Shown here: in pieces, positions 1 through 64,000 of the stretch
Layout of the letters: the number at the start of each line of letters is the position of its first letter
Numbering within the stretch: the first letter of the stretch is position 1
DNA from: an uncultured Gemmatimonadota bacterium
Lineage (GTDB): Bacteria > Gemmatimonadota > Gemmatimonadetes > Gemmatimonadales > Gemmatimonadaceae
Direction of reading: 5' to 3'
Length of the DNA: 64,000 bases
Assembly (NCBI GenBank): GCA_902826615.1
Contig: CADEFN010000009.1
Location: 62,001-126,000, forward strand
Position numbers and translations under genes: made by a program
Notes under the pieces: generated by a model
Seen by the model: the letters and a program-made list of their open reading frames with translations, nothing else
Told to the model about the DNA's origin: nothing
The model's database searches: none

Positions 1-1869
1 CTCCTGACCGAAACCATCGGCAGCCCGACGCCGATCGAGATTCCCTTCACACCCGAGAAGCTGATTCCGCAGGAGAACTACGTCTTCCCGATCACACCGC
101 AGCGCTGGCATTTCCGGCAGTCCATCGAGTACTCGGTGACGGCCAACTGGGCGGTGCTCGATGTGGTCTCACGTCATCGCGAGCAGTTCCTCTTCAACAT
201 CTGGAAGATGGGGCGCAACGCGATCGAGAAAGGCTCCAAGGATACCTGGACGGATTATCCGCGCCGCGTCGCCAGCGTGATGGCTGAAATCCAGAAGGCA
301 CGTGCCGGGCAGGCCAATGACAACTCCTTCATGACCACGCAGGGCGGTGGTGGAGGCGTGCAGCCGTCGCAGTACTTCGCGTCGCTCCGCAAGCCGGAGT
401 TGCGCGATCCGCGTGGTTTCATCATGCCGTCCGATCAGGGTGACTTTGGCACCGTCACCAAGTTCGTGAACGCGCTGCAAAAGGGTGGGGTCACGATCCA
501 TCGCGCGCGCACCGCGTTCAGCGCGGGTGGCCGCAACTATCCGGCTGGCTCGTATGTGGTGAAGACCGCACAGCCCTTCCGCGCGCATGTCATGGACATG
601 TTCGAGCCGCAGGACTACCCCAACGATCTGCAGTATCCCGGGGGGCCGCCCAAGGCGCCGTACGACAACGCCGGCTACACCCTGGCGTACCAGATGGGCG
701 TGAAGTTCGACCGGATGCTGGACGGCTTCGAGTGTCCCTGTGAAGAAGTGAAGGGGATGGCCACACCGCCCGCCGGGCGTGTCACGGCCGGTGCTGCCGG
801 CTGGCTCGTCGATCACTCCTTCAACGACGCCTTTGTCGCGGTCAACCGTGTGATGAAGGCCGGGGGCGAGGTGAGCTGGCTCAAGGGAGCCACGACGGCG
901 GGTGGCAAACAGTACGCTGCTGGCGCCTGGTTCATTGCCAACAAGGCCGGAGCGAAGGGCATCGTCGACAAGATTGCCGCCGAGCAGGGCGTGAACTTCG
1001 ATGGCGTGGCGAGCCGGCCGCAGGGCGACGCCCTCCGCATGAAGAACGTGCGTGTCGGACTCTGGGATCAGTACGGCGGCAGCATGCCGAGTGGCTGGAT
1101 GCGCTGGATCTTCGAGCAGTTTGACTTCCCGAATGTGCGCCAGGTGTTTGCGCAGGAACTCGATGCGGGCAACCTGAACACGAAGTTCGATGTGCTGGTG
1201 TTTGCCGACGGTGGCATTCCCGAGAGCGATCGCGCTGCCGGTGGCGGTTTTGGTGGGCGTCAGCCGCAACCCGAGGACATTCCCGAGGAGTTTCGCGCCA
1301 CCCTTGGCCGCGTCACCATCGCGAAGACGGTTCCGCAGCTCAAGAAGTTCATGGAAGATGGAGGCACGGTCATCACGATCGGTGGATCGAGCGCGCTGGC
1401 TGAGCATCTCAACCTGCCCGTGCACAATCATCTGGTGGAGCGCACGCAAACCGGCGCAGACCGCGCCATTCCGCGCGAGAAGCTCTTTGTGCCCGGCTCA
1501 GTACTCGACGCGGCGGTGGACAACACACACCCGCTGGCACATGGCCTCGGCAAACGCGTTGATCTCTTCTTCGATTCGTCGCCGGTCTTCCGTCTCGGGG
1601 CCGACGCCGCCATGAAGGGTGTCACTCCGGTGGCCTGGTTCGATTCGCCAGCACCGCTCCGCTCGGGCTGGGCGTGGGGTCAGGGATACCTCAATGGCGG
1701 TGTCGCCGTCGCCGAGGCGCAGGTGGGGAAGGGGAAGCTCTTCCTCCTGGGTCCGGAAGTGGCTAACCGTGCACAGCCGCATGCCACGTTCAAGTTTCTC
1801 TTCAACGGGATCTACTACGGACCGGCATCTGCCGGCGCCGCTGCGGGCATCGTTGGTATGGACCGCTAG
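1..1869 (+). CDS. M14-family zinc carboxypeptidase, C-terminal part (5' end lies outside the window)
   Basis: The reading frame is open from base 1, so the gene starts upstream and only its last 622 residues are visible. The opening residues LLTETIGSPTP resemble the segment after the catalytic domain in secreted M14-like peptidases of environmental bacteria. The rest would be the C-terminal accessory region: two similar 'G-Y/AG-(S/A)-(Y/W)-V/FI' stretches and a class-I-glutamine-amidotransferase-like fold beginning near VGLWDQYGGSMPSGW and containing FDVLVFADGGIP. The zinc ligands are not in view. It is probably exported and degrades peptides outside the cytoplasm, like the M28 gene 76 bases downstream. 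The family call rests on memory of domain architecture. A GTG at 136 is only an internal codon of this frame. Confidence 0.6.
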   Translation, partial: LLTETIGSPTPIEIPFTPEKLIPQENYVFPITPQRWHFRQSIEYSVTANWAVLDVVSRHREQFLFNIWKMGRNAIEKGSKDTWTDYPRRVASVMAEIQKARAGQANDNSFMTTQGGGGGVQPSQYFASLRKPELRDPRGFIMPSDQGDFGTVTKFVNALQKGGVTIHRARTAFSAGGRNYPAGSYVVKTAQPFRAHVMDMFEPQDYPNDLQYPGGPPKAPYDNAGYTLAYQMGVKFDRMLDGFECPCEEVKGMATPPAGRVTAGAAGWLVDHSFNDAFVAVNRVMKAGGEVSWLKGATTAGGKQYAAGAWFIANKAGAKGIVDKIAAEQGVNFDGVASRPQGDALRMKNVRVGLWDQYGGSMPSGWMRWIFEQFDFPNVRQVFAQELDAGNLNTKFDVLVFADGGIPESDRAAGGGFGGRQPQPEDIPEEFRATLGRVTIAKTVPQLKKFMEDGGTVITIGGSSALAEHLNLPVHNHLVERTQTGADRAIPREKLFVPGSVLDAAVDNTHPLAHGLGKRVDLFFDSSPVFRLGADAAMKGVTPVAWFDSPAPLRSGWAWGQGYLNGGVAVAEAQVGKGKLFLLGPEVANRAQPHATFKFLFNGIYYGPASAGAAAGIVGMDR

Positions 1870-1945
1870 GGTGTGCCCGAGGGGCCGGCGTCAGCGCCGG
1901 TCCCTCTCCCCGCCTTCACTCCCTCATCTGCCTGGAGTTTGTGTC

Positions 1946-3535
1946 ATGATGCGTCGTGTTGCGGCGGCCGCCCTGGTGTGGGCCGCCCCGCTTGCTGCCC
2001 AGTCGTATGCCACCCCGGACCCCGTCATTCGCAGGATCTTCGAGGAGGGCATGGGCCAGTCACAGGCCGGCCGCCTGCTGCAGGTGCTCAGTCACTCGAT
2101 CGGCACGCGCCTCACCGCCTCGCCGGGACATAAACGCGGCAACGAGTGGCTGGCCGCCAGCTATACCTCGTGGGGCATCGAGGCAAAGAACGAGCAGTAT
2201 GGCACATGGAAGTCGTGGCGACGCGGGGTGACGCACATCGACATGATCGCTCCCCGTGTCCGATCGCTGGAAGGAACCATGCTCGCCTGGAGCGCCGGGA
2301 CCGGCGGCAGGGACGTCGAGGGGGATGTTGTGATCCTTCCCGATGTGGCCGACTCGGCTGCCTTTGCCGCGTGGCTCCCGCAGGCGCGCGGGAAGTTCGT
2401 CCTCATTTCCATGTTGCAGCCGACCTGCCGCCCCGATGACAACTGGGAGCGGTTTGCCACTGCGGAGTCGTTTGCACGAATGAAGGCCGAGCGGGCCGAG
2501 GCAACCGCGGCATGGAATCGCCGCATCCAGAAGACGGGTCTCGGGGTCGGGCTGGGAACAGGCTCGTTAGGTGTGCGACTCGAAGCGGCCGGCGCCGCCG
2601 GGGTGGTGGCCTCGCGCTGGTCCAACGGATGGGGCGTGCAGAAGGTGTTCGATGCGCAGACCACACGGGTGCCGTCGGTGGACATCAGCTGCGAGGACTA
2701 CGGCCTGCTCTATCGGCTGGCCGCGCAGAATCAGGGCCCGAAACTCCGCGTCAAGGCCGATGCAGAGTTCCTGGGTGAACTGCCAGTCTTCAACACGATC
2801 GCCCGCATTCCTGGCAGCACCAAGCCGGGGGAGTACGTGATGTTGTCGGCGCACTTCGACTCGTGGGACGGAGGGAGCGGCACGACCGACAACGGCACCG
2901 GGACCATCGTGATGATGGAGGCGCTGCGGATTCTCAAGAAGCACTATCCCAACCCCAAACGCACGATCCTTGTAGGGCACTGGGGTGGAGAAGAGCAGGG
3001 GCTCAACGGATCACGCGGCTATGCGAGTGATCATCCCGAGGTGGTGAAGGGGCTGCAGGCGCTGTTCAATCAGGACAACGGCACCGGGCGCATCATCAAC
3101 TTCTCGGCGAGTGGGCTCACCACGGCGAGCGGCAATCTGGCGCGCTGGATGGCGGCAATCCCTGCGGAACTCACCCGCGGCATCACGCTCAACTTCCCGG
3201 GGAGTCCCTCGGGCGGTGGCTCCGACAACGCCTCCTTCATCTGCAGTGGGGCACCAGCCTTCGGGCTCGGCGCGCTCGACTGGTCGTATAGTCAATACAC
3301 CTGGCACACGCAGCGCGACACGTACGACAAGGTGGTGCTCGACGACCTGAAGAACAACGCCACGCTCACGGCCCTGCTCACCTACCTGGCGAGTGAAGAT
3401 CCGGAGCTGCTGTCGCGTGACCGGCGCGTGTTTGATCGTGGCCCAGCGGCAAGCAGTGGTGGCGGCTTCCAGCAGGCCACGTCATGGCCGGTCTGCCGCG
3501 ACGCGCTCCGGGACTCGAAGGGGTACGTTCGTTAG
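1946..3535 (+). CDS. secreted M28-family aminopeptidase
   Basis: 529-residue protein starting at ATG 1946 with a signal peptide (MMRRVAAAALVWAAPLAAQ). The C-terminal half has the M28 zinc-peptidase core: the HFD motif in LSAHFDSWDGG, the bridging aspartate in TTDNGTG, the catalytic EE pair in WGGEEQGLNGS, and a late histidine in YTWHTQRDTYD. A protease-associated-like insert lies between the signal and the catalytic domain. Members remove N-terminal residues from peptides in the periplasm or outside the cell. It follows the M14-like gene on the same strand, so the two may form a peptide-scavenging operon. The stop codon TAG is embedded in a CGTTAGG motif, and a GC-rich hairpin follows 14 bases later. 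Confidence 0.9.
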   Translation: MMRRVAAAALVWAAPLAAQSYATPDPVIRRIFEEGMGQSQAGRLLQVLSHSIGTRLTASPGHKRGNEWLAASYTSWGIEAKNEQYGTWKSWRRGVTHIDMIAPRVRSLEGTMLAWSAGTGGRDVEGDVVILPDVADSAAFAAWLPQARGKFVLISMLQPTCRPDDNWERFATAESFARMKAERAEATAAWNRRIQKTGLGVGLGTGSLGVRLEAAGAAGVVASRWSNGWGVQKVFDAQTTRVPSVDISCEDYGLLYRLAAQNQGPKLRVKADAEFLGELPVFNTIARIPGSTKPGEYVMLSAHFDSWDGGSGTTDNGTGTIVMMEALRILKKHYPNPKRTILVGHWGGEEQGLNGSRGYASDHPEVVKGLQALFNQDNGTGRIINFSASGLTTASGNLARWMAAIPAELTRGITLNFPGSPSGGGSDNASFICSGAPAFGLGALDWSYSQYTWHTQRDTYDKVVLDDLKNNATLTALLTYLASEDPELLSRDRRVFDRGPAASSGGGFQQATSWPVCRDALRDSKGYVR

Positions 3536-3548
3536 GCCCAGCGGCGCG

Positions 3549-3572
3549 GGCCGGACCGATACGGGTCCGGCC
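3549..3572 (+). terminator. GC-rich hairpin after the M28 gene
   Basis: A perfect 9-bp stem (GGCCGGACC at 3549-3557, GGTCCGGCC at 3564-3572) encloses a 6-nt loop, 14 bases after the M28 stop. There is no T-run after it, so it is not a classical intrinsic terminator. It could end or stabilise the transcript. Confidence 0.45.
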
Positions 3573-3658
3573 GCTATCCGCTGAGGTGGAGCAGGGCCCC
3601 CTCACGCACGCGCGGTTCAGCGAAGTACCCTTGTCGCTCTCTCAACTCTCACGTTTCC

Positions 3659-4735
3659 GTGCTCAACCTGTTCGACTTTGAAGCGGCGGCGAGCCGTCTG
3701 GTGGAGTCCTCGGCCTGGGGATACCAGACCGGTGGGGCCAATGACGAAATCACGCTGCGCGAGAACCGACGCGCCTGGGACGACATCGCCATTCGCTACC
3801 GGACCATGGTGGATGTGCGCACCCGCGTGTTGTCCACGACGGTGCTCGGCTCACCGGTGAGCATGCCAATTCTCGTGGCGCCGACGGCCATGCAGAAACT
3901 GGCTCATCCCGATGGCGAGTGCGGGATGGCGCAGGCAGCGGCTGCGGCCGGCACCCTCATGATCGTGAGTACCACGGCCACCACGGGGCTGGCGGAGGTG
4001 CAGGCGGCCACGCCGGCGCCGAAGTGGTTTCAGGTCTACATCTATCAGGGGCGTGAGTACACCCGCGAGCTGGTGCGCCGGGCCGCCGCGGTGGGCTACA
4101 AGGCGCTGGTGCTCACCGTCGATGCACCCACGTTAGGCAGGCGCGAACGTGACATCCGGAGCGGCTTCACCCTGCCGCCCGGACTCCACATTGCCAACGC
4201 CGATCATGTGGGGATGGATGTGGTGCCCACCGCCACCGCCGATGCGTCGGGGCTCATGCATCACTTTCGCGGGTTGCACGACCCCTCCTTGTCGCCGCGC
4301 GACATCGAATGGCTGCGCGACCTGTCGGGACTCCCGGTGCTGGTGAAAGGCATTGTGCGTGGCGATGATGCCGTGCGGGCTGTGGAGCATGGGGCGAGCG
4401 GCATTGTGGTGTCGAATCATGGCGGACGGCAGCTGGATACCTCGATTGCCACCGCCCGCTGCCTCCGCGAAGTGGTGACCGCCGTGGATGGACGCGCGGA
4501 GGTGTATGTCGATGGCGGGATCCGCCGTGGCACCGACGTCCTCAAGGCGCTCGCGTTAGGCGCGCGGGCCGTGCTCCTCGGCCGGCCCCCGGTGTGGGGG
4601 CTGGCGGTGGGTGGGGCGCAGGGGGCACAGCAGGTGCTGGAACTGCTTCGCGACGAACTGGACCTGGCCATGGCGCTCGCAGGTTGCCCGACCATCGAGA
4701 GTATCACCCCTGACCTCGTGGCCCTTCCCGGCTAA
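3659..4735 (+). CDS. FMN-dependent L-2-hydroxy-acid oxidase/dehydrogenase
   Basis: 358-residue cytoplasmic TIM-barrel flavoprotein of the lactate/glycolate oxidase family; it would oxidise an (S)-2-hydroxy acid to the 2-oxo acid. The family signature SNHGGRQ, carrying the catalytic histidine and the substrate arginine, lies near residues 252-258. The FMN phosphate-binding part follows as VYVDGGIRRGTDVLKALALGA and LLGRP. An N-terminal PILVAPTAMQKLAHPDGE segment also fits. The start is GTG 3659; no clear Shine-Dalgarno sequence precedes it and no closer ATG fits. Length is normal. The substrate cannot be read from sequence: lactate, glycolate, mandelate or another hydroxy acid are all possible. 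Confidence 0.88.
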   Translation: MLNLFDFEAAASRLVESSAWGYQTGGANDEITLRENRRAWDDIAIRYRTMVDVRTRVLSTTVLGSPVSMPILVAPTAMQKLAHPDGECGMAQAAAAAGTLMIVSTTATTGLAEVQAATPAPKWFQVYIYQGREYTRELVRRAAAVGYKALVLTVDAPTLGRRERDIRSGFTLPPGLHIANADHVGMDVVPTATADASGLMHHFRGLHDPSLSPRDIEWLRDLSGLPVLVKGIVRGDDAVRAVEHGASGIVVSNHGGRQLDTSIATARCLREVVTAVDGRAEVYVDGGIRRGTDVLKALALGARAVLLGRPPVWGLAVGGAQGAQQVLELLRDELDLAMALAGCPTIESITPDLVALPG

Positions 4736-4764
4736 TTTCCCTATCCCCTCTCACCGGCAGCATC

Positions 4765-5243
4765 ATGCGCCTCCCTCGTCCGACCCTCGTCTTCCTCGCA
4801 GCGCTGCTCTTTACGGGCTGCTTCCCCAATAACGCCGTTGAACCTACGAGCCCCGCCGTGACACTCGAAGCACAAACCTGGGCCTCATCGCTCGGCATCG
4901 GCCTTTCGGCGATGACCAAACTCCCCTCGGGCATCTATATCCTTGACCAGGCCGCCGGGACTGGCGCCACCCTCGCCGGCACGCCGACCGTGCGCGTCTA
5001 CTACACGGGCTACCTGGCCAACGGCACCCGCTTTGATGGCAATGCCGGTTCGGGCACGCCGGCAGTCTTCCCGCTCGCCAACCTCATTCAGGGATGGCAG
5101 ATCGGCATGCAGGGGATGAAGGTGGGTGGCAAGCGCCGTCTGCTCCTCCCCAGCCAGTACGGCTATGGCGCACAGGGGAGCCCGCCCGTGATCCCCGGCA
5201 ACGCGAATCTCGTCTTCGATATCGAGCTCGTCGGAATCAATTG

Positions 5244-5244
<1 letters not shown>
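4765..5244 (+). CDS. FKBP-type peptidyl-prolyl isomerase lipoprotein
   Basis: 159 residues. The N-terminus is a lipoprotein signal with lipobox LFTGC, so the protein is probably membrane-anchored in the periplasm. Residues from about 60 to the end are one FKBP domain (VRVYYTGYLANGTRFD, then IQGWQIGMQGMKVGGKRRL, then YGYGAQGSPPVIPGNANLVF), which catalyses proline cis-trans isomerisation during folding of exported proteins. The stop TGA overlaps the ATG of the acetoacetyl-CoA synthetase gene by one base (TGATG), so translation of the two may be coupled although their functions differ. Confidence 0.92.
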
Positions 5245-7258
<2,014 letters not shown>

Positions 7259-7262
<4 letters not shown>

Positions 7263-8953
7263 CGACCGATGCGGCGCTGCCCGGATGCGGGCAAGAGGGG
7301 TGGTTGCTCCACCAGTTCGCGTATCCGCTCCACCAGGCGATCCATGAGGGTGCGGAGTTCCTTCTCCTTGCTCTTGGCCACGCGATGCACGATGAACCGC
7401 GAGGCACCGTAGGCAAGGAGCGCCACCCCGCCGAATGCGGGGGCTGCGATGAGCGCGGTTTTGGTCACCCCCATTATGACACCGAAGGAAGCACCGCCAA
7501 CGCCGCCCCCGACGCCACCGGTGATGCCGCCAATGATGCCCCCCGCCACTTGCTTGAAGTCCTCGAATGCGCGGATGGTTGTGCGCCCGTTTCGCGAGGT
7601 GACGTACACCTGCATCCGGCGCGGCATGCCGTTCGCGGTCGTGGGGGCCGCAGTGAACTCCACGGTGCCCCGGCGGTTGGAGACCGTGCCAAACTCCCCG
7701 ACGCTGCGGCGCAACTCGTCAGAGATTTCATCGAGTCCGGCGTCATCGAGCTCACCAGGAATCACGGCTTCGAACTCGAGCCGGGTGCGCGATCCGATCC
7801 ACGGGTTCGTCGGTTCATTCATCACCGGGCCGGGGCGTACGAAGCTCGACCCGGGCGAACCCGGCAGACGTTCGGCGAGTGCCTTGTCCACATACTTCTG
7901 GTCGATGCCGGCCCCGGCCGCCGCTGAGCGCACATCGTCAAGCTGAAATCCGCTCGTCAGCGTCGCCGGCTGCGGCGTGCTGGTGCGGACCGCAGGGGGC
8001 GGCACCACCTGTCCAGTCATCTCCTGCAGCAGCGCCGCACGTTCCCACACCGCCTGGGCTTCCGTGTGCGAGAGTATTGCCGGTGGTGCAGGGGGCTGTG
8101 CTTCATCGAGACGCCCGGTCGCACGCCCCAGCGCCGAAGCAAGCAGGGCCGCATTGCTGAAGCGTGCGCGCGGGTTCTTCTGTAGCAGCTGATCGATGAC
8201 GTCGGCAAGGGCAACTGGCACCCGAGGGGCCACGGAGCGAATGGGCGGCGCCGGCCGAGTGACATGCGCCACCAGTACCGCAGACGCGGCCTCATGCTCG
8301 AAGGGAAATCGGCCCGTGAGCATGAAGAAACCAAGAACACCTAACGCGTACAGATCGCTGCGGCCATCGAGGGCATCACCCGAGACGAGTTCGGGGCTCA
8401 TGTAGTGCACCGAGCCGAGCACCGTGCCAGTTGCCGTCATGGGTGCCGCTTCCACCAGTCGGGCGATGCCGAAGTCGGTGACCATGGCTCGGTCCTGCGC
8501 CGGATCGAGCAGGATGTTCTCGGCCTTGATGTCCCGATGGATGACTCCCCGTTCGTGGGCATAACTGAGCGCTGCCGCTACATCCTGCAGGACTGCAATG
8601 CTCTCGGCGGGGCTGAACACTCCAGCATCACGCACGCGCTGCGCCACCGAGCGACCTTCCACCAGGCCCATCACGAAGTAGACAACGTCTTCCACTTCGG
8701 CCGCGTGGTGGATCGGCACGATGTTGGGGTGCGACAGGGAGGCGGCGGTTCGTGCCTCGCGCAGAAAGCGCTCCCGAATGATCGGGTCCGACGAGAGATG
8801 CGCCGGGAGTGTCTTGATCGCGACGGCGCGATCCAGCCGAAGGTCCCTGGCCCGAACCACGACCCCCATACCCCCTCGACCCACCTCCGACTCCACGCGA
8901 TAATGCGCGCCAACGAGTTGGCCGAGCCGGACTACTTCGGGGGACGAGGTCAT
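7259..8953 (-). CDS. Ser/Thr protein kinase with a C-terminal accessory region
   Basis: 564-residue Hanks-type kinase. The glycine loop GRGGMGVV is at residues 25-32, the ATP lysine K47 in VAIKTL, the catalytic loop HRDIKAEN at 139-146, the DFG at 160-162, and the activation-segment end is GSVHYMSPE. After the kinase domain comes a Pro/Ala-rich linker, then a region with QLDDVRSAAAGAGIDQKYVDKAL, a domain with LEFEAVIPGELDDAGLDEI, and a glycine-rich hydrophobic stretch (GGIIGGITGGVGGGVGG, then AAPAFGGVALLAYGAS) that probably inserts into or contacts the membrane. The last residues are charged. The accessory part matches no domain I can name. It follows lysR on the same strand with a 54-base gap and converges on aacS. 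Confidence 0.9.
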
Positions 8954-9007
8954 GGCCGAAAGTTAGGGGATCTCACGGGGAGACACGGAGTGCCCTCTCT
9001 ACGGCGG

Positions 9008-9940
9008 TCAGCGTTGTCGTGATTCGATAACGCCACGGGTGCGGCGCGTTGCCGACGCCAGGCGGGCGATCTCGAGGAAGGAGCGGACCACAGGGCTGTT
9101 GTTGTCCACACGCCAGGCGGCGTCGATGCGTGTTTCGGCTTGCGGACCGTCGATGGGGAAATACTTCACTCCTCGCCAGCCAATCTGCCGCACCGATTCG
9201 GGAATGATGGTGACGCCCATTTCGGCTTCGACAAGGGATACCGTGGTATACAGTTCGCGGCTGACCTGACGCACGCGGGGGGTAAATCCCGCGGCGGCAC
9301 AGAGGGCCACAACCTGCGCGTGCAGCCCAGGCGCGACGTCGCTCGGGAAAAGCACGAAGTCTTCATGCGCCAGGTCGGCGACGACCACCTGCCGGCGCTG
9401 CGAGAGTGGATGGCCCTTGCTGAGCGCGATGACAAACTGCTCCCGCATGACCGTCTCCATGCGAAGGGAGGGATCGGGAGGCGGTTCGCGCAGAAAGCCG
9501 ACCTCGATCTCCCCGGTCCGCAGCGCGACGAGCTGTGACCCCGTCGGGAGCTCACGCAGCTCGAGATGGACCCCCGGGAAGAGCTCCCGAAAGCGCCGAA
9601 TGATCTGCGGCAGCGCCAGAAACATCACGGACGCGGCGAAGGCCACGGTCAGTGAACCGGTCTGTCCCTGGGCAACCCGCCGGGCGGCCGCGGCGGTGGA
9701 TTCGACGTCTGCGAGAATGCGCCGTGCATCGCTGAGGAAGAGCTCGCCCGCCGGAGTGAGCTCAACCCGGCGCTTGGTTCGCTCGAGGAGCGACACCCCG
9801 ACAAAGGCCTCGAGTCGCTGGATCTGTTGACTGAGCGGGGGCTGTGCAATGCCCAGTCGTCGGGCGGCGCGGCCGAAGTGGAGCTCGTCGGCGACGGCGA
9901 CAAAGTAGCGAAGGTGGCGGAGTTCGAAGCCTGGATTCAT
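9008..9940 (-). CDS. LysR-family transcriptional regulator
   Basis: 310 residues. The N-terminal winged helix-turn-helix is typical (LRHLRYFVAVADELHFGRAARRL, then QPPLSQQIQRLE, then LLERTKRRVELTPAGE). A type-2 periplasmic-binding-protein-like effector domain follows (SLTVAFAASVMFLALPQIIRRF). The gene is divergent from hppD, the arrangement in which LysR proteins usually control the neighbour and themselves. A palindrome of the LysR-box type (9966-9980) lies between them. The likely target is therefore the hppD-hmgA tyrosine degradation unit; the effector could be a pathway intermediate. That assignment is inference. Confidence 0.92.
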   Translation of the reverse strand: MNPGFELRHLRYFVAVADELHFGRAARRLGIAQPPLSQQIQRLEAFVGVSLLERTKRRVELTPAGELFLSDARRILADVESTAAAARRVAQGQTGSLTVAFAASVMFLALPQIIRRFRELFPGVHLELRELPTGSQLVALRTGEIEVGFLREPPPDPSLRMETVMREQFVIALSKGHPLSQRRQVVVADLAHEDFVLFPSDVAPGLHAQVVALCAAAGFTPRVRQVSRELYTTVSLVEAEMGVTIIPESVRQIGWRGVKYFPIDGPQAETRIDAAWRVDNNSPVVRSFLEIARLASATRRTRGVIESRQR

Positions 9941-9965
9941 ATCGACGAGATATCACAGCGATTCC

Positions 9966-9980
9966 GTCAATATATTTGAC
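9966..9980. promoter_or_regulatory. putative LysR operator between lysR and hppD
   Basis: GTCAA-TATAT-TTGAC is a dyad with perfect 5-bp arms. It contains the T-N11-A core expected of a LysR-type box and lies in an AT-rich island within a GC-rich intergenic region. It is 26 bases upstream of the lysR start and 74 bases upstream of hppD, as expected for a shared regulatory site. Confidence 0.6.
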
Positions 9981-10006
9981 ACGGCATTCGTCGCCATGCG
10001 TTTATT
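9976..10006 (+). promoter_or_regulatory. candidate sigma-70-like promoter for hppD
   Basis: TTGACA at 9976-9981 matches the -35 consensus exactly and overlaps the right arm of the putative LysR site. An AT-rich TTTATT at 10001-10006 could be the -10 element, with a 19-base spacer that is slightly long. Transcription would start around 10013, leaving a leader of about 40 bases with the Shine-Dalgarno AGGGAG at 10043-10048. Confidence 0.35.
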
Positions 10007-10053
10007 GAGCACACTCGGCGCCGCAGGCGCCCCGCATCCCCCAGGGAGTCAAC

Positions 10054-11181
10054 ATGACCGCTACCTCGATCGCCGCCAGCCCCGAGACGGCGCATGACAC
10101 CTTTCCGATCAATGGGACCGATTACATCGAGTTCTATGTCGGCAATGCCAAGCAGTCTTCCCACTACTACCGCACCGCCTGGGGTTATGAGCTGGTGGGA
10201 TATCGCGGACCAGAAACGGGGGTTCGTGACCGGGCCAGCTATCTCCTGGTGCAGGACAAGATTCGCCTGGTCCTGACGACCCCAATGGGTCCCGAAGGTC
10301 CCATTGCCGATCACATCCGCACCCATGGTGACGGTGTGCGCGATCTCGCGTTCTGGGTGGACGATGCACGCGACGCCTATGCGAAGGCCATCGAACGCGG
10401 CGCCGTGTCGGCTGGTGAGCCGACCGTCATGCGCGACGACCAGGGCGAGGTGGTGATCGCCGCCATTCGGACCTATGGCGACACGATCCATTCCATCGTC
10501 GAACGCCGCAACTATCGGGGGCTCTTCCTTCCCGGGTTTGTCCCGGTCACGTCTGACTACAAGCCGGCACCGGTTGGACTCAAGTACGTCGATCACTGCG
10601 TGGGGAATGTCGAACTGGGCAAGATGAATCACTGGGTCGAGTTCTACTCGCGAGTGCTCGGCTTCTTCAACCTGCTGACCTTCGACGACAAGGACATCTC
10701 CACCGAGTATTCGGCGCTGATGTCGAAGGTGATGTCGAACGGCAACGGACGCATCAAGTTCCCGATCAACGAACCCGCCAGCGGCAAGAAGAAGTCGCAG
10801 ATCGAGGAGTATCTCGACTTCTATCGTGGCCCGGGCGTGCAGCACGTGGCCATCGCGACGGACGACATTGTCGGGACCGTGCGCGAGTTGCGTTCGCGTG
10901 GTGTGGAGTTTCTGCGCACGCCTGCCACGTACTACGACGAGGTGTTTACCCGGGTGGGTGCCATTGACGAAGATGCCGGCGCCCTGCGAGAACTCGGCAT
11001 CCTCATCGATCGCGACGACGAAGGGTACCTGCTGCAGATCTTTACCAAGCCCGTCGAGGACCGGCCGACGCTGTTTTACGAGATCATTCAGCGCAAGGGC
11101 GCGAAGGGATTCGGCAAAGGCAACTTCAAGGCGCTGTTCGAGTCGATCGAGCGTGAGCAGGCGGCGCGAGGGAACCTTTAG
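10054..11181 (+). CDS. hppD: 4-hydroxyphenylpyruvate dioxygenase
   Basis: 375-residue vicinal-oxygen-chelate enzyme converting 4-hydroxyphenylpyruvate to homogentisate, the second step of tyrosine catabolism. The iron ligands are visible as H181 (YVDHCVGN), H264 (GVQHVAIAT) and E343 (LFYEIIQR), and the C-terminal [19 protein letters not shown] is the conserved helix that closes the active site. Length is typical. The start ATG is 5 bases after an AGGGAG Shine-Dalgarno. hmgA follows on the same strand after a 154-base gap filled with inverted nonamer arrays. Regulation by the divergent LysR protein is likely. Confidence 0.97.
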
Positions 11182-11184
11182 ACC

Positions 11185-11220
11185 GGAGCACGGGAGGCAC
11201 GAGAAGCACGGGAAGCACGG
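11185..11220 (+). repeat. nonamer tandem array, 3' side of hppD
   Basis: Four consecutive 9-mers begin three bases after the hppD stop: GGAGCACGG, GAGGCACGA, GAAGCACGG, GAAGCACGG (consensus GARGCACGR). The part from 11188 to 11220 is complementary to 11289-11322 with about three mismatches, so the transcript can form a long hairpin with a 68-base loop. Confidence 0.85.
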
Positions 11221-11281
11221 CCGCATCTTTGACAGTGCTACCCAACCCGTGCTTCGCCCCCCTCCCGCGCTCCGCCAACAA

Positions 11282-11335
11282 AGTGCTTCGCGTGCTTCTC
11301 GTGCTTCTCGTGCCTCCCATGCTTCCGGTTCTTCC
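11282..11335 (-). repeat. inverted nonamer array ending at the hmgA start codon
   Basis: Six 9-base units in the opposite orientation (AGTGCTTCG, CGTGCTTCT twice, CGTGCCTCC, CATGCTTCC, GGTTCTTCC) run directly up to the hmgA ATG at 11336. They can pair with the array after hppD or with the one after hmgA (12527-12580). A normal ribosome-binding site is not visible here. Confidence 0.85.
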
Positions 11336-12526
11336 ATGCCAATCTATCATTCGTTAGGTGAGGTACCCAGAAAACGTCACATCGTCTTTCGCCGCCCCGA
11401 TGGGGGATTGTACGCGGAAGAGCTGATGGGGCATGAGGGCTTCGTCGGGACCTCGTCGCTGCTGTATCACACGCATCCGCCCACGACGGTAAAGTCAGCG
11501 CGAAAGGTGCGCGATGTGGTGTGGGAGGCCGATGAGGGCACATCGTTGCGGCACCGGCACTTCCTCACGTCGCGTGTCAGGAAGGGTGGGAGTGCGACGA
11601 TGGATCGCATTCCGCTGCTGTTCAACAGCGACATCGCCATGTCGTATGTGGAACCCGATGCGATCGACGCGCACTTCTACCGCAACTCGCAGGCGGACGA
11701 GGTGGTGTACGTGGTCGAGGGGCAGGGGGTGCTCGAGTCCGTCTACGGCGACCTGCCCTACAAGCCGGGAGACTACATCGTCATTCACCGCAACATCCTG
11801 CACCGGTGGCGGCTCGATGCGGCCGCGCCGAGCAAGCTGCTGGTGATGGAAAGTGCGGGGCATATCCGCTTTCCCAGGCGATATCGGAACGAGTACGGCC
11901 AGCTCCTCGAAGGGGCGCCATTTTGTGAGCGCGACATCCGCCGGCCGCAGTCCCTGGCGCCACACGATGAGCGGGGGGACTTTCCGCTCTTCGTCAAGCA
12001 ATACAATGCCATCAACGAACTGATCCTCGATCACCATCCGTTCGACGTGGTGGGGTGGGATGGCTACTTCTATCCCTGGGCCTTCAATATCCACGACTTC
12101 GAGCCGATCGTCGGACGCATTCACCAGCCGCCTCCGGTGCACCAGACGTTTCAGGGGGACGGCTTCGTGATCTGCTCCTTCTGCCCGCGTCCCTACGACT
12201 TCGACCCGAATGCTGTCCCCGCGCCATACAACCACTCGAATGTGGACAGCGACGAGGTGCTGTTCTACGCATCGAGCGAGTTCATGAGCCGCAAGGGCAT
12301 CGAATACGGATCGATCACCCATCATCCCGACGGGTTGCCGCATGGCCCGCATCCGGGTCGGACCGAGGCCAGTATTGGCGCGAAGTACACCAATGAGCTG
12401 GCGGTGATGATGGATTCGTTCCGGCCGCTCAAGGTGGCGAAGCCGGCGATGACGATTGAAGACCCGAAGTACCACCAGAGCTGGGTGGATCAGCAGCATG
12501 CGGCGTTTAGTCCGCCCACTTCTTGA
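11336..12526 (+). CDS. hmgA: homogentisate 1,2-dioxygenase
   Basis: 396-residue cupin-type iron dioxygenase that opens the homogentisate ring to maleylacetoacetate. Diagnostic segments are the N-terminal MPIYHSLGEVPRKRH, the cupin DEVVYVVEGQGVLESVYGDL with PGDYIVIHRNILHRW, and the C-terminal iron-site region around YNHSNVDSDEVLFYASSEF, ending GLPHGPHPG. The length fits the shorter bacterial form. It follows hppD, giving two consecutive steps of tyrosine degradation. Maleylacetoacetate isomerase and fumarylacetoacetase are not adjacent. Both ends of the ORF touch nonamer arrays, which is very unusual. One GTTAGG copy (11353) supplies the TTA codon of SLGEV. Confidence 0.93.
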   Translation: MPIYHSLGEVPRKRHIVFRRPDGGLYAEELMGHEGFVGTSSLLYHTHPPTTVKSARKVRDVVWEADEGTSLRHRHFLTSRVRKGGSATMDRIPLLFNSDIAMSYVEPDAIDAHFYRNSQADEVVYVVEGQGVLESVYGDLPYKPGDYIVIHRNILHRWRLDAAAPSKLLVMESAGHIRFPRRYRNEYGQLLEGAPFCERDIRRPQSLAPHDERGDFPLFVKQYNAINELILDHHPFDVVGWDGYFYPWAFNIHDFEPIVGRIHQPPPVHQTFQGDGFVICSFCPRPYDFDPNAVPAPYNHSNVDSDEVLFYASSEFMSRKGIEYGSITHHPDGLPHGPHPGRTEASIGAKYTNELAVMMDSFRPLKVAKPAMTIEDPKYHQSWVDQQHAAFSPPTS

Positions 12527-12580
12527 GAGGCACGAGAGGCACGAGAGGCACGAGAAGCACGGGAAGCACGGGAAGTATGA
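12527..12580 (+). repeat. nonamer tandem array starting right after the hmgA stop
   Basis: Six 9-base units follow the TGA at 12524-12526 without a gap: GAGGCACGA three times, GAAGCACGG twice and a degenerate GAAGTATGA. The orientation is the same as in the array after hppD and opposite to the one before hmgA. Confidence 0.88.
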
Positions 12581-12636
12581 AAGGGGTCAAGGTGGGTGTT
12601 GATACATTGCGAATTTCCTTCAAACGGGTTTTCTGG

Positions 12637-13890
12637 ATGAAATCGATTCTTTCGGCGCTCCTGCTTGCTCTCCCCTTGGTGGTTGACGCCCAGGCGTCCC
12701 GCGAGTCGTACCTGCCGCGCGCTCGGCGGCTGATGCGTGAGGCGCCGTTCATCGACTCGCACAACGATTTGCCGGAGATGATCCGGCTCAATGGCGCATT
12801 CGACCTCGACCGGTACGATCCCGACAAAACGCTCCCCATCGACACCGACATTCCGCGAGCGAAAAAGGGGCTCGTGGGGGGACAGTTCTGGGCGGCGTAT
12901 GTGCCGTCGCAGTACGAGGGTGAAGGGGCAGGGAAGATGGTCCTCGAGGAGATTGACCTCATCCGCCGGATGATCGACCGCTCGCCCAGCCTGGAGTTTG
13001 CCACGACCGCGGCCGACATCGTCCGCATTCACAAGAAGGGAAAGATTGCCTCGCTCATCGGCATCGAGGGTGGGCACGCCATCGACAACTCGTTAGGGAT
13101 GCTGCGGATCGCTCATGCCATGGGAGCGCGCTACATGACCCTCACGCATGGGTCGTCAACCGCGTGGGCCGACGCCTCCACCGACGCCGCCAAGCACTCG
13201 GGACTCAGCCCCTTCGGGCTCGAGGTGGTTCGCGAGATGAACCGGCTGGGCATGATGGTCGACATCTCGCACGTCTCCGACGCCGTGATGAGTGCGGTGG
13301 CCCGCACCAGTGAGGCGCCACTTTTCTTCAGCCACTCATCGGTACGGCGTCTGGCCGATCATCCGCGCAATGTGCCCGACTCGATTCTGATGAAGCTGAA
13401 GGAGAAGGACGGCGTGGTGATGGTCAACGCCTTTCCGGCATTTGTCGACTCCGCGGCCGCCGTCATGATGCGTGACGTCTTTGGGGTCCAGCGCCGCTAT
13501 CAGGCGCAGTGGCCCAACGACCCCGCCAAGGTGGACTCGGCCTTTCTGGCCTACATCAACAATGTGCCGAACACCACGCTCGAGAAATACGTCGATCACA
13601 TCGACTACATCGTCAAACTCATCGGTGTGGATCACGTGGGCATCGGGGCGGATCTGGGCGCGATCGACAAACACCCCGCCGGGCTCGACGACATCTCCAT
13701 GTTCCCCAACGTGGTGGCCGAGTTGCTGCGCCGCGGATACACGGACGTGCAGACCAAGAAGATCATGGGCGGCAACGTGCTTCGCGTGATGCGGAAGACG
13801 GAGGCTGTGGCCAAGCGACTGCAGAAAACGCGAAAGCCCTCCGTCATGCGCATTACCGAGGGAGGGCGGGTCGTCGGTCCGGCTGACTAA
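12637..13890 (+). CDS. membrane dipeptidase (M19, renal dipeptidase family)
   Basis: 417-residue exported zinc dipeptidase. The start ATG 12637 gives a clean signal peptide (MKSILSALLLALPLVVDAQA); an earlier in-frame ATG at 12577 would only add repeat-derived residues. Metal-binding motifs are present in family order: DSHNDLPE near the N-terminus, GIEGGHAIDN, VDISHVSD and FSHSSVRRL with ADHPRN, then GIGADLGA. The enzyme splits dipeptides into amino acids, in line with the other peptidases in the window. The stop overlaps the stop of the convergent gene by four bases (CTAA). Confidence 0.93.
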   Translation: MKSILSALLLALPLVVDAQASRESYLPRARRLMREAPFIDSHNDLPEMIRLNGAFDLDRYDPDKTLPIDTDIPRAKKGLVGGQFWAAYVPSQYEGEGAGKMVLEEIDLIRRMIDRSPSLEFATTAADIVRIHKKGKIASLIGIEGGHAIDNSLGMLRIAHAMGARYMTLTHGSSTAWADASTDAAKHSGLSPFGLEVVREMNRLGMMVDISHVSDAVMSAVARTSEAPLFFSHSSVRRLADHPRNVPDSILMKLKEKDGVVMVNAFPAFVDSAAAVMMRDVFGVQRRYQAQWPNDPAKVDSAFLAYINNVPNTTLEKYVDHIDYIVKLIGVDHVGIGADLGAIDKHPAGLDDISMFPNVVAELLRRGYTDVQTKKIMGGNVLRVMRKTEAVAKRLQKTRKPSVMRITEGGRVVGPAD

Positions 13891-14405
13891 CTGGTCCCCG
13901 TTCGTTTCACGTAGTAGCCATCGAACATCGTCGACCAGGTGGCGCCCTTGTCGTCGGAGCGCTCCCAGAGTTGGCGCACACGGCCGTCGGGGAGTGGCGT
14001 GAAGGTCATGCGGCTGCGGAATGCACCTTTGGGGTCCGCCCCATCACCTTCGAGGATCATCGCCGTGCCCTGAAGGCCTCCGTCGAACAACGCGAGCAGG
14101 CCCCCGTTGTCGACCCACGACTGATGCCAACGTCCCGTGCGTGTGTCGAAGGTGTTGTAGCTCTCGCCCTTGTAGGGGCCATTGAGCAACGAGTAGGACT
14201 CCTTCACGACACACCCATTGAGGATGGACGTGATCGAGCTGCGGGCGATGACCTGACCGGCAGGATTTTTCACATCCCACTCGCCTAACCAGAAGTCGAA
14301 CTGCCGCGACGCGGGGGTCTGGCACGGGGGCGCCGATGGCGCTTGAGCGCTCAGTCCCGCCGGAAGAACGAGAGCACCGGCCAACAGCAAACGGGCGAGG
14401 GTCAT
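13887..14405 (-). CDS. secreted DUF1579-like protein
   Basis: 172 residues from the signal-peptide start (MTLARLLLAGALVLPAGLSAQ). The mature part opens with QFDFWLGEWDVKNPAGQ, which resembles the opening of DUF1579-type lipocalin-like domains, and is rich in alternating beta-strand patterns (YNTFDTRTGRWHQSWVDNG). No catalytic residues are recognised. It converges on the M19 gene. Upstream is a 237-base gap before the end of the enoyl-CoA hydratase gene, so it probably has its own promoter. Function unknown. Confidence 0.7.
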   Translation of the reverse strand: MTLARLLLAGALVLPAGLSAQAPSAPPCQTPASRQFDFWLGEWDVKNPAGQVIARSSITSILNGCVVKESYSLLNGPYKGESYNTFDTRTGRWHQSWVDNGGLLALFDGGLQGTAMILEGDGADPKGAFRSRMTFTPLPDGRVRQLWERSDDKGATWSTMFDGYYVKRTGTS

Positions 14406-14579
14406 GGCGGTCGGGGGCTGGAGACGATCCAAATCAACTACTCGTGATGGATCATCGCGCAGCGGCTGTGACCGATGGGCCGTGCCCCGTGACGAAGCGT
14501 TCCCCTGTTTGCCCGGTTTGTCGGGATTCGCGGCGGTACTGCGAATAGGAGGGGTGAAGGACGTTACGTACGGGGTGCA

Positions 14580-14626
14580 GGGACAGGAGTCACGGTGTGT
14601 GGATGCTGTGGGGTAACTCCTGTTCC
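14580..14626 (-). terminator. hairpin downstream of the enoyl-CoA hydratase gene
   Basis: GGGACAGGAGT (14580-14590) pairs with ACTCCTGTTCCC (14616-14626) apart from one bulged T, around a 25-base loop. It lies 17 bases beyond the stop of the minus-strand gene that ends at 14643. No T-run is evident, so it may be a weak terminator or an mRNA end structure. Nothing else is recognised in 14406-14642. Confidence 0.4.
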
Positions 14627-14642
14627 CTGTCACTTCCGTGTG

Positions 14643-15404
14643 CTACTTCGCGCCGAAGGCAGCAATGGCATTGCGGGTGAAATCGGAGAGCACGAGCGAG
14701 CCGCTCATTCCGGCGCGCTCGGCCAGCAGTGTGTCCCAATGCTCCGTGCCTGCCCAGAAGACCTCCTTGAGCAGCGCGACTGCGGCTGGATTCGCCTTGG
14801 AGAGCCGCAGGCATAACCCGGCCACGGCGGCGTCGAGTTCTTCCACGCTTGGGGTGACTTTGGCGTAGAGGCCGGTGCGGAGGGCCCAATCAGCATCCCG
14901 CCAATCAAAGTCGACGGTCATGGCGCAGTAGTGGGCCCTGCCGATTTTGTGCTCAATGGGCGGGCCGACCACGAACGGCCCGATTCCAACCGCCAGCTCA
15001 CTCAGGCGAACGGCCGCAGAGTTGTGGGCGATGGCATAGTCCGACGTGGCAATGATCCCCAGTGCACCACCGGCTGCCTTGCCCTGAACGCGGGTGACGA
15101 TGAATCGCGGGCACCGCTTCATCGCCTGGATGACACCCGCAAATCCTGAGAAGAAGTGCTGCCCTTCCTGCGGCGTCGAGATGGCCTTGAGCTCATCGAA
15201 CGACGCGCCGGCGCAGAAGGGTCCGGTCCCGCTGCTTTCGAGTCGGATGACCGTGACGTCCTGCCTGCGACCCGTGGCCTCGATGGTGGAGGCGAGTTCG
15301 CGAAGGAGGGCGCCCGGAAGCGAGTTTCCGCGCGGGTGGCCAAAGGTTATGGTCGCGATGCCGTCGGCAACCGCGACAGTGACAAATCCGGGTTCAGGGC
15401 TCAT
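14643..15404 (-). CDS. enoyl-CoA hydratase/isomerase family protein, paaF-like candidate
   Basis: 253-residue crotonase-fold protein, starting at the methionine of [19 protein letters not shown]. The oxyanion-hole segments are visible ([10 protein letters not shown] and [14 protein letters not shown]). The C-terminal half diverges from standard PaaF, and the usual second catalytic glutamate region is altered to [16 protein letters not shown]. It is divergent from paaABCD with a 212-base shared upstream region, so a role in phenylacetate catabolism (hydration of 2,3-dehydroadipyl-CoA) is plausible. Another role, such as branched-chain acyl-CoA degradation, cannot be excluded. Confidence 0.8.
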
Positions 15405-15524
15405 TCGGATGGTCTGCTGGAAGAGCGCGGAGGATGGAAGCCCCGCGTGCTCCGCGCAATGGGACACTCCTGGTCTCGTTCATTCTTTCCGCGGGGACGG
15501 GCTGGTCGTCAGAGATCTGCCGAA

Positions 15525-15555
15525 TTGACGCTCACAAGGCACGTGGTGTTAGATT
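15525..15555 (+). promoter_or_regulatory. weak candidate promoter for paaABCD
   Basis: TTGACG at 15525-15530 resembles a -35 element. An AT-rich GTTAGATT at 15548-15555 could hold the -10 at a spacing of 17-19 bases, although it matches consensus poorly. It would start transcription about 55 bases before paaA. Confidence 0.3.
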
Positions 15556-15616
15556 CCCGAACCTGTTGCGGCGACAGCGTTTGGACACTTCGACCGCGCG
15601 GACAATCGGAGCCCTT

Positions 15617-16585
15617 ATGTCGATGACGACTGCACCTGCCGAGGATCCCACGAAACTGGCCGAGTTCGAGTCGCGCCTGAACGCCGGGGAGACAATCGAG
15701 CCGAAGGACTGGATGCCGGAGAAGTACCGCAAACAGCTCATTCGGATGATGTCGCAGCATGCCCACTCCGAGATCGTCGGCATGCTTCCCGAAGGAAACT
15801 GGATCACCCGCGCGCCAAGCTTGCGCCGCAAAATGGTCCTCCTCGCCAAGGTCCAGGACGAAGCGGGGCACGGGCTCTACATCTACTGCGGCACCGAGAC
15901 CCTCAACGTCTCGCGCGAAGAACTGGTCGACCAGCTCCTGACGGGGAAGGCGAAGTACTCCAGCATCTTCAACTATCCAACGCTCACCTGGGCCGACATC
16001 GGCGTGATCGGCTGGTTTGTGGATGGCGCAGCGATTGTGAACCAGACCATGCTCGCAAAGACATCGTACGGGCCGTATGCACGGGCGATGATCCGCATCT
16101 GCAAAGAGGAAAACTTCCACAAGCGCCAGGGCTACGAAATCTGCTCGGTGCTTTCCAATGGCACGCCGGCGCAGAAGGCCATGGTGCAGGACGCCGTGAA
16201 TCGCTGGTGGTGGCCGTCGCTCATGATGTTCGGCCCGAGTGATGCCGCGTCGCCAAACTCGGCTGAACTCATGCGCTGGCGTGTGAAGAAAGAGACCAAC
16301 GACGCCCTGCGTCAGCGGTTTGTGAACCTCACCATCCCACAGGCGCTGGCGATCAACCTCACGGTGCCCGACCCCGGTCTGCGCTACGACGCCGAGACGG
16401 AGAACTGGGAGTTCGGGGCGATCGATTGGAGCGAGTTCCAGCAGGTGATTGCCGGGAACGGACCGTGCAACCGCGAGCGTCTCGCGGCCAGACGCAAGGC
16501 GCATGACGATGGCGCCTGGGTGCGTGAGGCAGCGGAAGCGCATGCCGCACGGCAGGCGGCCAAGGCACAGAGCAGCGCCGCCTGA
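15617..16585 (+). CDS. paaA: phenylacetyl-CoA 1,2-epoxidase, catalytic subunit PaaA
   Basis: 322-residue ferritin-like di-iron protein, the oxygen-activating subunit of the multicomponent epoxidase that converts phenylacetyl-CoA to its ring 1,2-epoxide. Conserved stretches include [39 protein letters not shown] (E..H iron ligands) and [15 protein letters not shown] (second E..H pair), then [15 protein letters not shown]. The start ATG 15617 is chosen because upstream codons are not PaaA-like. A short Ala/Arg-rich C-terminal tail extends beyond the core. It is first in a paaABCD operon. Confidence 0.97.
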
Positions 16586-16611
16586 TTCAGACTACTCAAC
16601 AGCAGCATACC

Positions 16612-16899
16612 ATGTCCGATACGCAGTGGCCACTTTGGGAAGTGTTCACCCAGGAAGGGGAAGGCGCCCCGCATGAGCATGCGGGGAGTGTACACGCCAC
16701 CGATGCCGAACACGCCATCCAGAATGCGCGCGATGTTTACGCACGGCGCGGCAAGGTGGTGAGTCTCTGGGTGGTGCCCACTGAATCCATTTCGGCGTCG
16801 TCGCCCGGTGATGCGGGACCGTTGTTCGACCCCGGTTCAGACAAGGCGTATCGGCATCCCCAGTTCTACAAGTCGCCGCGCGGCGTCAAGATTTTCTAG
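16612..16899 (+). CDS. paaB: phenylacetyl-CoA epoxidase subunit PaaB
   Basis: 95 residues, the usual size. The fold is recognised from WPLWEVFTQEGEGAPHEHAG and ALQ-like spacing in AEHAIQNARDVYARRG, followed by VSLWVVPTESI. PaaB bridges PaaAC units in the epoxidase. It is 26 bases after paaA and 26 before paaC, consistent with a single transcript. Confidence 0.95.
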   Translation: MSDTQWPLWEVFTQEGEGAPHEHAGSVHATDAEHAIQNARDVYARRGKVVSLWVVPTESISASSPGDAGPLFDPGSDKAYRHPQFYKSPRGVKIF

Positions 16900-16925
16900 C
16901 GCGGCCGGCATCGGACTTCGAGGTC

Positions 16926-17750
16926 ATGACAGAACCAGCAAGCGCGAGCGTGACAGAGCATGCGGGAGCCAGAGCGGCCGGTCCAACGGCCGGCGATGCC
17001 AGCAACCCGCTCTTTGAGTTCCTCTGCCGCATGGGTGACGATCGGCTGATCCTCGGCCAGCGTCTGGCCCAGTGGTGCGGTCATGCGCCGATTCTCGAGG
17101 AAGACATTGCCCTGACCAACTTCTCGCTCGATTTCGTTGGGCAGGCGGCGGCGTTCCTCAAGCTGGCCGGCGAGGCGGAAGGGCAGGGTCGCGACGAAGA
17201 TGCCCTGGCGTTCCTTCGCGATGAAAACGCCTTTCGCAATGCCAAGCTGGTCGAGCTGCCTAACGGTGACTTTGCCTTCACCCTCGTCAGGCAGTACTTC
17301 TTCGATGCCTGGGACGTGCTGCTGCTCGACGCCCTCAGCCGGAGCACCCATGCCACCCTGGCCGGCATCGCCGCCAAGGCGCTCAAGGAAGCGAAGTATC
17401 ACGTGCGGCATTCCGCGGGGTGGGTACTCCGTCTTGGCGATGGGACCGAGGAGAGCCACCGGCGGACGCAACAGGCGCTCAACGAACTCTGGTCGTACAC
17501 CGGCGAGCTCTTCGAAAGCGACGAGGTGGAACGCGCACTCGCCGCGGACGGGGTGGTACCGAGCTTCGCCTCCCTGCGGGCGCCCTGGGAAACCGCGGTT
17601 CGCGACCTGCTGGCCCAGGCGACTCTGGTGATTCCTGACGACGCTCGCGTCGTGACCGGCGGGCGCCGTGGCCGGCACACCGAGTACCTCGGCCACATGC
17701 TCGCCGAAATGCAGATCCTGCCGCGTTCACATCCCGGAGCCACGTGGTAG
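16926..17750 (+). CDS. paaC: phenylacetyl-CoA epoxidase structural subunit PaaC
   Basis: 274 residues, ferritin-like but the non-catalytic partner of PaaA. Characteristic segments are RMGDDRLILGQRLAQWCGH, EDIALTNFSLDFVGQA, LPNGDFAFTLVRQYFFD and KEAKYHVRHSAGWVLRLGDG. A roughly 20-residue Ala/Gly-rich N-terminal extension precedes the conserved part, so the true start could be a little downstream. The end overlaps paaD by seven bases. Confidence 0.95.
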   Translation: MTEPASASVTEHAGARAAGPTAGDASNPLFEFLCRMGDDRLILGQRLAQWCGHAPILEEDIALTNFSLDFVGQAAAFLKLAGEAEGQGRDEDALAFLRDENAFRNAKLVELPNGDFAFTLVRQYFFDAWDVLLLDALSRSTHATLAGIAAKALKEAKYHVRHSAGWVLRLGDGTEESHRRTQQALNELWSYTGELFESDEVERALAADGVVPSFASLRAPWETAVRDLLAQATLVIPDDARVVTGGRRGRHTEYLGHMLAEMQILPRSHPGATW

Positions 17751-18238
17751 CCACGCGCGAGCAGGTGCTCGACTGGTTGCACGAGGTGAAGGACCCCGAG
17801 GTTCCGGTGGTGAGTGTGGTGGAACTCGGTGTGGTGCGTGATGTGGTGGTGGGCCCCGACTCGGTGCGCGTCGACATCACACCCACCTATTCGGGTTGCC
17901 CGGCGATGCGGGTGATGGAGGACGAGATCGTCGCCACCCTGCAGCAGCATGGAATGACCAACGTCTCCGTGCGCACGGTCTTCAACGAGCCGTGGACCAC
18001 CGAGTGGATGACGGCGGCCGCGCGCGAGAAGCTGCGGGCCTACGGAATCAGTCCTCCGCTGCATCTGCAGGACGACCACCCCACGCTGGTGCCGCTGCGA
18101 CGCAACGTGGTGATAGCCTGCCCATTCTGCGGCTCACACACCACCACGTTGCGAAGCGAGTTCGGCTCGACGGCGTGCAAGGCGATCTACACCTGCAACG
18201 AGTGTCGCCAGCCGTTCGACTACTTCAAGGCCATCTGA
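17744..18238 (+). CDS. paaD: phenylacetyl-CoA epoxidase assembly subunit PaaD
   Basis: 164 residues from GTG 17744, overlapping paaC. The N-terminal part is a DUF59/MIP18-type domain (LHEVKDPEVPVVSVVELGVV and TYSGCPAMRVMEDEI), thought to help insert or mature iron centres. The C-terminal end carries four cysteines in a CPFCG...CNEC arrangement, as in other PaaD proteins. paaE, the flavin/iron-sulfur reductase that normally follows, is absent: the next gene is on the other strand and starts one base after the stop. Confidence 0.95.
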   Translation: MVATREQVLDWLHEVKDPEVPVVSVVELGVVRDVVVGPDSVRVDITPTYSGCPAMRVMEDEIVATLQQHGMTNVSVRTVFNEPWTTEWMTAAAREKLRAYGISPPLHLQDDHPTLVPLRRNVVIACPFCGSHTTTLRSEFGSTACKAIYTCNECRQPFDYFKAI

Positions 18239-18676
18239 TTACATCGCGCTTTTCATGCGCGAGAACGGGAACCCCTTGCACCCTTTTTTCGGGTTGCCGC
18301 GATCCGCTGCCGCGGTTGCCTCGGCGGCCTCGGGTGTTTCCGCCTTGTAGGCCGTGTAGCAATACCCCCAGGTCCACTCGCCCTGATCCTGGAAGCGGAC
18401 CAGATCGATGCGCGAGAACCGGTTGGGGTTGGACGAATTTTCCGGCGCATTGTGCGCCACGATGTACTGCTCGCGGGCGTTCCACTTGATTATGTGGTAG
18501 ATGGCCTTGGGACCCTGCCGCCATTCCTCCCTGGTGATCTCGTACGGATTGCCGTAGTCATCGAGAAACTTGCCGAGCATGGCCGACGGGGGTGCTTCCT
18601 GTGTTTGGGCCTGCGCGGCTCCTGCCGACGCGGCGAGTGCGACCGCGAGGGTGATACACCGAGAGATGAGGGTCAT
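18239..18676 (-). CDS. small secreted protein of unknown function
   Basis: 145 residues with a signal peptide (MTLISRCITLAVALAASAGAAQAQ). The mature part contains FLDDYGNPYEITREEWRQG and WGYCYTAYKAETPEAAEAT, with two cysteines that could form a disulfide. No family is recognised. It follows glpD on the same strand with 23 bases between, so it is probably the second gene of a glpD operon, and it abuts paaD tail to tail. Confidence 0.7.
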   Translation of the reverse strand: MTLISRCITLAVALAASAGAAQAQTQEAPPSAMLGKFLDDYGNPYEITREEWRQGPKAIYHIIKWNAREQYIVAHNAPENSSNPNRFSRIDLVRFQDQGEWTWGYCYTAYKAETPEAAEATAAADRGNPKKGCKGFPFSRMKSAM

Positions 18677-18699
18677 GTGTGCTCCATCTGGAGGTGAGG

Positions 18700-20301
18700 T
18701 CACGACAGCATGCTGACGCGACGGTAATACGCGGCAACCACCGCGTGTTCGGAGTGCGTGCGCTCCGGCGTCCATCCGTGGATGGAGCCTAACGCCGCTG
18801 CGACCGTGGCCAGATCGCCGTCAGACGGGGGACCCAGTGTCCCCAGGCCGGTGCGGCGGAAGAGCACGTCGCTCAGGGTCATGGCCATTTCGCTGGTCGC
18901 TGCATAACGAGCGAGCCGCGCGGTCAGGGGGAGCGCAGGGTCCATCTGCCGCGTGAGGGTGCCCAGCGGCCGGATGAGGTGTTCGTCTGCGGACGGGACG
19001 TGCGCGTGGCCAGCCCCTGGGAGCGGGGTCTGGGCGGTGTCACAGGGGCGCGCCGAGATGCCCAGCCGTTTCACGACGTCGTCCACGCATTCTTCCGCGA
19101 GGGCGCGCGAGGTGGTCCACTTGCCGCCAATCGCCGAGAGCAGGCGTGGACCATGGGAAAAGACGCCGGATTTGCGGCTGGCCTTGTAGGTGGAAGGTCC
19201 GGTGCCCACGAGCGGGCGCAGCCCCGCGTACGCCATGCGCACGTCGCTACGGTGCAGCTGTGCGGCTGGCAATCCTTCGTTGATCACGTCCAGGAAATCC
19301 GTGATGTCCTGTTCGGTGACCCCAACGTCGTCGGGAGGATCGTTGTAGGGCGTGTCCGTCGTCCCGATGAGTGAAAAGCTGCGCCAGGGTATGACAAAGA
19401 AGTGCCGGTCCCGAACTGGCACGAGCAGGGCGTGCGACTGCGTGAGTGATCGGGTGATGATGTGAATGCCCTTCGAGCGCGTCAGCACTGGCGGGTGCGA
19501 TGCCCCGAGGGCACGGGCGACGTTGTCAGCCCATGGGCCCCCGGCATTGAGCACCACCTTCGCTGTGATTGTGAACTCCGTCTGCCCGAGGCCATCCCGC
19601 ACGGTGACAACATGCGGTGTGCCTTGCTGCAGCCCGATGGCTTCCGCGTAGTTGGCGACAATGGCGCCATGCGCGGTGGCGTCGAGCAGGCATTCGATCG
19701 CCAGGCGCTCGGGGGCAAGAGAGTGCGCATCGCCATAGGCAAAGGCACCAGCACGCACCCGTCCAGCCAGGACGGGTTCCTTTGTCCCGGCCTCCTGCCC
19801 GGTGAGTGTCACATGTCGTGGAATGTGCTGCTCGGCAGGTAGTGCACGGTCGCGGTCCCAGGCGAGTGCGTCGTAGGTCATGAGCCCCAGTCGCATCACC
19901 AGATGATTGGCGCGGCTGGTGGCAGGGAGCAGGAAGGTCATCGGCGCCACCACGTGGGGCGCGATGTGTTGCCAGGTACGCCGCTCCCGCAGCGACTCGC
20001 GTACCACGTTCACCTGCAGTTCACGAAGGTATCGCAGTCCCCCGTGGATGAGCTTGGACGTCGCGGCGCTGGTGCCCCCCGAAAAGTCGTTGCGTTCGAT
20101 CAGGGCAACCGAGAGCCCCCGGCGCGCTGCGTCTCGCGCGATGCAGCAGCCGGTGATCCCACCGCCAATGACGAGGAGATCGAAGGTCGTCGAGGAGAGG
20201 GCAGGGAGGTGTCGCTTCACAAAGACCGGACCGGAGAGGCGGGCTCGTGGAAGGTAGCGAAGTCGGCCCGCGACTGCGGGAGGGAGTGTCCGGTCCATCA
20301 T
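18700..20301 (-). CDS. glpD: FAD-dependent glycerol-3-phosphate dehydrogenase
   Basis: 533 residues (starts at 20301 or 20298; two ATGs in a row). The FAD dinucleotide-binding motif GGGITGCCIARDAARRG is near residue 45, followed by GlpD-typical SKLIHGGLRYL, LNAGGPWADN, SKGIHIITR and SFSLIGTTDTPYNDPP. It oxidises glycerol-3-phosphate to dihydroxyacetone phosphate at the membrane and passes electrons to quinone. The C-terminal GlpD cap domain is present. No glpK or glpF lies nearby. The first 30 residues are less conserved and basic. Confidence 0.93.
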   Translation of the reverse strand: MMDRTLPPAVAGRLRYLPRARLSGPVFVKRHLPALSSTTFDLLVIGGGITGCCIARDAARRGLSVALIERNDFSGGTSAATSKLIHGGLRYLRELQVNVVRESLRERRTWQHIAPHVVAPMTFLLPATSRANHLVMRLGLMTYDALAWDRDRALPAEQHIPRHVTLTGQEAGTKEPVLAGRVRAGAFAYGDAHSLAPERLAIECLLDATAHGAIVANYAEAIGLQQGTPHVVTVRDGLGQTEFTITAKVVLNAGGPWADNVARALGASHPPVLTRSKGIHIITRSLTQSHALLVPVRDRHFFVIPWRSFSLIGTTDTPYNDPPDDVGVTEQDITDFLDVINEGLPAAQLHRSDVRMAYAGLRPLVGTGPSTYKASRKSGVFSHGPRLLSAIGGKWTTSRALAEECVDDVVKRLGISARPCDTAQTPLPGAGHAHVPSADEHLIRPLGTLTRQMDPALPLTARLARYAATSEMAMTLSDVLFRRTGLGTLGPPSDGDLATVAAALGSIHGWTPERTHSEHAVVAAYYRRVSMLS

Positions 20302-20468
20302 GCTGCTACGCCGCTGACACAGGATCGGATTGGTCCGTGTTTTCGCCTGCATTTCGTCCCACCGGGTTTCAATCCGGCAAGCGTGATGCGGCGTACCACT
20401 GCCGAGCGCAGGACACCAACTCGTCAGGCAGACGCAGGAACCGGCGCCCGTTGCTTTCCACCTTTATC

Positions 20469-20473
20469 AGGAG
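20469..20473 (+). promoter_or_regulatory. Shine-Dalgarno that fixes the DUF4331 start
   Basis: AGGAG lies five bases before ATG 20479, one of the clearest ribosome-binding sites in the window, and excludes longer in-frame starts. Confidence 0.8.
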
Positions 20474-20478
20474 TTGTC

Positions 20479-21216
20479 ATGTCATTGTCCCTGTCGTCGC
20501 TGCGCCGACGCGTGACTCCGAGGGCGTTAGGCGCCTCGGTGGCGCTGGCGCTTGCGGCAACCACCACCGCCGTCCTGGCGTCCGACCACCAGGACACCCC
20601 CGAGGTCGAACTCAGCCCGCGGATGGACATCAACGATGTCTATGCATTTCCGGGCTCGAGCGCCGACCGCATGGTGCTCGTCATGACCACGTCGTCACCG
20701 ATCACGCCCGCACAGGGCGCGACGGCGGGCTTCGACACCAACCTGCTCTACCAGCTCAAGGTCGACAACACCGGTGATGGTGTCGAAGATCGCGTGCTGC
20801 AGTTCACCTTTACCGGCAGCGGTCCGAGCCAGCAGGTCACGATGCGTGGCCCCGTGGCGCCGAACCAGACTGGCCAGATGACCACCGTGGTCACGAGTGG
20901 CCCCACCGTCACTGGCGCGACGAACACCAATCTCGGCTCGGCCACCGGTGTGCAGCTCTTCGCCGGTCTGCGCGACGATCCGTTCTTCCTCGATCTCGAG
21001 CAGTTCTTCCGCATCATCCCCGACCGCAAGCCGGCCACCGGACCATTGTCGCAGCTGCCGGATACACCCAGCGCGTCCGGATGGCGGCCCGTCGGTCAGG
21101 CCGTCGACTTCCTGCGTGGTCTGAACACCCTCGCGTTCGTCGTCGAACTCCCGGCGTCACAGCTCACGGGCACCGGCACCGGCAAGATCGGCGTCTGGGG
21201 CACCATCTCACGTTAG
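20479..21216 (+). CDS. exported DUF4331 protein, N-terminal-half type
   Basis: 245 residues. After a Tat- or Sec-like leader with RRRVTPRALGASVALALAATTTAVLA comes the DUF4331 opening SDHQDTPEVELSPRMDINDVYAFPG, then beta-rich repeats (LLYQLKVDNTGDGVEDRVLQ). DUF4331 proteins are exported and of unknown function. As I recall them, other members are about twice this length; here the second half appears to be encoded by the next gene. The TAG stop lies in a CGTTAGG motif. Same operon as the two following genes. Confidence 0.85.
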   Translation: MSLSLSSLRRRVTPRALGASVALALAATTTAVLASDHQDTPEVELSPRMDINDVYAFPGSSADRMVLVMTTSSPITPAQGATAGFDTNLLYQLKVDNTGDGVEDRVLQFTFTGSGPSQQVTMRGPVAPNQTGQMTTVVTSGPTVTGATNTNLGSATGVQLFAGLRDDPFFLDLEQFFRIIPDRKPATGPLSQLPDTPSASGWRPVGQAVDFLRGLNTLAFVVELPASQLTGTGTGKIGVWGTISR

Positions 21217-21250
21217 GCATCTCACCTCAACACATACAGGATACCCTCTC

Positions 21251-21787
21251 ATGCGACGCATGATGCTTTCCCTCCTCGCCGTCTCCGCCCTCGCGGCCTG
21301 CGGCGATGACGATGACAACGGCGTGACAGGCCCTTCCGACACCCCGCGGGTCTACAACCAGGTCGAGCGCCTGGGGAACCCACTGGTCAGCGAGGTCTTT
21401 CTCGCCAAGCGCAACCACGGCTTCCACAATGCCGGCATGCCAGCAACCGACGTGGCAAACCATGCCGCCGAGTTGCGCAACTTCGTGAAGACTGTGGCGG
21501 GCCGTCAGGACAACGTGGCGAACACCCTGGCTTCGGTGCTGCTTCCGGATATGCTGATCGTGCAGGCCAACAAACCGGGGAACACCGCAGGCTGGCTCAC
21601 CTGGGCGCTGGCCGACGGCTACGGTGGACGCAAACTCGCCGATGATGTGGTGGATGCCGGACTGTCTGCCATCTTTGGCCCGCTCCTGAGCACCGCGAAC
21701 GTGACCCAGGCGCTGGTGTCCGACAATGTCAGTGCCAACGACAAGCCCTTCAGCACGACCTTCCCTTACCTCGCACCGGCGTCATGA
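21251..21787 (+). CDS. DUF4331-like lipoprotein, C-terminal-half type
   Basis: 178 residues with a lipoprotein signal (lipobox LAAC) followed by an Asp-rich CGDDDDNG spacer. The body starts VYNQVERLGNPLVSEVFL, as in the second half of long DUF4331 proteins, and includes HAAELRNFVKTVAGR and TWALADGYGGRKLADDVVD. Together with the upstream gene it would reconstitute one DUF4331 unit, part soluble and part lipid-anchored. The stop overlaps the next ATG as ATGA, so translation is probably coupled. Confidence 0.78.
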   Translation: MRRMMLSLLAVSALAACGDDDDNGVTGPSDTPRVYNQVERLGNPLVSEVFLAKRNHGFHNAGMPATDVANHAAELRNFVKTVAGRQDNVANTLASVLLPDMLIVQANKPGNTAGWLTWALADGYGGRKLADDVVDAGLSAIFGPLLSTANVTQALVSDNVSANDKPFSTTFPYLAPAS

Positions 21788-23091
21788 GCACGCGACGCTC
21801 CGCGACGGTACTTCTCCTGGCGGCAGCTTCGGCTGCCGCCATTTGGAGTGGGTACGTTCGCCCGATGCAGCGCCTCCAGGCGGCTGAAGCGGCCAGCCGC
21901 GAACGCACGCAACTGGAACAGCACATCCGCACGGAAGACATCGCCTTCTGGATGAAACGGGCGAGTGAAGATCCGCAAAGCGCCGAAGACCGGGCCATGG
22001 CTGCCGGACTGCTGCTCCAGCGCGCGCGCGAGGGCGGTGGGCTGGATGACTACCGCGCTGCCGAGGCACTCGCTCGTGAGGCCCTGGCCCTTCGGGGTGA
22101 GCGCAATGGAAAGGCGGGGCTCGTGCTGGCGTCTGCCCTCCTCGCGCAGCACCTCTTTCCCGAAGCACTCGCGACCGCGACCGACCTGGTGAAGGCTTCA
22201 CCCGAGGCAACAGCATACCGGTCCCTGCTGGCGGAGCTGCTGGTGGAGATGGGACGTTATGACGAAGCGGGCGCGCAGTTCGATTCGCTGGCCGCTGTAC
22301 GGCGCTCGCTGTCAGTTGCACCTCGTTATGCACGCTACCTCGAGTTCCGCGGTGAGAACGATCGGGCGCGCCGCGTCTTGATCGAGGCCCGCGGTGAGGC
22401 GTTGGCGCAGGGCAACCTGCCGCGCGAGCAAGTGGCCTGGTTTGCACTTCGCGTGGCGGACATTCATCTGCGAAATGGCCGGCTCGATGTGGCCGAGCGT
22501 GTGCTCGAGGAAGGACTGCGCGATGCGCCTGATGATGGAAGACTCTGGGCCCTCATGGCTCGGCTTCATGCAGCGCGAGGTGATTGGGAGCGCACCCTCG
22601 AGGCGGTCGATCGAGTGGGAGACTCCATGGACATCGTCACGCGGTCGCTGGCTGGTGATGCGTGGGCCGCGCTGGGCGATTCGGCGCGTGCGCGCGAAGC
22701 ATGGCACGCCACCGAGCAGCAGGCGCTTGCCAACCCCGAGCCCTTCAACCGGCAGTGGACGATGTTTCATCTGGAGCGTGGCATGGACCTGAATGCGACG
22801 CGCGCTCTGCTGGAGCAGGAAATCCACGTGCGCACCGATGTCTTCGGCTGGGCGCAACTCGCGTGGGCGCGACTGCAGACGGGTGATGTGCCCGGTGCGC
22901 AGGACGCCATCGCCAGAGCCATGGCCACGGGTACACAAGATGGCTGGCTCTTTTATGTGGCAGGACTGGTGGCCGAGGGGGCGGGGGATGATGTCACCGC
23001 GCGGCGATGGTTCGAGCGTGCACTCGGTGTGAACCCGCACTTCCATCATCGTTATGCGGATGACGCCAGGGGCCGGCTTGCAAGGGATTGA
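21784..23091 (+). CDS. membrane-anchored TPR protein
   Basis: 435 residues. A single hydrophobic anchor (residues about 8-25) is followed by a helical coiled region and then TPR-like helix pairs through to the end (ADIHLRNGRLDVAERVLEEG, LWALMARLHAARGDWERTLE, GLVAEGAGDDVTARRWFERA). It would sit in the periplasm as a scaffold. Translational coupling to the DUF4331 lipoprotein suggests that the three proteins work together. No enzymatic motif is seen. Confidence 0.82.
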   Translation: MSTRRSATVLLLAAASAAAIWSGYVRPMQRLQAAEAASRERTQLEQHIRTEDIAFWMKRASEDPQSAEDRAMAAGLLLQRAREGGGLDDYRAAEALAREALALRGERNGKAGLVLASALLAQHLFPEALATATDLVKASPEATAYRSLLAELLVEMGRYDEAGAQFDSLAAVRRSLSVAPRYARYLEFRGENDRARRVLIEARGEALAQGNLPREQVAWFALRVADIHLRNGRLDVAERVLEEGLRDAPDDGRLWALMARLHAARGDWERTLEAVDRVGDSMDIVTRSLAGDAWAALGDSARAREAWHATEQQALANPEPFNRQWTMFHLERGMDLNATRALLEQEIHVRTDVFGWAQLAWARLQTGDVPGAQDAIARAMATGTQDGWLFYVAGLVAEGAGDDVTARRWFERALGVNPHFHHRYADDARGRLARD

Positions 23092-23120
23092 TTGCACCGG
23101 GGACAGAATGATGACACGAA

Positions 23121-23177
23121 TGGGAACGAGCACTCATAGGTTGGAGCAGGTCCAACGATGGAGTGCTCATGTTCCCA
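23121..23177 (+). other. nested hairpin covering the start of the GxxExxY gene
   Basis: The outer arm TGGGAACGAGCACTCAT (23121-23137) is nearly complementary to 23158-23177, and the inner arms GTTGGA (23140-23145) and TCCAAC (23151-23156) pair perfectly around a 5-base loop. The possible start codons GTG 23163 and ATG 23169 lie inside the right arm. Confidence 0.65.
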
Positions 23178-23648
23178 GCCCTGCCTGTGCCGTCAGCTCT
23201 GCTCCCGATTCGTACCGAATCCCTCGCGCCCTCACCCGTGCCAGATCGCGTGACGGGGTTGGTCATCGCGGCCTTCTTTGCCGTGCATCGCGAACTGGGA
23301 TTCGGCTTTATCGAAGGGGTGTACCAGCGGGCCCTCACCATGGAGCTGCTGCAGCGGGGCCTTGCCTTCGAGCAGGACGTGCCGATCAGTGTCTACTATC
23401 GCGGCACCAAGATCGGTCACTACCGCGCTCCCATCGTGGTCGCGGGTCAGCTGGTGGTGGAGATCCGTGCGGGAGTGCGGCCCGACCCAAACGACGAACG
23501 GCAACTCACCAACTGCGTACGCGCCAGCGGATGTGACGCCGGGTTGCTCCTCTTCTTCGGTCCCGCCGCCGTCTTCAGGCATGTCGACCGTGGCGCACCC
23601 TCCCAGCCACAGGCGGCCTGGCCGAGTCAGCGACCCGGCCCGGCGTGA
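23169..23648 (+). CDS. GxxExxY family protein
   Basis: 159 residues from ATG 23169 (GTG 23163 is also possible). The naming motif is present as GFIEGVY, preceded by VIAAFFAVHRELG and followed by ALTMELLQRGLAFEQDVPISVYYRG and YRAPIVVAGQLVVEIRAG. The family is widespread, often annotated as hypothetical, and has a nuclease-like fold by prediction. Unlike the common form, the C-terminal part has an unusual Pro/Gln/Arg-rich tail, and the core acidic position after VVE is IRAGVRPDP. The start lies in a strong hairpin. It converges on the E1 gene with a 10-base gap. Confidence 0.85.
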   Translation: MFPALPVPSALLPIRTESLAPSPVPDRVTGLVIAAFFAVHRELGFGFIEGVYQRALTMELLQRGLAFEQDVPISVYYRGTKIGHYRAPIVVAGQLVVEIRAGVRPDPNDERQLTNCVRASGCDAGLLLFFGPAAVFRHVDRGAPSQPQAAWPSQRPGPA

Positions 23649-23658
23649 ACCAGAACGG

Positions 23659-25800
23659 TCAGAGGCGAACGAGGCGTTCGATCGATGCGGCGATCCCTTC
23701 GGCCGTTGGCAGTACGGCGTCGAGGAGCACGGGATGGTAGGGCATCGGCACATCCTCGACACATAGCCGCTCCACCGGGGCGTCCAGGTGCCAGAAGGCC
23801 TCCTTGGCCAGCGTGGCCGCGATCTCCGAACCGAAGCCGGCGGTCAGCGTGTCTTCGTGCACAATCAGGCAGCGTCCGGTTTTGCGCACCGAGGCGAGGA
23901 CAAGCTCACGGTCCCACGGCGCAATGGTCCGCAAGTCGATCACCTCCGCGGACGCGCTCACCGTGCCGGCGGCTTCGGCGCAGCGATGCACCATGGCCCC
24001 CCACGTGACGACGGTGATGTCGTCTCCCTCACGCACCACCCGTCCCTTGCCTAACGGGAGGACGTAGTCGTCGCCCGGGTAGCGCGCGCTGCCGTCGCTG
24101 GTCATCAGCAACGCCCGATGTTCAAAGAAAATCGTCGGGTTCCCGGACCGCATGGCCGCGCGCAGCAGTCCCACGGCATCGGCCGCATTCGACGGCATGG
24201 CCACCTGCCAGCCAATCGCATGTGCCCACAGCACCTCCGCGCTCAACGAGTGCCAGGGATCGCCCACATCCTTTCCGAATCCACCGGGCATGCGAACCAC
24301 AATCGGGGCGCAGAACCGGTTGGCCGTCCGCCAGCGCATGGTACCGCAGTTGTTGAGCTGCTCGGTGGCGGGGTCTGCGTACTTGCGGAACTGGATCTCC
24401 GCCACGGGCATGAGCCCGGCCACCGCCATTCCCACGGCGCGACCGATAATGCCCTCTTCCGACAAGCTCGTGTCAAAGACCCGCTCGACCCCAAACTGCT
24501 TCTGCAGCCCTTCGGTCACGAGGTGCACACCCCCTTTCACCCCGACGTCTTCGCCGAACACGACCACATGGGGATTCACATTCAGTTCGTGGCGGAGGGC
24601 TCGGCGCACACCTTCGGCCAGCCGGATCACCTCACCACCTTCCTGCGCGTCGGGTGATGACACGAGTCCCGACGCCACGGACTCCGGGACGCCGCCTAAC
24701 GCGTCGGGATATCCGGCACCGGGGGCCTCGTCGTAGACAAACCGCTTGATCTGCTCGGGGTCAGGCGTCGGCCGGCTGCGGGCGACCGCCAGGGCCTGCT
24801 CCACGTCACTCGCCACCTCGCGTTCGAGTGCCTCCCACTCCGCTTCAGAGAGCAGGGCAGGGACGAGGTACTGACGGAGCTTCGGCAGCGGGTCGCGCGC
24901 CCAGTCGGCGGCGATCTCCGCTTCACTGCGATACCCCTTCTGGTTGTCCGGACCCGAATGACTCGACAGTCGCGGGACCGTGAGCCGCACCAGCGCCGGA
25001 CCGGAGCCCCCACGCACATGCGCCACACACTCGCTCAGCAGCTGCGCCGCGCTGGCGGGATCGCTCCCATCGCCATCGCGAATGAACAAGTTGCCGAATG
25101 CCGCCAGGTTGCTGGCAATGTTGCCGCCCGGCGTTTGCATCTCACCACGCACCGAAATGCCGAGGTCGTTGTCCTCGATGTAGAAGAGCATCGGCAGCTT
25201 GAGCGTGGTGGCCATGGTAAGCGCCGACCAGAATCCACTGGTGGCCACCGAGGCGTCGCCGCCTAACGCCACACCGATGGCGCCCTGATACCCGGGGTCC
25301 TGCAACACCCCGTGGCGGTAGGTGATGGCCTGGGCCCAGCCCGCGGCCGGGGTGTACTGCGACCCGACATCGCCCGACATCGGGAGCACCGTTGGCGCGC
25401 CGCGGCCGGGGAGATTGCACACCACGCCGATGTCCCGACCGTCGCTGAAGCCCCCGGCACGCCCGAGGGGGCTCCCCAGGGCGTCTTCGAGGGAAAGGCC
25501 GAGCGCCAGGAGTACCGGGCGGGAACGGTAGTACGCGCCCACGCCGTCATGCGGGTGGTTGATCAGCGACCCGAGGATCACCTGCGCCATGTCGTGCCCG
25601 CGAGCCGAAAACTGGTACAGCACCACGTGATCCTTGGGGACGGTGGCGCGGTTCCGGTTCGTGCTCTCCTCCACGTCATCCAGAGCCCGGGAGGCGAGGG
25701 TGAGGTACGCAACCCGTCTCCAGTCGAGACCAGGGTGCAGCGCGGACGTACCTGTGAGTGATGCGTCGCCCGTACGTCGGCGCTTGGTGGGAGCAGCCAT
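23659..25800 (-). CDS. 2-oxoacid dehydrogenase E1, alpha and beta subunits fused
   Basis: 713 residues. The N-terminal half is the E1-alpha thiamine-diphosphate domain (FSARGHDMAQVILG, then GDASVATSGFWSALTMA and FYIEDND, the GD...N cofactor motif). The C-terminal half is E1-beta (VVFGEDVGVKGGVHLVTEG, FDTSLSEEGIIGRAVGMAV, ending in a transketolase-type C-terminal domain with VHEDTLTAGFGSEI). The enzyme decarboxylates a 2-oxo acid and acetylates lipoamide on E2. Similarity is to branched-chain or pyruvate-type fused E1s; the substrate is not certain. No E2 or E3 gene is adjacent. It diverges from the HEAT-cyclophilin gene. Confidence 0.9.
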   Translation of the reverse strand: MAAPTKRRRTGDASLTGTSALHPGLDWRRVAYLTLASRALDDVEESTNRNRATVPKDHVVLYQFSARGHDMAQVILGSLINHPHDGVGAYYRSRPVLLALGLSLEDALGSPLGRAGGFSDGRDIGVVCNLPGRGAPTVLPMSGDVGSQYTPAAGWAQAITYRHGVLQDPGYQGAIGVALGGDASVATSGFWSALTMATTLKLPMLFYIEDNDLGISVRGEMQTPGGNIASNLAAFGNLFIRDGDGSDPASAAQLLSECVAHVRGGSGPALVRLTVPRLSSHSGPDNQKGYRSEAEIAADWARDPLPKLRQYLVPALLSEAEWEALEREVASDVEQALAVARSRPTPDPEQIKRFVYDEAPGAGYPDALGGVPESVASGLVSSPDAQEGGEVIRLAEGVRRALRHELNVNPHVVVFGEDVGVKGGVHLVTEGLQKQFGVERVFDTSLSEEGIIGRAVGMAVAGLMPVAEIQFRKYADPATEQLNNCGTMRWRTANRFCAPIVVRMPGGFGKDVGDPWHSLSAEVLWAHAIGWQVAMPSNAADAVGLLRAAMRSGNPTIFFEHRALLMTSDGSARYPGDDYVLPLGKGRVVREGDDITVVTWGAMVHRCAEAAGTVSASAEVIDLRTIAPWDRELVLASVRKTGRCLIVHEDTLTAGFGSEIAATLAKEAFWHLDAPVERLCVEDVPMPYHPVLLDAVLPTAEGIAASIERLVRL

Positions 25801-25910
25801 CAGAGGATAAATGAAATCAAGGAAACCTCGCCTGATCGGCTGGCGATTCAGGGGGTAAGTTTCTGTCCGTGGAATGCCCGGAACGGGCGCGGAAATCTAC
25901 AAGGAATGCC

Positions 25911-28064
25911 ATGCAACAGGACGATCTCGGGGTTGGGTTTGCAAGCTGGTCGCACCGTCTCATCGGTCTTTCGGCGGTATTTGTGTCTTTTTCTTTCGGG
26001 TCGCGGAGCCTTGCTGCCCAGGAAGGAGGGGCCGATTCACTGGCTGCCGTTCGGATCGCGGTGGTAGAGGATGGGCGAGGAAAGCGGGGTCAGTCGCCGG
26101 AGCTTCTGCGCTCCCTCGCGCGCGATCTACGCAGTGAAGTTCGCGCACAAGCGGTCCGTGCCCTGGGTCGGCAGCAAAATCCCGCATTGCTCCCCGACAT
26201 CTACCCGGCGCTCCGTGACCGCGTACCCGCCGTCCGCATCGAAGCCATCAACGCCGCAGGCCAGGCCCTGACGGCGTTTCGGACTCCGAGGCCGGAGGGA
26301 CGGGCGCTTCTGGCGGCCGCCATCGATTCGTTGTCGCAGGTCGGCCCGAACGCCATGGGGGGCGAGCGGGGTGTTGCCGCGAGGACGTTGGGGCGGCTCC
26401 CCTATCCGGACTCCGCACTGGCCCGCGTGGCCGAGTCGGCCATTTTGCGTCTTTCCTCCGGGGCGCGTGGTACCGAGGCAACGACGGGTGTCCTGCATGG
26501 CCTGTACAGCCTGGCCCGCGCGCGACGCACGCTTGGAAATCTGAGCAGCGACGGAATCTCCCTCGCGCGCACGCAGCTTGTTCGGCCCGGTGCCGGGGAA
26601 GCCGCTGGCACGCTGCGGCGACTCGCCATGCTCACGCTGTCAGCGGCTGGAGCTGCTGACGAAGCGGCCGTCACCGCGGCGCTGCGCGATGGAGACGAAC
26701 AGGTCCGCCGCCTTGGAGTCGTTTCGTCAACCACACTCGCGCCCGAACGGCGCGCCAGCGTGTTGCGCGCCGCGTTGCGTGATCTCTCTCCGATGGTGCG
26801 TCACGAGGTGGTGCGCGGCTGGCGGGGGCTCGCCGCCGCGGAAGGCTGCGGTCTCCTCATCGAATCGATCGGGGATGCCGATCCCAGCGTGGTGCTGGCG
26901 GCCATTGATGGTTTGTCGGCCACCTGCCGCGACAAGGACCGGGTGGCAGATACCCTGCTGAGCATCATCGACGCCAACCGATCCGACAGCCCCATCCGTG
27001 CCCGGGGGCGTGCCGGATGGCACACCCATGCGCACGCGCTGGTGGCACTCGCCCGCACCAATCCCGATCGTGCCCGCCCCATTGTCAGACGAGAGGTGCG
27101 CGACGCGACGTTCTGGGGGGTGCGTGTGTATGCCGCGCGTGCCGCTGCCATCGTCGGCGACACCGCGAGTCTGCGCACATTGGCCTCGTCCGGTCATGGG
27201 AATGTCCGCGAGGCCGCGTTAGGCGCCCTGGTCGCGCTGGTTGGGCACGGAGCCGACGACCTCCTGCTGTCCGCGCTCGACGCGACGGAGTATCACGTGA
27301 TTGCGGAGGCGGCGCAGGGACTCAAGGGCACACCCGATGGCCCGCGCGCCACCGATGCCCTGGTTCGCACCCTGGTGCGCCTCACGAGTGAGGGACGCGA
27401 CAACACACGCGATCCGCGTGTTGCCATTCTCGACCGGCTCGAAGAGACAGGTTCGGCTGCGGCGGCAGAGCGTGTGCGCCCACTCCTGAGCGACTTCGAC
27501 AGCACGGTGGCACGCCGCGCGGCCGCGGTACTCACCCGATGGACAGGCCAGACGGTGCAGGCCGCGCCGCAGCTCAAGCCTGCGCCGGTAGAGGCACTGG
27601 CGCCCCTGATGCGTGGCGAGTGGCGCGCGCGTGTGGTGATGAGCCCGGAAACCGGCGGTGGATCATTCGAGTTGCGGCTCTTCCCTCGGGAGGCGCCCTA
27701 TACTGTCGCGCGTTTCGTTCGCCTGGCGCGCGCCGGCTTCTACAATGGGCTCACTTTCCACCGTGTCGAGCCGGGTTTCGTGACCCAGGGTGGAAGCCCA
27801 GCCGCCACGGAGTACGTGGGTGATGGGCCCTTCCTGCGCGACGAACTCGGACTCCGCTCCCACACCCGCGGCACGTTAGGCATCTCCACCCGTGGACGAG
27901 ACACGGGGGATGCCCAGATGTTCATCAATCTGACCGACAACTTCCGCCTCGACCACGACTACACCGTCTTCGCCGAGATTACGCGGGGGCGTGCCGTCGC
28001 GGAGTCGGTGATCGAAGCCGATGTGATCCAGCGCATCGAGATCATCCCGCCGGCGGGCCGTTAG
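25911..28064 (+). CDS. HEAT-repeat protein with C-terminal cyclophilin domain
   Basis: 717 residues. The start ATG 25911 is 5 bases after AAGGA. A signal sequence (about residues 15-35, ending SLAAQ) marks it as exported. Residues about 50-540 are successive HEAT-like helical repeats (RSEVRAQAVRALGRQQNPAL, DRVPAVRIEAINAAGQAL, DGDEQVRRLGVV). Residues about 555-715 are a cyclophilin-type prolyl isomerase (YNGLTFHRVEPGFVTQGGSP, QMFINLTDNFRLDHDYTVFA). The catalytic FHR/F..QGG/Q.F signature is intact. It probably binds an exported client through the repeats and isomerises prolines. Only 31 bases separate it from paaG. Confidence 0.88.
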   Translation: MQQDDLGVGFASWSHRLIGLSAVFVSFSFGSRSLAAQEGGADSLAAVRIAVVEDGRGKRGQSPELLRSLARDLRSEVRAQAVRALGRQQNPALLPDIYPALRDRVPAVRIEAINAAGQALTAFRTPRPEGRALLAAAIDSLSQVGPNAMGGERGVAARTLGRLPYPDSALARVAESAILRLSSGARGTEATTGVLHGLYSLARARRTLGNLSSDGISLARTQLVRPGAGEAAGTLRRLAMLTLSAAGAADEAAVTAALRDGDEQVRRLGVVSSTTLAPERRASVLRAALRDLSPMVRHEVVRGWRGLAAAEGCGLLIESIGDADPSVVLAAIDGLSATCRDKDRVADTLLSIIDANRSDSPIRARGRAGWHTHAHALVALARTNPDRARPIVRREVRDATFWGVRVYAARAAAIVGDTASLRTLASSGHGNVREAALGALVALVGHGADDLLLSALDATEYHVIAEAAQGLKGTPDGPRATDALVRTLVRLTSEGRDNTRDPRVAILDRLEETGSAAAAERVRPLLSDFDSTVARRAAAVLTRWTGQTVQAAPQLKPAPVEALAPLMRGEWRARVVMSPETGGGSFELRLFPREAPYTVARFVRLARAGFYNGLTFHRVEPGFVTQGGSPAATEYVGDGPFLRDELGLRSHTRGTLGISTRGRDTGDAQMFINLTDNFRLDHDYTVFAEITRGRAVAESVIEADVIQRIEIIPPAGR

Positions 28065-28095
28065 GCACACTTCACTTCCCGAGTCACACCGACTG

Positions 28096-28881
28096 ATGCC
28101 CCTCATCCTATCCGAAGCGACCGGTGCGGTGCTCCGCATCACCCTCAACCGGCCCGAGGTCCTCAACGCCTTCAACCTCGACATGGCCCGCGAACTGCAG
28201 GCCGCGCTCGATCATGCGGCGGAGTCGCCCGCCATTCGGGCGATCGTGCTCACCGGATCCGGCCGGGGCTTTTGTGCGGGGCAGGATCTGGCGGCCGTTG
28301 ATATGAGTCCGGGCGCACCAGACGTCGATCTCGCCATGTTCATCCGCGAGCAATACAACCCGGTCATCACGAGGTTGCGCAGCATCGAGAAGCCGGTGAT
28401 CGCTGCGGTCAACGGCGTGGCCGCAGGGGCCGGTGCCAACCTCGCCTTTGCCTGTGACATCGTGCTCGCGGCGACCAATGCGTCGTTCATCCAGTCCTTC
28501 ACCAAAATCGGCCTCGTGCCTGACAGCGGTGGGACCTGGACCTTGCCACGACTGGTGGGCTTTGCGCGCGCGAGTGCGCTGATGTTGCTGGCAGAAAAGG
28601 TGCCGGCCACGCAAGCGCGCGATTGGGGGATGATCTGGCAGGTACACGAGCCAGGCGAACTCGCCGATGCCGCCATGACGATGGCGACCACCATGGCCGC
28701 TCAGCCCACACGCGCCTTTGGCCTCACAAAGCGGCTGCTCAACGCCTCGCTGCAGAACGACCTGGCGACGCAGCTGGCCATGGAAGAAGAACTGCAGGGT
28801 GAGGCCGGCAAGTCGGCAGACTTCCGTGAAGGCGTGCTCGCCTTTCTGGAGAAGCGTGCTCCAGCCTTCACCGGTCGTTGA
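28096..28881 (+). CDS. paaG: 1,2-epoxyphenylacetyl-CoA isomerase (PaaG)
   Basis: 261-residue crotonase-fold enzyme that turns the ring epoxide made by PaaABC into the oxepin form. Very strong match to PaaG memory patterns: GFCAGQDLAAVD, YNPVITRLRSIEKPVIAAVN, GVAAGAGANLAFACDIV, IQSFTKIGLVPDSGGTW, LPRLVGFARA and WGMIWQV. First gene of the paaGHIJY run; 4 bases before paaH. Confidence 0.94.
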   Translation: MPLILSEATGAVLRITLNRPEVLNAFNLDMARELQAALDHAAESPAIRAIVLTGSGRGFCAGQDLAAVDMSPGAPDVDLAMFIREQYNPVITRLRSIEKPVIAAVNGVAAGAGANLAFACDIVLAATNASFIQSFTKIGLVPDSGGTWTLPRLVGFARASALMLLAEKVPATQARDWGMIWQVHEPGELADAAMTMATTMAAQPTRAFGLTKRLLNASLQNDLATQLAMEEELQGEAGKSADFREGVLAFLEKRAPAFTGR

Positions 28882-28885
28882 TCGC

Positions 28886-30067
28886 ATGACGCACTCGAAG
28901 ATGAAAATCGGTGTGGTGGGCGCGGGTGCCATGGGGGCGGGGATCGCCCAGGTGGCGCTGGCCAATGGTCACGCGGTCGCTCTCGCCGACAGCAGTGCGG
29001 CGGCACTCGAGCGTGGACGCGCTGCCATCGCCAAGGCGTTCGACCGTGACGTGGAGAAGGGACGGCTGACGACGGCCGTGCGCGACGACCACCTTGCTCG
29101 CCTGGCACTCGTCGACACATCGACTGGCTTTGAATCGTTTGGCGATTGTGGTCTGGTCATCGAGGCCATTGTCGAGCGTCTCGACGCCAAGCAGCAGCTG
29201 ATGCGCGCGCTCGAGGCCGTCGTGGCCCCCGACGCTGTGCTGGCGACCAACACCTCCTCGCTGTCGATTGCCTCAATTGCCGGGGCCTGCAAGGAACCCG
29301 CGCGCGTGCTCGGCGTGCACTTCTTCAACCCGGCGCCGGTCATGCCTCTTGTGGAGATTGTGCCCGGCGTGCGAACGGAGCGGGCTCTGGTCGCCTCGGT
29401 GCGTGCGATGGTCGACGGCTGGGGCAAGACCACGGTGCTCGCCTCCGACACACCAGGGTTCATTGTCAATCGCATTGCGCGCCCCTTCTACAGTGAGGCG
29501 CTGCGAATCGTTGACGAAGGGATGGCGTCCATGCGTACCGTCGACTGGGCGATGCGCGAGCTGGCCGGCTTTCGGATGGGGCCCTTCGAGCTGATGGACT
29601 TCATCGGACACGATGTGAACTACGTGGTGACCGAGAGTGTGTGGACCGCGATGTACTTCGATCCGCGCTACAAACCATCCATCACCCAGAAGCGGCTGCT
29701 GGAATCGGGTCTGCTGGGTCGCAAGAGCGGCCGCGGGTTCTACGACTATGCCGCGGATGCTGTGGCTGACGAGCCGGTGAAAGACGCCACCCTCGGTGAT
29801 GCGATTGTGCGTCGTGTGCTGGCGATGCTCGTCAACGAAGCCGTGGACGCGGTCTACTGGCGCGTGGCTTCGGCGGGTGACATCGAAGTCGCCATGACCA
29901 AGGGTGTGAACTATCCCCGCGGCCTCCTCGCTTGGAGCAACGCACTCGGCCCGGCGTCGGTGCTCGCCGAGCTTGAACGGCTCCAGGGGGAAACGGGTGA
30001 GGATCGCTATCGGCCCAGTCCCCTTTTGCGTCAATGCGTGCGCGAAGGGAAGGCGCTCCCCACATGA
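28886..30067 (+). CDS. paaH: 3-hydroxyacyl-CoA dehydrogenase (PaaH)
   Basis: 393 residues. The N-terminal Rossmann domain begins GVVGAGAMGAGIAQVALANG; the 3HCDH hallmark NTSSLSIASIA and HFFNPAPVMPLVEIV follow, then two C-terminal 3HCDH helical domains (FGFIVNRIARP-like DTPGFIVNRIARPFYSEALR, and MLVNEAVDAVYW). It oxidises 3-hydroxyadipyl-CoA to 3-oxoadipyl-CoA with NAD+ in the phenylacetate pathway. It is shorter than the E. coli form because the second C-terminal domain is compact. The stop overlaps paaI as ATGA. Confidence 0.92.
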   Translation: MTHSKMKIGVVGAGAMGAGIAQVALANGHAVALADSSAAALERGRAAIAKAFDRDVEKGRLTTAVRDDHLARLALVDTSTGFESFGDCGLVIEAIVERLDAKQQLMRALEAVVAPDAVLATNTSSLSIASIAGACKEPARVLGVHFFNPAPVMPLVEIVPGVRTERALVASVRAMVDGWGKTTVLASDTPGFIVNRIARPFYSEALRIVDEGMASMRTVDWAMRELAGFRMGPFELMDFIGHDVNYVVTESVWTAMYFDPRYKPSITQKRLLESGLLGRKSGRGFYDYAADAVADEPVKDATLGDAIVRRVLAMLVNEAVDAVYWRVASAGDIEVAMTKGVNYPRGLLAWSNALGPASVLAELERLQGETGEDRYRPSPLLRQCVREGKALPT

Positions 30068-30501
30068 GTGAGCAACAACTCGCCGAGCGTGTGGTGGCTC
30101 GCATGCTCGAGACCGACGCCATGAGTCAGTGGCTCGGACTCGAAGTGGTCGAGATTGCGCCGCGACGTTCCACCTGCCGCATGACGGTACGCCCCGACAT
30201 GGTGAATGGCTTTGGTGTGTCACATGGCGGCATCGTATTCTCCTTTGCCGATAGCGCCTTTGCCTTTGCCTGCAACACGTCGGGCCGGCTCACGGTGAGC
30301 GTGGAGAACTCCATCACATATCCGGCGGCGGTGCATCCCGGCGACGTGCTTACCGCCGTGGCCACCGAGGAGGCGTCGTCACAGCGACTCGGCTACTATC
30401 GGGTGGATGTACACAACCAGGACGGCACGCTGGTCGCACTCTTTCGCGGCACGGCATACCGCACCAGCAGGTTCCACTTTCCTGAAGAGACTCCGGCATG
30501 A
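30064..30501 (+). CDS. paaI: hotdog-fold thioesterase (PaaI)
   Basis: 145 residues. The hotdog active-site region GFGVSHGGIVFSFADSAFAF matches PaaI, which hydrolyses phenylacetyl-CoA and stalled ring-hydroxylated CoA thioesters to release CoA. The start ATG 30064 and the stop both overlap neighbours as ATGA, so paaH, paaI and paaJ are translationally coupled. Confidence 0.92.
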   Translation: MSEQQLAERVVARMLETDAMSQWLGLEVVEIAPRRSTCRMTVRPDMVNGFGVSHGGIVFSFADSAFAFACNTSGRLTVSVENSITYPAAVHPGDVLTAVATEEASSQRLGYYRVDVHNQDGTLVALFRGTAYRTSRFHFPEETPA

Positions 30502-31712
30502 CGGAAGCATTCGTTGCTGATGGTTTGCGCACGGCGATCGGTTCTCACGGCGGCTCTCTCCGCGATGTCCGCGCCGACGATCTTGCGGCACAGGTGATTG
30601 CCGCGCTCACGGCCCGCAACGGTGCCGTCGATCCCTCACGGATTGCCGACGTCATTCTCGGCTGCGCCAACCAGGCGGGGGAGGACAACCGCAATGTTGC
30701 GCGCATGGCGCTCTTGCTGGCAGGGCTCCCGGTGACGGTGCCGGGCGAAACGGTCAACCGGCTCTGTGCATCCGGTCTGAGCGCGGTGGCTGGTGCGGCG
30801 AGAGGGATCAGGTCGGGTGAGGGAGAGCTCTACATCGCGGGTGGTGTGGAGAGCATGACGCGGGCGCCGTACGTCATGTCGAAGGCGGGGAGTGCCTGGG
30901 CGCGTGATGCGCAGCTCTTCGACACCAGCATCGGCTGGCGGTTTGTGAACCCGGGCATGAAGGATCGCTACGGTGTCGACTCCATGGGACAAACCGCCGA
31001 GAACGTGGCGGAACAGATGGGGATCAGCCGCGAGGATCAGGATCGCTTTGCCCTGCGGTCGCAGCAGAAGGCGTCGGCGGCACAGGCGGCTGGGCGGCAT
31101 GCACCGGAAATCCTTCCCGTGGCCACGCCCGGTCCGAAGAAGGGCGTGACGGTCTCGTTCGCCCATGACGAGTTTGTCCGTGCCGAGTCGAGTGCCGAAG
31201 GACTCGCCAAGCTCAAGCCCGCTTTCCGCACGGACGGGAAGGGATCGGTGACCGCCGGGAACTCGTCAGGCATCAACGATGGGGCGTGTGCCATGTTCGT
31301 CGGGTCAGAGGCCGGGCTTGTGCGCGGTGGTTTGACGCCACGCGCGCGAATCGTGGCTACCACTGCCGCTGGCGTCGAACCGCGGGTGATGGGACTCGGC
31401 CCCGTTCCCGCCACGCAAGAGGTGCTTCGTCGCACCGGGCTTTCGCTCTCCGATCTGGCGGTCATCGAGCTCAACGAGGCCTTTGCGGCGCAGTCGTTAG
31501 GATGTTTGCGGCAGCTGGGAATCGCGGACGACGACCCGAGGGTGAACCCGGACGGCGGGGCCATCGCGCTCGGTCACCCACTGGGGATGTCGGGGGCTCG
31601 GCTCATCCTCACGGCCACCCGGCAGCTCCATGCCACTGGGGGCCGTTACGCGTTATGCACCATGTGCATTGGAGTGGGGCAGGGAATGGCGATGATTCTC
31701 GAGCGCGTCTGA
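30498..31712 (+). CDS. paaJ: 3-oxoadipyl-CoA thiolase (PaaJ)
   Basis: 404-residue thiolase. The acyl-enzyme cysteine is in VNRLCASGLSAVAGAARG, and the C-terminal catalytic residues are in ALGHPLGMSGARLI (His) and ALCTMCIGVGQG (Cys). NEAFAAQSLGCLRQLG is typical. PaaJ cleaves 3-oxoadipyl-CoA to succinyl-CoA and acetyl-CoA, and also the C8 dehydro form. A 3-oxoacyl thiolase of another pathway (pcaF) would look alike; the operon context decides. One TTA codon here (YALCT, near 31650) lies outside a GTTAGG motif. Confidence 0.93.
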   Translation: MTEAFVADGLRTAIGSHGGSLRDVRADDLAAQVIAALTARNGAVDPSRIADVILGCANQAGEDNRNVARMALLLAGLPVTVPGETVNRLCASGLSAVAGAARGIRSGEGELYIAGGVESMTRAPYVMSKAGSAWARDAQLFDTSIGWRFVNPGMKDRYGVDSMGQTAENVAEQMGISREDQDRFALRSQQKASAAQAAGRHAPEILPVATPGPKKGVTVSFAHDEFVRAESSAEGLAKLKPAFRTDGKGSVTAGNSSGINDGACAMFVGSEAGLVRGGLTPRARIVATTAAGVEPRVMGLGPVPATQEVLRRTGLSLSDLAVIELNEAFAAQSLGCLRQLGIADDDPRVNPDGGAIALGHPLGMSGARLILTATRQLHATGGRYALCTMCIGVGQGMAMILERV

Positions 31713-31715
31713 CCG

Positions 31716-32306
31716 ATGCCGATCTACTCCTTTGATGGTTTTGTGCCGGTGGTGCACGAGACAGCCTTTGTGCACCCTCAGGCCACGGTGACAGGCAACG
31801 TGATCATCGGACGCGATGTGTACATCGGTCCAGGCGCGGCCATTCGAGGTGATTGGGGCGGCATCGAAATCCATGACGGGTGCAACGTGCAGGAGAACTG
31901 CACGATCCACATGTTCCCCGGCGTGACGGTGGTGCTCGAAGAGGCGGCGCACATCGGGCATGGCGCCATTGTGCATGGGGCTCGCATCGGGAAGAATGCG
32001 CTGATTGGCATGAATGCCGTCATCATGGACAATGCGACGGTCGGGGCGGGAAGCATCGTGGGCGCGCTCTGCTTTGTGCCTTCGGAGATGCAGATTCCCG
32101 AACGGAAGATTGTGGTCGGCAATCCCGCCAAAATCGTGAAGGATGTGAGCGACGAGATGCTGGCCTGGAAAAGCGAGGGCACCAGGCTGTATCAGGGGCT
32201 GCCGGAGGAGTGCCGAGGCACACTGCGTGAGGTGGAGCCCTTGCGGGAGGTCCCCCGCGATCGACCGGCACAGCGTGCGCGACTCAAGCCCTGGGGCCAG
32301 AGCTGA
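31716..32306 (+). CDS. paaY: left-handed beta-helix protein PaaY
   Basis: 196 residues of hexapeptide repeats (gamma-carbonic-anhydrase/carnitine-operon type): VTGNVIIGRDVYIGPGAAIR, IEIHDGCNVQENCTIHMFPG, EEAAHIGHGAIVHGARIGKN. The GHGAIVHG histidines are the likely metal site. PaaY proteins are thioesterases that rescue CoA from dead-end intermediates of phenylacetate degradation. It starts 3 bases after paaJ and is the last gene of the run. The C-terminal 25 residues are Arg/Pro-rich. Confidence 0.9.
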   Translation: MPIYSFDGFVPVVHETAFVHPQATVTGNVIIGRDVYIGPGAAIRGDWGGIEIHDGCNVQENCTIHMFPGVTVVLEEAAHIGHGAIVHGARIGKNALIGMNAVIMDNATVGAGSIVGALCFVPSEMQIPERKIVVGNPAKIVKDVSDEMLAWKSEGTRLYQGLPEECRGTLREVEPLREVPRDRPAQRARLKPWGQS

Positions 32307-32408
32307 GGGCACGCCCCTCATCCGTATCGCGTCCCGGCTGCTCGCCCACGCCTTGCCAATCACCGGTACGCCCCGTAGTTCAGCGCATTGGCCCTCACCA
32401 CCAGAACC

Positions 32409-35400
32409 ATGCGCACTATCCCTTCGTTCGTTCGTGCCACGCTCCTGTCGGTCGTTGCTCTTGCAGCAGTCAGCGCGCAGCCTCCGGCCGATAGCACGCG
32501 CCGGACGGCTCCCGACAGCGACCTGCCGCTGATCCCGACGCGTCCTCTCAAGTTCACCACAGACGAGGGGACCTGGCTGTCGCTCGACCTTTCGGCGGAC
32601 GGACGCACCATTGTCTTCGACTTGTTAGGCGACCTCTATACACTTCCGGCGAGTGGCGGCACGGCCACACGAATCTCGGGGGGCTCCGGCTTCGATGGGC
32701 AGCCGAGGTTTGCGCCCGATGGCCGCAGTGTGGTGTTTGTCAGTGACCGGTCGGGAAGCGAAAATCTCTACCTCGTCGATGCCGACGGCCGCAACCTCAA
32801 GGCACTCACGACGGGCCGTGGCCAGTCCTACATCTCTCCCGACTTCACTCCCGACGGCAACTACATCGTCGTCACACGTGGGAGCGACCTCTGGTTGTAT
32901 CACCGTTCGGGTGGCAGCGGGCTGCGCCTGACTGGCCAAACACCGGCAGCAGGTGGAGGTGGTCCGGGTGGTGGTGGAGCGGCGCCTTCCAACTTCATGG
33001 GGGCTTCGTTCACCCCCGATGGGCGGTACATCTATGCGGGCGCACGCACGGGACCCGCGGGCTACAACCAGATGATGGGCTCGACGCAGGTCGTGATGTA
33101 CGACCGCGAGACGGGGCGCGTGTCCAATCGCACACTCAACCTTGGCAATGGTTTTCGCCCGGCGGTGAGCCCCGATGGCAAGTGGCTTGCCTATGCCTCG
33201 CGCCAGATGGCGGTCACCGGGCTCAAGCTTCGTGAGCTCTCGTCAGGCGACGAACGCTGGCTGGCGCATGACATCCAGCGCGATGACATCGAATCGCGCG
33301 GCTCGCGTGACCTGCTGCCTGGGTATTCGTGGACACCGGACTCCAGGGGAATCATCCTGGCGCATCACGGAAAGATCTGGACCCTCGATGTTGCCTCGGG
33401 CAAGCAAACGCAGATTCCATTCACCGCGTCAGTCGACCAGATGATCGCCGATCTGGTGAAGTTCGAGTATCCGGTGAACGACTCGGTGCTCACGGTGCGA
33501 CAGATTCGGGGGGCTCGGCCCTCGCCTGATGGGCGTCGCCTCGTCTTTTCGGCGCTTGACCGGCTCTACATCATGGATCTCCCGTCTGGAGCCCCGCGCC
33601 GCCTGACGAGTGCCACACATGGCGAACATGCGCCCGTCTGGTCACCCGATGGCCGGTCCATTGCGTATGTCACCTGGACGGAGGATGGCGGCGACATCTG
33701 GCGCATTTCTCCGGATGGCGGGAACGCGGAGAAGCTCACCACCCAGACCGCGTACTACGACGACATCTCGTGGTCGCCGGATGGTGCGCGCATTGTCGCA
33801 CAGCGGGCGCCGCGCACGCAGCGCGCGATCGTCAACGACGAGATCAACCCCAAGCTTGTCATCACCGACCTCGTGTGGATCCCCGCGAGTGGTGGTGCAG
33901 CCACCTTTGTCACGACGCTGACCAATGCCGGGCGTCCGCACTTCACCGCCGACCCATCGCGTATCTGGTATCAGGAGGGGAATGACGGACTTGTCTCCGT
34001 GCGATGGGATGGCACAGACCGCAAGGCACACCTGCGCATCACCGGCTTCGCGGCGCCCGGTGGTGGACCAAACGCCCAGCCTCGTCAGGCAACGGAGATG
34101 TTTGTGTCACCCGACGCGTCGCGCGTCCTCGCCCTCGTGGACAACAAGCTCTTCGCCGTCCCGCTCCCGGTCACTGGTGGCACGACGCCGGTGATTTCGG
34201 TGCAGCAGGCCGCTGGGGGGGCGCTGCCGTTCCGGCGTCTGTCGAGAATCGGGGGCGACTTCCTCGGCTGGCAGGCGGACTCGAAAGGGATCTACTACTC
34301 GTTAGGGCGCGCCTTCTTCCGCTACGATCTGTCGCGTGCCGACTCGCTCGCCGCCGACTCGGCGTCGCGCCCGGCTGCCCGCCCGGCCGCTGGTGTGGCG
34401 GCGCGGCCGCTGTATGAACCCTCGCGTGTCGACGTCCCTGTCACGGCGATGAAGGATCGTCCTTCGGGAAGTGTCGTGTTGCGAGGGGCACGCATCATCA
34501 CCATGAAGGGCGCCGAGGTGATTCCGCGCGGCGATGTGGTGGTGACCGGCAACCGGATTGTGGCGGTTGGCCCCTCGGGGCGGGTGCGGGTGCCAGCTGG
34601 CGCGCGCACCATCGACGTGTCCGGCAAGACGCTCATGCCTGGGCTCGTGGACATTCATGCCCACATGTGGCCGCAGTGGGGGGTGCATTCCCCGCAACCC
34701 TACATGTACACAGCCAATCTGGTGTATGGGGTGACCACCACCCGCGACCCGCAGACCTCGCAATCCGACGTGGTGAGTTACGGCGATGCAGTTGAGGCGG
34801 GGCAGATGATCGGGCCCCGGGTGTATGCCACCGGTCCCGGGATCTTTGCCTACGACGATGTCACCAGCGCAGATGACGCCAAAGAAGTGATGCGTCGGTA
34901 CTCCGAGTTCTATCTCACCGAGACCATCAAGCAGTACCAGGCGGGTGACCGGCGTCAGCGGCAATGGATTGCGATGGCGGCGAAGGAGCAGCGGATCACG
35001 CCGACGCTCGAGGGTGGGCTCGACTTCAAGAAGAACATGACCGAGGCGATGGATGGGTACGCCGGGATCGAACACACGCTCCCCATCGCGCCGATGTACA
35101 AGGATGCGCTGCAGCTCTTTGCGCAAAGTGGCACGACCTGGACGCCGACCCTCCTGGTGGAGTACGGCGGTCCGTGGGCCGAGAACTACTGGTACGAGAC
35201 GTACGATATCTTGAGCGACGCCAAGCTGACACGCTTCACGCCATTTCTGGAACTCGAGCGCCGCGGTCTGCGTCGCCCGCAGTGGTTCCGCGAGAGTGAG
35301 TACTCCTTCAAGCTTTTTGCCGAGCAGGCCAAACGTCTGGTGGAAGCTGGGGGCCGCGTGGGGCTGGGCGGGCATGGTCAGCTGCAGGGGCTCGGGGTGC

Positions 35401-35714
35401 ACTGGGAGCTCTGGACCATTGCCAGCGGCGGGATGAAGCCGATGGACGCTCTGCGTGTGGGCACCATCTTCGGTGCCGAGGCGATCGGACTGCAGCAGCA
35501 CCTGGGGTCGATCGAGGCAGGGAAGCTGGCCGACATCCTCGTGCTCGACGCCAACCCGCTGGACAACATCCGCAACACCAACACCATCCGGTACGTCATG
35601 AAAAACGGCCGGGTGTACGACGGCAACACGCTTGCCGAGGTGTGGCCCCGTCAGCGTGAGATGCCGAAGCAGTGGTGGATGACCAACGATGCCCTGCCGG
35701 CGATGAAACCCTAA
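32409..35714 (+). CDS. exported TolB-like propeller fused to an amidohydrolase
   Basis: 1101 residues with a signal peptide (VRATLLSVVALAAVSAQ). Residues about 50-680 contain repeated PD40/TolB-type blades (FDGQPRFAPDGRSVVFVSDR, YISPDFTPDGNYIVVTRG, HAPVWSPDGRSIAYVTW), interrupted by a glycine-rich loop (GGGGPGGGGA). Residues about 700-1095 are a metal-dependent amidohydrolase: GLVDIHAHMWPQW carries HxH, and GVHWELWTIASGG and SIEAGKLADILVLDANPL are the C-terminal features. It probably hydrolyses small peptides or cyclic amides in the periplasm, using the propeller for binding. The TAA stop is in a CCTAAC motif. Confidence 0.9.
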   Translation: MRTIPSFVRATLLSVVALAAVSAQPPADSTRRTAPDSDLPLIPTRPLKFTTDEGTWLSLDLSADGRTIVFDLLGDLYTLPASGGTATRISGGSGFDGQPRFAPDGRSVVFVSDRSGSENLYLVDADGRNLKALTTGRGQSYISPDFTPDGNYIVVTRGSDLWLYHRSGGSGLRLTGQTPAAGGGGPGGGGAAPSNFMGASFTPDGRYIYAGARTGPAGYNQMMGSTQVVMYDRETGRVSNRTLNLGNGFRPAVSPDGKWLAYASRQMAVTGLKLRELSSGDERWLAHDIQRDDIESRGSRDLLPGYSWTPDSRGIILAHHGKIWTLDVASGKQTQIPFTASVDQMIADLVKFEYPVNDSVLTVRQIRGARPSPDGRRLVFSALDRLYIMDLPSGAPRRLTSATHGEHAPVWSPDGRSIAYVTWTEDGGDIWRISPDGGNAEKLTTQTAYYDDISWSPDGARIVAQRAPRTQRAIVNDEINPKLVITDLVWIPASGGAATFVTTLTNAGRPHFTADPSRIWYQEGNDGLVSVRWDGTDRKAHLRITGFAAPGGGPNAQPRQATEMFVSPDASRVLALVDNKLFAVPLPVTGGTTPVISVQQAAGGALPFRRLSRIGGDFLGWQADSKGIYYSLGRAFFRYDLSRADSLAADSASRPAARPAAGVAARPLYEPSRVDVPVTAMKDRPSGSVVLRGARIITMKGAEVIPRGDVVVTGNRIVAVGPSGRVRVPAGARTIDVSGKTLMPGLVDIHAHMWPQWGVHSPQPYMYTANLVYGVTTTRDPQTSQSDVVSYGDAVEAGQMIGPRVYATGPGIFAYDDVTSADDAKEVMRRYSEFYLTETIKQYQAGDRRQRQWIAMAAKEQRITPTLEGGLDFKKNMTEAMDGYAGIEHTLPIAPMYKDALQLFAQSGTTWTPTLLVEYGGPWAENYWYETYDILSDAKLTRFTPFLELERRGLRRPQWFRESEYSFKLFAEQAKRLVEAGGRVGLGGHGQLQGLGVHWELWTIASGGMKPMDALRVGTIFGAEAIGLQQHLGSIEAGKLADILVLDANPLDNIRNTNTIRYVMKNGRVYDGNTLAEVWPRQREMPKQWWMTNDALPAMKP

Positions 35715-35717
35715 CGG

Positions 35718-37427
35718 CTACGGCATCGCCGGCGGCGCACTGGCCTTGGAGTCCGGCGTGCGCCGGTCGGCGGCGCCGTAGGCGGTGCGAGTGGCGGCAT
35801 CGTAGAGAATCGAGTGGGCGTCACCCTGGCGCCCACCGACGCGTACCGTGTGTCCCCTGGCTTTGAGCCACGCGAGTGCCGACGAGTCGGCGACGCCCGG
35901 CTCCATGCTCCCGACGTCTGGGAGCCATTGATGATGGAGCCGCGGCAGGTCCACTGCCTCGCGCGCCGACATCCCGAATGCCGTGACACCAAGCACCACA
36001 CTCAGCGTGGTGTTGGGGATGGTGCGACCCCCCGGTGAACCGGTCACCAGTCGGAGCTGCCCACCTTTGGTCACGATCACCGGCGACATCGAGCTCAGCA
36101 TCCGCTTGCCCGGTGCGATCAGGTTCGGCGGCGTGCCGATGTCGCCCTGTGTGTTGGTCTCGCCGGGCTTCTTGTTGAAGTCACCCATCTCGTTGTTGAG
36201 GATGAACCCGGTGCCACGCACCACCACACCCGAGCCATAGCCACCTTCCAGAGTATACGTATTGCTGACCGCGTTGCCCTCGGCGTCCACCACCGAATAG
36301 TGGGTGGTTTCATCGGATTCGTCGGCCGGCCGTGTCACGAAGCCCTTGCCTAACGCAACGGACGAGGTGGCGCGCGCGGTGTCGATGCCCCGGGCCAGCT
36401 GTCCCGCCCAGGCGGTGGAGGTGAGGCGGGCGACCGGCACCTTCACAAAGTCGGGATCACCCATCCATTGGGCACGATCGCGGTAGACCCGCTTGGCGGC
36501 CTCGAGTCGCAGATGCAGCAGGGCGGGATCGTTGGGTGAGGTGAAGCGCGACACGCCGAGTTGTTCGAGCACGTTGAGGGTGGCGATCACCACGGTGCCG
36601 CCCGAACTCGGCGGCGCCATCCCGATGACCTCATGTCCCAGGAAAGTGCCGCGCACGGGTGCGCGCTCCACCGCGCGGTAGGCGGCCAGGTCCCGGCGCG
36701 TGATGATTCCGCCATTGGCCCGCATCTGGGCGTCGATGGAGTCCGCGATCCACCCGGTGTAGAAGGCATCGGCGTTCTGCGCGATGGCGGCCAGCGATCT
36801 GCCTAACGCTGACAGCTTGAGGGTGTCACCCTCGCGCCACTCGCCACCACCGGGTTTGCCGTAGGCCTCGAGTGTGGACGGGAAGCGGCTGCCGCTGCGC
36901 CTGACAAAACCATTCACACTTTCGGAGAAGGCCTTCGACATCGGGAATCCGCGGGTCGCGAGCTCGGCGGCGGGCGTTACCACATCGGACCACGACAGCT
37001 TGCCGTATTTCTTGTGTGCCATCGCGAGACCGCGAACGGTGCCAGGAACACCGGGAGCCAGCCAGCCGGCTGCCGTCAAACCGCGATCGATCTTGCCGTC
37101 CTTGCCGAGGTACATGCGACGGGTGGCGCGAAGCGGTGCCTTCTCGCGGTAGTCGATGGTGGTGGCGCGGCCGTCAGCAAGCCGCACGATCATGAAGCCA
37201 CCGCCACCAATGTTTCCTGCGCTCGGGTGGGTGACGGCGAGCGCAAAACCTGTGGCCACCGCGGCATCGACTGCATTGCCCCCCTTCGCGAGGATCGCCG
37301 CGCCGACGTCAGAAGCAATGCCGGAGGTGGAGACCACCACCCCACGTGTGGACGCCACATCGGGGGGTTGGGCACCGACGGCACGTAATCCAACGAACGC
37401 GGCAATGGCGGCGAATCGGCGTGACAT
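35718..37427 (-). CDS. ggt: gamma-glutamyltransferase
   Basis: 569 residues from the signal-peptide start (MSRRFAAIAAFVGLRAVGAQ). N-terminal-nucleophile hydrolase that self-cleaves before the catalytic threonine: TTHYSVVDAEGNAVSNTYT places it at Thr374, which matches the first residue of the small subunit in characterised enzymes. NIGGGGFMIVRL, YREKAPL, SSGGTVV and GSPGGRTIPNT are also conserved. The protein is periplasmic, hydrolyses glutathione and gamma-glutamyl peptides and transfers the glutamyl group. It converges on the amidohydrolase gene. Confidence 0.95.
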   Translation of the reverse strand: MSRRFAAIAAFVGLRAVGAQPPDVASTRGVVVSTSGIASDVGAAILAKGGNAVDAAVATGFALAVTHPSAGNIGGGGFMIVRLADGRATTIDYREKAPLRATRRMYLGKDGKIDRGLTAAGWLAPGVPGTVRGLAMAHKKYGKLSWSDVVTPAAELATRGFPMSKAFSESVNGFVRRSGSRFPSTLEAYGKPGGGEWREGDTLKLSALGRSLAAIAQNADAFYTGWIADSIDAQMRANGGIITRRDLAAYRAVERAPVRGTFLGHEVIGMAPPSSGGTVVIATLNVLEQLGVSRFTSPNDPALLHLRLEAAKRVYRDRAQWMGDPDFVKVPVARLTSTAWAGQLARGIDTARATSSVALGKGFVTRPADESDETTHYSVVDAEGNAVSNTYTLEGGYGSGVVVRGTGFILNNEMGDFNKKPGETNTQGDIGTPPNLIAPGKRMLSSMSPVIVTKGGQLRLVTGSPGGRTIPNTTLSVVLGVTAFGMSAREAVDLPRLHHQWLPDVGSMEPGVADSSALAWLKARGHTVRVGGRQGDAHSILYDAATRTAYGAADRRTPDSKASAPPAMP

Positions 37428-37526
37428 GGTAACGGGGTTGGGGGCGTCTGTTGTCGGTCCCGCCGAGGCGGAACGTTCGAGCTCAATTATGAAGTCCCCC
37501 GCCTTCACGGGGGAGACTGCTGCGGC

Positions 37527-40235
37527 CTAACGGTTGGGCTCGGTCTCGCCGTCGTTGCGTCCGGGCCGCGGGCCCGCGCCGCCGCCCAGCCGCACCGGCA
37601 GCCAATAACTCACCTTGACCGAGAGGAAGTTGTCACCGGCCGCTCGGGTGGTCTGCCACAGCTCATTGAAGCGTACGGCATCGCCGAACGCCTCGCTGGT
37701 CCTCCGGTTCTGTTGCCAAACGACAAAGAGCGTGCTTCCTGGTGTCCACTCCCAGCGCATGACGAGGTTAGAGCGGAACGAGAGTACATGGAAGTCCCGA
37801 TTGCTCAGCGTAAAGGTCTCGGTGCCGTCCTGGACGTTGCGCTGGCCGGTGCTGTCGAGGCTGACCGTTGTGCCGTCCGTGCCATATTCGCGGAGCCACT
37901 TGCTCCGTGGCGCGACAAGTTCACCGAAGCGGCTGTAGTCACCACTGGCCACAAAGGGCTCGGCGTAGCCTTCGAGGGAAAGGTTCGGCGAGAAGGCGTA
38001 GTTGGCGCGCAGACGTGTGGAGATGGTGGTGCGGTCGATGAAGGCAAAGATGTAGCGCGAGCCAAACGTTCGGGTGCCACCGGCAACGCTCGTGACGTAC
38101 TGCCGCGGGTCGGTGCCCTTCTGGTACGACGGCTCACCCGAGACCGAGAGCCGGGGAGAGGGCCTGAAGGTCACCTGTCCGCCAAAATTCGTGCGCAACG
38201 CGCCAAACTCGTCCTTGCTATAGCCACCGTTCACGCGCCATCCGGTGCGGGCACCAAATGGAGAATTGATCCGCAGATCCTGCGCGAAGGCGCGACCCGT
38301 GCTCATGTACGGCCCACCACGCGTGAGCGCGTCGTTGATGGACGCCACTTCGAACGAGTTGCGAAGGTTCACGCTCCAGAAGTTGCGGAACGTGATGTTG
38401 GTGTTCTGGTTCCAGGTGTTCTGCTGATGGATGCCGTCGTAGTTCCATGCCCCACGGGTATCAAAGCCCAGACGCCAGTTCTGCAGGTAACGCCCCGGGA
38501 TCGTCTCGCGGATCTGGATGTCGGCGTTGTACTCGATGTCGTCGGTCGATTGCATGCGCCCAAGGTCGTTGACCTCGTAGCCCGGCGATTCGAGCTTGAC
38601 TTCGGCGCCCCACAGAATGCGGCGACCGGCGTCCTTGTCCGCGCGCAGCTGGGCGGAGTAGCCGGACAGCGATCGCTTGAGGGGATTGTAGGTGACATGC
38701 GAAAGATCGGGCCGCTGAAAGAACCGCGTGCTGCCGGTCTGCAAGCGACGAATGGCACCCGTGTCACCGCTGACGTAGGTGCCGGCGATAAAACCCGTCA
38801 CGGCATAACGACCCTGCTGCCACCGGATCCGCCAGTCCAGGCCACCGAAGTAGGCCTCACGAGTGAGCAGGTTGCCTAACAACTGGTCGCCGCCGAAGTC
38901 GCGCCGCACAGTGGTGACCGAGGCCCCGAGGGTGGATGCCTGCGACCCCACTTCCTGCTGCAGACGCAGCACGCCGTACGCCGTTCGTGGTTCCACCGCC
39001 ACCGAGCGCGTGACCGATGAATCGATGAAGTGTGTGCGCGCGTTTTCGGCGGCAGTCACGGCAAGTAGCCCACCCATGGAAAGCCGGCTGGGCAAACGAC
39101 CTGTCAGTTTTGCGGCACCGAGAATGGTGCTCGAGCGCGGCATGTCGACAAAGTCCGCACTCACTGACGCGTGCGGCGGCGCCCCGATGCGGCGCGAATA
39201 GAAATATTGCGCGCCTGAACCGCGGATCATCTCCGAGCCTTCGGTGAAAAAGGGCCGGCGTTCATCAAAGAACGTCTCGAAGGCACTCAGGTTCACCTCG
39301 GCCGGATCGGCTTCCACCTGCCCGAAGTCCGGATTGACGGTGGCGTCTAGGGTGAGACTGGGTCCAACGCCGAATTTGGCGTCAAGACCAAGCCGACCGG
39401 CGTACGGGTGGTTGAGCGGGTTGTTATTAACCGCGGTGGCGCGTCGTGTGGCGTCGCCGGCCAGATAGGGCACGAGTTCGACGGGGCGCACCGACTGCAC
39501 TCCCTCGATTCCCTCCAGCGTGCCAAAGCGGGAGATGTACCCCGTCTCTCGCGGAGGAATCATGACCCATTGAATGTCCTCGTTCTTGTCGGGCATCCAG
39601 CGATCGATCTGAAAGCCCCAGCGCTGCTTATCGGCCGGCGGAAAGCGGAGCTGCGAAAAGGGAATCCGCATTTCCGCTGTCCAGCCCGCCGAGTCCACAT
39701 GGGCGGCCGCATTCCAGACGGGTTCGTACTGGCTCTCGCGACCCCGCTGCTCGTCGTCCTGGGTGTGCCTAAAGTCTGACCTCACGCCGGCCACCGAAAC
39801 GCCGAACCCCACCCCGGTTCGCCTGTCCATTTGCGGATCGAAGGTCACGACCAGCCGCTCCGCGTTCCCGAACCCGTCCCGGCGGGTCACGGTGCGGGAG
39901 ATGTCCTCGGGCTTTTCGCGGAGCATACGGGCCCCGATGTACAGAGCCTCGTCATCGTAGACGATGTAGACCTGGGTCGCTTCGCTGGGCTTGGCGCCTT
40001 CGACCGGCCGTTGCTGGACGAGGTCTTCGATGACAGCGGCCTGACTCCAGACCCGGTCATCCAGTCGACCATCCACCCTGGGAGCGCGCCCCTGGATGCG
40101 CGAGGCACGCGCGACCTTGGCAGAGGGCTGCGCGACAACGGTTGGCGCGATTGCAGCGGAAAAGAGCCCTGCGACCAGTATTCTGGAAAAGTGCAGCAAA
40201 AGTGCGGATTTGAGGGGAATCGACTCCTTACGCAA
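37527..40235 (-). CDS. DUF5916-type outer-membrane beta-barrel with CBM9-like N-terminal domain
   Basis: About 902 residues if it starts at TTG 40235, which gives a basic N-terminus and a signal peptide (SALLLHFSRILVAGLFSAAI...VVAQ). No ATG fits, so the start is uncertain. The first domain (RAPRVDGRLDDRVWSQAAVI, IYIV-like YDDEALYIGARM, TVTRRDGFGNAERLVVTFD) is the carbohydrate-binding family-9-like module common in this family. LDATVNPDFGQVEADPAEVNLSAFE and FDERRPFFTEGSE are DUF5916 hallmarks. The rest is a long series of amphipathic strands ending in a barrel (SVKVSYWLPVRL). Substrate unknown. Confidence 0.85.
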   Translation of the reverse strand: MRKESIPLKSALLLHFSRILVAGLFSAAIAPTVVAQPSAKVARASRIQGRAPRVDGRLDDRVWSQAAVIEDLVQQRPVEGAKPSEATQVYIVYDDEALYIGARMLREKPEDISRTVTRRDGFGNAERLVVTFDPQMDRRTGVGFGVSVAGVRSDFRHTQDDEQRGRESQYEPVWNAAAHVDSAGWTAEMRIPFSQLRFPPADKQRWGFQIDRWMPDKNEDIQWVMIPPRETGYISRFGTLEGIEGVQSVRPVELVPYLAGDATRRATAVNNNPLNHPYAGRLGLDAKFGVGPSLTLDATVNPDFGQVEADPAEVNLSAFETFFDERRPFFTEGSEMIRGSGAQYFYSRRIGAPPHASVSADFVDMPRSSTILGAAKLTGRLPSRLSMGGLLAVTAAENARTHFIDSSVTRSVAVEPRTAYGVLRLQQEVGSQASTLGASVTTVRRDFGGDQLLGNLLTREAYFGGLDWRIRWQQGRYAVTGFIAGTYVSGDTGAIRRLQTGSTRFFQRPDLSHVTYNPLKRSLSGYSAQLRADKDAGRRILWGAEVKLESPGYEVNDLGRMQSTDDIEYNADIQIRETIPGRYLQNWRLGFDTRGAWNYDGIHQQNTWNQNTNITFRNFWSVNLRNSFEVASINDALTRGGPYMSTGRAFAQDLRINSPFGARTGWRVNGGYSKDEFGALRTNFGGQVTFRPSPRLSVSGEPSYQKGTDPRQYVTSVAGGTRTFGSRYIFAFIDRTTISTRLRANYAFSPNLSLEGYAEPFVASGDYSRFGELVAPRSKWLREYGTDGTTVSLDSTGQRNVQDGTETFTLSNRDFHVLSFRSNLVMRWEWTPGSTLFVVWQQNRRTSEAFGDAVRFNELWQTTRAAGDNFLSVKVSYWLPVRLGGGAGPRPGRNDGETEPNR

Positions 40236-40423
40236 AAATGTGGAGCTTCGTTCGGTATTTGGTAGCGGTGACGCGTCCGGAAACCGGACTGACGACACCA
40301 CCGGGCGGTCCGGCACTTTGCCCGACGGGTGTGGGGAAGGAAAGGGAAGAGCCTCCCAGCCAGGCACGCGGGGCGTTTGTTTTCCTTCACGGGTGCTCCC
40401 GCCAAATCACTCTTCCAAACTCC

Positions 40424-42472
40424 ATGCGACTGCAGAATTTCGCCCTCGGCCAATGGGTCGAGGGGACCGGCAAGGCCACTGACCTCTTCCACGCCGTTTC
40501 TGGCGAAAAGATCGCCGAGGCGTCCTCGTCCGGGCTCGACTTCAAGGCCATGGCGGACCACGCGCGTCGCGTTGGGGGGCCAAAGCTGCGCGCCATGACC
40601 TTCCACGAGCGCGCGCTCATGCTGAAGGCGATGGCGAAGTACCTCAATGAGCGGAAGGACTCGCTCTACGCACTTTCCACGGCGACCGGTGCCACCAAGG
40701 CCGACTCCTGGATCGATATCGATGGCGGGATCGGGACGCTGTTCGTCTACGCCAGCAAGGGACGCCGCGACTTTCCTAACGAGCGGTTCCATGTCGACGG
40801 CCCGGTGGAGAACATCTCCAAGAACGGGACCTTTGTCGGGCGTCACATCTGCGTTCCGCTGGAAGGTGTGGCGGTGCACATCAATGCCTTCAACTTTCCG
40901 TGCTGGGGCATGCTGGAGAAGATGTCGCCCGCGCTCCTGGCGGGGGTGCCATGTATCGTGAAGCCGGCGACCCTCACCTCGTTCCTCACCGAGGCGATGT
41001 TCCGCATGATGGTGGAGTCGGGGATTTTTCCTGAAGGCGCCATTCAGCTCATTTGCGGGAGTGCGGGCGACCTCCTCGATCATCTGGAGTGTCAGGACGC
41101 GGTGGCCTTTACGGGATCAGCCGATACGGGCCGCAAACTCAAGCAGCATGCGTCCATCGTGGACAACGCCGTGCGCTTCAACATGGAGGCCGACTCGCTC
41201 AACTGCTCGATCCTCGGCCCCGATGCGGCGCCCGGCACTGAAGAGTTTGACCTCTTCGTCAAGGAAGTGGTGCGCGAGATGACGGCCAAGGCGGGGCAGA
41301 AATGTACCGCCATTCGCCGAACCATCGTTCCTGATGGCATGATGGACGATGTGATCAAGGCCCTGTCCAAGCGGCTGGGTGAGGTGAAGGTCGGCGATCC
41401 CGGTGCGGAAGGCGTGAAGATGGGACCACTCGCCGGGCGTGCGCAGGTGTCGGAGGTGCAGCGATCACTCGATGCCATTCGCGCCGGCGCCGAGGTGGTC
41501 TTTGGTGGCGCTGACACGCTGAAGCTGGTTGGGGCCGATCAGGCGAAAGGGGCATTCTTCCCCATCACACTGCTGGCCTGCAACGATCCCCGCGGGCACC
41601 GCCAAGCCCATGACATCGAGGCCTTCGGTCCGGTGAACACCGTCATGCCCTACACGCATGTAGCCGACGCCATCACGCTGGCGCGGCTCGGGAAGGGGTC
41701 GCTGGTGGGCTCCCTCTTTACGGCCGACGACCGGGTGGCGAAAGAAGTGGTGCTGGGTGTGGCACCGTATCACGGGCGGGTCTACGTGCAGAATCGTGCG
41801 GGGGCCAAGGAGGGGACGGGACATGGCTCTCCACTGCCGCATCTGGTCCACGGCGGGCCTGGCCGGGCCGGTGGTGGCGAGGAAATGGGCGGAGCGCGTG
41901 GTGTGATGCATTACATGCAGCGCACGGCAGTGCAGGGGTCGCCGACCACCATCGCGCATATCACCAATGAGTGGATTCCCGGTGCCGCACAAAGCGGAGA
42001 CCGAGTGCACCCGTTCCGCAAACACTTCGAGGAGCTCGAGATTGGCGAAACACTGGTCACGCATCGTCGCACAGTGACCGAAGCCGACATCGTGAACTTC
42101 GCCGGGATCAGCGGCGACTTCTTCTATGCTCATATGGACGAGCTGGCCGCGCGCGAGTCGCCCCTCTTCGGCAAGCGGGTGGCGCACGGGTACTTCGTGC
42201 TCTCGGCCGCGGCCGGACTCTTTGTCGATCCGGGGGCCGGGCCAGTGCTGGCCAACTACGGGCTCGAGAATCTGCGATTCACCAAACCGGTGTATGCTGG
42301 CGATACGATTCAGGCCACCCTCACCTGCAAGACCAAAACGGCAAAAGAGACCCCGGTTGATGGGCCGCCACAGGGTGTGGTGGCGTGGGAGGTTCACGTC
42401 CACAACCAGGAGAAGGAACTCGTGCTCACTTACACGATTCTCACGCTGGTCCGGCGCCTCCCCGTAGAGTGA
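40424..42472 (+). CDS. paaZ: bifunctional ring-opening enzyme PaaZ
   Basis: 682 residues. Residues about 1-520 are an aldehyde dehydrogenase domain with E255 (FNMEADSLN) and C294 (GQKCTAIRR), and [17 protein letters not shown] as cofactor-site features. Residues about 535-680 are a MaoC-type hydratase ([18 protein letters not shown] and [12 protein letters not shown]) that hydrolyses oxepin-CoA before the aldehyde is oxidised. Both halves of PaaZ are therefore intact. The gene is separated from paaABCD and paaGHIJY by many kilobases and diverges from the DUF5916 gene. Confidence 0.95.
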
Positions 42473-42477
42473 CGACC

Positions 42478-44256
42478 ATGCCCACACGTTCACGGTGGAT
42501 CGCCGTTGCGCGCAGGGCGTCGACGTTGATGGGTGCGCTGGCGCTGACAGTCGCCTGCACACGCACCACATCACGCGGACCGGCGCCCGAGGCGGCGGAC
42601 GTCATCCTGACGGGTGGGACGGTGCTGACCGTCGACTCGGTCGATCGAGTGGCGCAGGCCATCGCCGTACGTGGCGAGCGGATCGTCGCGGTGGGGAGTG
42701 ACGCCGAAATCCTGCGGTATGCCGGTCCCGCCACGCGCCGCATTGACCTCGCGGGCCGCACGGTGACACCGGGGCTGATGGATGCCCACGCACACTTCTC
42801 GGGTGGGGCCGGCGACCTCAATGAACTCGACCTGAGTTATCCGCGCGTCACCAGTATTCGCGATGTGCGCGACAGTGTGCGACGTCGCGCGCAGACGGCT
42901 GCTGCGGGGAGTTGGGTGTCCGGTCGTGGCTGGGACGAAGGCAAGTTCACCGAGCGTCGGCTGCCGAGCGCGGCCGACCTCGACAGTGTGTCGGCGGGTC
43001 GGCCAGTGTGGCTCAGCCAGACCATGGGGCACTACGGAGTCGCCAATAGTGAGGCACTCCGTCTCGCAGGCATCACAAAAGACACGAAGGACCCGCCGGG
43101 TGGCACCATCGACCGGCATCCGGATGGCACACCGACGGGTGTCCTGAAGGAGTCGGCGCAGGGCTTGGTGTCGCGGCTCATTCCCCGTGGCACACGGGCC
43201 CAGCTCGAAGCCGGCATGGCGACACTCGCCAAATCATTTAATGCCGAAGGGATGACCGGGGTGAAGGATCCCGGTATTCAGCAGGCGACGTGGGATGCCT
43301 ATCGCTCGGTCCTTGGCCGCAACGAGCTCACGGTGCGGGTCTTTACCCTGTGGCACGGCGGGCGCACGCTCCAGTCGGCGCAGGACGTGGCCGCGAGAAT
43401 CGGTGCATTCACCAAACCGTACGAAACCACCGGCGATGACAGACTGATCTCGGGTGGTGTGAAACTCTACATCGACGGTTCGGGGGGAGCGCGCACCGCT
43501 TGGCTCTACGGTGACTGGAACAAGGAGTACCGTGGTGTTGACGCCGGAAACACCGGGTACCCCACCACCGATCCCGCCATCGTCAGGCAGCAGATCCGGC
43601 TCCTCCACGATGCCGGGCTGCACGTGTCGGTGCACTCCATCGGCGACCGTGGCATCGACTGGACGGTGGACAGCTACGCCGAGGCGATGAAGGCCAACCC
43701 GAAGTCCGGCCTGCGTCACGGGATCATTCACGCGAACATCCCGAGTGATCATGCCATCAGCGTGATGTCCGACCTGCAACGACGCTTTGACGCCGCCATT
43801 CCCGAGCCCTCCGCCACCTTCATGTGGTGGATTGGCGATACCTATTCGTCGAACTTTGGCGCCGAGCGTTCGCTGCGGCTCAATCCCTTCCGCACCTACC
43901 AGCGGCAGGGCGTGCGGTGGGCCAATGGGTCGGACTTCGGCGTCACCCCATTTCCGGCGCGGTATGGCATCTGGTCGGCGGTGGCCCGTGAACCACTGCT
44001 GGGCACCAATGGCAAGACACCGTTTGGTACAACCGAGTCAGTTGATGTGCGTAGTGCACTGCGCGCCGTCACCATCGAAGTGGCTCGGCAGATGTTCATG
44101 GAGCGGAAGATCGGCTCGATCGAGGCGGGCAAGTATGCCGACCTCGCGGTGTGGGACCGCAATCCCTACACCATTCCGACTGCGCAGCTGAAGGAGATGC
44201 AGTGCCAGATGACCCTCTTCAACGGTCGTGTCGTGTACGAGCGATCTGCGCCGTGA
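42478..44256 (+). CDS. amidohydrolase-3 family lipoprotein (YtcJ-like)
   Basis: 592 residues. The N-terminus is basic with lipobox LTVAC, so the protein is probably lipid-anchored. The amidohydrolase core shows VTPGLMDAHAHFSGG (HxH), ASWVSGRGWDEGKF-like GSWVSGRGWDEGKF, VKLYIDGSGGARTAWLY, HVSVHSIGDRGIDWTVD and RHGIIHANIPSDHAISVM, then ANGSDFGVTPF and SIEAGKYADLAVWDRNP. Family members hydrolyse amide bonds of unidentified substrates. It starts five bases after paaZ, perhaps on the same transcript, but no functional link to phenylacetate is evident. Confidence 0.9.
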   Translation: MPTRSRWIAVARRASTLMGALALTVACTRTTSRGPAPEAADVILTGGTVLTVDSVDRVAQAIAVRGERIVAVGSDAEILRYAGPATRRIDLAGRTVTPGLMDAHAHFSGGAGDLNELDLSYPRVTSIRDVRDSVRRRAQTAAAGSWVSGRGWDEGKFTERRLPSAADLDSVSAGRPVWLSQTMGHYGVANSEALRLAGITKDTKDPPGGTIDRHPDGTPTGVLKESAQGLVSRLIPRGTRAQLEAGMATLAKSFNAEGMTGVKDPGIQQATWDAYRSVLGRNELTVRVFTLWHGGRTLQSAQDVAARIGAFTKPYETTGDDRLISGGVKLYIDGSGGARTAWLYGDWNKEYRGVDAGNTGYPTTDPAIVRQQIRLLHDAGLHVSVHSIGDRGIDWTVDSYAEAMKANPKSGLRHGIIHANIPSDHAISVMSDLQRRFDAAIPEPSATFMWWIGDTYSSNFGAERSLRLNPFRTYQRQGVRWANGSDFGVTPFPARYGIWSAVAREPLLGTNGKTPFGTTESVDVRSALRAVTIEVARQMFMERKIGSIEAGKYADLAVWDRNPYTIPTAQLKEMQCQMTLFNGRVVYERSAP

Positions 44257-44315
44257 TGGCGCCGTCGCGCCCGAGCCATCAATCCCGTTAGGCTCCCACC
44301 TCAACATATCCTCTC

Positions 44316-45503
44316 GTGCCTCGCCTGACAGAGCGGTTCCGGCAGTTCCCGGTGTATCCCCTTGCCCACATTCCGGGCAAGAAGCGGGAACTCCTCCAGC
44401 GTGGGGTGGATGTGATCGACCTGGGCGCAGGCGACGCCGATCTGGCGCCACCGCCCAAAGCGGTCGAGGCCCTGCAGCGCGCTGCAGAGACGCCCTCGTT
44501 AGGCCGGTATGGCTTCGGGCTCGGGCATGTTCCGTACCGCGAAGCCATCAGTGCATGGACACATCGCCGCTTCGGCACCACCTTCGATCCGATGACCGAG
44601 GTGATTCCCCTGATCGGGTCAAAGGAAGGACTGGCACACATTGCCTTTGCCTACCTTGGTTCGGGAGATGTGGCGGTCATCCCGGAGCCGGCCTATCAGG
44701 CCTACCTCGGCGGCACACTACTCGCCGATGCGGTGCCACAGGTCTATCCACTGCGGCCGCGGACAAACTTCCTGGTGGAGCTCGACGAGATACCGGGAGC
44801 GGTCGCCCAGCGGGTGCGGGTGGTCTATCTCAACTATCCCAACAACCCGACCACGGCGATCGCGCCTCGCGACTACCTCGAGCGCGCCGTGCGGTGGTGC
44901 CGCGAACGCGATGCGCTGCTCGTCTTTGATAATGCGTATTCGGAGCTGGCCTTTGATGGCTACGTCCCGCCGTCGATCTTCGAGATTGATGGGGCCCGTG
45001 ATGTGGCGATCGAGTTCCACTCGCTCAGCAAGACCTACAACATGACAGGCTGGCGCTCAGGGTGGGCGACGGGGAACGCGCAAATCATCGGCGCGCTCGG
45101 CAAGGTGAAGACCTTCGTTGATACCGGGACCTATATGGGGATCCAGGCGGCCGGGGTCGCTGCCATCGAAAGTTGGGCTGACTTTGTGCCTGGCAACCTC
45201 GCCATCTTCAAGGAACGTCGCGACGCGTCAGTGGAGGCCTTCCGTGCGGCGGGCTTCAGTTGCGATTCCCCGCAGGCCACGATGTACCTCTGGATTCCTT
45301 TGCCGCAGGGCGTCTCGGACAAGGTGTTCGCCGACCGGCTCATGGATGAAGAAGGGGTGATCGTGATGCCGGGCTCCGGATTCGGTGCGGGAGGGGAAGG
45401 GTTCTTCAGAATCTCGTTCATTGCGCCGCCGGCTCGCTTGCGTGAGGCCGCTGAACGCGCGGGGCGTGTATTGCGATCGATGCAGACGCAGGCTGGCGGC
45501 TGA
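44316..45503 (+). CDS. PLP-dependent class I aminotransferase, DapL-like
   Basis: 395 residues from GTG 44316. PLP fold type I: YLNYPNNPTTAIAP binds the cofactor, and HSLSKTYNMTGWRSGWATGN includes the Schiff-base lysine. LGAGDADLAPPPKAVEALQ and YGFGLGHVPYREAISAW match LL-diaminopimelate aminotransferase and its close relatives, enzymes that make LL-diaminopimelate directly from tetrahydrodipicolinate. A general aminotransferase role (for example aromatic amino acids, giving phenylpyruvate or 4-hydroxyphenylpyruvate for the catabolic genes here) is equally possible and cannot be settled from sequence alone. Confidence 0.85.
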   Translation: MPRLTERFRQFPVYPLAHIPGKKRELLQRGVDVIDLGAGDADLAPPPKAVEALQRAAETPSLGRYGFGLGHVPYREAISAWTHRRFGTTFDPMTEVIPLIGSKEGLAHIAFAYLGSGDVAVIPEPAYQAYLGGTLLADAVPQVYPLRPRTNFLVELDEIPGAVAQRVRVVYLNYPNNPTTAIAPRDYLERAVRWCRERDALLVFDNAYSELAFDGYVPPSIFEIDGARDVAIEFHSLSKTYNMTGWRSGWATGNAQIIGALGKVKTFVDTGTYMGIQAAGVAAIESWADFVPGNLAIFKERRDASVEAFRAAGFSCDSPQATMYLWIPLPQGVSDKVFADRLMDEEGVIVMPGSGFGAGGEGFFRISFIAPPARLREAAERAGRVLRSMQTQAGG

Positions 45504-45587
45504 CATCGTCTCGTGGCAACGTTCCCGATACACAAGCTGCCCCTCGGCTAGTCAGGGTGCAGCGCCTCAAGCTCAACTGAATCAGAC

Positions 45588-46463
45588 ATGCGCATCGATC
45601 CAACCGGACGCAGCAAGGACATCGAAGACCGTCGAGGTGCCCGTGGAGGGATGGGCGGCTTTGGTGGTGGGGGCGGCATGCGTCGCGCCGGGGGCATGGG
45701 GGTCGGAGGGTTTGTCATTCTCCTGATTCTCAGCGTGGTCTTCAAACGCGACTTCTTCTCTCTTGTCGGCGGTAGTGGCGGGGGCGAGCTGGCTCCCAGC
45801 GCGGTGGAAGCACCGGTCAATGATCCGGCCGAGGAAAAGACGGTGCAGGTGCTCGGGGCCGTGCTCGACAGCGTGCAGAACTACTGGGCGCAGGCGCTAC
45901 CGGCGATGGGCACGCAGTATCCCCGCGCCAAGCTCGTGCTCTTCCGGGAACAAACCCCCACCGCCTGCGGAAGTGGGCAGGCGGCGACGGGCCCGTTCTA
46001 CTGTCCGGGTGACAGCAAGGTCTACATCGACCTCTCGTTCCTCGAGGAGCTGCAGAATCGCTTTGGTGCTCCCGGTGACTTTGCACAGGCGTATGTGCTG
46101 GCGCATGAAATCGGGCATCATGTGCAGAATGTGCTGGGGATCAGCGACCAGGTGCACCGGGCGCAGCAGCAGAACGCGCGTGAGGTTGCGAATCAGCTGA
46201 GTGTCCGGCTGGAGTTGCAGGCCGACTGCTACGCGGGTGTGTGGTCCAACCTCGCGGCACGCCAAAACCTGCTGGATCCGGGGGATCTCGAAGAAGGGCT
46301 GGGTGCGGCCGCGGCCGTGGGTGACGACCGAATCCAGAAGCAGACGACGGGGCGTGTGAGTCCGGAGAGCTGGACCCATGGGTCGTCGCAGCAGCGCATG
46401 CAGTGGTTCAAGCGCGGGTTTGACGCCGGACGGCCAGATGCGTGCGACACCTTCAACCGTTAG
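45588..46463 (+). CDS. ypfJ: YpfJ-type neutral zinc metallopeptidase
   Basis: 291 residues. The N-terminus RIDPTGRSKDIEDRRG and the glycine-rich stretch GFGGGGGMRRAGGMG precede a single transmembrane helix (FVILLILSVVF). The zinc motif HEIGHHVQN is about residue 180, followed by LELQADCYAGVWSN with the third ligand. The family is annotated as neutral zinc metallopeptidase; its substrates are unknown. The 3' end overlaps the next gene by 26 bases, and its stop TAG is within CGTTAGG. Confidence 0.93.
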   Translation: MRIDPTGRSKDIEDRRGARGGMGGFGGGGGMRRAGGMGVGGFVILLILSVVFKRDFFSLVGGSGGGELAPSAVEAPVNDPAEEKTVQVLGAVLDSVQNYWAQALPAMGTQYPRAKLVLFREQTPTACGSGQAATGPFYCPGDSKVYIDLSFLEELQNRFGAPGDFAQAYVLAHEIGHHVQNVLGISDQVHRAQQQNAREVANQLSVRLELQADCYAGVWSNLAARQNLLDPGDLEEGLGAAAAVGDDRIQKQTTGRVSPESWTHGSSQQRMQWFKRGFDAGRPDACDTFNR

Positions 46464-47604
46464 GCGGGGTGTCCTGGCGGCGCTTGCCCTGGTCGGCATG
46501 ACTGGCGTGGCCGAGTCGCAGACGCGTCCCCGCGCGCGGGAGATTGGTGTCGCGCCCGGTGTCTTCACCCCGGGCACACACAATGCCATCACCGATGTGG
46601 CCGGTGTGCGTGTCGGCCAGACCACGGTGGTGGAGGGCGACAGCGTGCGCACGGGGGTCACCGCCATTCTTCCGCATGGCGACAATCCCTTCTTTGCGCG
46701 TGTGCCTGCCGCCCTCCACGTGGGCAATGGATTCGGCAAGCTCATCGGCGTCACGCAGCTCAGGGAGCTGGGCGAACTCGAGACGCCAATCCTGCTCACC
46801 TGCACGCTCTGTGTGTGGAAGGCGGCCGATGCGATGGTGGAATGGATGCTCGGCAAACCGGGCATGGCGCAGGTCGGGTCGATCAACCCGGTGGTGGGTG
46901 AGACAAACGATGGTGGGCTCAACGACATCCGCTCCCGCCCCATCAGGCCCGAGCATGTCCGTCGGGCTCTCGACGGTGCGAGTTCGGGTCCCGTGGAGGA
47001 GGGCGCCGTGGGCGCCGGGGCCGGCACGATTGCGTTTGGCTGGAAAGGGGGCATTGGCACGTCGTCACGCGTGCTCCCTGCATCGTTAGGTGGCTACACC
47101 GTCGGTGTGATCGTGCAGAGCAACTTTGGCGGTGTGCTGCAGGTGATGGGTGCTCCGGTGGGGAAGGAGCTTGGCCGGTATGCCTTCAAGGACGCGCGCA
47201 ACGACGATGCGGGAGACGGCTCGATCATGATGGTGATCGCCACCGACGCGCCGCTCTCCGAGCGCAACCTGGGCCGCATTGGCCAGCGCGCCATCATGGG
47301 GCTCTCGCGCACCGGGTCATCCGCGTCCAATGGGAGTGGCGACTACGCCATCGCCTTTTCGACGGCGGCCGGAGTGCGTCGCACCGTGAGCGATGGTGGT
47401 GGCGCCCCTCCGGGCCCGCGCCAGGTCGCCGATCTCCCCAACGATGCGATGTCGGCCTTGTTCCAGGCCACGGTGGAGGCCACGGAAGAGGCCATCTACA
47501 ACTCGATGTTCAAGGCCACCACGGTGACGAGCCGCGGCCGGACCATCGAGGCGCTCCCCATTCAGCGGCTGCGTGAGGTGCTCGCGGCCTACGGGATTCG
47601 TTAG
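46438..47604 (+). CDS. P1-family (DmpA-like) aminopeptidase
   Basis: 388 residues from ATG 46438, which gives a signal peptide (VRRGVLAALALVGMTGVAES). P1 peptidases self-cleave between Gly and Ser: here DG-SIMMVIATDAPLSERNL places the new N-terminal serine at residue 262, as in DmpA. AITDVAGVRVGQTTVVEGDS and VQSNFGGVLQVMGAPVG are also conserved. The enzyme trims N-terminal residues from peptides, including D- or beta-amino acids in some members. It shares 26 bases with ypfJ, and the cyclophilin gene follows at once. Confidence 0.92.
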   Translation: MRATPSTVRRGVLAALALVGMTGVAESQTRPRAREIGVAPGVFTPGTHNAITDVAGVRVGQTTVVEGDSVRTGVTAILPHGDNPFFARVPAALHVGNGFGKLIGVTQLRELGELETPILLTCTLCVWKAADAMVEWMLGKPGMAQVGSINPVVGETNDGGLNDIRSRPIRPEHVRRALDGASSGPVEEGAVGAGAGTIAFGWKGGIGTSSRVLPASLGGYTVGVIVQSNFGGVLQVMGAPVGKELGRYAFKDARNDDAGDGSIMMVIATDAPLSERNLGRIGQRAIMGLSRTGSSASNGSGDYAIAFSTAAGVRRTVSDGGGAPPGPRQVADLPNDAMSALFQATVEATEEAIYNSMFKATTVTSRGRTIEALPIQRLREVLAAYGIR

Positions 47605-48261
47605 GTGCGCGGTATCAGGGTTCTCGTCCTGCTCGCGCTTGCCTCGTGCGCGCGTACGCCGGCGCTGCGCAATCCAGCGGCAAAGCTCTATCGGGAGACG
47701 GCGCCCGATTCGTTTGATGTACGAATGGTGACCACCAAGGGCGAACTCACCCTGAGAGTGCGGCGAGGGTGGTCACCTGCCGGGGCCGATCGCTTTCACG
47801 CACTCGTGAAAGCGCGGTACTTCGACGACGTCGCCTTCCATCGCACGATTCGCGGCTTCGTGGCCCAGTTCGGCATCCACGGGGATACCGCCGTCTCGGC
47901 GGCCTGGCGGGGGAAAAGCATCCCCGACGACTCCGTCCGGGCGCCCAACCGGAAGGGGACGATTTCCTACGCGCGTGGCGGGGCCAACACCCGATCGACG
48001 CAGCTCTTCTTCAATACCGTGGACAACACCCCTCGCCTCGACACACTCAACGGATTTGGCTTTCCGCCAATCGGGGAAGTTGTTGCAGGACTTGGAGTTC
48101 TGGACTCCCTCAATTGGGAGTACTCAGGCACGCGAGGGGGCCAGACCTTCCCCGGGCCATCGCAGGATTCACTCGGTCGGCAGGGCAATGCCTACCTCCG
48201 GCGGCTTTTCCCCCGGCTCGACTATATCGTGACCGCACGGGTGGTCCGGTCGTGGCGATAG
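47605..48261 (+). CDS. cyclophilin-type peptidyl-prolyl isomerase lipoprotein
   Basis: 218 residues from GTG 47605, immediately after the previous stop. The lipobox LASC directs it to the membrane. The cyclophilin core (YFDDVAFHRTIRGFVAQFGI, FFNTVDNTPRLD, GFGFPPIGEVVAGLGVLDSL) is slightly shortened compared with cytosolic cyclophilins; in the usual F..Q.FI position it reads TQLFFNTVDN. It should help fold exported proteins. This is the third prolyl isomerase in the window, with the FKBP and HEAT-fusion genes. Confidence 0.9.
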   Translation: MRGIRVLVLLALASCARTPALRNPAAKLYRETAPDSFDVRMVTTKGELTLRVRRGWSPAGADRFHALVKARYFDDVAFHRTIRGFVAQFGIHGDTAVSAAWRGKSIPDDSVRAPNRKGTISYARGGANTRSTQLFFNTVDNTPRLDTLNGFGFPPIGEVVAGLGVLDSLNWEYSGTRGGQTFPGPSQDSLGRQGNAYLRRLFPRLDYIVTARVVRSWR

Positions 48262-48345
48262 GGCAGGGAGCCGACCCTCGGGAACGAAAGCCTGTCCGTG
48301 GGTTAGGTTAAGCCGCACGAAGCATTCACACTTCACCTTCCGCAC

Positions 48346-48807
48346 ATGCGACTCCGATATCTGGTTCTGGCGACGGCGCTGGTCACGAGTGGTCGTGAGA
48401 TGCAGGCGCAGGGGATTTCCCTCTGGTTAGGCGCTGGCCGCCCGGTGGCCGATTCCGGGGCGCTCCGCATCAAGAACGCCGATCTTTACGCGGCCGCGCA
48501 GCTGGAAGCGCCGCTCCTGCCGGTCGCATTGCGGGTTGAGGGGATGGTCTCCGCCGGGAACAGCATCCGGACAAACCCGCGGTCGTACTTTGCCAGCGCC
48601 GTGGTGCCGCTCCGTCTGGTCCCCGGGATCACCCCATATGCTATTGCCGGTTACGGCGCCTACTCGTACGGCAAGGACCGTGAGGAACGCGGCTACAACT
48701 GGGGTGGCGGGTTGAAGCTCGGTATGGGACGGACGGGATTTTTTGGTGAAGTCCGTCGGCACCAGGTCCTCAACAAAACCCAGGCGACGGTTGGAATGAC
48801 ATTCTGA
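48346..48807 (+). CDS. small exported beta-barrel-like protein
   Basis: 153 residues: a signal peptide (YLVLATALVTSGREMQAQG) and alternating strands typical of an eight-stranded outer-membrane barrel (FASAVVPLRLVPGITPYAIA, YNWGGGLKLGMGRTGFFGEV), ending in an aromatic residue (TVGMTF). No family is recognised by name. A strong intrinsic terminator follows 30 bases downstream. Confidence 0.7.
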   Translation: MRLRYLVLATALVTSGREMQAQGISLWLGAGRPVADSGALRIKNADLYAAAQLEAPLLPVALRVEGMVSAGNSIRTNPRSYFASAVVPLRLVPGITPYAIAGYGAYSYGKDREERGYNWGGGLKLGMGRTGFFGEVRRHQVLNKTQATVGMTF

Positions 48808-48836
48808 CGCTCTCCCCCGAGCGCAGAGATGCGATG

Positions 48837-48876
48837 AGCGCGCGGCCAGTAAGTGCCGCGCGCTTATTGTTTTGTA
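48837..48876 (+). terminator. rho-independent terminator
   Basis: A perfect 10-bp stem (AGCGCGCGGC at 48837-48846, GCCGCGCGCT at 48855-48864) around an 8-nt loop is followed by a T-rich tail (TATTGTTTTGT to 48876). It lies 30 bases beyond the small barrel gene and is the clearest terminator in the window. Confidence 0.88.
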
Positions 48877-48956
48877 CCTGACGATTCCGCGAGACGTGGC
48901 CACGCAGGGCCTGGCCCTTGCGCTTCTCGAAGCGACGTGGCACCTCGTTGTGACAT

Positions 48957-49035
48957 GTGCCACCTGCCACTCAAAGACGCTGGACCCTGACTTTCGTCAG
49001 GGCGCGTCGCTAGGCTCCGCGTCTGCCACCTGCCA
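48957..49035 (-). repeat. inverted heptamer units before the M28 start
   Basis: Two pairs of CTGCCAC-type 7-mers (GTGCCAC CTGCCAC at 48957-48970; CTGCCAC CTGCCAT at 49022-49035) lie upstream of ATG 49042, the second pair ending 6 bases from it. They are the reverse complement of the GGCAG units found after the gene ending at 57267. GTGGCAC at 48937-48943 also pairs with GTGCCAC at 48957-48963. Confidence 0.6.
48976..49008. other. two-part hairpin upstream of the second M28 gene
   Basis: CCCTGAC (48985-48991) and GTCAGGG (48996-49002) form a perfect stem with a TTTC loop, and the outer GACGC (48976-48980) pairs with GCGTC (49004-49008). Twelve base pairs in all, about 34 bases before the start codon, a strong candidate for a leader structure. 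Confidence 0.65.
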
Positions 49036-49041
49036 TCTACA

Positions 49042-50400
49042 ATGCGCCTCGTCACCTCGCTCCTCCTGCTCGCTCCCGTACCTCTCGTCGCCCAACCCCT
49101 GGTTGAGCGCTACTCGGCCAACGTCGATCGGATTGTGGCCGCCGCCCTGGCCGACAGCGCTGCCTGGAACCGGCTCGCCGTGATGACCGAGACCTTCGGC
49201 CATCGCTTCAGCGGAAGTGCGAGCCTGGAGCGCGCCATCGACTGGAGCCTGGCGCGCATGAAGGAGGATGGGCTCGACAATGTTCGTGGTGAGCCAGTGA
49301 TGGTGCCGCACTGGGTCCGGGGACGCGAGTCGGCGGAGCTCATCACCCCGCGGCGTCAGGCGCTCCCGATGCTGGGGCTCGGTGGTTCCATCGGCACACC
49401 GCCTAACGGGATCACGGCGCAGGTGATGGTGGTGAAATCGTATGATGATCTCAGGGCCCGCGCCGCCGAAGCCAGGGGCCGGATCGTGCTCTTCAACGCC
49501 CCCTTCACCAACTATGGTGCCACGGTGCAGTACCGGTCGGGGGGAGCTATTGAAGCGGCAAAGGCGGGTGCGGTGGCGTCGATCATCAGGTCCGTGACGC
49601 CCTACTCCATGCGTACGCCGCATACCGGCAGCATGCGGTACGACTCCACGGTCAGGAAAATCCCTCATGCCGCCATCACACCCGAAGATGCCGACATGAT
49701 CGCCCGCATGGTCGAGCGTGGGGAAAAGGTGAGCATCAAGCTCATGATGTCGGCGCGCACGCTGCCGGACGCCCCTTCCCGCAACCTGATCGGGGAACTC
49801 CGGGGCACCGAGCGCCCCGACGAAGTGGTCGTGATGGGTGGCCATATCGACTCGTGGGACGTCGGCCGCGGGGCGATGGACGATGCCGGTGGGGTGGTCG
49901 CCGCCTGGGAGGCCATCAGGATTCTCAAGGCACTCGGCCTGCGCCCGCGACGCACGATTCGTGTGGTCGGATGGACCAACGAGGAGAATGGCCTACGCGG
50001 CGGCAACGCCTACCGTGACGCCCATCGGGCCGAGGCGGCCAATCACGTCCTGGCCATCGAGTCGGACGGGGGCGTGTTCACGCCGGAGGGGTTCGGCTTT
50101 ACGGGGACCGATTCCGCCTTTGCCATCATGCAGCAGGTGGGGAGGCTCCTCGAAAAGATCGGGGCGGGGCGGATTACCCGAGGGGGTGGGGGCGCTGACA
50201 TCGGCCCGATGATGGAACTCGGGGTCCCCGGCATGGGGCTGAACGTCGACGGGACGAAGTACTTCTGGTATCACCACACCGACGCCGACACGATCGACAA
50301 AATGACGCCCCGCGAGGTGTCGCTGTGCGTGGCTGCCATGGCCATTGTGGCGTACGTGATTGCCGACATGCCGGAACGGCTCCCGGGTGGCGCCCGGTAG
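49042..50400 (+). CDS. secreted M28 peptidase, carboxypeptidase Q-like
   Basis: 452 residues with a signal peptide (RLVTSLLLLAPVPLVAQ). The ligands follow the M28 pattern: MGGHIDSWDVGRGAMDDAGG, WTNEENGLRGG (catalytic Glu pair), AIESDGGVF and YHHTDADTIDKM (histidine). A protease-associated domain-like insertion lies in the first half. Similarity is to plasma glutamate carboxypeptidase (CPQ) homologues, which split small dipeptides. It is preceded by repeats and a hairpin and has no clear Shine-Dalgarno sequence. Confidence 0.92.
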   Translation: MRLVTSLLLLAPVPLVAQPLVERYSANVDRIVAAALADSAAWNRLAVMTETFGHRFSGSASLERAIDWSLARMKEDGLDNVRGEPVMVPHWVRGRESAELITPRRQALPMLGLGGSIGTPPNGITAQVMVVKSYDDLRARAAEARGRIVLFNAPFTNYGATVQYRSGGAIEAAKAGAVASIIRSVTPYSMRTPHTGSMRYDSTVRKIPHAAITPEDADMIARMVERGEKVSIKLMMSARTLPDAPSRNLIGELRGTERPDEVVVMGGHIDSWDVGRGAMDDAGGVVAAWEAIRILKALGLRPRRTIRVVGWTNEENGLRGGNAYRDAHRAEAANHVLAIESDGGVFTPEGFGFTGTDSAFAIMQQVGRLLEKIGAGRITRGGGGADIGPMMELGVPGMGLNVDGTKYFWYHHTDADTIDKMTPREVSLCVAAMAIVAYVIADMPERLPGGAR

Positions 50401-50498
50401 CCTTGCCGTAGGCTGGCCCCACGACACACTTTCCAGAGGTCGTCGGCACCATCCGGCCGGCGGCCCCCTAACTGTGCTGCCGACGTGAGGACCGGTGC

Positions 50499-50741
50499 AT
50501 GGCCAAGCAGGATGCGATCGAGATGGAAGGCACCGTGTCCGAGGTGCTGCCTAACGCCACGTTCCGGGTGAGCCTCCCCGGTGGGCACGATGTGTTATCG
50601 ACGCTCGGCGGCAAACTCCGTCAGCATCGTATTCGCATCCTGGCCGGCGACATCGTCAAACTCGAAGTGTCGCCATACGACCTCAACCGCGGCCGCATCA
50701 CCTTTCGCTATACCAAGCCCCCGGGCCAGTCTGCCCCGTAG
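50499..50741 (+). CDS. infA: translation initiation factor IF-1 homologue
   Basis: 80 residues, an S1/OB-fold protein: [20 protein letters not shown], then [11 protein letters not shown], then [20 protein letters not shown] and GRITFRYTK. These match IF-1 end to end, with a short C-terminal extension. The gene stands alone, not in a ribosomal-protein operon, so it may be a second copy or a specialised paralogue. The position after GHDV reads [10 protein letters not shown] where standard IF-1 has a HISGK segment. One TTA codon here lies outside GTTAGG. It converges on the next gene with no gap. Confidence 0.92.
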
Positions 50742-51266
50742 TCAGCGGCCGCGAAACCAGGCCACCGCGCATGCCATGAGGAGTAGGGAGAACAACGCCG
50801 CGTAGCCAAAGCTGCGCATGGCCGCGCCTGCGGTGAGGGCATTGAAGTGGGTGAGACGCAGTGTGACCGCACCCGGCGATTCTCCGGGGGGGACCAGACG
50901 CAGTACCCAACGTCCCGCAGCAGGCACCTCGAAGGCAAAGAGCATGTCCAGGCCCGGCCGGTTTTCGCGACCCTCAGCCCGCTGCGTCGTTGCACGCCGG
51001 ACACTGCCCAACCGTCCGGTGGCAGGATCATGGATGGAAATGGTCCATGCCTGGGCGCGCTGGACCGCCTCACGTGAACCGATACCGAAGACCCGGTATG
51101 ATCCCGGACGGGTGAGCTCCACCACCTGACTGTCACGTGCCGCAAAGGTGTCGACGACATCACTCGCCACCCGTCCCTCGGTGTCATTCACGGCACGGAT
51201 GGCGGAAACACCTGTGACCACCAGGGCGGGCACGAGAATGAAGAGGAGTTTTCGGGAGCCTGACAT
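50742..51266 (-). CDS. membrane protein of unknown function
   Basis: 174 residues from the start at 51266 (MSGSRKLLF). One hydrophobic helix at each end (LLFILVPALVVTGVSAI and FGYAALFSLLLMACAVAWF) flanks a domain of about 120 residues with beta-strand character (SYRVFGIGSREAVQRAQAWT, GRWVLRLVPPGESPGAVTLR), probably outside the cytoplasm. No family recognised. It diverges from the aminotransferase gene. Confidence 0.7.
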   Translation of the reverse strand: MSGSRKLLFILVPALVVTGVSAIRAVNDTEGRVASDVVDTFAARDSQVVELTRPGSYRVFGIGSREAVQRAQAWTISIHDPATGRLGSVRRATTQRAEGRENRPGLDMLFAFEVPAAGRWVLRLVPPGESPGAVTLRLTHFNALTAGAAMRSFGYAALFSLLLMACAVAWFRGR

Positions 51267-51410
51267 GGCGTTCGGCTTTGCGTCCCGCCAGCTGGGGGAC
51301 GACGCGGGAAATACCACGCCAAAGCTGGCGACTTGGCGGGCGTGGCGGAACCGGCATCTGGACCTCACGTCGTCAGTGCCGCATCATTGCCCCACCATTC
51401 CGCCGCACTT

Positions 51411-52784
51411 ATGTCGCTCGCTGAAGACCTCGACCGCCAGCTCACCACGTCGTACACACGCAAGACGACCACCTCGCGCAAGCTCAGCGAGCGGGCCCAG
51501 CGTGTGATGCCGGGTGGGGATACACGCACGGGCACCTTCTATCTCCCGTATCCCACCTACATGGATCGCGGAGAGGGGAGTGAACTCGTCGATGTCGATG
51601 GCAACCGCTATGTCGACTTTCTCGGCAACTTCACATCGCTGATCCACGGGCACTCGCATCCGAGAATCGCCGCCGCGATCGCGGAGCAGGCAAGCCGTGG
51701 CACGGCCCTCGGTTATCCCTCGGAGCACCAGATCGCGCTGGCCGAGTTGCTGACGCGCCGCATTCCATCGGTAGAGCAGATCCGGTTCTGCAACAGTGGC
51801 ACCGAAGCGGTGATGAACGCCATTCGCTGCGCGCGCGCCTTCACCGGTCGTCGCATGATCGTGAAGATCGAGGGAGGCTACAACGGGTCGTACGATGCGG
51901 CGCAGATCAGTGTCTCACCCGGTGTGCACGCACCCGCCTGGCCCTCGGGCGTCGCGGAAGGTCCCGGTGTGTCGCCGGGTATCATGGCCGAAGTGCTGGT
52001 GGCGCCCTTCAACGACCTCGACACCCTGCAGTGGATCCTCACGCGGTACGGCCGAGATGTTGCCGCGGTTTTGGTTGAGCCCGTGGTGACCGTGGCGGGG
52101 ATGCTTATCCCCGATGCGGGCTACCTGCAGGGTGTCGTGGAGGCCGCGCATGGAGTCGGCGCGCTCGCGATCTTTGATGAGATCGTCACCTTCCGGCTGG
52201 GCACGGGTGGTGTGCAGACCATCGCCGGAGCCATGCCTGACCTCACGACACTCGCCAAGATCATGGGTGGTGGCCTTCCGGTGGGCGCCTTTGGTGGTCG
52301 CGCGGAGGTAATGAAAATTTTTGATCCACGCCACGCCGGCGGCATTTCGCACAGCGGCACCTTCAATGGCAACCATGCCACCATGGTCGCGGGTGTGGTG
52401 GCGATGGAGATGTACGGAGCCGCCGAGGTTGATCGCCTTAACTCGTTAGGTGACCGGATGCGTGCCGGTCTGCAGCGGGAGATTTCCTCCCGCGATATTC
52501 TGGCCCATGTGCAGGGCGCGGGGAGTCTCGCGCATATCCACTATTGTGCTGGGCCGGTACGCAACTACCGAGATAGTCTGCGCTCACCCAAACATTGCGC
52601 GCGGCTCACCCACCTCGGCCTTCTGGTGCGCGGCTATCTCATTGCCAGTCGCGGGATGATGGCCCTCAACACGGCCATGAACGAGGCGGAGATCGATGGC
52701 TTCTGCGCTGCGTTTGGTGAGGTGCTCGACCTGGGACGCGATGTGTATCCCAAGGTGGGGTTGCCAGCGATGGCGGGGACCTGA
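51411..52784 (+). CDS. class III aminotransferase, glutamate-1-semialdehyde aminomutase-like
   Basis: 457 residues. PLP fold type I: VMPGGDTRTGTFYLPYPTYM, FLGNFTSLIHGHSHPRI and RFCNSGTEAVMNAIRCARAF, with the Schiff-base lysine in TTLAKIMGGGLPVGAFGG. IFDEIVTFRLG is another class III hallmark. It resembles HemL but differs where HemL has the strongly conserved residues around its active site, so it is probably a related aminotransferase and not the tetrapyrrole enzyme. An acyltransferase gene follows after 65 bases. Confidence 0.85.
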   Translation: MSLAEDLDRQLTTSYTRKTTTSRKLSERAQRVMPGGDTRTGTFYLPYPTYMDRGEGSELVDVDGNRYVDFLGNFTSLIHGHSHPRIAAAIAEQASRGTALGYPSEHQIALAELLTRRIPSVEQIRFCNSGTEAVMNAIRCARAFTGRRMIVKIEGGYNGSYDAAQISVSPGVHAPAWPSGVAEGPGVSPGIMAEVLVAPFNDLDTLQWILTRYGRDVAAVLVEPVVTVAGMLIPDAGYLQGVVEAAHGVGALAIFDEIVTFRLGTGGVQTIAGAMPDLTTLAKIMGGGLPVGAFGGRAEVMKIFDPRHAGGISHSGTFNGNHATMVAGVVAMEMYGAAEVDRLNSLGDRMRAGLQREISSRDILAHVQGAGSLAHIHYCAGPVRNYRDSLRSPKHCARLTHLGLLVRGYLIASRGMMALNTAMNEAEIDGFCAAFGEVLDLGRDVYPKVGLPAMAGT

Positions 52785-52849
52785 GCGCGGCCCTGGAGGT
52801 TCCGGTCCTCCCCGGAACGGTCGCCAGACGCATCAGTCTCTGGCGACGG

Positions 52850-53377
52850 GTGCTGGGCCGCTGGGGGCTGCGTCTGATGGGGTGGCGCTTCGAGGGCAAT
52901 ATGCCCAGCGCCCCCAAACTCATCCTTGCGGTTGCGCCGCACACCTCCAACTGGGATTTCATCGTTGGGTTCCTGGCCTACCTGGCGCTCCAACTCGACG
53001 CCACCTGGTTTGGAAAGCACACCCTCTTTCGCTGGCCGATGGGTCCGGTGCTGAGGCACTTTGGCGGCATTCCCGTGGAGCGCAGCCAGAAGTCGAACGT
53101 GGTGGATATGTATGTGGCGGAGTTCGGGCGGCGCGAACGGATGGTGCTGGCGCTCGCTCCCGAGGGCACACGCAAGAGAATCCCCGAGTGGAAGACCGGT
53201 TTCTACCACATCGGCGTGGGGTCTGGTGCGGCGCTTGTTCCTGTGGCCTTTGACTACTCCGCCCGGACGATACGGCTCATGCCCCCATTTGAACCCACGG
53301 GGGAAGTGACCCGCGACCTTCCGCGCTTCAAGGCGCTCTTTCGCCCGGAGATGGCAAAGTTTCCCGCGCAGTTCTGA
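52850..53377 (+). CDS. 1-acyl-glycerol-3-phosphate acyltransferase-like protein
   Basis: 175 residues from GTG 52850. The frame stays open and looks coding back to the previous stop, but offers only CTG codons as starts, so the true N-terminus may be longer. PlsC-type motifs: the H(X)4D block as HTSNWD, and APEGTRKRIPEWKTGFYHIG. It would esterify a fatty acid onto a lysolipid or related acceptor. Proximity to the aminotransferase could mean a shared role in a modified lipid, but this is speculation. Confidence 0.85.
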   Translation: MLGRWGLRLMGWRFEGNMPSAPKLILAVAPHTSNWDFIVGFLAYLALQLDATWFGKHTLFRWPMGPVLRHFGGIPVERSQKSNVVDMYVAEFGRRERMVLALAPEGTRKRIPEWKTGFYHIGVGSGAALVPVAFDYSARTIRLMPPFEPTGEVTRDLPRFKALFRPEMAKFPAQF

Positions 53378-53386
53378 GCCAGCGCG

Positions 53387-53851
53387 TCAAACGCTGAACT
53401 GCCGCAGGTGATGATCGGTGTGGCGCCAGCCCCAGTGCATCCACTCCTCGTGCGAGAGCGGTCCAAAGGCCGCGTGCGGCTGCCAGCGGTCACGATGTGA
53501 GGCAAAGCGGTCGATCAGCGCGGCCAGTTCTTCAACCTGCTGCGCAAATGCGGTATCGACGACCGGTGCCCGCTTGACCGCGTTGAATTGCGGCATGGTG
53601 GGACCGTTTTTGGGCCACTCGAATGGCGCGTAAAAGGCAAAGGGCTTGACGATGTTGCGGAAGAACCAGTTGCTCTGGTTGGGCACCGTGATATCACCGA
53701 GTGCGGACTGGTAGGCCTGACTCACGTGCCACATCATCTGCTGCACATTCATCTTGCCCCATTGGCGGGGCGAATCGGGGCGCAGTGCCCGGACGCGACC
53801 AATCAGAGAGTGGCGGGCGGCGGAATCCGTGAGGGTTGGTGTAAGTGCCAT
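53387..53851 (-). CDS. DUF1569 protein
   Basis: 154 residues from the start at 53851. Characteristic DUF1569/DinB-like segments: RALRPDSPRQWGKMNVQQMMWH, FAFYAPFEWPKNGPTMPQFN and HEEWMHWGWRHTDHHLRQF, with histidines placed as in DinB-fold metal sites. Function unknown, often proposed to be a thiol- or stress-related helper. It ends 9 bases from the acyltransferase gene, tail to tail. Confidence 0.85.
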   Translation of the reverse strand: MALTPTLTDSAARHSLIGRVRALRPDSPRQWGKMNVQQMMWHVSQAYQSALGDITVPNQSNWFFRNIVKPFAFYAPFEWPKNGPTMPQFNAVKRAPVVDTAFAQQVEELAALIDRFASHRDRWQPHAAFGPLSHEEWMHWGWRHTDHHLRQFSV

Positions 53852-53923
53852 GTGCGGAGCTGTCGGGTGGCCAGGCGACGTCTGCTGAATACTGCGCACT
53901 CGGCCCTTACTTCGCGACATGCG

Positions 53924-54406
53924 CTAACGATTTCCCCTGGGAGCGGGGAGAGTGTCCCTGGCGACCCGTATCCACCGCTCGGTCTTGATTGCCCATCCGA
54001 TCAGACCGCCGGCCAAGAGAGACAGAGCAGCCTCGCCCGACTCGCCGCAGACACCCAGATCCCGTTCCGGGGGGCAGGTGGCAATGGTGTGAACAGTGCC
54101 GATCAGGTAACCAATGATGCCGCCCCACACGGCCAGGTTGCCTTTGTGATCTCGGAAAACTTCCATGGTGGCATTCTGCGGGATCATCACGGTGTCGCCC
54201 ATGATCGACACCAGCGCGGGGGTGCCGCGTTGCCAGCCGGCTGACATCCCGAAGATCTTCTTTCGGCTTTCGGGAGTCGAGAACCGGACCATGGTGCTGT
54301 CCGGAACGTCGGAAACAACGTTCGGGTGCCAGCTCATCTGCACGCGCCCGGCACATGCGCCGGCCAGCGGCACGAAGAGCAGGAAGATGCTTGAAAGTCG
54401 GGTCAT
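53924..54406 (-). CDS. lipoprotein of unknown function
   Basis: 160 residues with a signal and lipobox-like AGAC at the N-terminus. The body has a beta-like part (VRFSTPESRKKIFGMSAGWQ) and a hydrophobic helix pair (AVWGGIIGYLIGTVHTIATC and ALSLLAGGLIGWAIK), which could be membrane-embedded. The cysteine pair in CPPERDLGVC may form a disulfide. No family recognised. Confidence 0.65.
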   Translation of the reverse strand: MTRLSSIFLLFVPLAGACAGRVQMSWHPNVVSDVPDSTMVRFSTPESRKKIFGMSAGWQRGTPALVSIMGDTVMIPQNATMEVFRDHKGNLAVWGGIIGYLIGTVHTIATCPPERDLGVCGESGEAALSLLAGGLIGWAIKTERWIRVARDTLPAPRGNR

Positions 54407-54520
54407 GCCGAAATATCACGCCATGAGACACCCGGTCTACCGCAGTGGGACAGGACGATATCGGGGTCCGCGAGTTGTCCGTTCGCAGGGTGGCGTTGGT
54501 GTGCCTGCTACCTTACGGGT

Positions 54521-55336
54521 ATGCTCGGGTGGCGACGGATATCGTTAGGTCTGGTTGCGGCGCTGCTGACCGGCTGCCGGCAGCAGGAGGTCCGTGGCTC
54601 GCCCGGGCTGGGGCAATGGGTCTTCTCGCGCGAAGACCGGATGCTCCTCGGCGCCGCGCGAGAGCGAAACCCGGCGATTGGCGCCGGCATCTGGATCGGC
54701 TCCCTCGTCAGGAAAGGAGACGGTGTCGGAACTCAGCTCGGCGTCCAACCCGAACCCGGTGATACAGCTGCCGTGTGGGTGATCCGGCTCGAGGACACCC
54801 TCCATCCACTCGTGGACTCGCTGCCCGCCGATAGTCTGGCGTCGTTGGTGGCAGCGCGTGTGCAGGCGCTGCTCGATGTCGCCGAGCAAGGTGGCCCCCG
54901 CCACACGGTGCAACTCGACTACGACGCGCCGGTGCGTGTGCTGGAGCAATGGGCACACCTCGTTCGCACGTTGCGCCAGAATGCCCTGCAGGGGCGTGAG
55001 GTGTGGGTCACATCCATCCTCGCGCATGTAGAGCACCCGCAGTATGGCGAGTGGTTTGGTGGCGTCGCCGATGGCCACGTATTGCAGCTCTTTGATACCG
55101 GGCTTCCGTTCACGAGCTGGGCGCCGCGCCGGGTGGAAGCGGCCATTCGCCGTGCTAACCTCCCGGTGTCGATCGGGCTTGGCGCCTTCGAGCGGCAACT
55201 GTCGTCAGGCACAACCGAACATCGCGCCTGGTTTGTCTGGGCGGAGCAACGTGCACACGTCCTCGGCGTGCAGGACCTCTGGATCTTCCCCGCGGGCCAT
55301 CCGTACCTTCCACTTCTTTCCTCAGTTGATCGATGA
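54521..55336 (+). CDS. DUF3142-like lipoprotein
   Basis: 271 residues with lipobox LLTGC. Residues about 120-170 (VQLDYDAPVRVLEQWAHLVR, then TLRQNALQGREVWVTSILAH) resemble the (beta/alpha) core of DUF3142 proteins, where an Asp-x-Asp pair follows a beta-strand. The fold is probably TIM-barrel-like. The stop overlaps the next start as ATGA. It is one of several lipoproteins in this part of the window. Confidence 0.65.
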   Translation: MLGWRRISLGLVAALLTGCRQQEVRGSPGLGQWVFSREDRMLLGAARERNPAIGAGIWIGSLVRKGDGVGTQLGVQPEPGDTAAVWVIRLEDTLHPLVDSLPADSLASLVAARVQALLDVAEQGGPRHTVQLDYDAPVRVLEQWAHLVRTLRQNALQGREVWVTSILAHVEHPQYGEWFGGVADGHVLQLFDTGLPFTSWAPRRVEAAIRRANLPVSIGLGAFERQLSSGTTEHRAWFVWAEQRAHVLGVQDLWIFPAGHPYLPLLSSVDR

Positions 55337-57267
55337 AACAGCTGACGCGGGCCCTGTGCATTCTCTCGCTCTCGGCCATTCCCGTCTTCCCCTGTGGCGG
55401 CCCCGGCTCCTACCCGATCGATGCACCACTGGTCAGTGTGGACCGGTACCTTGCGGCCGTTGAGTACGAGGATGCGAGCTGGGATACGCGGCGACGCCCC
55501 GAACTTCGTTTCCTGCATCCTTTTCGTGGCGCGCCCGGCATGTCGGAGGCGCTCTGGGCGGCTGCGTACAACGAGCTGACGACGGATTCCGCGCCGTCGT
55601 TTGCTGAACCGGATACCGTGGCGTTAGGCATGCTGATCCGTCGAGGCGACCGGGCGGCAGCGACGAGGGCGGCGCATCAGGTGGTGGAGCGCATCCTCGC
55701 CATGCCGGCCGCCGAGACGGAGCCCTTCAACCGTGTGTTGCGGGTGGCGACCGAGTGGCTCGATATCGAGAATGCGGTGGCTCGCGAACCAGTCGCGCGG
55801 GTGGCGTCGGTGTTGCTCGACGGCGCCTCGGCGACCAGCGGCGTGCTCGCTGAGGTGGTTGCGGTGCGCAACCTCTCTGCGGAACAACGCGACGCCTGGG
55901 TACAGGCCAACCCGCGAAGTGTGCGACGAGCGGCACTGGAGTTTTTGTCAATCCGGCAGGCGATGCAACGCGAGATTCCTGACGGCTGGGCCAGCCAGAT
56001 TCGCGACTCGGTGCCGGCGGCCACGTGGAGGAATCTGGCGCGACGCCACGAGCAGTGGCTGGCCGCGTGGGGCAATCACACCTTGCGGCCGTGGGTGGAA
56101 CTGTCCCGCGCTCGCCTGGCGTATTTCGAAGGCGACGCCGCCCGCGCCTGGGAGCCCCTCCTGCAGTGGTATGCGGACGGGAAGTACCGCACACGCGTGC
56201 TCAGCGAGATGCGCTATTTCGTTGTGCAGGGCGTGCTGCCGCGGCGTGAAGATCGTCGCATCGATCCACGGCTGCGCGCGGCACTTTTGCCGGAAGGGCC
56301 ACTGGATGTGGCCACGTGGAACGCGGTGTGGCGTGATGCACGATCCCTCGACGATTCGACAAGAATCCGAACGGAGGAGCGACTCCTCTGGCGGGCGGCG
56401 CAGCAGCCGCTCAACGATTCGCTCTCGCTGCTGAACGGATTTCCGGTGACGGGTGCGGCTCCCACTCACATGTGGGGTAGCTTTCGTGTCCTTGCGCTGG
56501 CACGAGCGGGGCGACGCGCCGAGGCGCTGCAACATTTCGACGCCCAGCCGACTGACACCGTGCTCGCCCCGCTGCGTGCCCAGCTCCTGCTGGCGTCGCA
56601 TCGCTGGAGCGACGCCATATCAGCACCGCTGCTCCCCTTTGAGGCTCGGCAATACCTCCTCAGGGTCATGGCACCTGATAGCGTGGTGGATCGCATCTCA
56701 AAACTCTCCGACCGCAAGCTCGCGTTAGAGGCGCGCCTGACACGGGCAATGCGCGAGGCCGGGGCGGGGCGGTGGAGTGAAGGCGCAGGCTTGCTGCCAC
56801 GCGGAGACCGACGCGTGGCGCTCTGGCAAACGGCGGCGCGTCTGAGTGCGGATTCGAGCGGTGCAGGAAAACTGGCCTTCGCGCGCTGGCTCAATGCACG
56901 CCACGGCACGCTCTTCCATGGCGTGGACCGTCTCTGGTATCGCTCGCTCAACTGGCGCATGCTGACCCTCACCAGCGAGGGCTCGGATTCGCCGTGGAGC
57001 GAGCTTCTTCCCTGGACGCGTGAGACAGAACATGCCGCAATCGTCGCACATGCGAGCACCGCGTATGAGCGATCGATCGCGATTCGGGTCTACGCCGAAT
57101 GGCTCAAAGCATCAGCGCCCGGCGCGGAACGTCGGCGCGTGCTAAGGGAAGCGAACACGATGTACAACTGGCTGGTCAACTGGGACAATAACAACTCGCG
57201 ACTGTTTCTGGAGTTGATGGAGCGCGACGGGACGGCGCGAGCGATTCGTGAGGCGGGGAGAGTTTGA
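55333..57267 (+). CDS. large lipoprotein partner of the DUF3142-like gene, unknown
   Basis: 644 residues with a signal and possible lipobox IPVFPC. The opening CGGPGSYPIDAPLVSVDRYL is followed by mostly alpha-helical sequence, with segments such as WRNLARRHEQWLAAWGNHTL and RLAYFEGDAARAWEPLLQWY that could be TPR-like repeats. No known domain is recognised. It overlaps the DUF3142-like gene by four bases (ATGA), so the two are almost certainly a functional pair. The last residues precede a 7-mer array that begins directly at the stop. Confidence 0.7.
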   Translation: MKQLTRALCILSLSAIPVFPCGGPGSYPIDAPLVSVDRYLAAVEYEDASWDTRRRPELRFLHPFRGAPGMSEALWAAAYNELTTDSAPSFAEPDTVALGMLIRRGDRAAATRAAHQVVERILAMPAAETEPFNRVLRVATEWLDIENAVAREPVARVASVLLDGASATSGVLAEVVAVRNLSAEQRDAWVQANPRSVRRAALEFLSIRQAMQREIPDGWASQIRDSVPAATWRNLARRHEQWLAAWGNHTLRPWVELSRARLAYFEGDAARAWEPLLQWYADGKYRTRVLSEMRYFVVQGVLPRREDRRIDPRLRAALLPEGPLDVATWNAVWRDARSLDDSTRIRTEERLLWRAAQQPLNDSLSLLNGFPVTGAAPTHMWGSFRVLALARAGRRAEALQHFDAQPTDTVLAPLRAQLLLASHRWSDAISAPLLPFEARQYLLRVMAPDSVVDRISKLSDRKLALEARLTRAMREAGAGRWSEGAGLLPRGDRRVALWQTAARLSADSSGAGKLAFARWLNARHGTLFHGVDRLWYRSLNWRMLTLTSEGSDSPWSELLPWTRETEHAAIVAHASTAYERSIAIRVYAEWLKASAPGAERRRVLREANTMYNWLVNWDNNNSRLFLELMERDGTARAIREAGRV

Positions 57268-57316
57268 GACGGCAGACGGCAGACGGCAGATGGCAGAGGG
57301 CAGGTGGCAGACGGCA
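57268..57316 (+). repeat. heptamer tandem array right after a stop codon
   Basis: Seven consecutive 7-mers begin on the base after TGA 57265-57267: GACGGCA three times, GATGGCA, GAGGGCA, GGTGGCA, GACGGCA (consensus GRNGGCA). Nothing else is recognised in the remaining 68 bases before the CotH gene. Confidence 0.88.
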
Positions 57317-57384
57317 GCGTCGGCACTGACGCCTGAAAGTGTGACCCAGGCCATGGCCGAGTCAGCCGTGCACCCGCCTTCTTG

Positions 57385-58719
57385 ATGTCGTTGCTTGCGA
57401 TACGTTCCACTATCCCGAACATCCGGTCAGTGCTGAGACGCTCTCACATTTGGTTCCTCTGGTGCTCGCTGGCGGCGCTTGCCTGCCGGCCGGTCACCGA
57501 CGCACCCGCGCCCGAAGTCGTTCAGCCGGCGCCACCTGGCGCGGTGGTCGAGCAGCTCCCGGTGCTGGCCATCGGCACGGCTGGCGGTGTGACGGTGACA
57601 TCAAAGGACACCTACATCGGGGGCACCTATCGTCTGACTGACGCGGATGGACGCAGCCTCAACGATGGCACGCTCGAGATTCGCGGACGCGGCAATACTA
57701 CGTGGGGAATGCCGAAGAAGCCGTATCGGCTGCGGCTCACCGGATCCACCGGTTTGCTCGGCATGCCGGCAAGCCGTCACTGGATCCTGCTGGCCAATTT
57801 CTCGGACAAGACGCTCATGCGGAATGACGTCACCTTCGAGCTGAGTCGTCAGCTGGGGATGGCCTACACCGTGCGTTCGCAGTTCGTGGAATTGCAGATG
57901 AATGGGGTGTACGAGGGCATCTATCAGCTGACAGAACAGATCCGGATTGCCACCGATCGGGTGAATATCCCCGAGGTCAAAGTGGGCGACACCGCTGGAA
58001 GTGCCGTCACAGGCGGGTACCTCATCGAGATCGACGAGCGATCAGGTGAGGACTTCTGTGTGCGATCGGCGGTGACGCCGATGGTGTGGTGCTTCGGTAA
58101 TCCCGAGACGCTGCGAGACCCGGCATGGAGCGCGCAGCGACAGTACGTCGAGGGGATGATCCGTCAGGCGGATCAGGCCGTTATGGGGCCACAATTCGCC
58201 AGTCCGACAGCGGGTTATGCCTCGGTGATCGACGTCGAGTCAGCCATCAACTACTACCTGCTCAACGAACTCTTCAAGAACGTCGACGGCAACCTCAGGC
58301 TCAGCACCTACCTCTACAAGAAGAGAGACGGCAAGATCTTCTTCGGTCCCTTCTGGGACTTCGATCTCGCGATTGGGAATGTGAACTACGACAACGCCGA
58401 CAAGATCGAAGGGTGGCATACTCGTCAGGCACCCTGGTTCGGGAGGATGTTTCAGGATCCGGCGTTCGATGCGAAGGTGAAGGCACGCTGGGCCCAGCTG
58501 CGGCGCGACAAGGTGATCGATAACCTCTTTTCCTACGTCCTGGCTCGGCAGCGATACCTGAGCAAGGTGCAGGTGAAGAACTTCGAGCGCTGGCCGATTC
58601 TCGGGACCTGGGTGTGGCCCAACCGGGTGGTGACGGGGTCGTATGTGGGGGAGGTGACGGCGCTGCAGGACTGGCTCTTCCAGCGGATGCGCTGGATGGA
58701 CAGTCAGCTGGGGACGTAA
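57385..58719 (+). CDS. CotH-kinase-family lipoprotein
   Basis: 444 residues from ATG 57385. A basic N-terminus with lipobox LAALAC. The CotH domain is recognised from LEIRGRGNTTWGMPKKPYRL, HWILLANFSDKTLMRND, VELQMNGVYEGIYQLTEQI and FFGPFWDFDLAIGNVNYDN, where the paired aspartates fit an atypical kinase site. CotH phosphorylates spore-coat proteins in Bacillus; bacterial lipoproteins of this type have unknown targets. Same strand as the DUF3142 pair, after the 7-mer array. Confidence 0.9.
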   Translation: MSLLAIRSTIPNIRSVLRRSHIWFLWCSLAALACRPVTDAPAPEVVQPAPPGAVVEQLPVLAIGTAGGVTVTSKDTYIGGTYRLTDADGRSLNDGTLEIRGRGNTTWGMPKKPYRLRLTGSTGLLGMPASRHWILLANFSDKTLMRNDVTFELSRQLGMAYTVRSQFVELQMNGVYEGIYQLTEQIRIATDRVNIPEVKVGDTAGSAVTGGYLIEIDERSGEDFCVRSAVTPMVWCFGNPETLRDPAWSAQRQYVEGMIRQADQAVMGPQFASPTAGYASVIDVESAINYYLLNELFKNVDGNLRLSTYLYKKRDGKIFFGPFWDFDLAIGNVNYDNADKIEGWHTRQAPWFGRMFQDPAFDAKVKARWAQLRRDKVIDNLFSYVLARQRYLSKVQVKNFERWPILGTWVWPNRVVTGSYVGEVTALQDWLFQRMRWMDSQLGT

Positions 58720-58878
58720 GGTCGTCGCGGGAGCGGTGCCTTCGGTCAGGCGATGAGCGCAGTCCGTGAAGTGCACCGTGCTGCCGAACCACAACCGGCC
58801 AGCGTGTCGGATCAGGAGACACCGCAGTATCGGCGCGCTCCTCCCATGCTATCTTTCGGGTCCCCCACTGCACGAACC

Positions 58879-59112
58879 ATGGGACAGACTGTTGAGCTGA
58901 TGGAGCGCATCACCGTGAATCCCGACCAGTGCGGCGGTAGGCCGTGCGTGCGCGGCATGCGGATTCGCGTTATCGACGTGTTGGATCTGCTGGCGACGGG
59001 ACTGACCGCGGCCGAGGTGATCGGGGAACTCCCCGACCTCGAGCCGGCGGACGTCACCGCCTGCCTGAAGTTTGCGAGTCGCCGACTCGACCACCCAGTA
59101 CTGGCCGCGTAG
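58879..59112 (+). CDS. DUF433 antitoxin
   Basis: 77 residues. ERITVNPDQCGGRPCVRGMR and VIDVLDLLATGLTAAEVIGE and DLEPADVTACLKFASRRLDH are standard DUF433. The family is the antitoxin of DUF433-DUF5615 type II toxin-antitoxin pairs. The partner gene follows 12 bases later but is frameshifted, so this antitoxin seems to be an orphan of a broken pair. Confidence 0.9.
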   Translation: MGQTVELMERITVNPDQCGGRPCVRGMRIRVIDVLDLLATGLTAAEVIGELPDLEPADVTACLKFASRRLDHPVLAA

Positions 59113-59124
59113 TTGGCACTCCAC

Positions 59125-59477
59125 GTGGCCGTGCTCTGGATAGACGCCCAAGTGTCACCCGCCATAGCGCCCTGGCTGCGAGAGACCTTGGGGGTGGACG
59201 CGCACGCACTCCGTGATCTCGGTTTACGCGATGCCGAGGATGCAGCGATCTTCGCACAGGCCCGCAGCGCGGGAGTTCCCATCGCGTGCTGACGAAGGAT
59301 GGGGACTTCGTGGAGTTGGTCCAGCGCGCTGGGCCGCCGCCCCAAGTGCTGTGGCTTCGGTGTGGCAATACGAGCAACGCGACCCTGCGAGCACTGCTTC
59401 AACGCGAGTGGTCGCGGATCGCCGGTCTGCTGGCTGCGGGAGAGGCCCTGATCGAGATCAGCGACCGAGCCAGCTAA
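59125..59477 (+). pseudogene. DUF5615 PIN-like toxin, frameshifted
   Basis: The reading frame from GTG 59125 encodes IDAQVSPAIAPWLRETLGV and DAEDAAIFAQARSAGVPIA, then stops at TGA 59290-59292. The next 190 bases in the -1 frame (from 59286) encode VLTKDGDFVELVQRAGPPPQ, WLRCGNTSNATLRALL and LIEISDRAS. Joined, they give a full-length DUF5615 protein (PIN-like nuclease toxin). The acidic residues are present in both halves. A one-base deletion near 59284-59288 explains the break. No slippery heptamer is visible, so decay is likelier than programmed frameshifting. Confidence 0.85.
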
Positions 59478-59485
59478 CACGATCA

Positions 59486-59647
59486 TGTGACCGCCTGGTG
59501 CGGGATGCGCGGTACCCTGATCGGAGTCAGGCGATCGAGGCCGCGATAGCCTTGCAGGTGGAGCGACTGGAGCGGCGCCGGTTGATTGATGCATGCGCCG
59601 AGCTTGATCAGTACACCGGGCACTTTCGCGTTGGCCGCATGCCTTGA
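59486..59647 (+). pseudogene. remnant of a ribbon-helix-helix antitoxin
   Basis: The sequence encodes CDRLVRDARYPDRSQAIEAA and a further 30 residues ending in DACAELDQYTGHFR, which resembles the second half of small RHH-type antitoxins. The first beta-strand and a start codon are missing. It lies directly after the broken toxin gene. Sequence from 59648 to 59839 shows nothing recognised beyond a short GAGCT/AGCTC stem. Confidence 0.4.
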
Positions 59648-59839
59648 CAGGAGCGTGCGGTTTGCCGATCAGCAGTGTCTGTGGACGAGCTCCTTAGCTC
59701 GGGCAGCCACCAAGTCGTTCGCGACGCTCGGCAGACGACGGGCCGTTCATGAGGCTACTGGCAAGATAGAAAGGCCGACCGGCCGGTCCTCTCGGCGTCA
59801 CCCTGAGCAATTCGTAGGGGTGCGACCATAAATTGGAGC

Positions 59840-60712
59840 ATGACCACGATCCGTCCCCGGCGACGCTGGCTTCGATGGCTCGCCCTCACGTTCGGCGCGC
59901 TCCTGGTGGCATTCCTGACCTTCGCCATTCCTCGGCTTGGGGAGGAGTTGCCGCCCCCGGCCACCGATCGGCAGTCGGGTCGGCTCGCCCGCGTAACCAT
60001 CTTCGGCGCGACCGGGCGGGTGGGCGAAGGTATCCTGACCGCCGCTCTCCGAGACACGGCGGTGACCCGCATCCAGGTGGTGACGCGGCGCAAGTCACCG
60101 ACGATCGAGCAAGGGCTCTCCACGGGCAAGGTGAGCGCGGTGACCCACGACGACTATCTCGACTACGGCCCGCTCGCCCCGGTCCTTGCCGAGTCGGATG
60201 TGATCTACTGGGCGATCGGCACCAGCACGTTAAACGTCGATAGCGCGGAGTATGCGCGGATTCACCGCGAGTTCCCCAAAGCGCTGCTGCGCCAGTGGGC
60301 GGCGGTGCGCGGTCGGGACCGTCGGCCGACGTTTCACTACGTCAGCGGTGCCGGCGCGGATCTCGCGGCCCTGGCCCGATGGGCGCGCGAGAAGGCGCGG
60401 GCCGAACAAGAGCTGAGCGCGCTGGGCGAGCAGCTCGGGGTGACCGTGGTGTTCTATCGCCCATCCGGGGTGGCGCCCGTTGAGGGCAACGCCGACTTCG
60501 GCGCCCGATACAGGTTGACCAACCCGATCTTCCTGCCGACGAAGATCAGCATCGAGGCCAATGCGATTGGAGAGGCGATGTTGGAGGTGACGGCACGGGG
60601 CGAGGTGACCAACGGACAGGTGCTCACGCACCGGGAGCTCATCCGTCTGGCGGCCGGCTATCGGCGCGTGACGGGGCAGGGGAGCAAGGACGCCGACAGG
60701 CCGTCGTCGTGA
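59840..60712 (+). CDS. membrane-anchored NAD(P)-binding protein
   Basis: 290 residues. A basic N-terminus and one transmembrane helix (LALTFGALLVAFLTFAIPRL) precede a Rossmann fold (VTIFGATGRVGEGILTAALR). HYVSGAGADLAALARWAREK is the active-site-like segment of atypical short-chain dehydrogenases, and FYRPSGVAPVEGNADFG follows. It is close to NmrA/HIM1-type proteins that bind but may not turn over NADP. Anchoring to the membrane is unusual. One TTA codon (TLNV, near 60229) is outside the GTTAGG context. Confidence 0.8.
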   Translation: MTTIRPRRRWLRWLALTFGALLVAFLTFAIPRLGEELPPPATDRQSGRLARVTIFGATGRVGEGILTAALRDTAVTRIQVVTRRKSPTIEQGLSTGKVSAVTHDDYLDYGPLAPVLAESDVIYWAIGTSTLNVDSAEYARIHREFPKALLRQWAAVRGRDRRPTFHYVSGAGADLAALARWAREKARAEQELSALGEQLGVTVVFYRPSGVAPVEGNADFGARYRLTNPIFLPTKISIEANAIGEAMLEVTARGEVTNGQVLTHRELIRLAAGYRRVTGQGSKDADRPSS

Positions 60713-60965
60713 GCGCGGGTCGTTAGGCGGCCTGGTGTATGCCGCACTTATTGAAGGGCCGCTCAGTGCCGGGTATGCCGAAGTGCGACTCACTATCGAC
60801 TATCGATTTCGCTCGAGCTCAGACGGCTGCAGTGGAAGCAACGCAAGCTCGCGTCGGTAGCCGCGCCGCCGAGTTTGTCTCCTGCGACTTTCGGGGAGTA
60901 CGAAGGGACGTATGGTACCAGGATTGTCCGTTGGTCGCCCGGTGCATGGTCGCGTGCCGCGCGCG
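60713..60965. other. intergenic region between convergent genes
   Basis: 253 bases with a GTTAGG copy at 60722-60727 and a short direct repeat (ACTATCG twice, near 60790). No ORF, hairpin terminator or RNA gene is recognised. Confidence 0.5.
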
Positions 60966-62726
60966 CTACTGGTTGGCGGACGGCGGCAGGAGCGTTACAA
61001 GCGAGTCGCTGGGGATGGTCCCGCGGTGGATGAGGTCGCCGCTTTCGTCGGGGTCCTCGCGATACCGAAAGAGCAGGTCGCGGTGCGTGCCCCATTCCCT
61101 GATCAGGTGCAGCGAGTCGCTGAACACCGAGGACAGCGCGCCGTTCGCGGCGGGATAGATGCTGTCGATGCGGGGAGCGCGCCGCACGGAGGAGATAGCG
61201 GGGCTTCCATGTTGTGTCGCTCCCTCCCAGTACGACCGGAGGGATGCGCCCGGCAGCGCCTTGCTCGTTACTCCGGCCAAGTCGAGGATCGTCGCGGCAA
61301 GATCGCGCAAGGAGACCTCGTCCGTGATGCGAACCGGAACGGTCGCGGCACGGGGGAATCGAATCACCAGCGGGACCCGGAGCACGTTCTGATAGAGACT
61401 GAAGCCGTGTCCGCTGATGCCGTGCTCGTTGAAGAGCTCCCCGTGGTCGGCGGCGACGATGACGATGGTGTTGTCCAGTCGACGCTGTCGGCGGAGCGTA
61501 TCGAAGAGTCGTCCGAGGTTCGCGTCGACCCAGCGTATGGCGGCGCGATACTGACCCTCCGGGTCGGTCTCCCCGTTCATGAAGCGTTCGGGGGCATAGT
61601 AGGGGAGATGCGCGTCGAAGTAGTTGAGGAACGCAAACCAGGGCTTCTCCCCAACGGCCGACTGCCACTCCAGAAACTCCTCGGTGATGGCATCCGCGCG
61701 GTGCGGGGCTGGCGTGTGTTTGTCATACACCGAGAGGTCGGGGTCACGCAGTGCCTCAAGGACTGCCGGCCACGAGCGGCTCGACCCGATCTTCTGGATG
61801 CTGCCGGTCTGCGCGAACGAGGAACTCATCAGGACCTGATGCCACGATCGCTGGTAGTCTGATCGGGTATCAAATCCGCGAAGGAGTCCGGAGTCCCACG
61901 CCGTGTAGTGCAGGTTGCCCACGAAGGCACCCGTGGCGTACCCGCGCGCCTGCAAGACCTCGGCGAGCACGGGCGAGTCTGTGTCGAGTGGTCGCTCCCA
62001 GTCTGCGTCGAGTGACGTCGGGTATTGGCCGGTGAACATGGAGGCGTGCGACGGCAGCGTCCACGGCGAAGTCGAGATGGCCCAGTCGAAGACGACGCCC
62101 TCAGCGGCCAGCGCGTCGAGATTGGGGGTGGTGGACTGAGGATACCCGTACAGCGAAAGCGACGCTGCCCGCACCGTGTCCAGGATGATGAGCAGCACGT
62201 TCGGCATGTCTTCCGTGGCGGCCTCGCCACGAACTGTTACGAGCGCCTGGCCGCTCGAGCGGATCAAACGCTCGACTGCTGCCCCCGCGCCCGTCACGAA
62301 CAGGAGCGCTGCGAGGATGATGTGACGTGTTCGTGTCGGGGCACACAATCGCGCCAGCGGCGCCGAGAGCGCCGAGGCAAGACCCGCGGCGAACACGAGG
62401 AGCGCGAATCGGCTGATCTGATTGAACTCGAGCGTCAGGGCGAAGGCAGCTGCCGCCGCATAGACCCACCACACCACCCGTCGAGTGACCAGTGTTGGCG
62501 CGATCACGTGGCCGAGCAAGAGGGGCAACGCCGCCGCGACAAAGAGGATCGCATACGAGAGGGGCGCCATCCAGACAAACTCGCGGGGGTACCAGCCAAA
62601 TTGACTTGCCAGGCTGGTCCGTATCGCCACCGCTGCCGCGTGGACCAGTCCGGTTGCAATCCCCGTGATCAGGCCAGCTGCGACCACTTCGGTGACGCCT
62701 AACGCCTTGTCCCCTTCACCGCACAT
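60966..62726 (-). CDS. membrane sulfatase / alkaline-phosphatase-superfamily protein
   Basis: 586 residues. The N-terminal 150 residues hold about five transmembrane helices (VVAAGLITGIATGLVHAAAV, ALLVFAAGLASALSAPLARL). The rest is a sulfatase-type domain: LLIILDTVRAASLSLYGYPQ, STSPWTLPSHASMFTGQYPT (nucleophile region), YDKHTPAPHRADAITEEFLE, VIVAADHGELFNEHGISGHG. There is no Cys/Ser-x-Pro-x-Arg formylglycine signature, so it would be a phosphatase/phosphotransferase-like member and not a classical arylsulfatase. The usual RADHL segment reads RAASL. Substrate unknown, probably a cell-envelope component. Confidence 0.87.
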   Translation of the reverse strand: MCGEGDKALGVTEVVAAGLITGIATGLVHAAAVAIRTSLASQFGWYPREFVWMAPLSYAILFVAAALPLLLGHVIAPTLVTRRVVWWVYAAAAAFALTLEFNQISRFALLVFAAGLASALSAPLARLCAPTRTRHIILAALLFVTGAGAAVERLIRSSGQALVTVRGEAATEDMPNVLLIILDTVRAASLSLYGYPQSTTPNLDALAAEGVVFDWAISTSPWTLPSHASMFTGQYPTSLDADWERPLDTDSPVLAEVLQARGYATGAFVGNLHYTAWDSGLLRGFDTRSDYQRSWHQVLMSSSFAQTGSIQKIGSSRSWPAVLEALRDPDLSVYDKHTPAPHRADAITEEFLEWQSAVGEKPWFAFLNYFDAHLPYYAPERFMNGETDPEGQYRAAIRWVDANLGRLFDTLRRQRRLDNTIVIVAADHGELFNEHGISGHGFSLYQNVLRVPLVIRFPRAATVPVRITDEVSLRDLAATILDLAGVTSKALPGASLRSYWEGATQHGSPAISSVRRAPRIDSIYPAANGALSSVFSDSLHLIREWGTHRDLLFRYREDPDESGDLIHRGTIPSDSLVTLLPPSANQ

Positions 62727-62878
62727 ATGCGATCGCTAACGATGCGAGAGGTCGTCTGTCAAGTGGTGCGCCGCGGTAGCGCGAGAGACAGGAGACGTCT
62801 CATGGGGATTCGCGGACGACTCGCTGGAGGTATGTCGCCCTTTCCTCCATCAGTGGACAGTTAGGGCCTCGCGCAACA

Positions 62879-63850
62879 TTGGATGGTCCTCTTGACGAGA
62901 TAGCCTGGGATCGAAGGCCAACTCCGGGTCTCGTCACGCGCCAACGCGCGATCTTACTCGCGCGCAGTGTGGCACCCCACACCGTGCTCCCACGGTTGTT
63001 GGTGCTGGCCGCAGTGATGCACCTGGAGCGCGACGAAGGGGATGTCGCCGAGCAGTATGTGCGGGAGGCGTGGGAGGTGGCGACTGCCGAAGGGCGCAGG
63101 GAGTGGGGCGACCCGCATGCGGTGGTGGCGGCGTATGTGGGAGTCGGGACGCTGCACCTCAAGCGGCGAGAGTTTGCGAAGGCGGCCGAAGTACTGGAGG
63201 AGGGTCTTGCCATCGTCGACCGGCTTGGGCTGGTGGCGTGGGGAATTCACCGGGTGATGCCGCTGCTGTGCGAAGCGCATCTGTTCGCGACGGAATACGA
63301 GCGGGCGGAGTCGCTGTGCCGCCGGCTACACCGGGAGAGCGAGGCGTACGGGCACGCGCTGGGGCTGGCCTATGCGGCTGGGGCGCGTGCATTGCTCGCT
63401 CGGCTGCGCGACCAGGACTCGGCCGCTCACGTGTCGATTGTTGCCGCGGCCGAGCAGATGGAAGGGATCCCGTTTGTGTTTGCGGGGGCGAGGCTGCGGC
63501 TCAACGCGGCCCAGGTGATGGTGGCCGATGGACAGCAGGTGGCGGCGCGCGAGCAGCTCCTGAAGGCGCACGCGGTGTTCGCGCGGGTGGGGGCGGTGCG
63601 GGAGCTGGCGCTGACGCGGGCGGAGATGACGCGCGCGGGGATGCGGGCGCGTGACGTGGTGGTGCGCGGGGAAGGTCTGACGGGGCGGGAGCGGGAAGTG
63701 GCGCAGCTGCTGGCTCAGTGGAAGTCGAACAAGGAGATAGCGGTGGCCCTGGGGATTGCGACGCGGACGGCGGAGTCGCACGTGGAGAAGGTGCTGGCGA
63801 AGCTTGGGGTGTCGCGGGCGCAGGTGCGGGATGTGGTGGACGGCTGGTGA
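62879..63850 (+). CDS. LuxR-type regulator, apparently N-terminally truncated
   Basis: 323 residues from TTG 62879. The first 230 residues are TPR-like helices ([40 protein letters not shown]). The C-terminal 60 residues are a LuxR/GerE helix-turn-helix ([40 protein letters not shown]). Large regulators with this layout usually have an ATPase or kinase domain in front. Here there is no upstream ATG or GTG in frame and the preceding 150 bases show no such domain, so this seems to be a surviving C-terminal fragment. Confidence 0.75.
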
Positions 63851-64000
63851 TGGACCAGCGGCGGACGCTCTGCCTGGCTTCCAGCGCACTGGGCTTTCGT
63901 GCCCGATGCTGGAGCGGGTGATTGGTGATCACGCCGCGGTCGACGACGCGGGACAAACGAGGCGAGAGAGCTGGGACTGTGAGTGGGGTGACAAGAGGGG
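63851..64000. other. window end, no gene recognised
   Basis: The last 150 bases after the LuxR gene hold no ORF that I can support. Confidence 0.4.

Follow-up and report, generated by a model that had tools for sequence, protein, structure and literature searches.

Tandem nonamer arrays at outer gene edges in the genome of an uncultured Gemmatimonadaceae bacterium

Arrays of the nonamer GARGCACGR lie at the outer edges of genes in this bacterium far more often, and at far more regular distances, than random placement within intergenic DNA produces. In a placement test with 5000 simulations, applied to the 76 arrays that fit within an intergenic region, 58 had their 5′ end ≤10 nt from a gene edge versus 16.4 expected (simulation maximum 28), and 25 were at exactly 5 nt versus 1.6 expected (simulation maximum 7). 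The arrays are always oriented outward from the gene, i.e., in sense after stop codons and in antisense before start codons. An initial, sequence-only reading of three such arrays near the hppD and hmgA genes had proposed either a gene-boundary element or a pair of mobile inverted repeats, and had suggested comparing arrays elsewhere with gene ends. That relation holds, and more sharply than was claimed. The arrays appear to exemplify a tendency of short repeats that is still poorly understood, as opposed to a mobile element around hmgA.

The window (the whole stretch of DNA analyzed, 64,000 nucleotides) contains 14 occurrences of GARGCACGR versus 3.9 expected, a count that was reached in 0 of 100 shuffles. 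The features of the hppD-hmgA locus are as follows:

10054..11181, + strand: hppD, 4-hydroxyphenylpyruvate dioxygenase (NCBIfam TIGR01263, 456 bits)
11185..11220, + strand: array 1, four nonamer units, directed away from hppD
11221..11289, no strand: spacer (loop) separating arrays 1 and 2
11290..11325, − strand: array 2, four reverse-complement nonamer units, directed away from hmgA
11336..12526, + strand: HgmA-like gene, homogentisate 1,2-dioxygenase family (Pfam HgmA_N and Cupin_2)
12527..12571, + strand: array 3, five nonamer units, directed away from hmgA
12577..13890, + strand: peptidase M19 (membrane dipeptidase) gene, a gene call (Pfam PF01244, 358.7 bits)

All three arrays, as first described, can be read directly in the sequence, and all were called by Tandem Repeats Finder. 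Array 1 adjoins the edge of hppD, with its 5′ end 3 nt past the TAG stop codon (11179-11181), and is made up of the units GGAGCACGG GAGGCACGA GAAGCACGG GAAGCACGG, in that order. Array 3 is immediately 3′ of the hmgA TGA (12524-12526), continues as a degenerate sixth unit to 12580, and has no facing partner; the peptidase M19 gene begins 5 nt past it. Array 2 has a degenerate extension reaching ~11283, and its 5′ end is 10 nt upstream of the hmgA ATG (11336). Exact bracketing of hmgA, as originally described, is thus accurate at the stop codon but not at the start codon. The gene is bracketed because both of its edges carry an array, in keeping with the general rule, and not because gene and arrays form a unit. 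As for its identity, the Pfam matches agree with the name hmgA, but the protein scores only 36.9 bits against the NCBIfam hmgA model (cut-off 510.75), and it is therefore referred to as HgmA-like. It may represent a distinct homogentisate dioxygenase subgroup.

The genome-wide census was based on a sample of 2.45 Mb stitched from the 5.92-Mb genome, with genes predicted by a simple hexamer-based caller made for the present analysis. Part of the sample was chosen for holding arrays; this biases density, whereas distances to genes should be unaffected. The 5′ end of an array is referred to here as its foot and the 3′ end as its tail. Ninety-one nonamer arrays were found. Fourteen are mostly within called genes, at least one of them through read-through (at C3:579085, TCG stands where the stop codon TAG belongs), and the other 77 are intergenic and spread over 54 intergenic regions. 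At stop edges, the foot is exactly 5 nt from the gene in 25 of 55 cases and between −2 and +8 nt in 48 of 55, while at start edges it falls at 6–13 nt in 12 of 22 cases, with a mode of 7 nt. Tails show no clustering, i.e., they are unanchored. Arrays occur in 1 of 264 divergent, 38 of 971 co-directional, and 15 of 216 convergent intergenic regions, and regions with and without arrays are alike in length once those <40 nt are left out.

Three apparent exceptions to the edge rule adjoin tRNA genes at 7–9 nt:

C1:204654-204689: array 9 nt from tRNA-Cys
C3:373447-373491: array 9 nt from tRNA-Leu
C3:373602-373646: array 7 nt from tRNA-Glu

Since arrays adjoin tRNA genes, translation cannot set their position. 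In several other outliers, a triplet resembling a stop or start codon is present at the distance typical of the family; these arrays probably adjoin small genes missed by the caller.

The suggestion of mobile inverted repeats around hmgA is not supported. The arms belong to intergenic regions, and only three single genes in the 2.45-Mb sample are bracketed by arrays, namely hmgA and the genes at C4:395710-396774 and C8:133030-134133. Furthermore, comparison with four congeners, whose orthologues are of equal length, shows the hmgA start codon and stop codon to be ancestral. A gene between inward-facing arrays at C1:659330-660389 was considered as an autonomous element, and inspection suggested a chromosomal gene of the ordinary kind.

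Copy number ranges from 2 to 8 units; 54 of the 91 arrays have four units and 55 are 36 nt long, although the detection threshold has some influence on these figures. Units vary little beyond the choice of purine at positions 3 and 9 (A in 128 and G in 201 at the latter) and some C-to-T changes at positions 5 and 7. The purine at position 3 varies with the slot of the unit in the array (p = 0.008), and mismatches climb slightly from foot to tail, after which the array ends. On the 5′ side of the foot, similarity to the unit is at the level of chance, and the 5′ boundary is therefore sharp. The foot itself has the consensus (C)TTAGGGGCR. One form of it, TAACTACA, which includes the stop codon, is found 5′ of arrays at unrelated genes in genomes G000 and G059. 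G059, a congener, also carries an ordered module of five unit variants, GAATTACGG-GAATCACGG-GCAGTACGA-GAAGCACGA-GAGGCACGA, in both orientations. Slot-dependent position 3 and the ordered module point to copying of modules, as opposed to local slippage.

The nonamer family is nearly confined to the source genus. A 27-mer pattern was found in only 3 of 59 genomes sampled from the bacterial family, including this one, and matches to an 18-mer pattern number 171+177 in this genome, 87+80 in G059, 20+11 in G054, 16+21 in G060, and 1+1 in G029. Scanning 400 kb of G029 for periodicity revealed nothing at the threshold used. An apparent occurrence of the same array in Halorhodospira was rejected as a chance match, consisting of two overlapping hits in low-complexity coding sequence. 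In G059, many feet are 20–60 nt from the nearest called gene. Contigs C224 and C594 of G054 contain arrays of a variant unit, GCAGCACGR, that alternate in orientation at steps of ~70 bases in a BIME-like manner.

Comparison of loci among congeners shows that genes have kept their ends where arrays are now found. For instance, the C-terminus and stop position of hppD are those of four congeners, and an ancestral stop is also seen in hmgA and in the rho-, rpoD-, trxB-, and fabG-like genes, as far as congener loci could be compared (the latter four were named by reading their sequences and not by family search). The possibility that the element supplies a stop codon and truncates genes was rejected on these grounds. 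The trxB-like locus of G029 keeps GAAGCAC-ATAGGG at the place where the source genome has an array. The hppD-hmgA spacer of G054 is 34 nt long and free of arrays, and a sequence in it, CCGCATCTTT, recurs in the loop of the source genome (11221..11289). The old spacer may thus lie between the arms of arrays 1 and 2. The same spacer holds an ordinary short hairpin in G060. In the corresponding loci of G059 (L154) and G029 (L155), other inverted repeat-like sequences with GGACGAGAT-like and GGACG-like units are observed.

When both edges of an intergenic region carry arrays, the two face each other and can pair. Twenty-three intergenic regions hold such a plus-minus pair, while 31 of the 54 array-bearing regions hold one called array. 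Arrays 1 and 2 together fold into a predicted hairpin of −87.5 kcal/mol (z = −9.6), while array 3 by itself does not fold (z = +1.6). The earlier suggestion that array 2 could pair with either outer array, giving alternative stems, is geometrically possible, but paired arms carry no sign of selection for pairing. Among 31 facing pairs, with 0 to 168 nt between the arms, paired arms were 80.0% alike versus 81.4% for shuffled partners (p = 0.91), and avoidance of non-pairing positions between arms was not seen (13.1% versus 11.9%). Because arms that face each other show no excess similarity over random ones, the long hairpin formed by facing arrays is probably a by-product. No U-tract terminator follows the hairpin at the arrays. 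A search of Rfam gave no match above the gathering score, and the sub-threshold matches were to microRNA models only, which may be attracted by any long hairpin.

The explanation favored here, although held tentatively and at somewhat less than an even chance, is a genus-restricted family of tandem repeats of outer gene edges that spreads by the copying of modules between such edges. One copy would consist of the foot, (C)TTAGGGGCR, plus roughly four GARGCACGR nonamers directed outward from the gene in the 5′ to 3′ sense, and this module of ~45 nt would be copied from gene edge to gene edge. Purifying selection would hold the 5′ junction at the edge by sparing copies that leave the gene intact; at stop edges, the junction is perhaps also held by the shared TAG/TAA/TGA. 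The 3′ junction, in contrast, would be free. Pairs, and with them potential hairpins, would arise wherever modules are present at the two edges of a single intergenic region, and any effect on the ends or stability of transcripts would be secondary. Several aspects fit this scheme less well. The scarcity of modules further out in intergenic DNA calls for more than selection against damage; at start edges, microhomology that might serve as an anchor is less clear than at stop edges; and many G059 feet are, as noted, 20–60 nt from the nearest called gene.

Other explanations can be set against the copying of modules. If facing arrays were kept for their long transcript stem, they could act as terminators or as stabilizers of mRNA 3′ ends. 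The strong hairpin predicted at hppD-hmgA agrees with this, as does the higher frequency of array-bearing regions between convergent than between divergent genes, and repeats capable of forming quadruplexes in Xanthomonas coincide with transcript starts or ends more often than controls do (PMC4692102). Such a function is nevertheless unlikely to account for the family, given that more than half of the array-bearing regions have a single called array, of which the only one tested (array 3) does not fold, that arms are not co-adapted and non-pairs not avoided, that U-tracts are missing, and that arrays also occur 5′ of start codons and beside tRNA genes. A role for G-quadruplexes, with four units supplying four G-tracts and the resulting structure regulating expression at the gene edge, would match the four-unit mode and gene-edge layout of the repeats in Xanthomonas and Nostoc, and units ending in G at position 9 do join into GGG. 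However, A is used at position 9 about as readily as G, and four G3 tracts are present in only 22 of 91 arrays when loops of ≤12 nt are allowed and in 12 of 91 when loops are ≤7 nt, so that most arrays are unable to form a quadruplex by sequence. The heptamer family of the source genome (see below) has no GGG in its unit either, and this explanation is considered highly improbable.

A facing pair could alternatively be a single MITE or REP-like unit that was moved in trans by a transposase, with those insertions that spared genes having survived. The constant relative orientation of facing pairs, the foot common to both ends, and the alternation of G054 arrays at ~70-nt steps, as in BIMEs, are all in line with such an origin. 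It is rendered rather unlikely by the frequency of single arrays, the variable spacing of pairs, and arms that resemble each other no more than they do random arms. As to specific versions, a RAYT-driven REP element was rejected because the Y1/RAYT transposase (PF01797, the only transposase family searched) is absent from the genome at E ≤ 0.001, and a MITE with a TA target was rejected because only 3 of 31 pairs have a TA at each foot. Finally, arrays might grow in place by slippage from a chance intergenic seed and be stopped by selection on reaching a gene. The range of copy numbers speaks for slippage, as does the GAAGCAC-ATAGGG of the G029 trxB-like locus. On the other hand, a common unit and foot at ~90 places need dispersal, and neither a sharp four-unit mode nor a block on growth at the 5′ end alone is expected, which makes local growth a very doubtful source of the family.

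The nonamers are not the only repeats of this kind in the genome. One example of a heptamer array is present in the window:

57267..57317, + strand: heptamer array (AGAYGGC), directly 3′ of a stop codon

Roughly half of the 22 heptamer (GCAGAYG) arrays in the source genome start near stop codons, and the heptamers thus form another repeat family that is anchored at gene edges in the manner of the nonamers.

A separate observation concerns the octamer CGTTAGGC, the most over-represented 8-mer in the 2.45-Mb sample (752 copies versus 31.6 expected). Examples in the window are located at 2565, 3530, 4131, 11352, and 20525 on the + strand and at 7257 and 62697 on the − strand. The octamer is also enriched in the congener G029 (63 versus 2.3 in 400 kb). 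The sequence CGTTAGGY is mostly found on the coding strand within genes (668 sense, 158 antisense) and forms 74 TAG stop codons. At 11352, in the N-terminus of the HgmA-like gene, GTTAGGC/T has been retained by three of the four congeners (L152, L153, and L155) even though it uses the leucine codon TTA, which is expected to be rare at 64.5% G+C. The octamer resembles a DNA-uptake or Chi-like motif.

Several known repeat systems resemble the nonamer arrays in part. In open-access papers, to which the literature search was limited, none was found on the GARGCACGR nonamer or on an edge rule that crosses families. MIRU elements of Mycobacterium are repeats positioned precisely where the stop codon of one gene meets the start codon of the next. 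They differ from the nonamer arrays in having longer units with small reading frames and in inserting at overlapping stop and start codons.

REP elements and BIMEs of enterobacteria are dispersed and intergenic, and many are close behind stop codons (PMC12306157, PMC2817692). Like the nonamer arrays, they form hairpins and composites that alternate in orientation. The REP, however, is a palindrome tied to a RAYT transposase, while the nonamer arm consists of tandem units and does not fold on itself, in a genome without PF01797. The TAACTGA heptamers of marine Beggiatoaceae, which most often end 1 nt before a start codon (MacGregor 2015; PMC4679880), are likewise short tandem units tight against gene edges. 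They differ in occurring mainly at starts, in being stop-rich and richer in A+T, and in the few facing pairs reported. Their proposed role in translation (PMC4679880) cannot account for arrays at tRNA genes.

Judged by layout, the closest known case is that of the heptamer repeats GGGAATC in Xanthomonas and GGGGA(C/T)T in Nostoc (Rehm et al. 2015; PMC4692102). These are mostly intergenic, are found downstream on the coding strand near or over the stop codon, form many facing pairs, are scarce between divergent genes, are not tied to mobile elements, and have a four-unit mode that was linked to G-quadruplexes (PMC4692102). The nonamer arrays share the four-unit mode, the outward layout at edges, the position with respect to the 5′ neighboring gene, the facing pairs, and the scarcity between divergent genes. 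They differ in having a nonamer unit, in belonging to another lineage, in also adjoining tRNA genes, and in an anchoring measured to the base (5 nt past stops and ~7 nt before starts). Most nonamer arrays are not quadruplex-capable, and the likeness is therefore one of layout only. It is conceivable, albeit quite unlikely, that these unrelated lineages share one process, in which short tandem modules would be laid down by directional 5′ to 3′ synthesis from gene edges, e.g., by template switching or templated 3′-end extension. The unit would differ per lineage, and outward orientation with 5′ anchoring would be the common signature. In any case, the four-unit, outward layout at gene edges also holds for a repeat that is mostly unable to form G-quadruplexes and extends to tRNA genes, which argues against explanations based on quadruplexes or on translation. 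With several independent repeat families available for comparison, the placement of short repeats at gene edges becomes a testable question.
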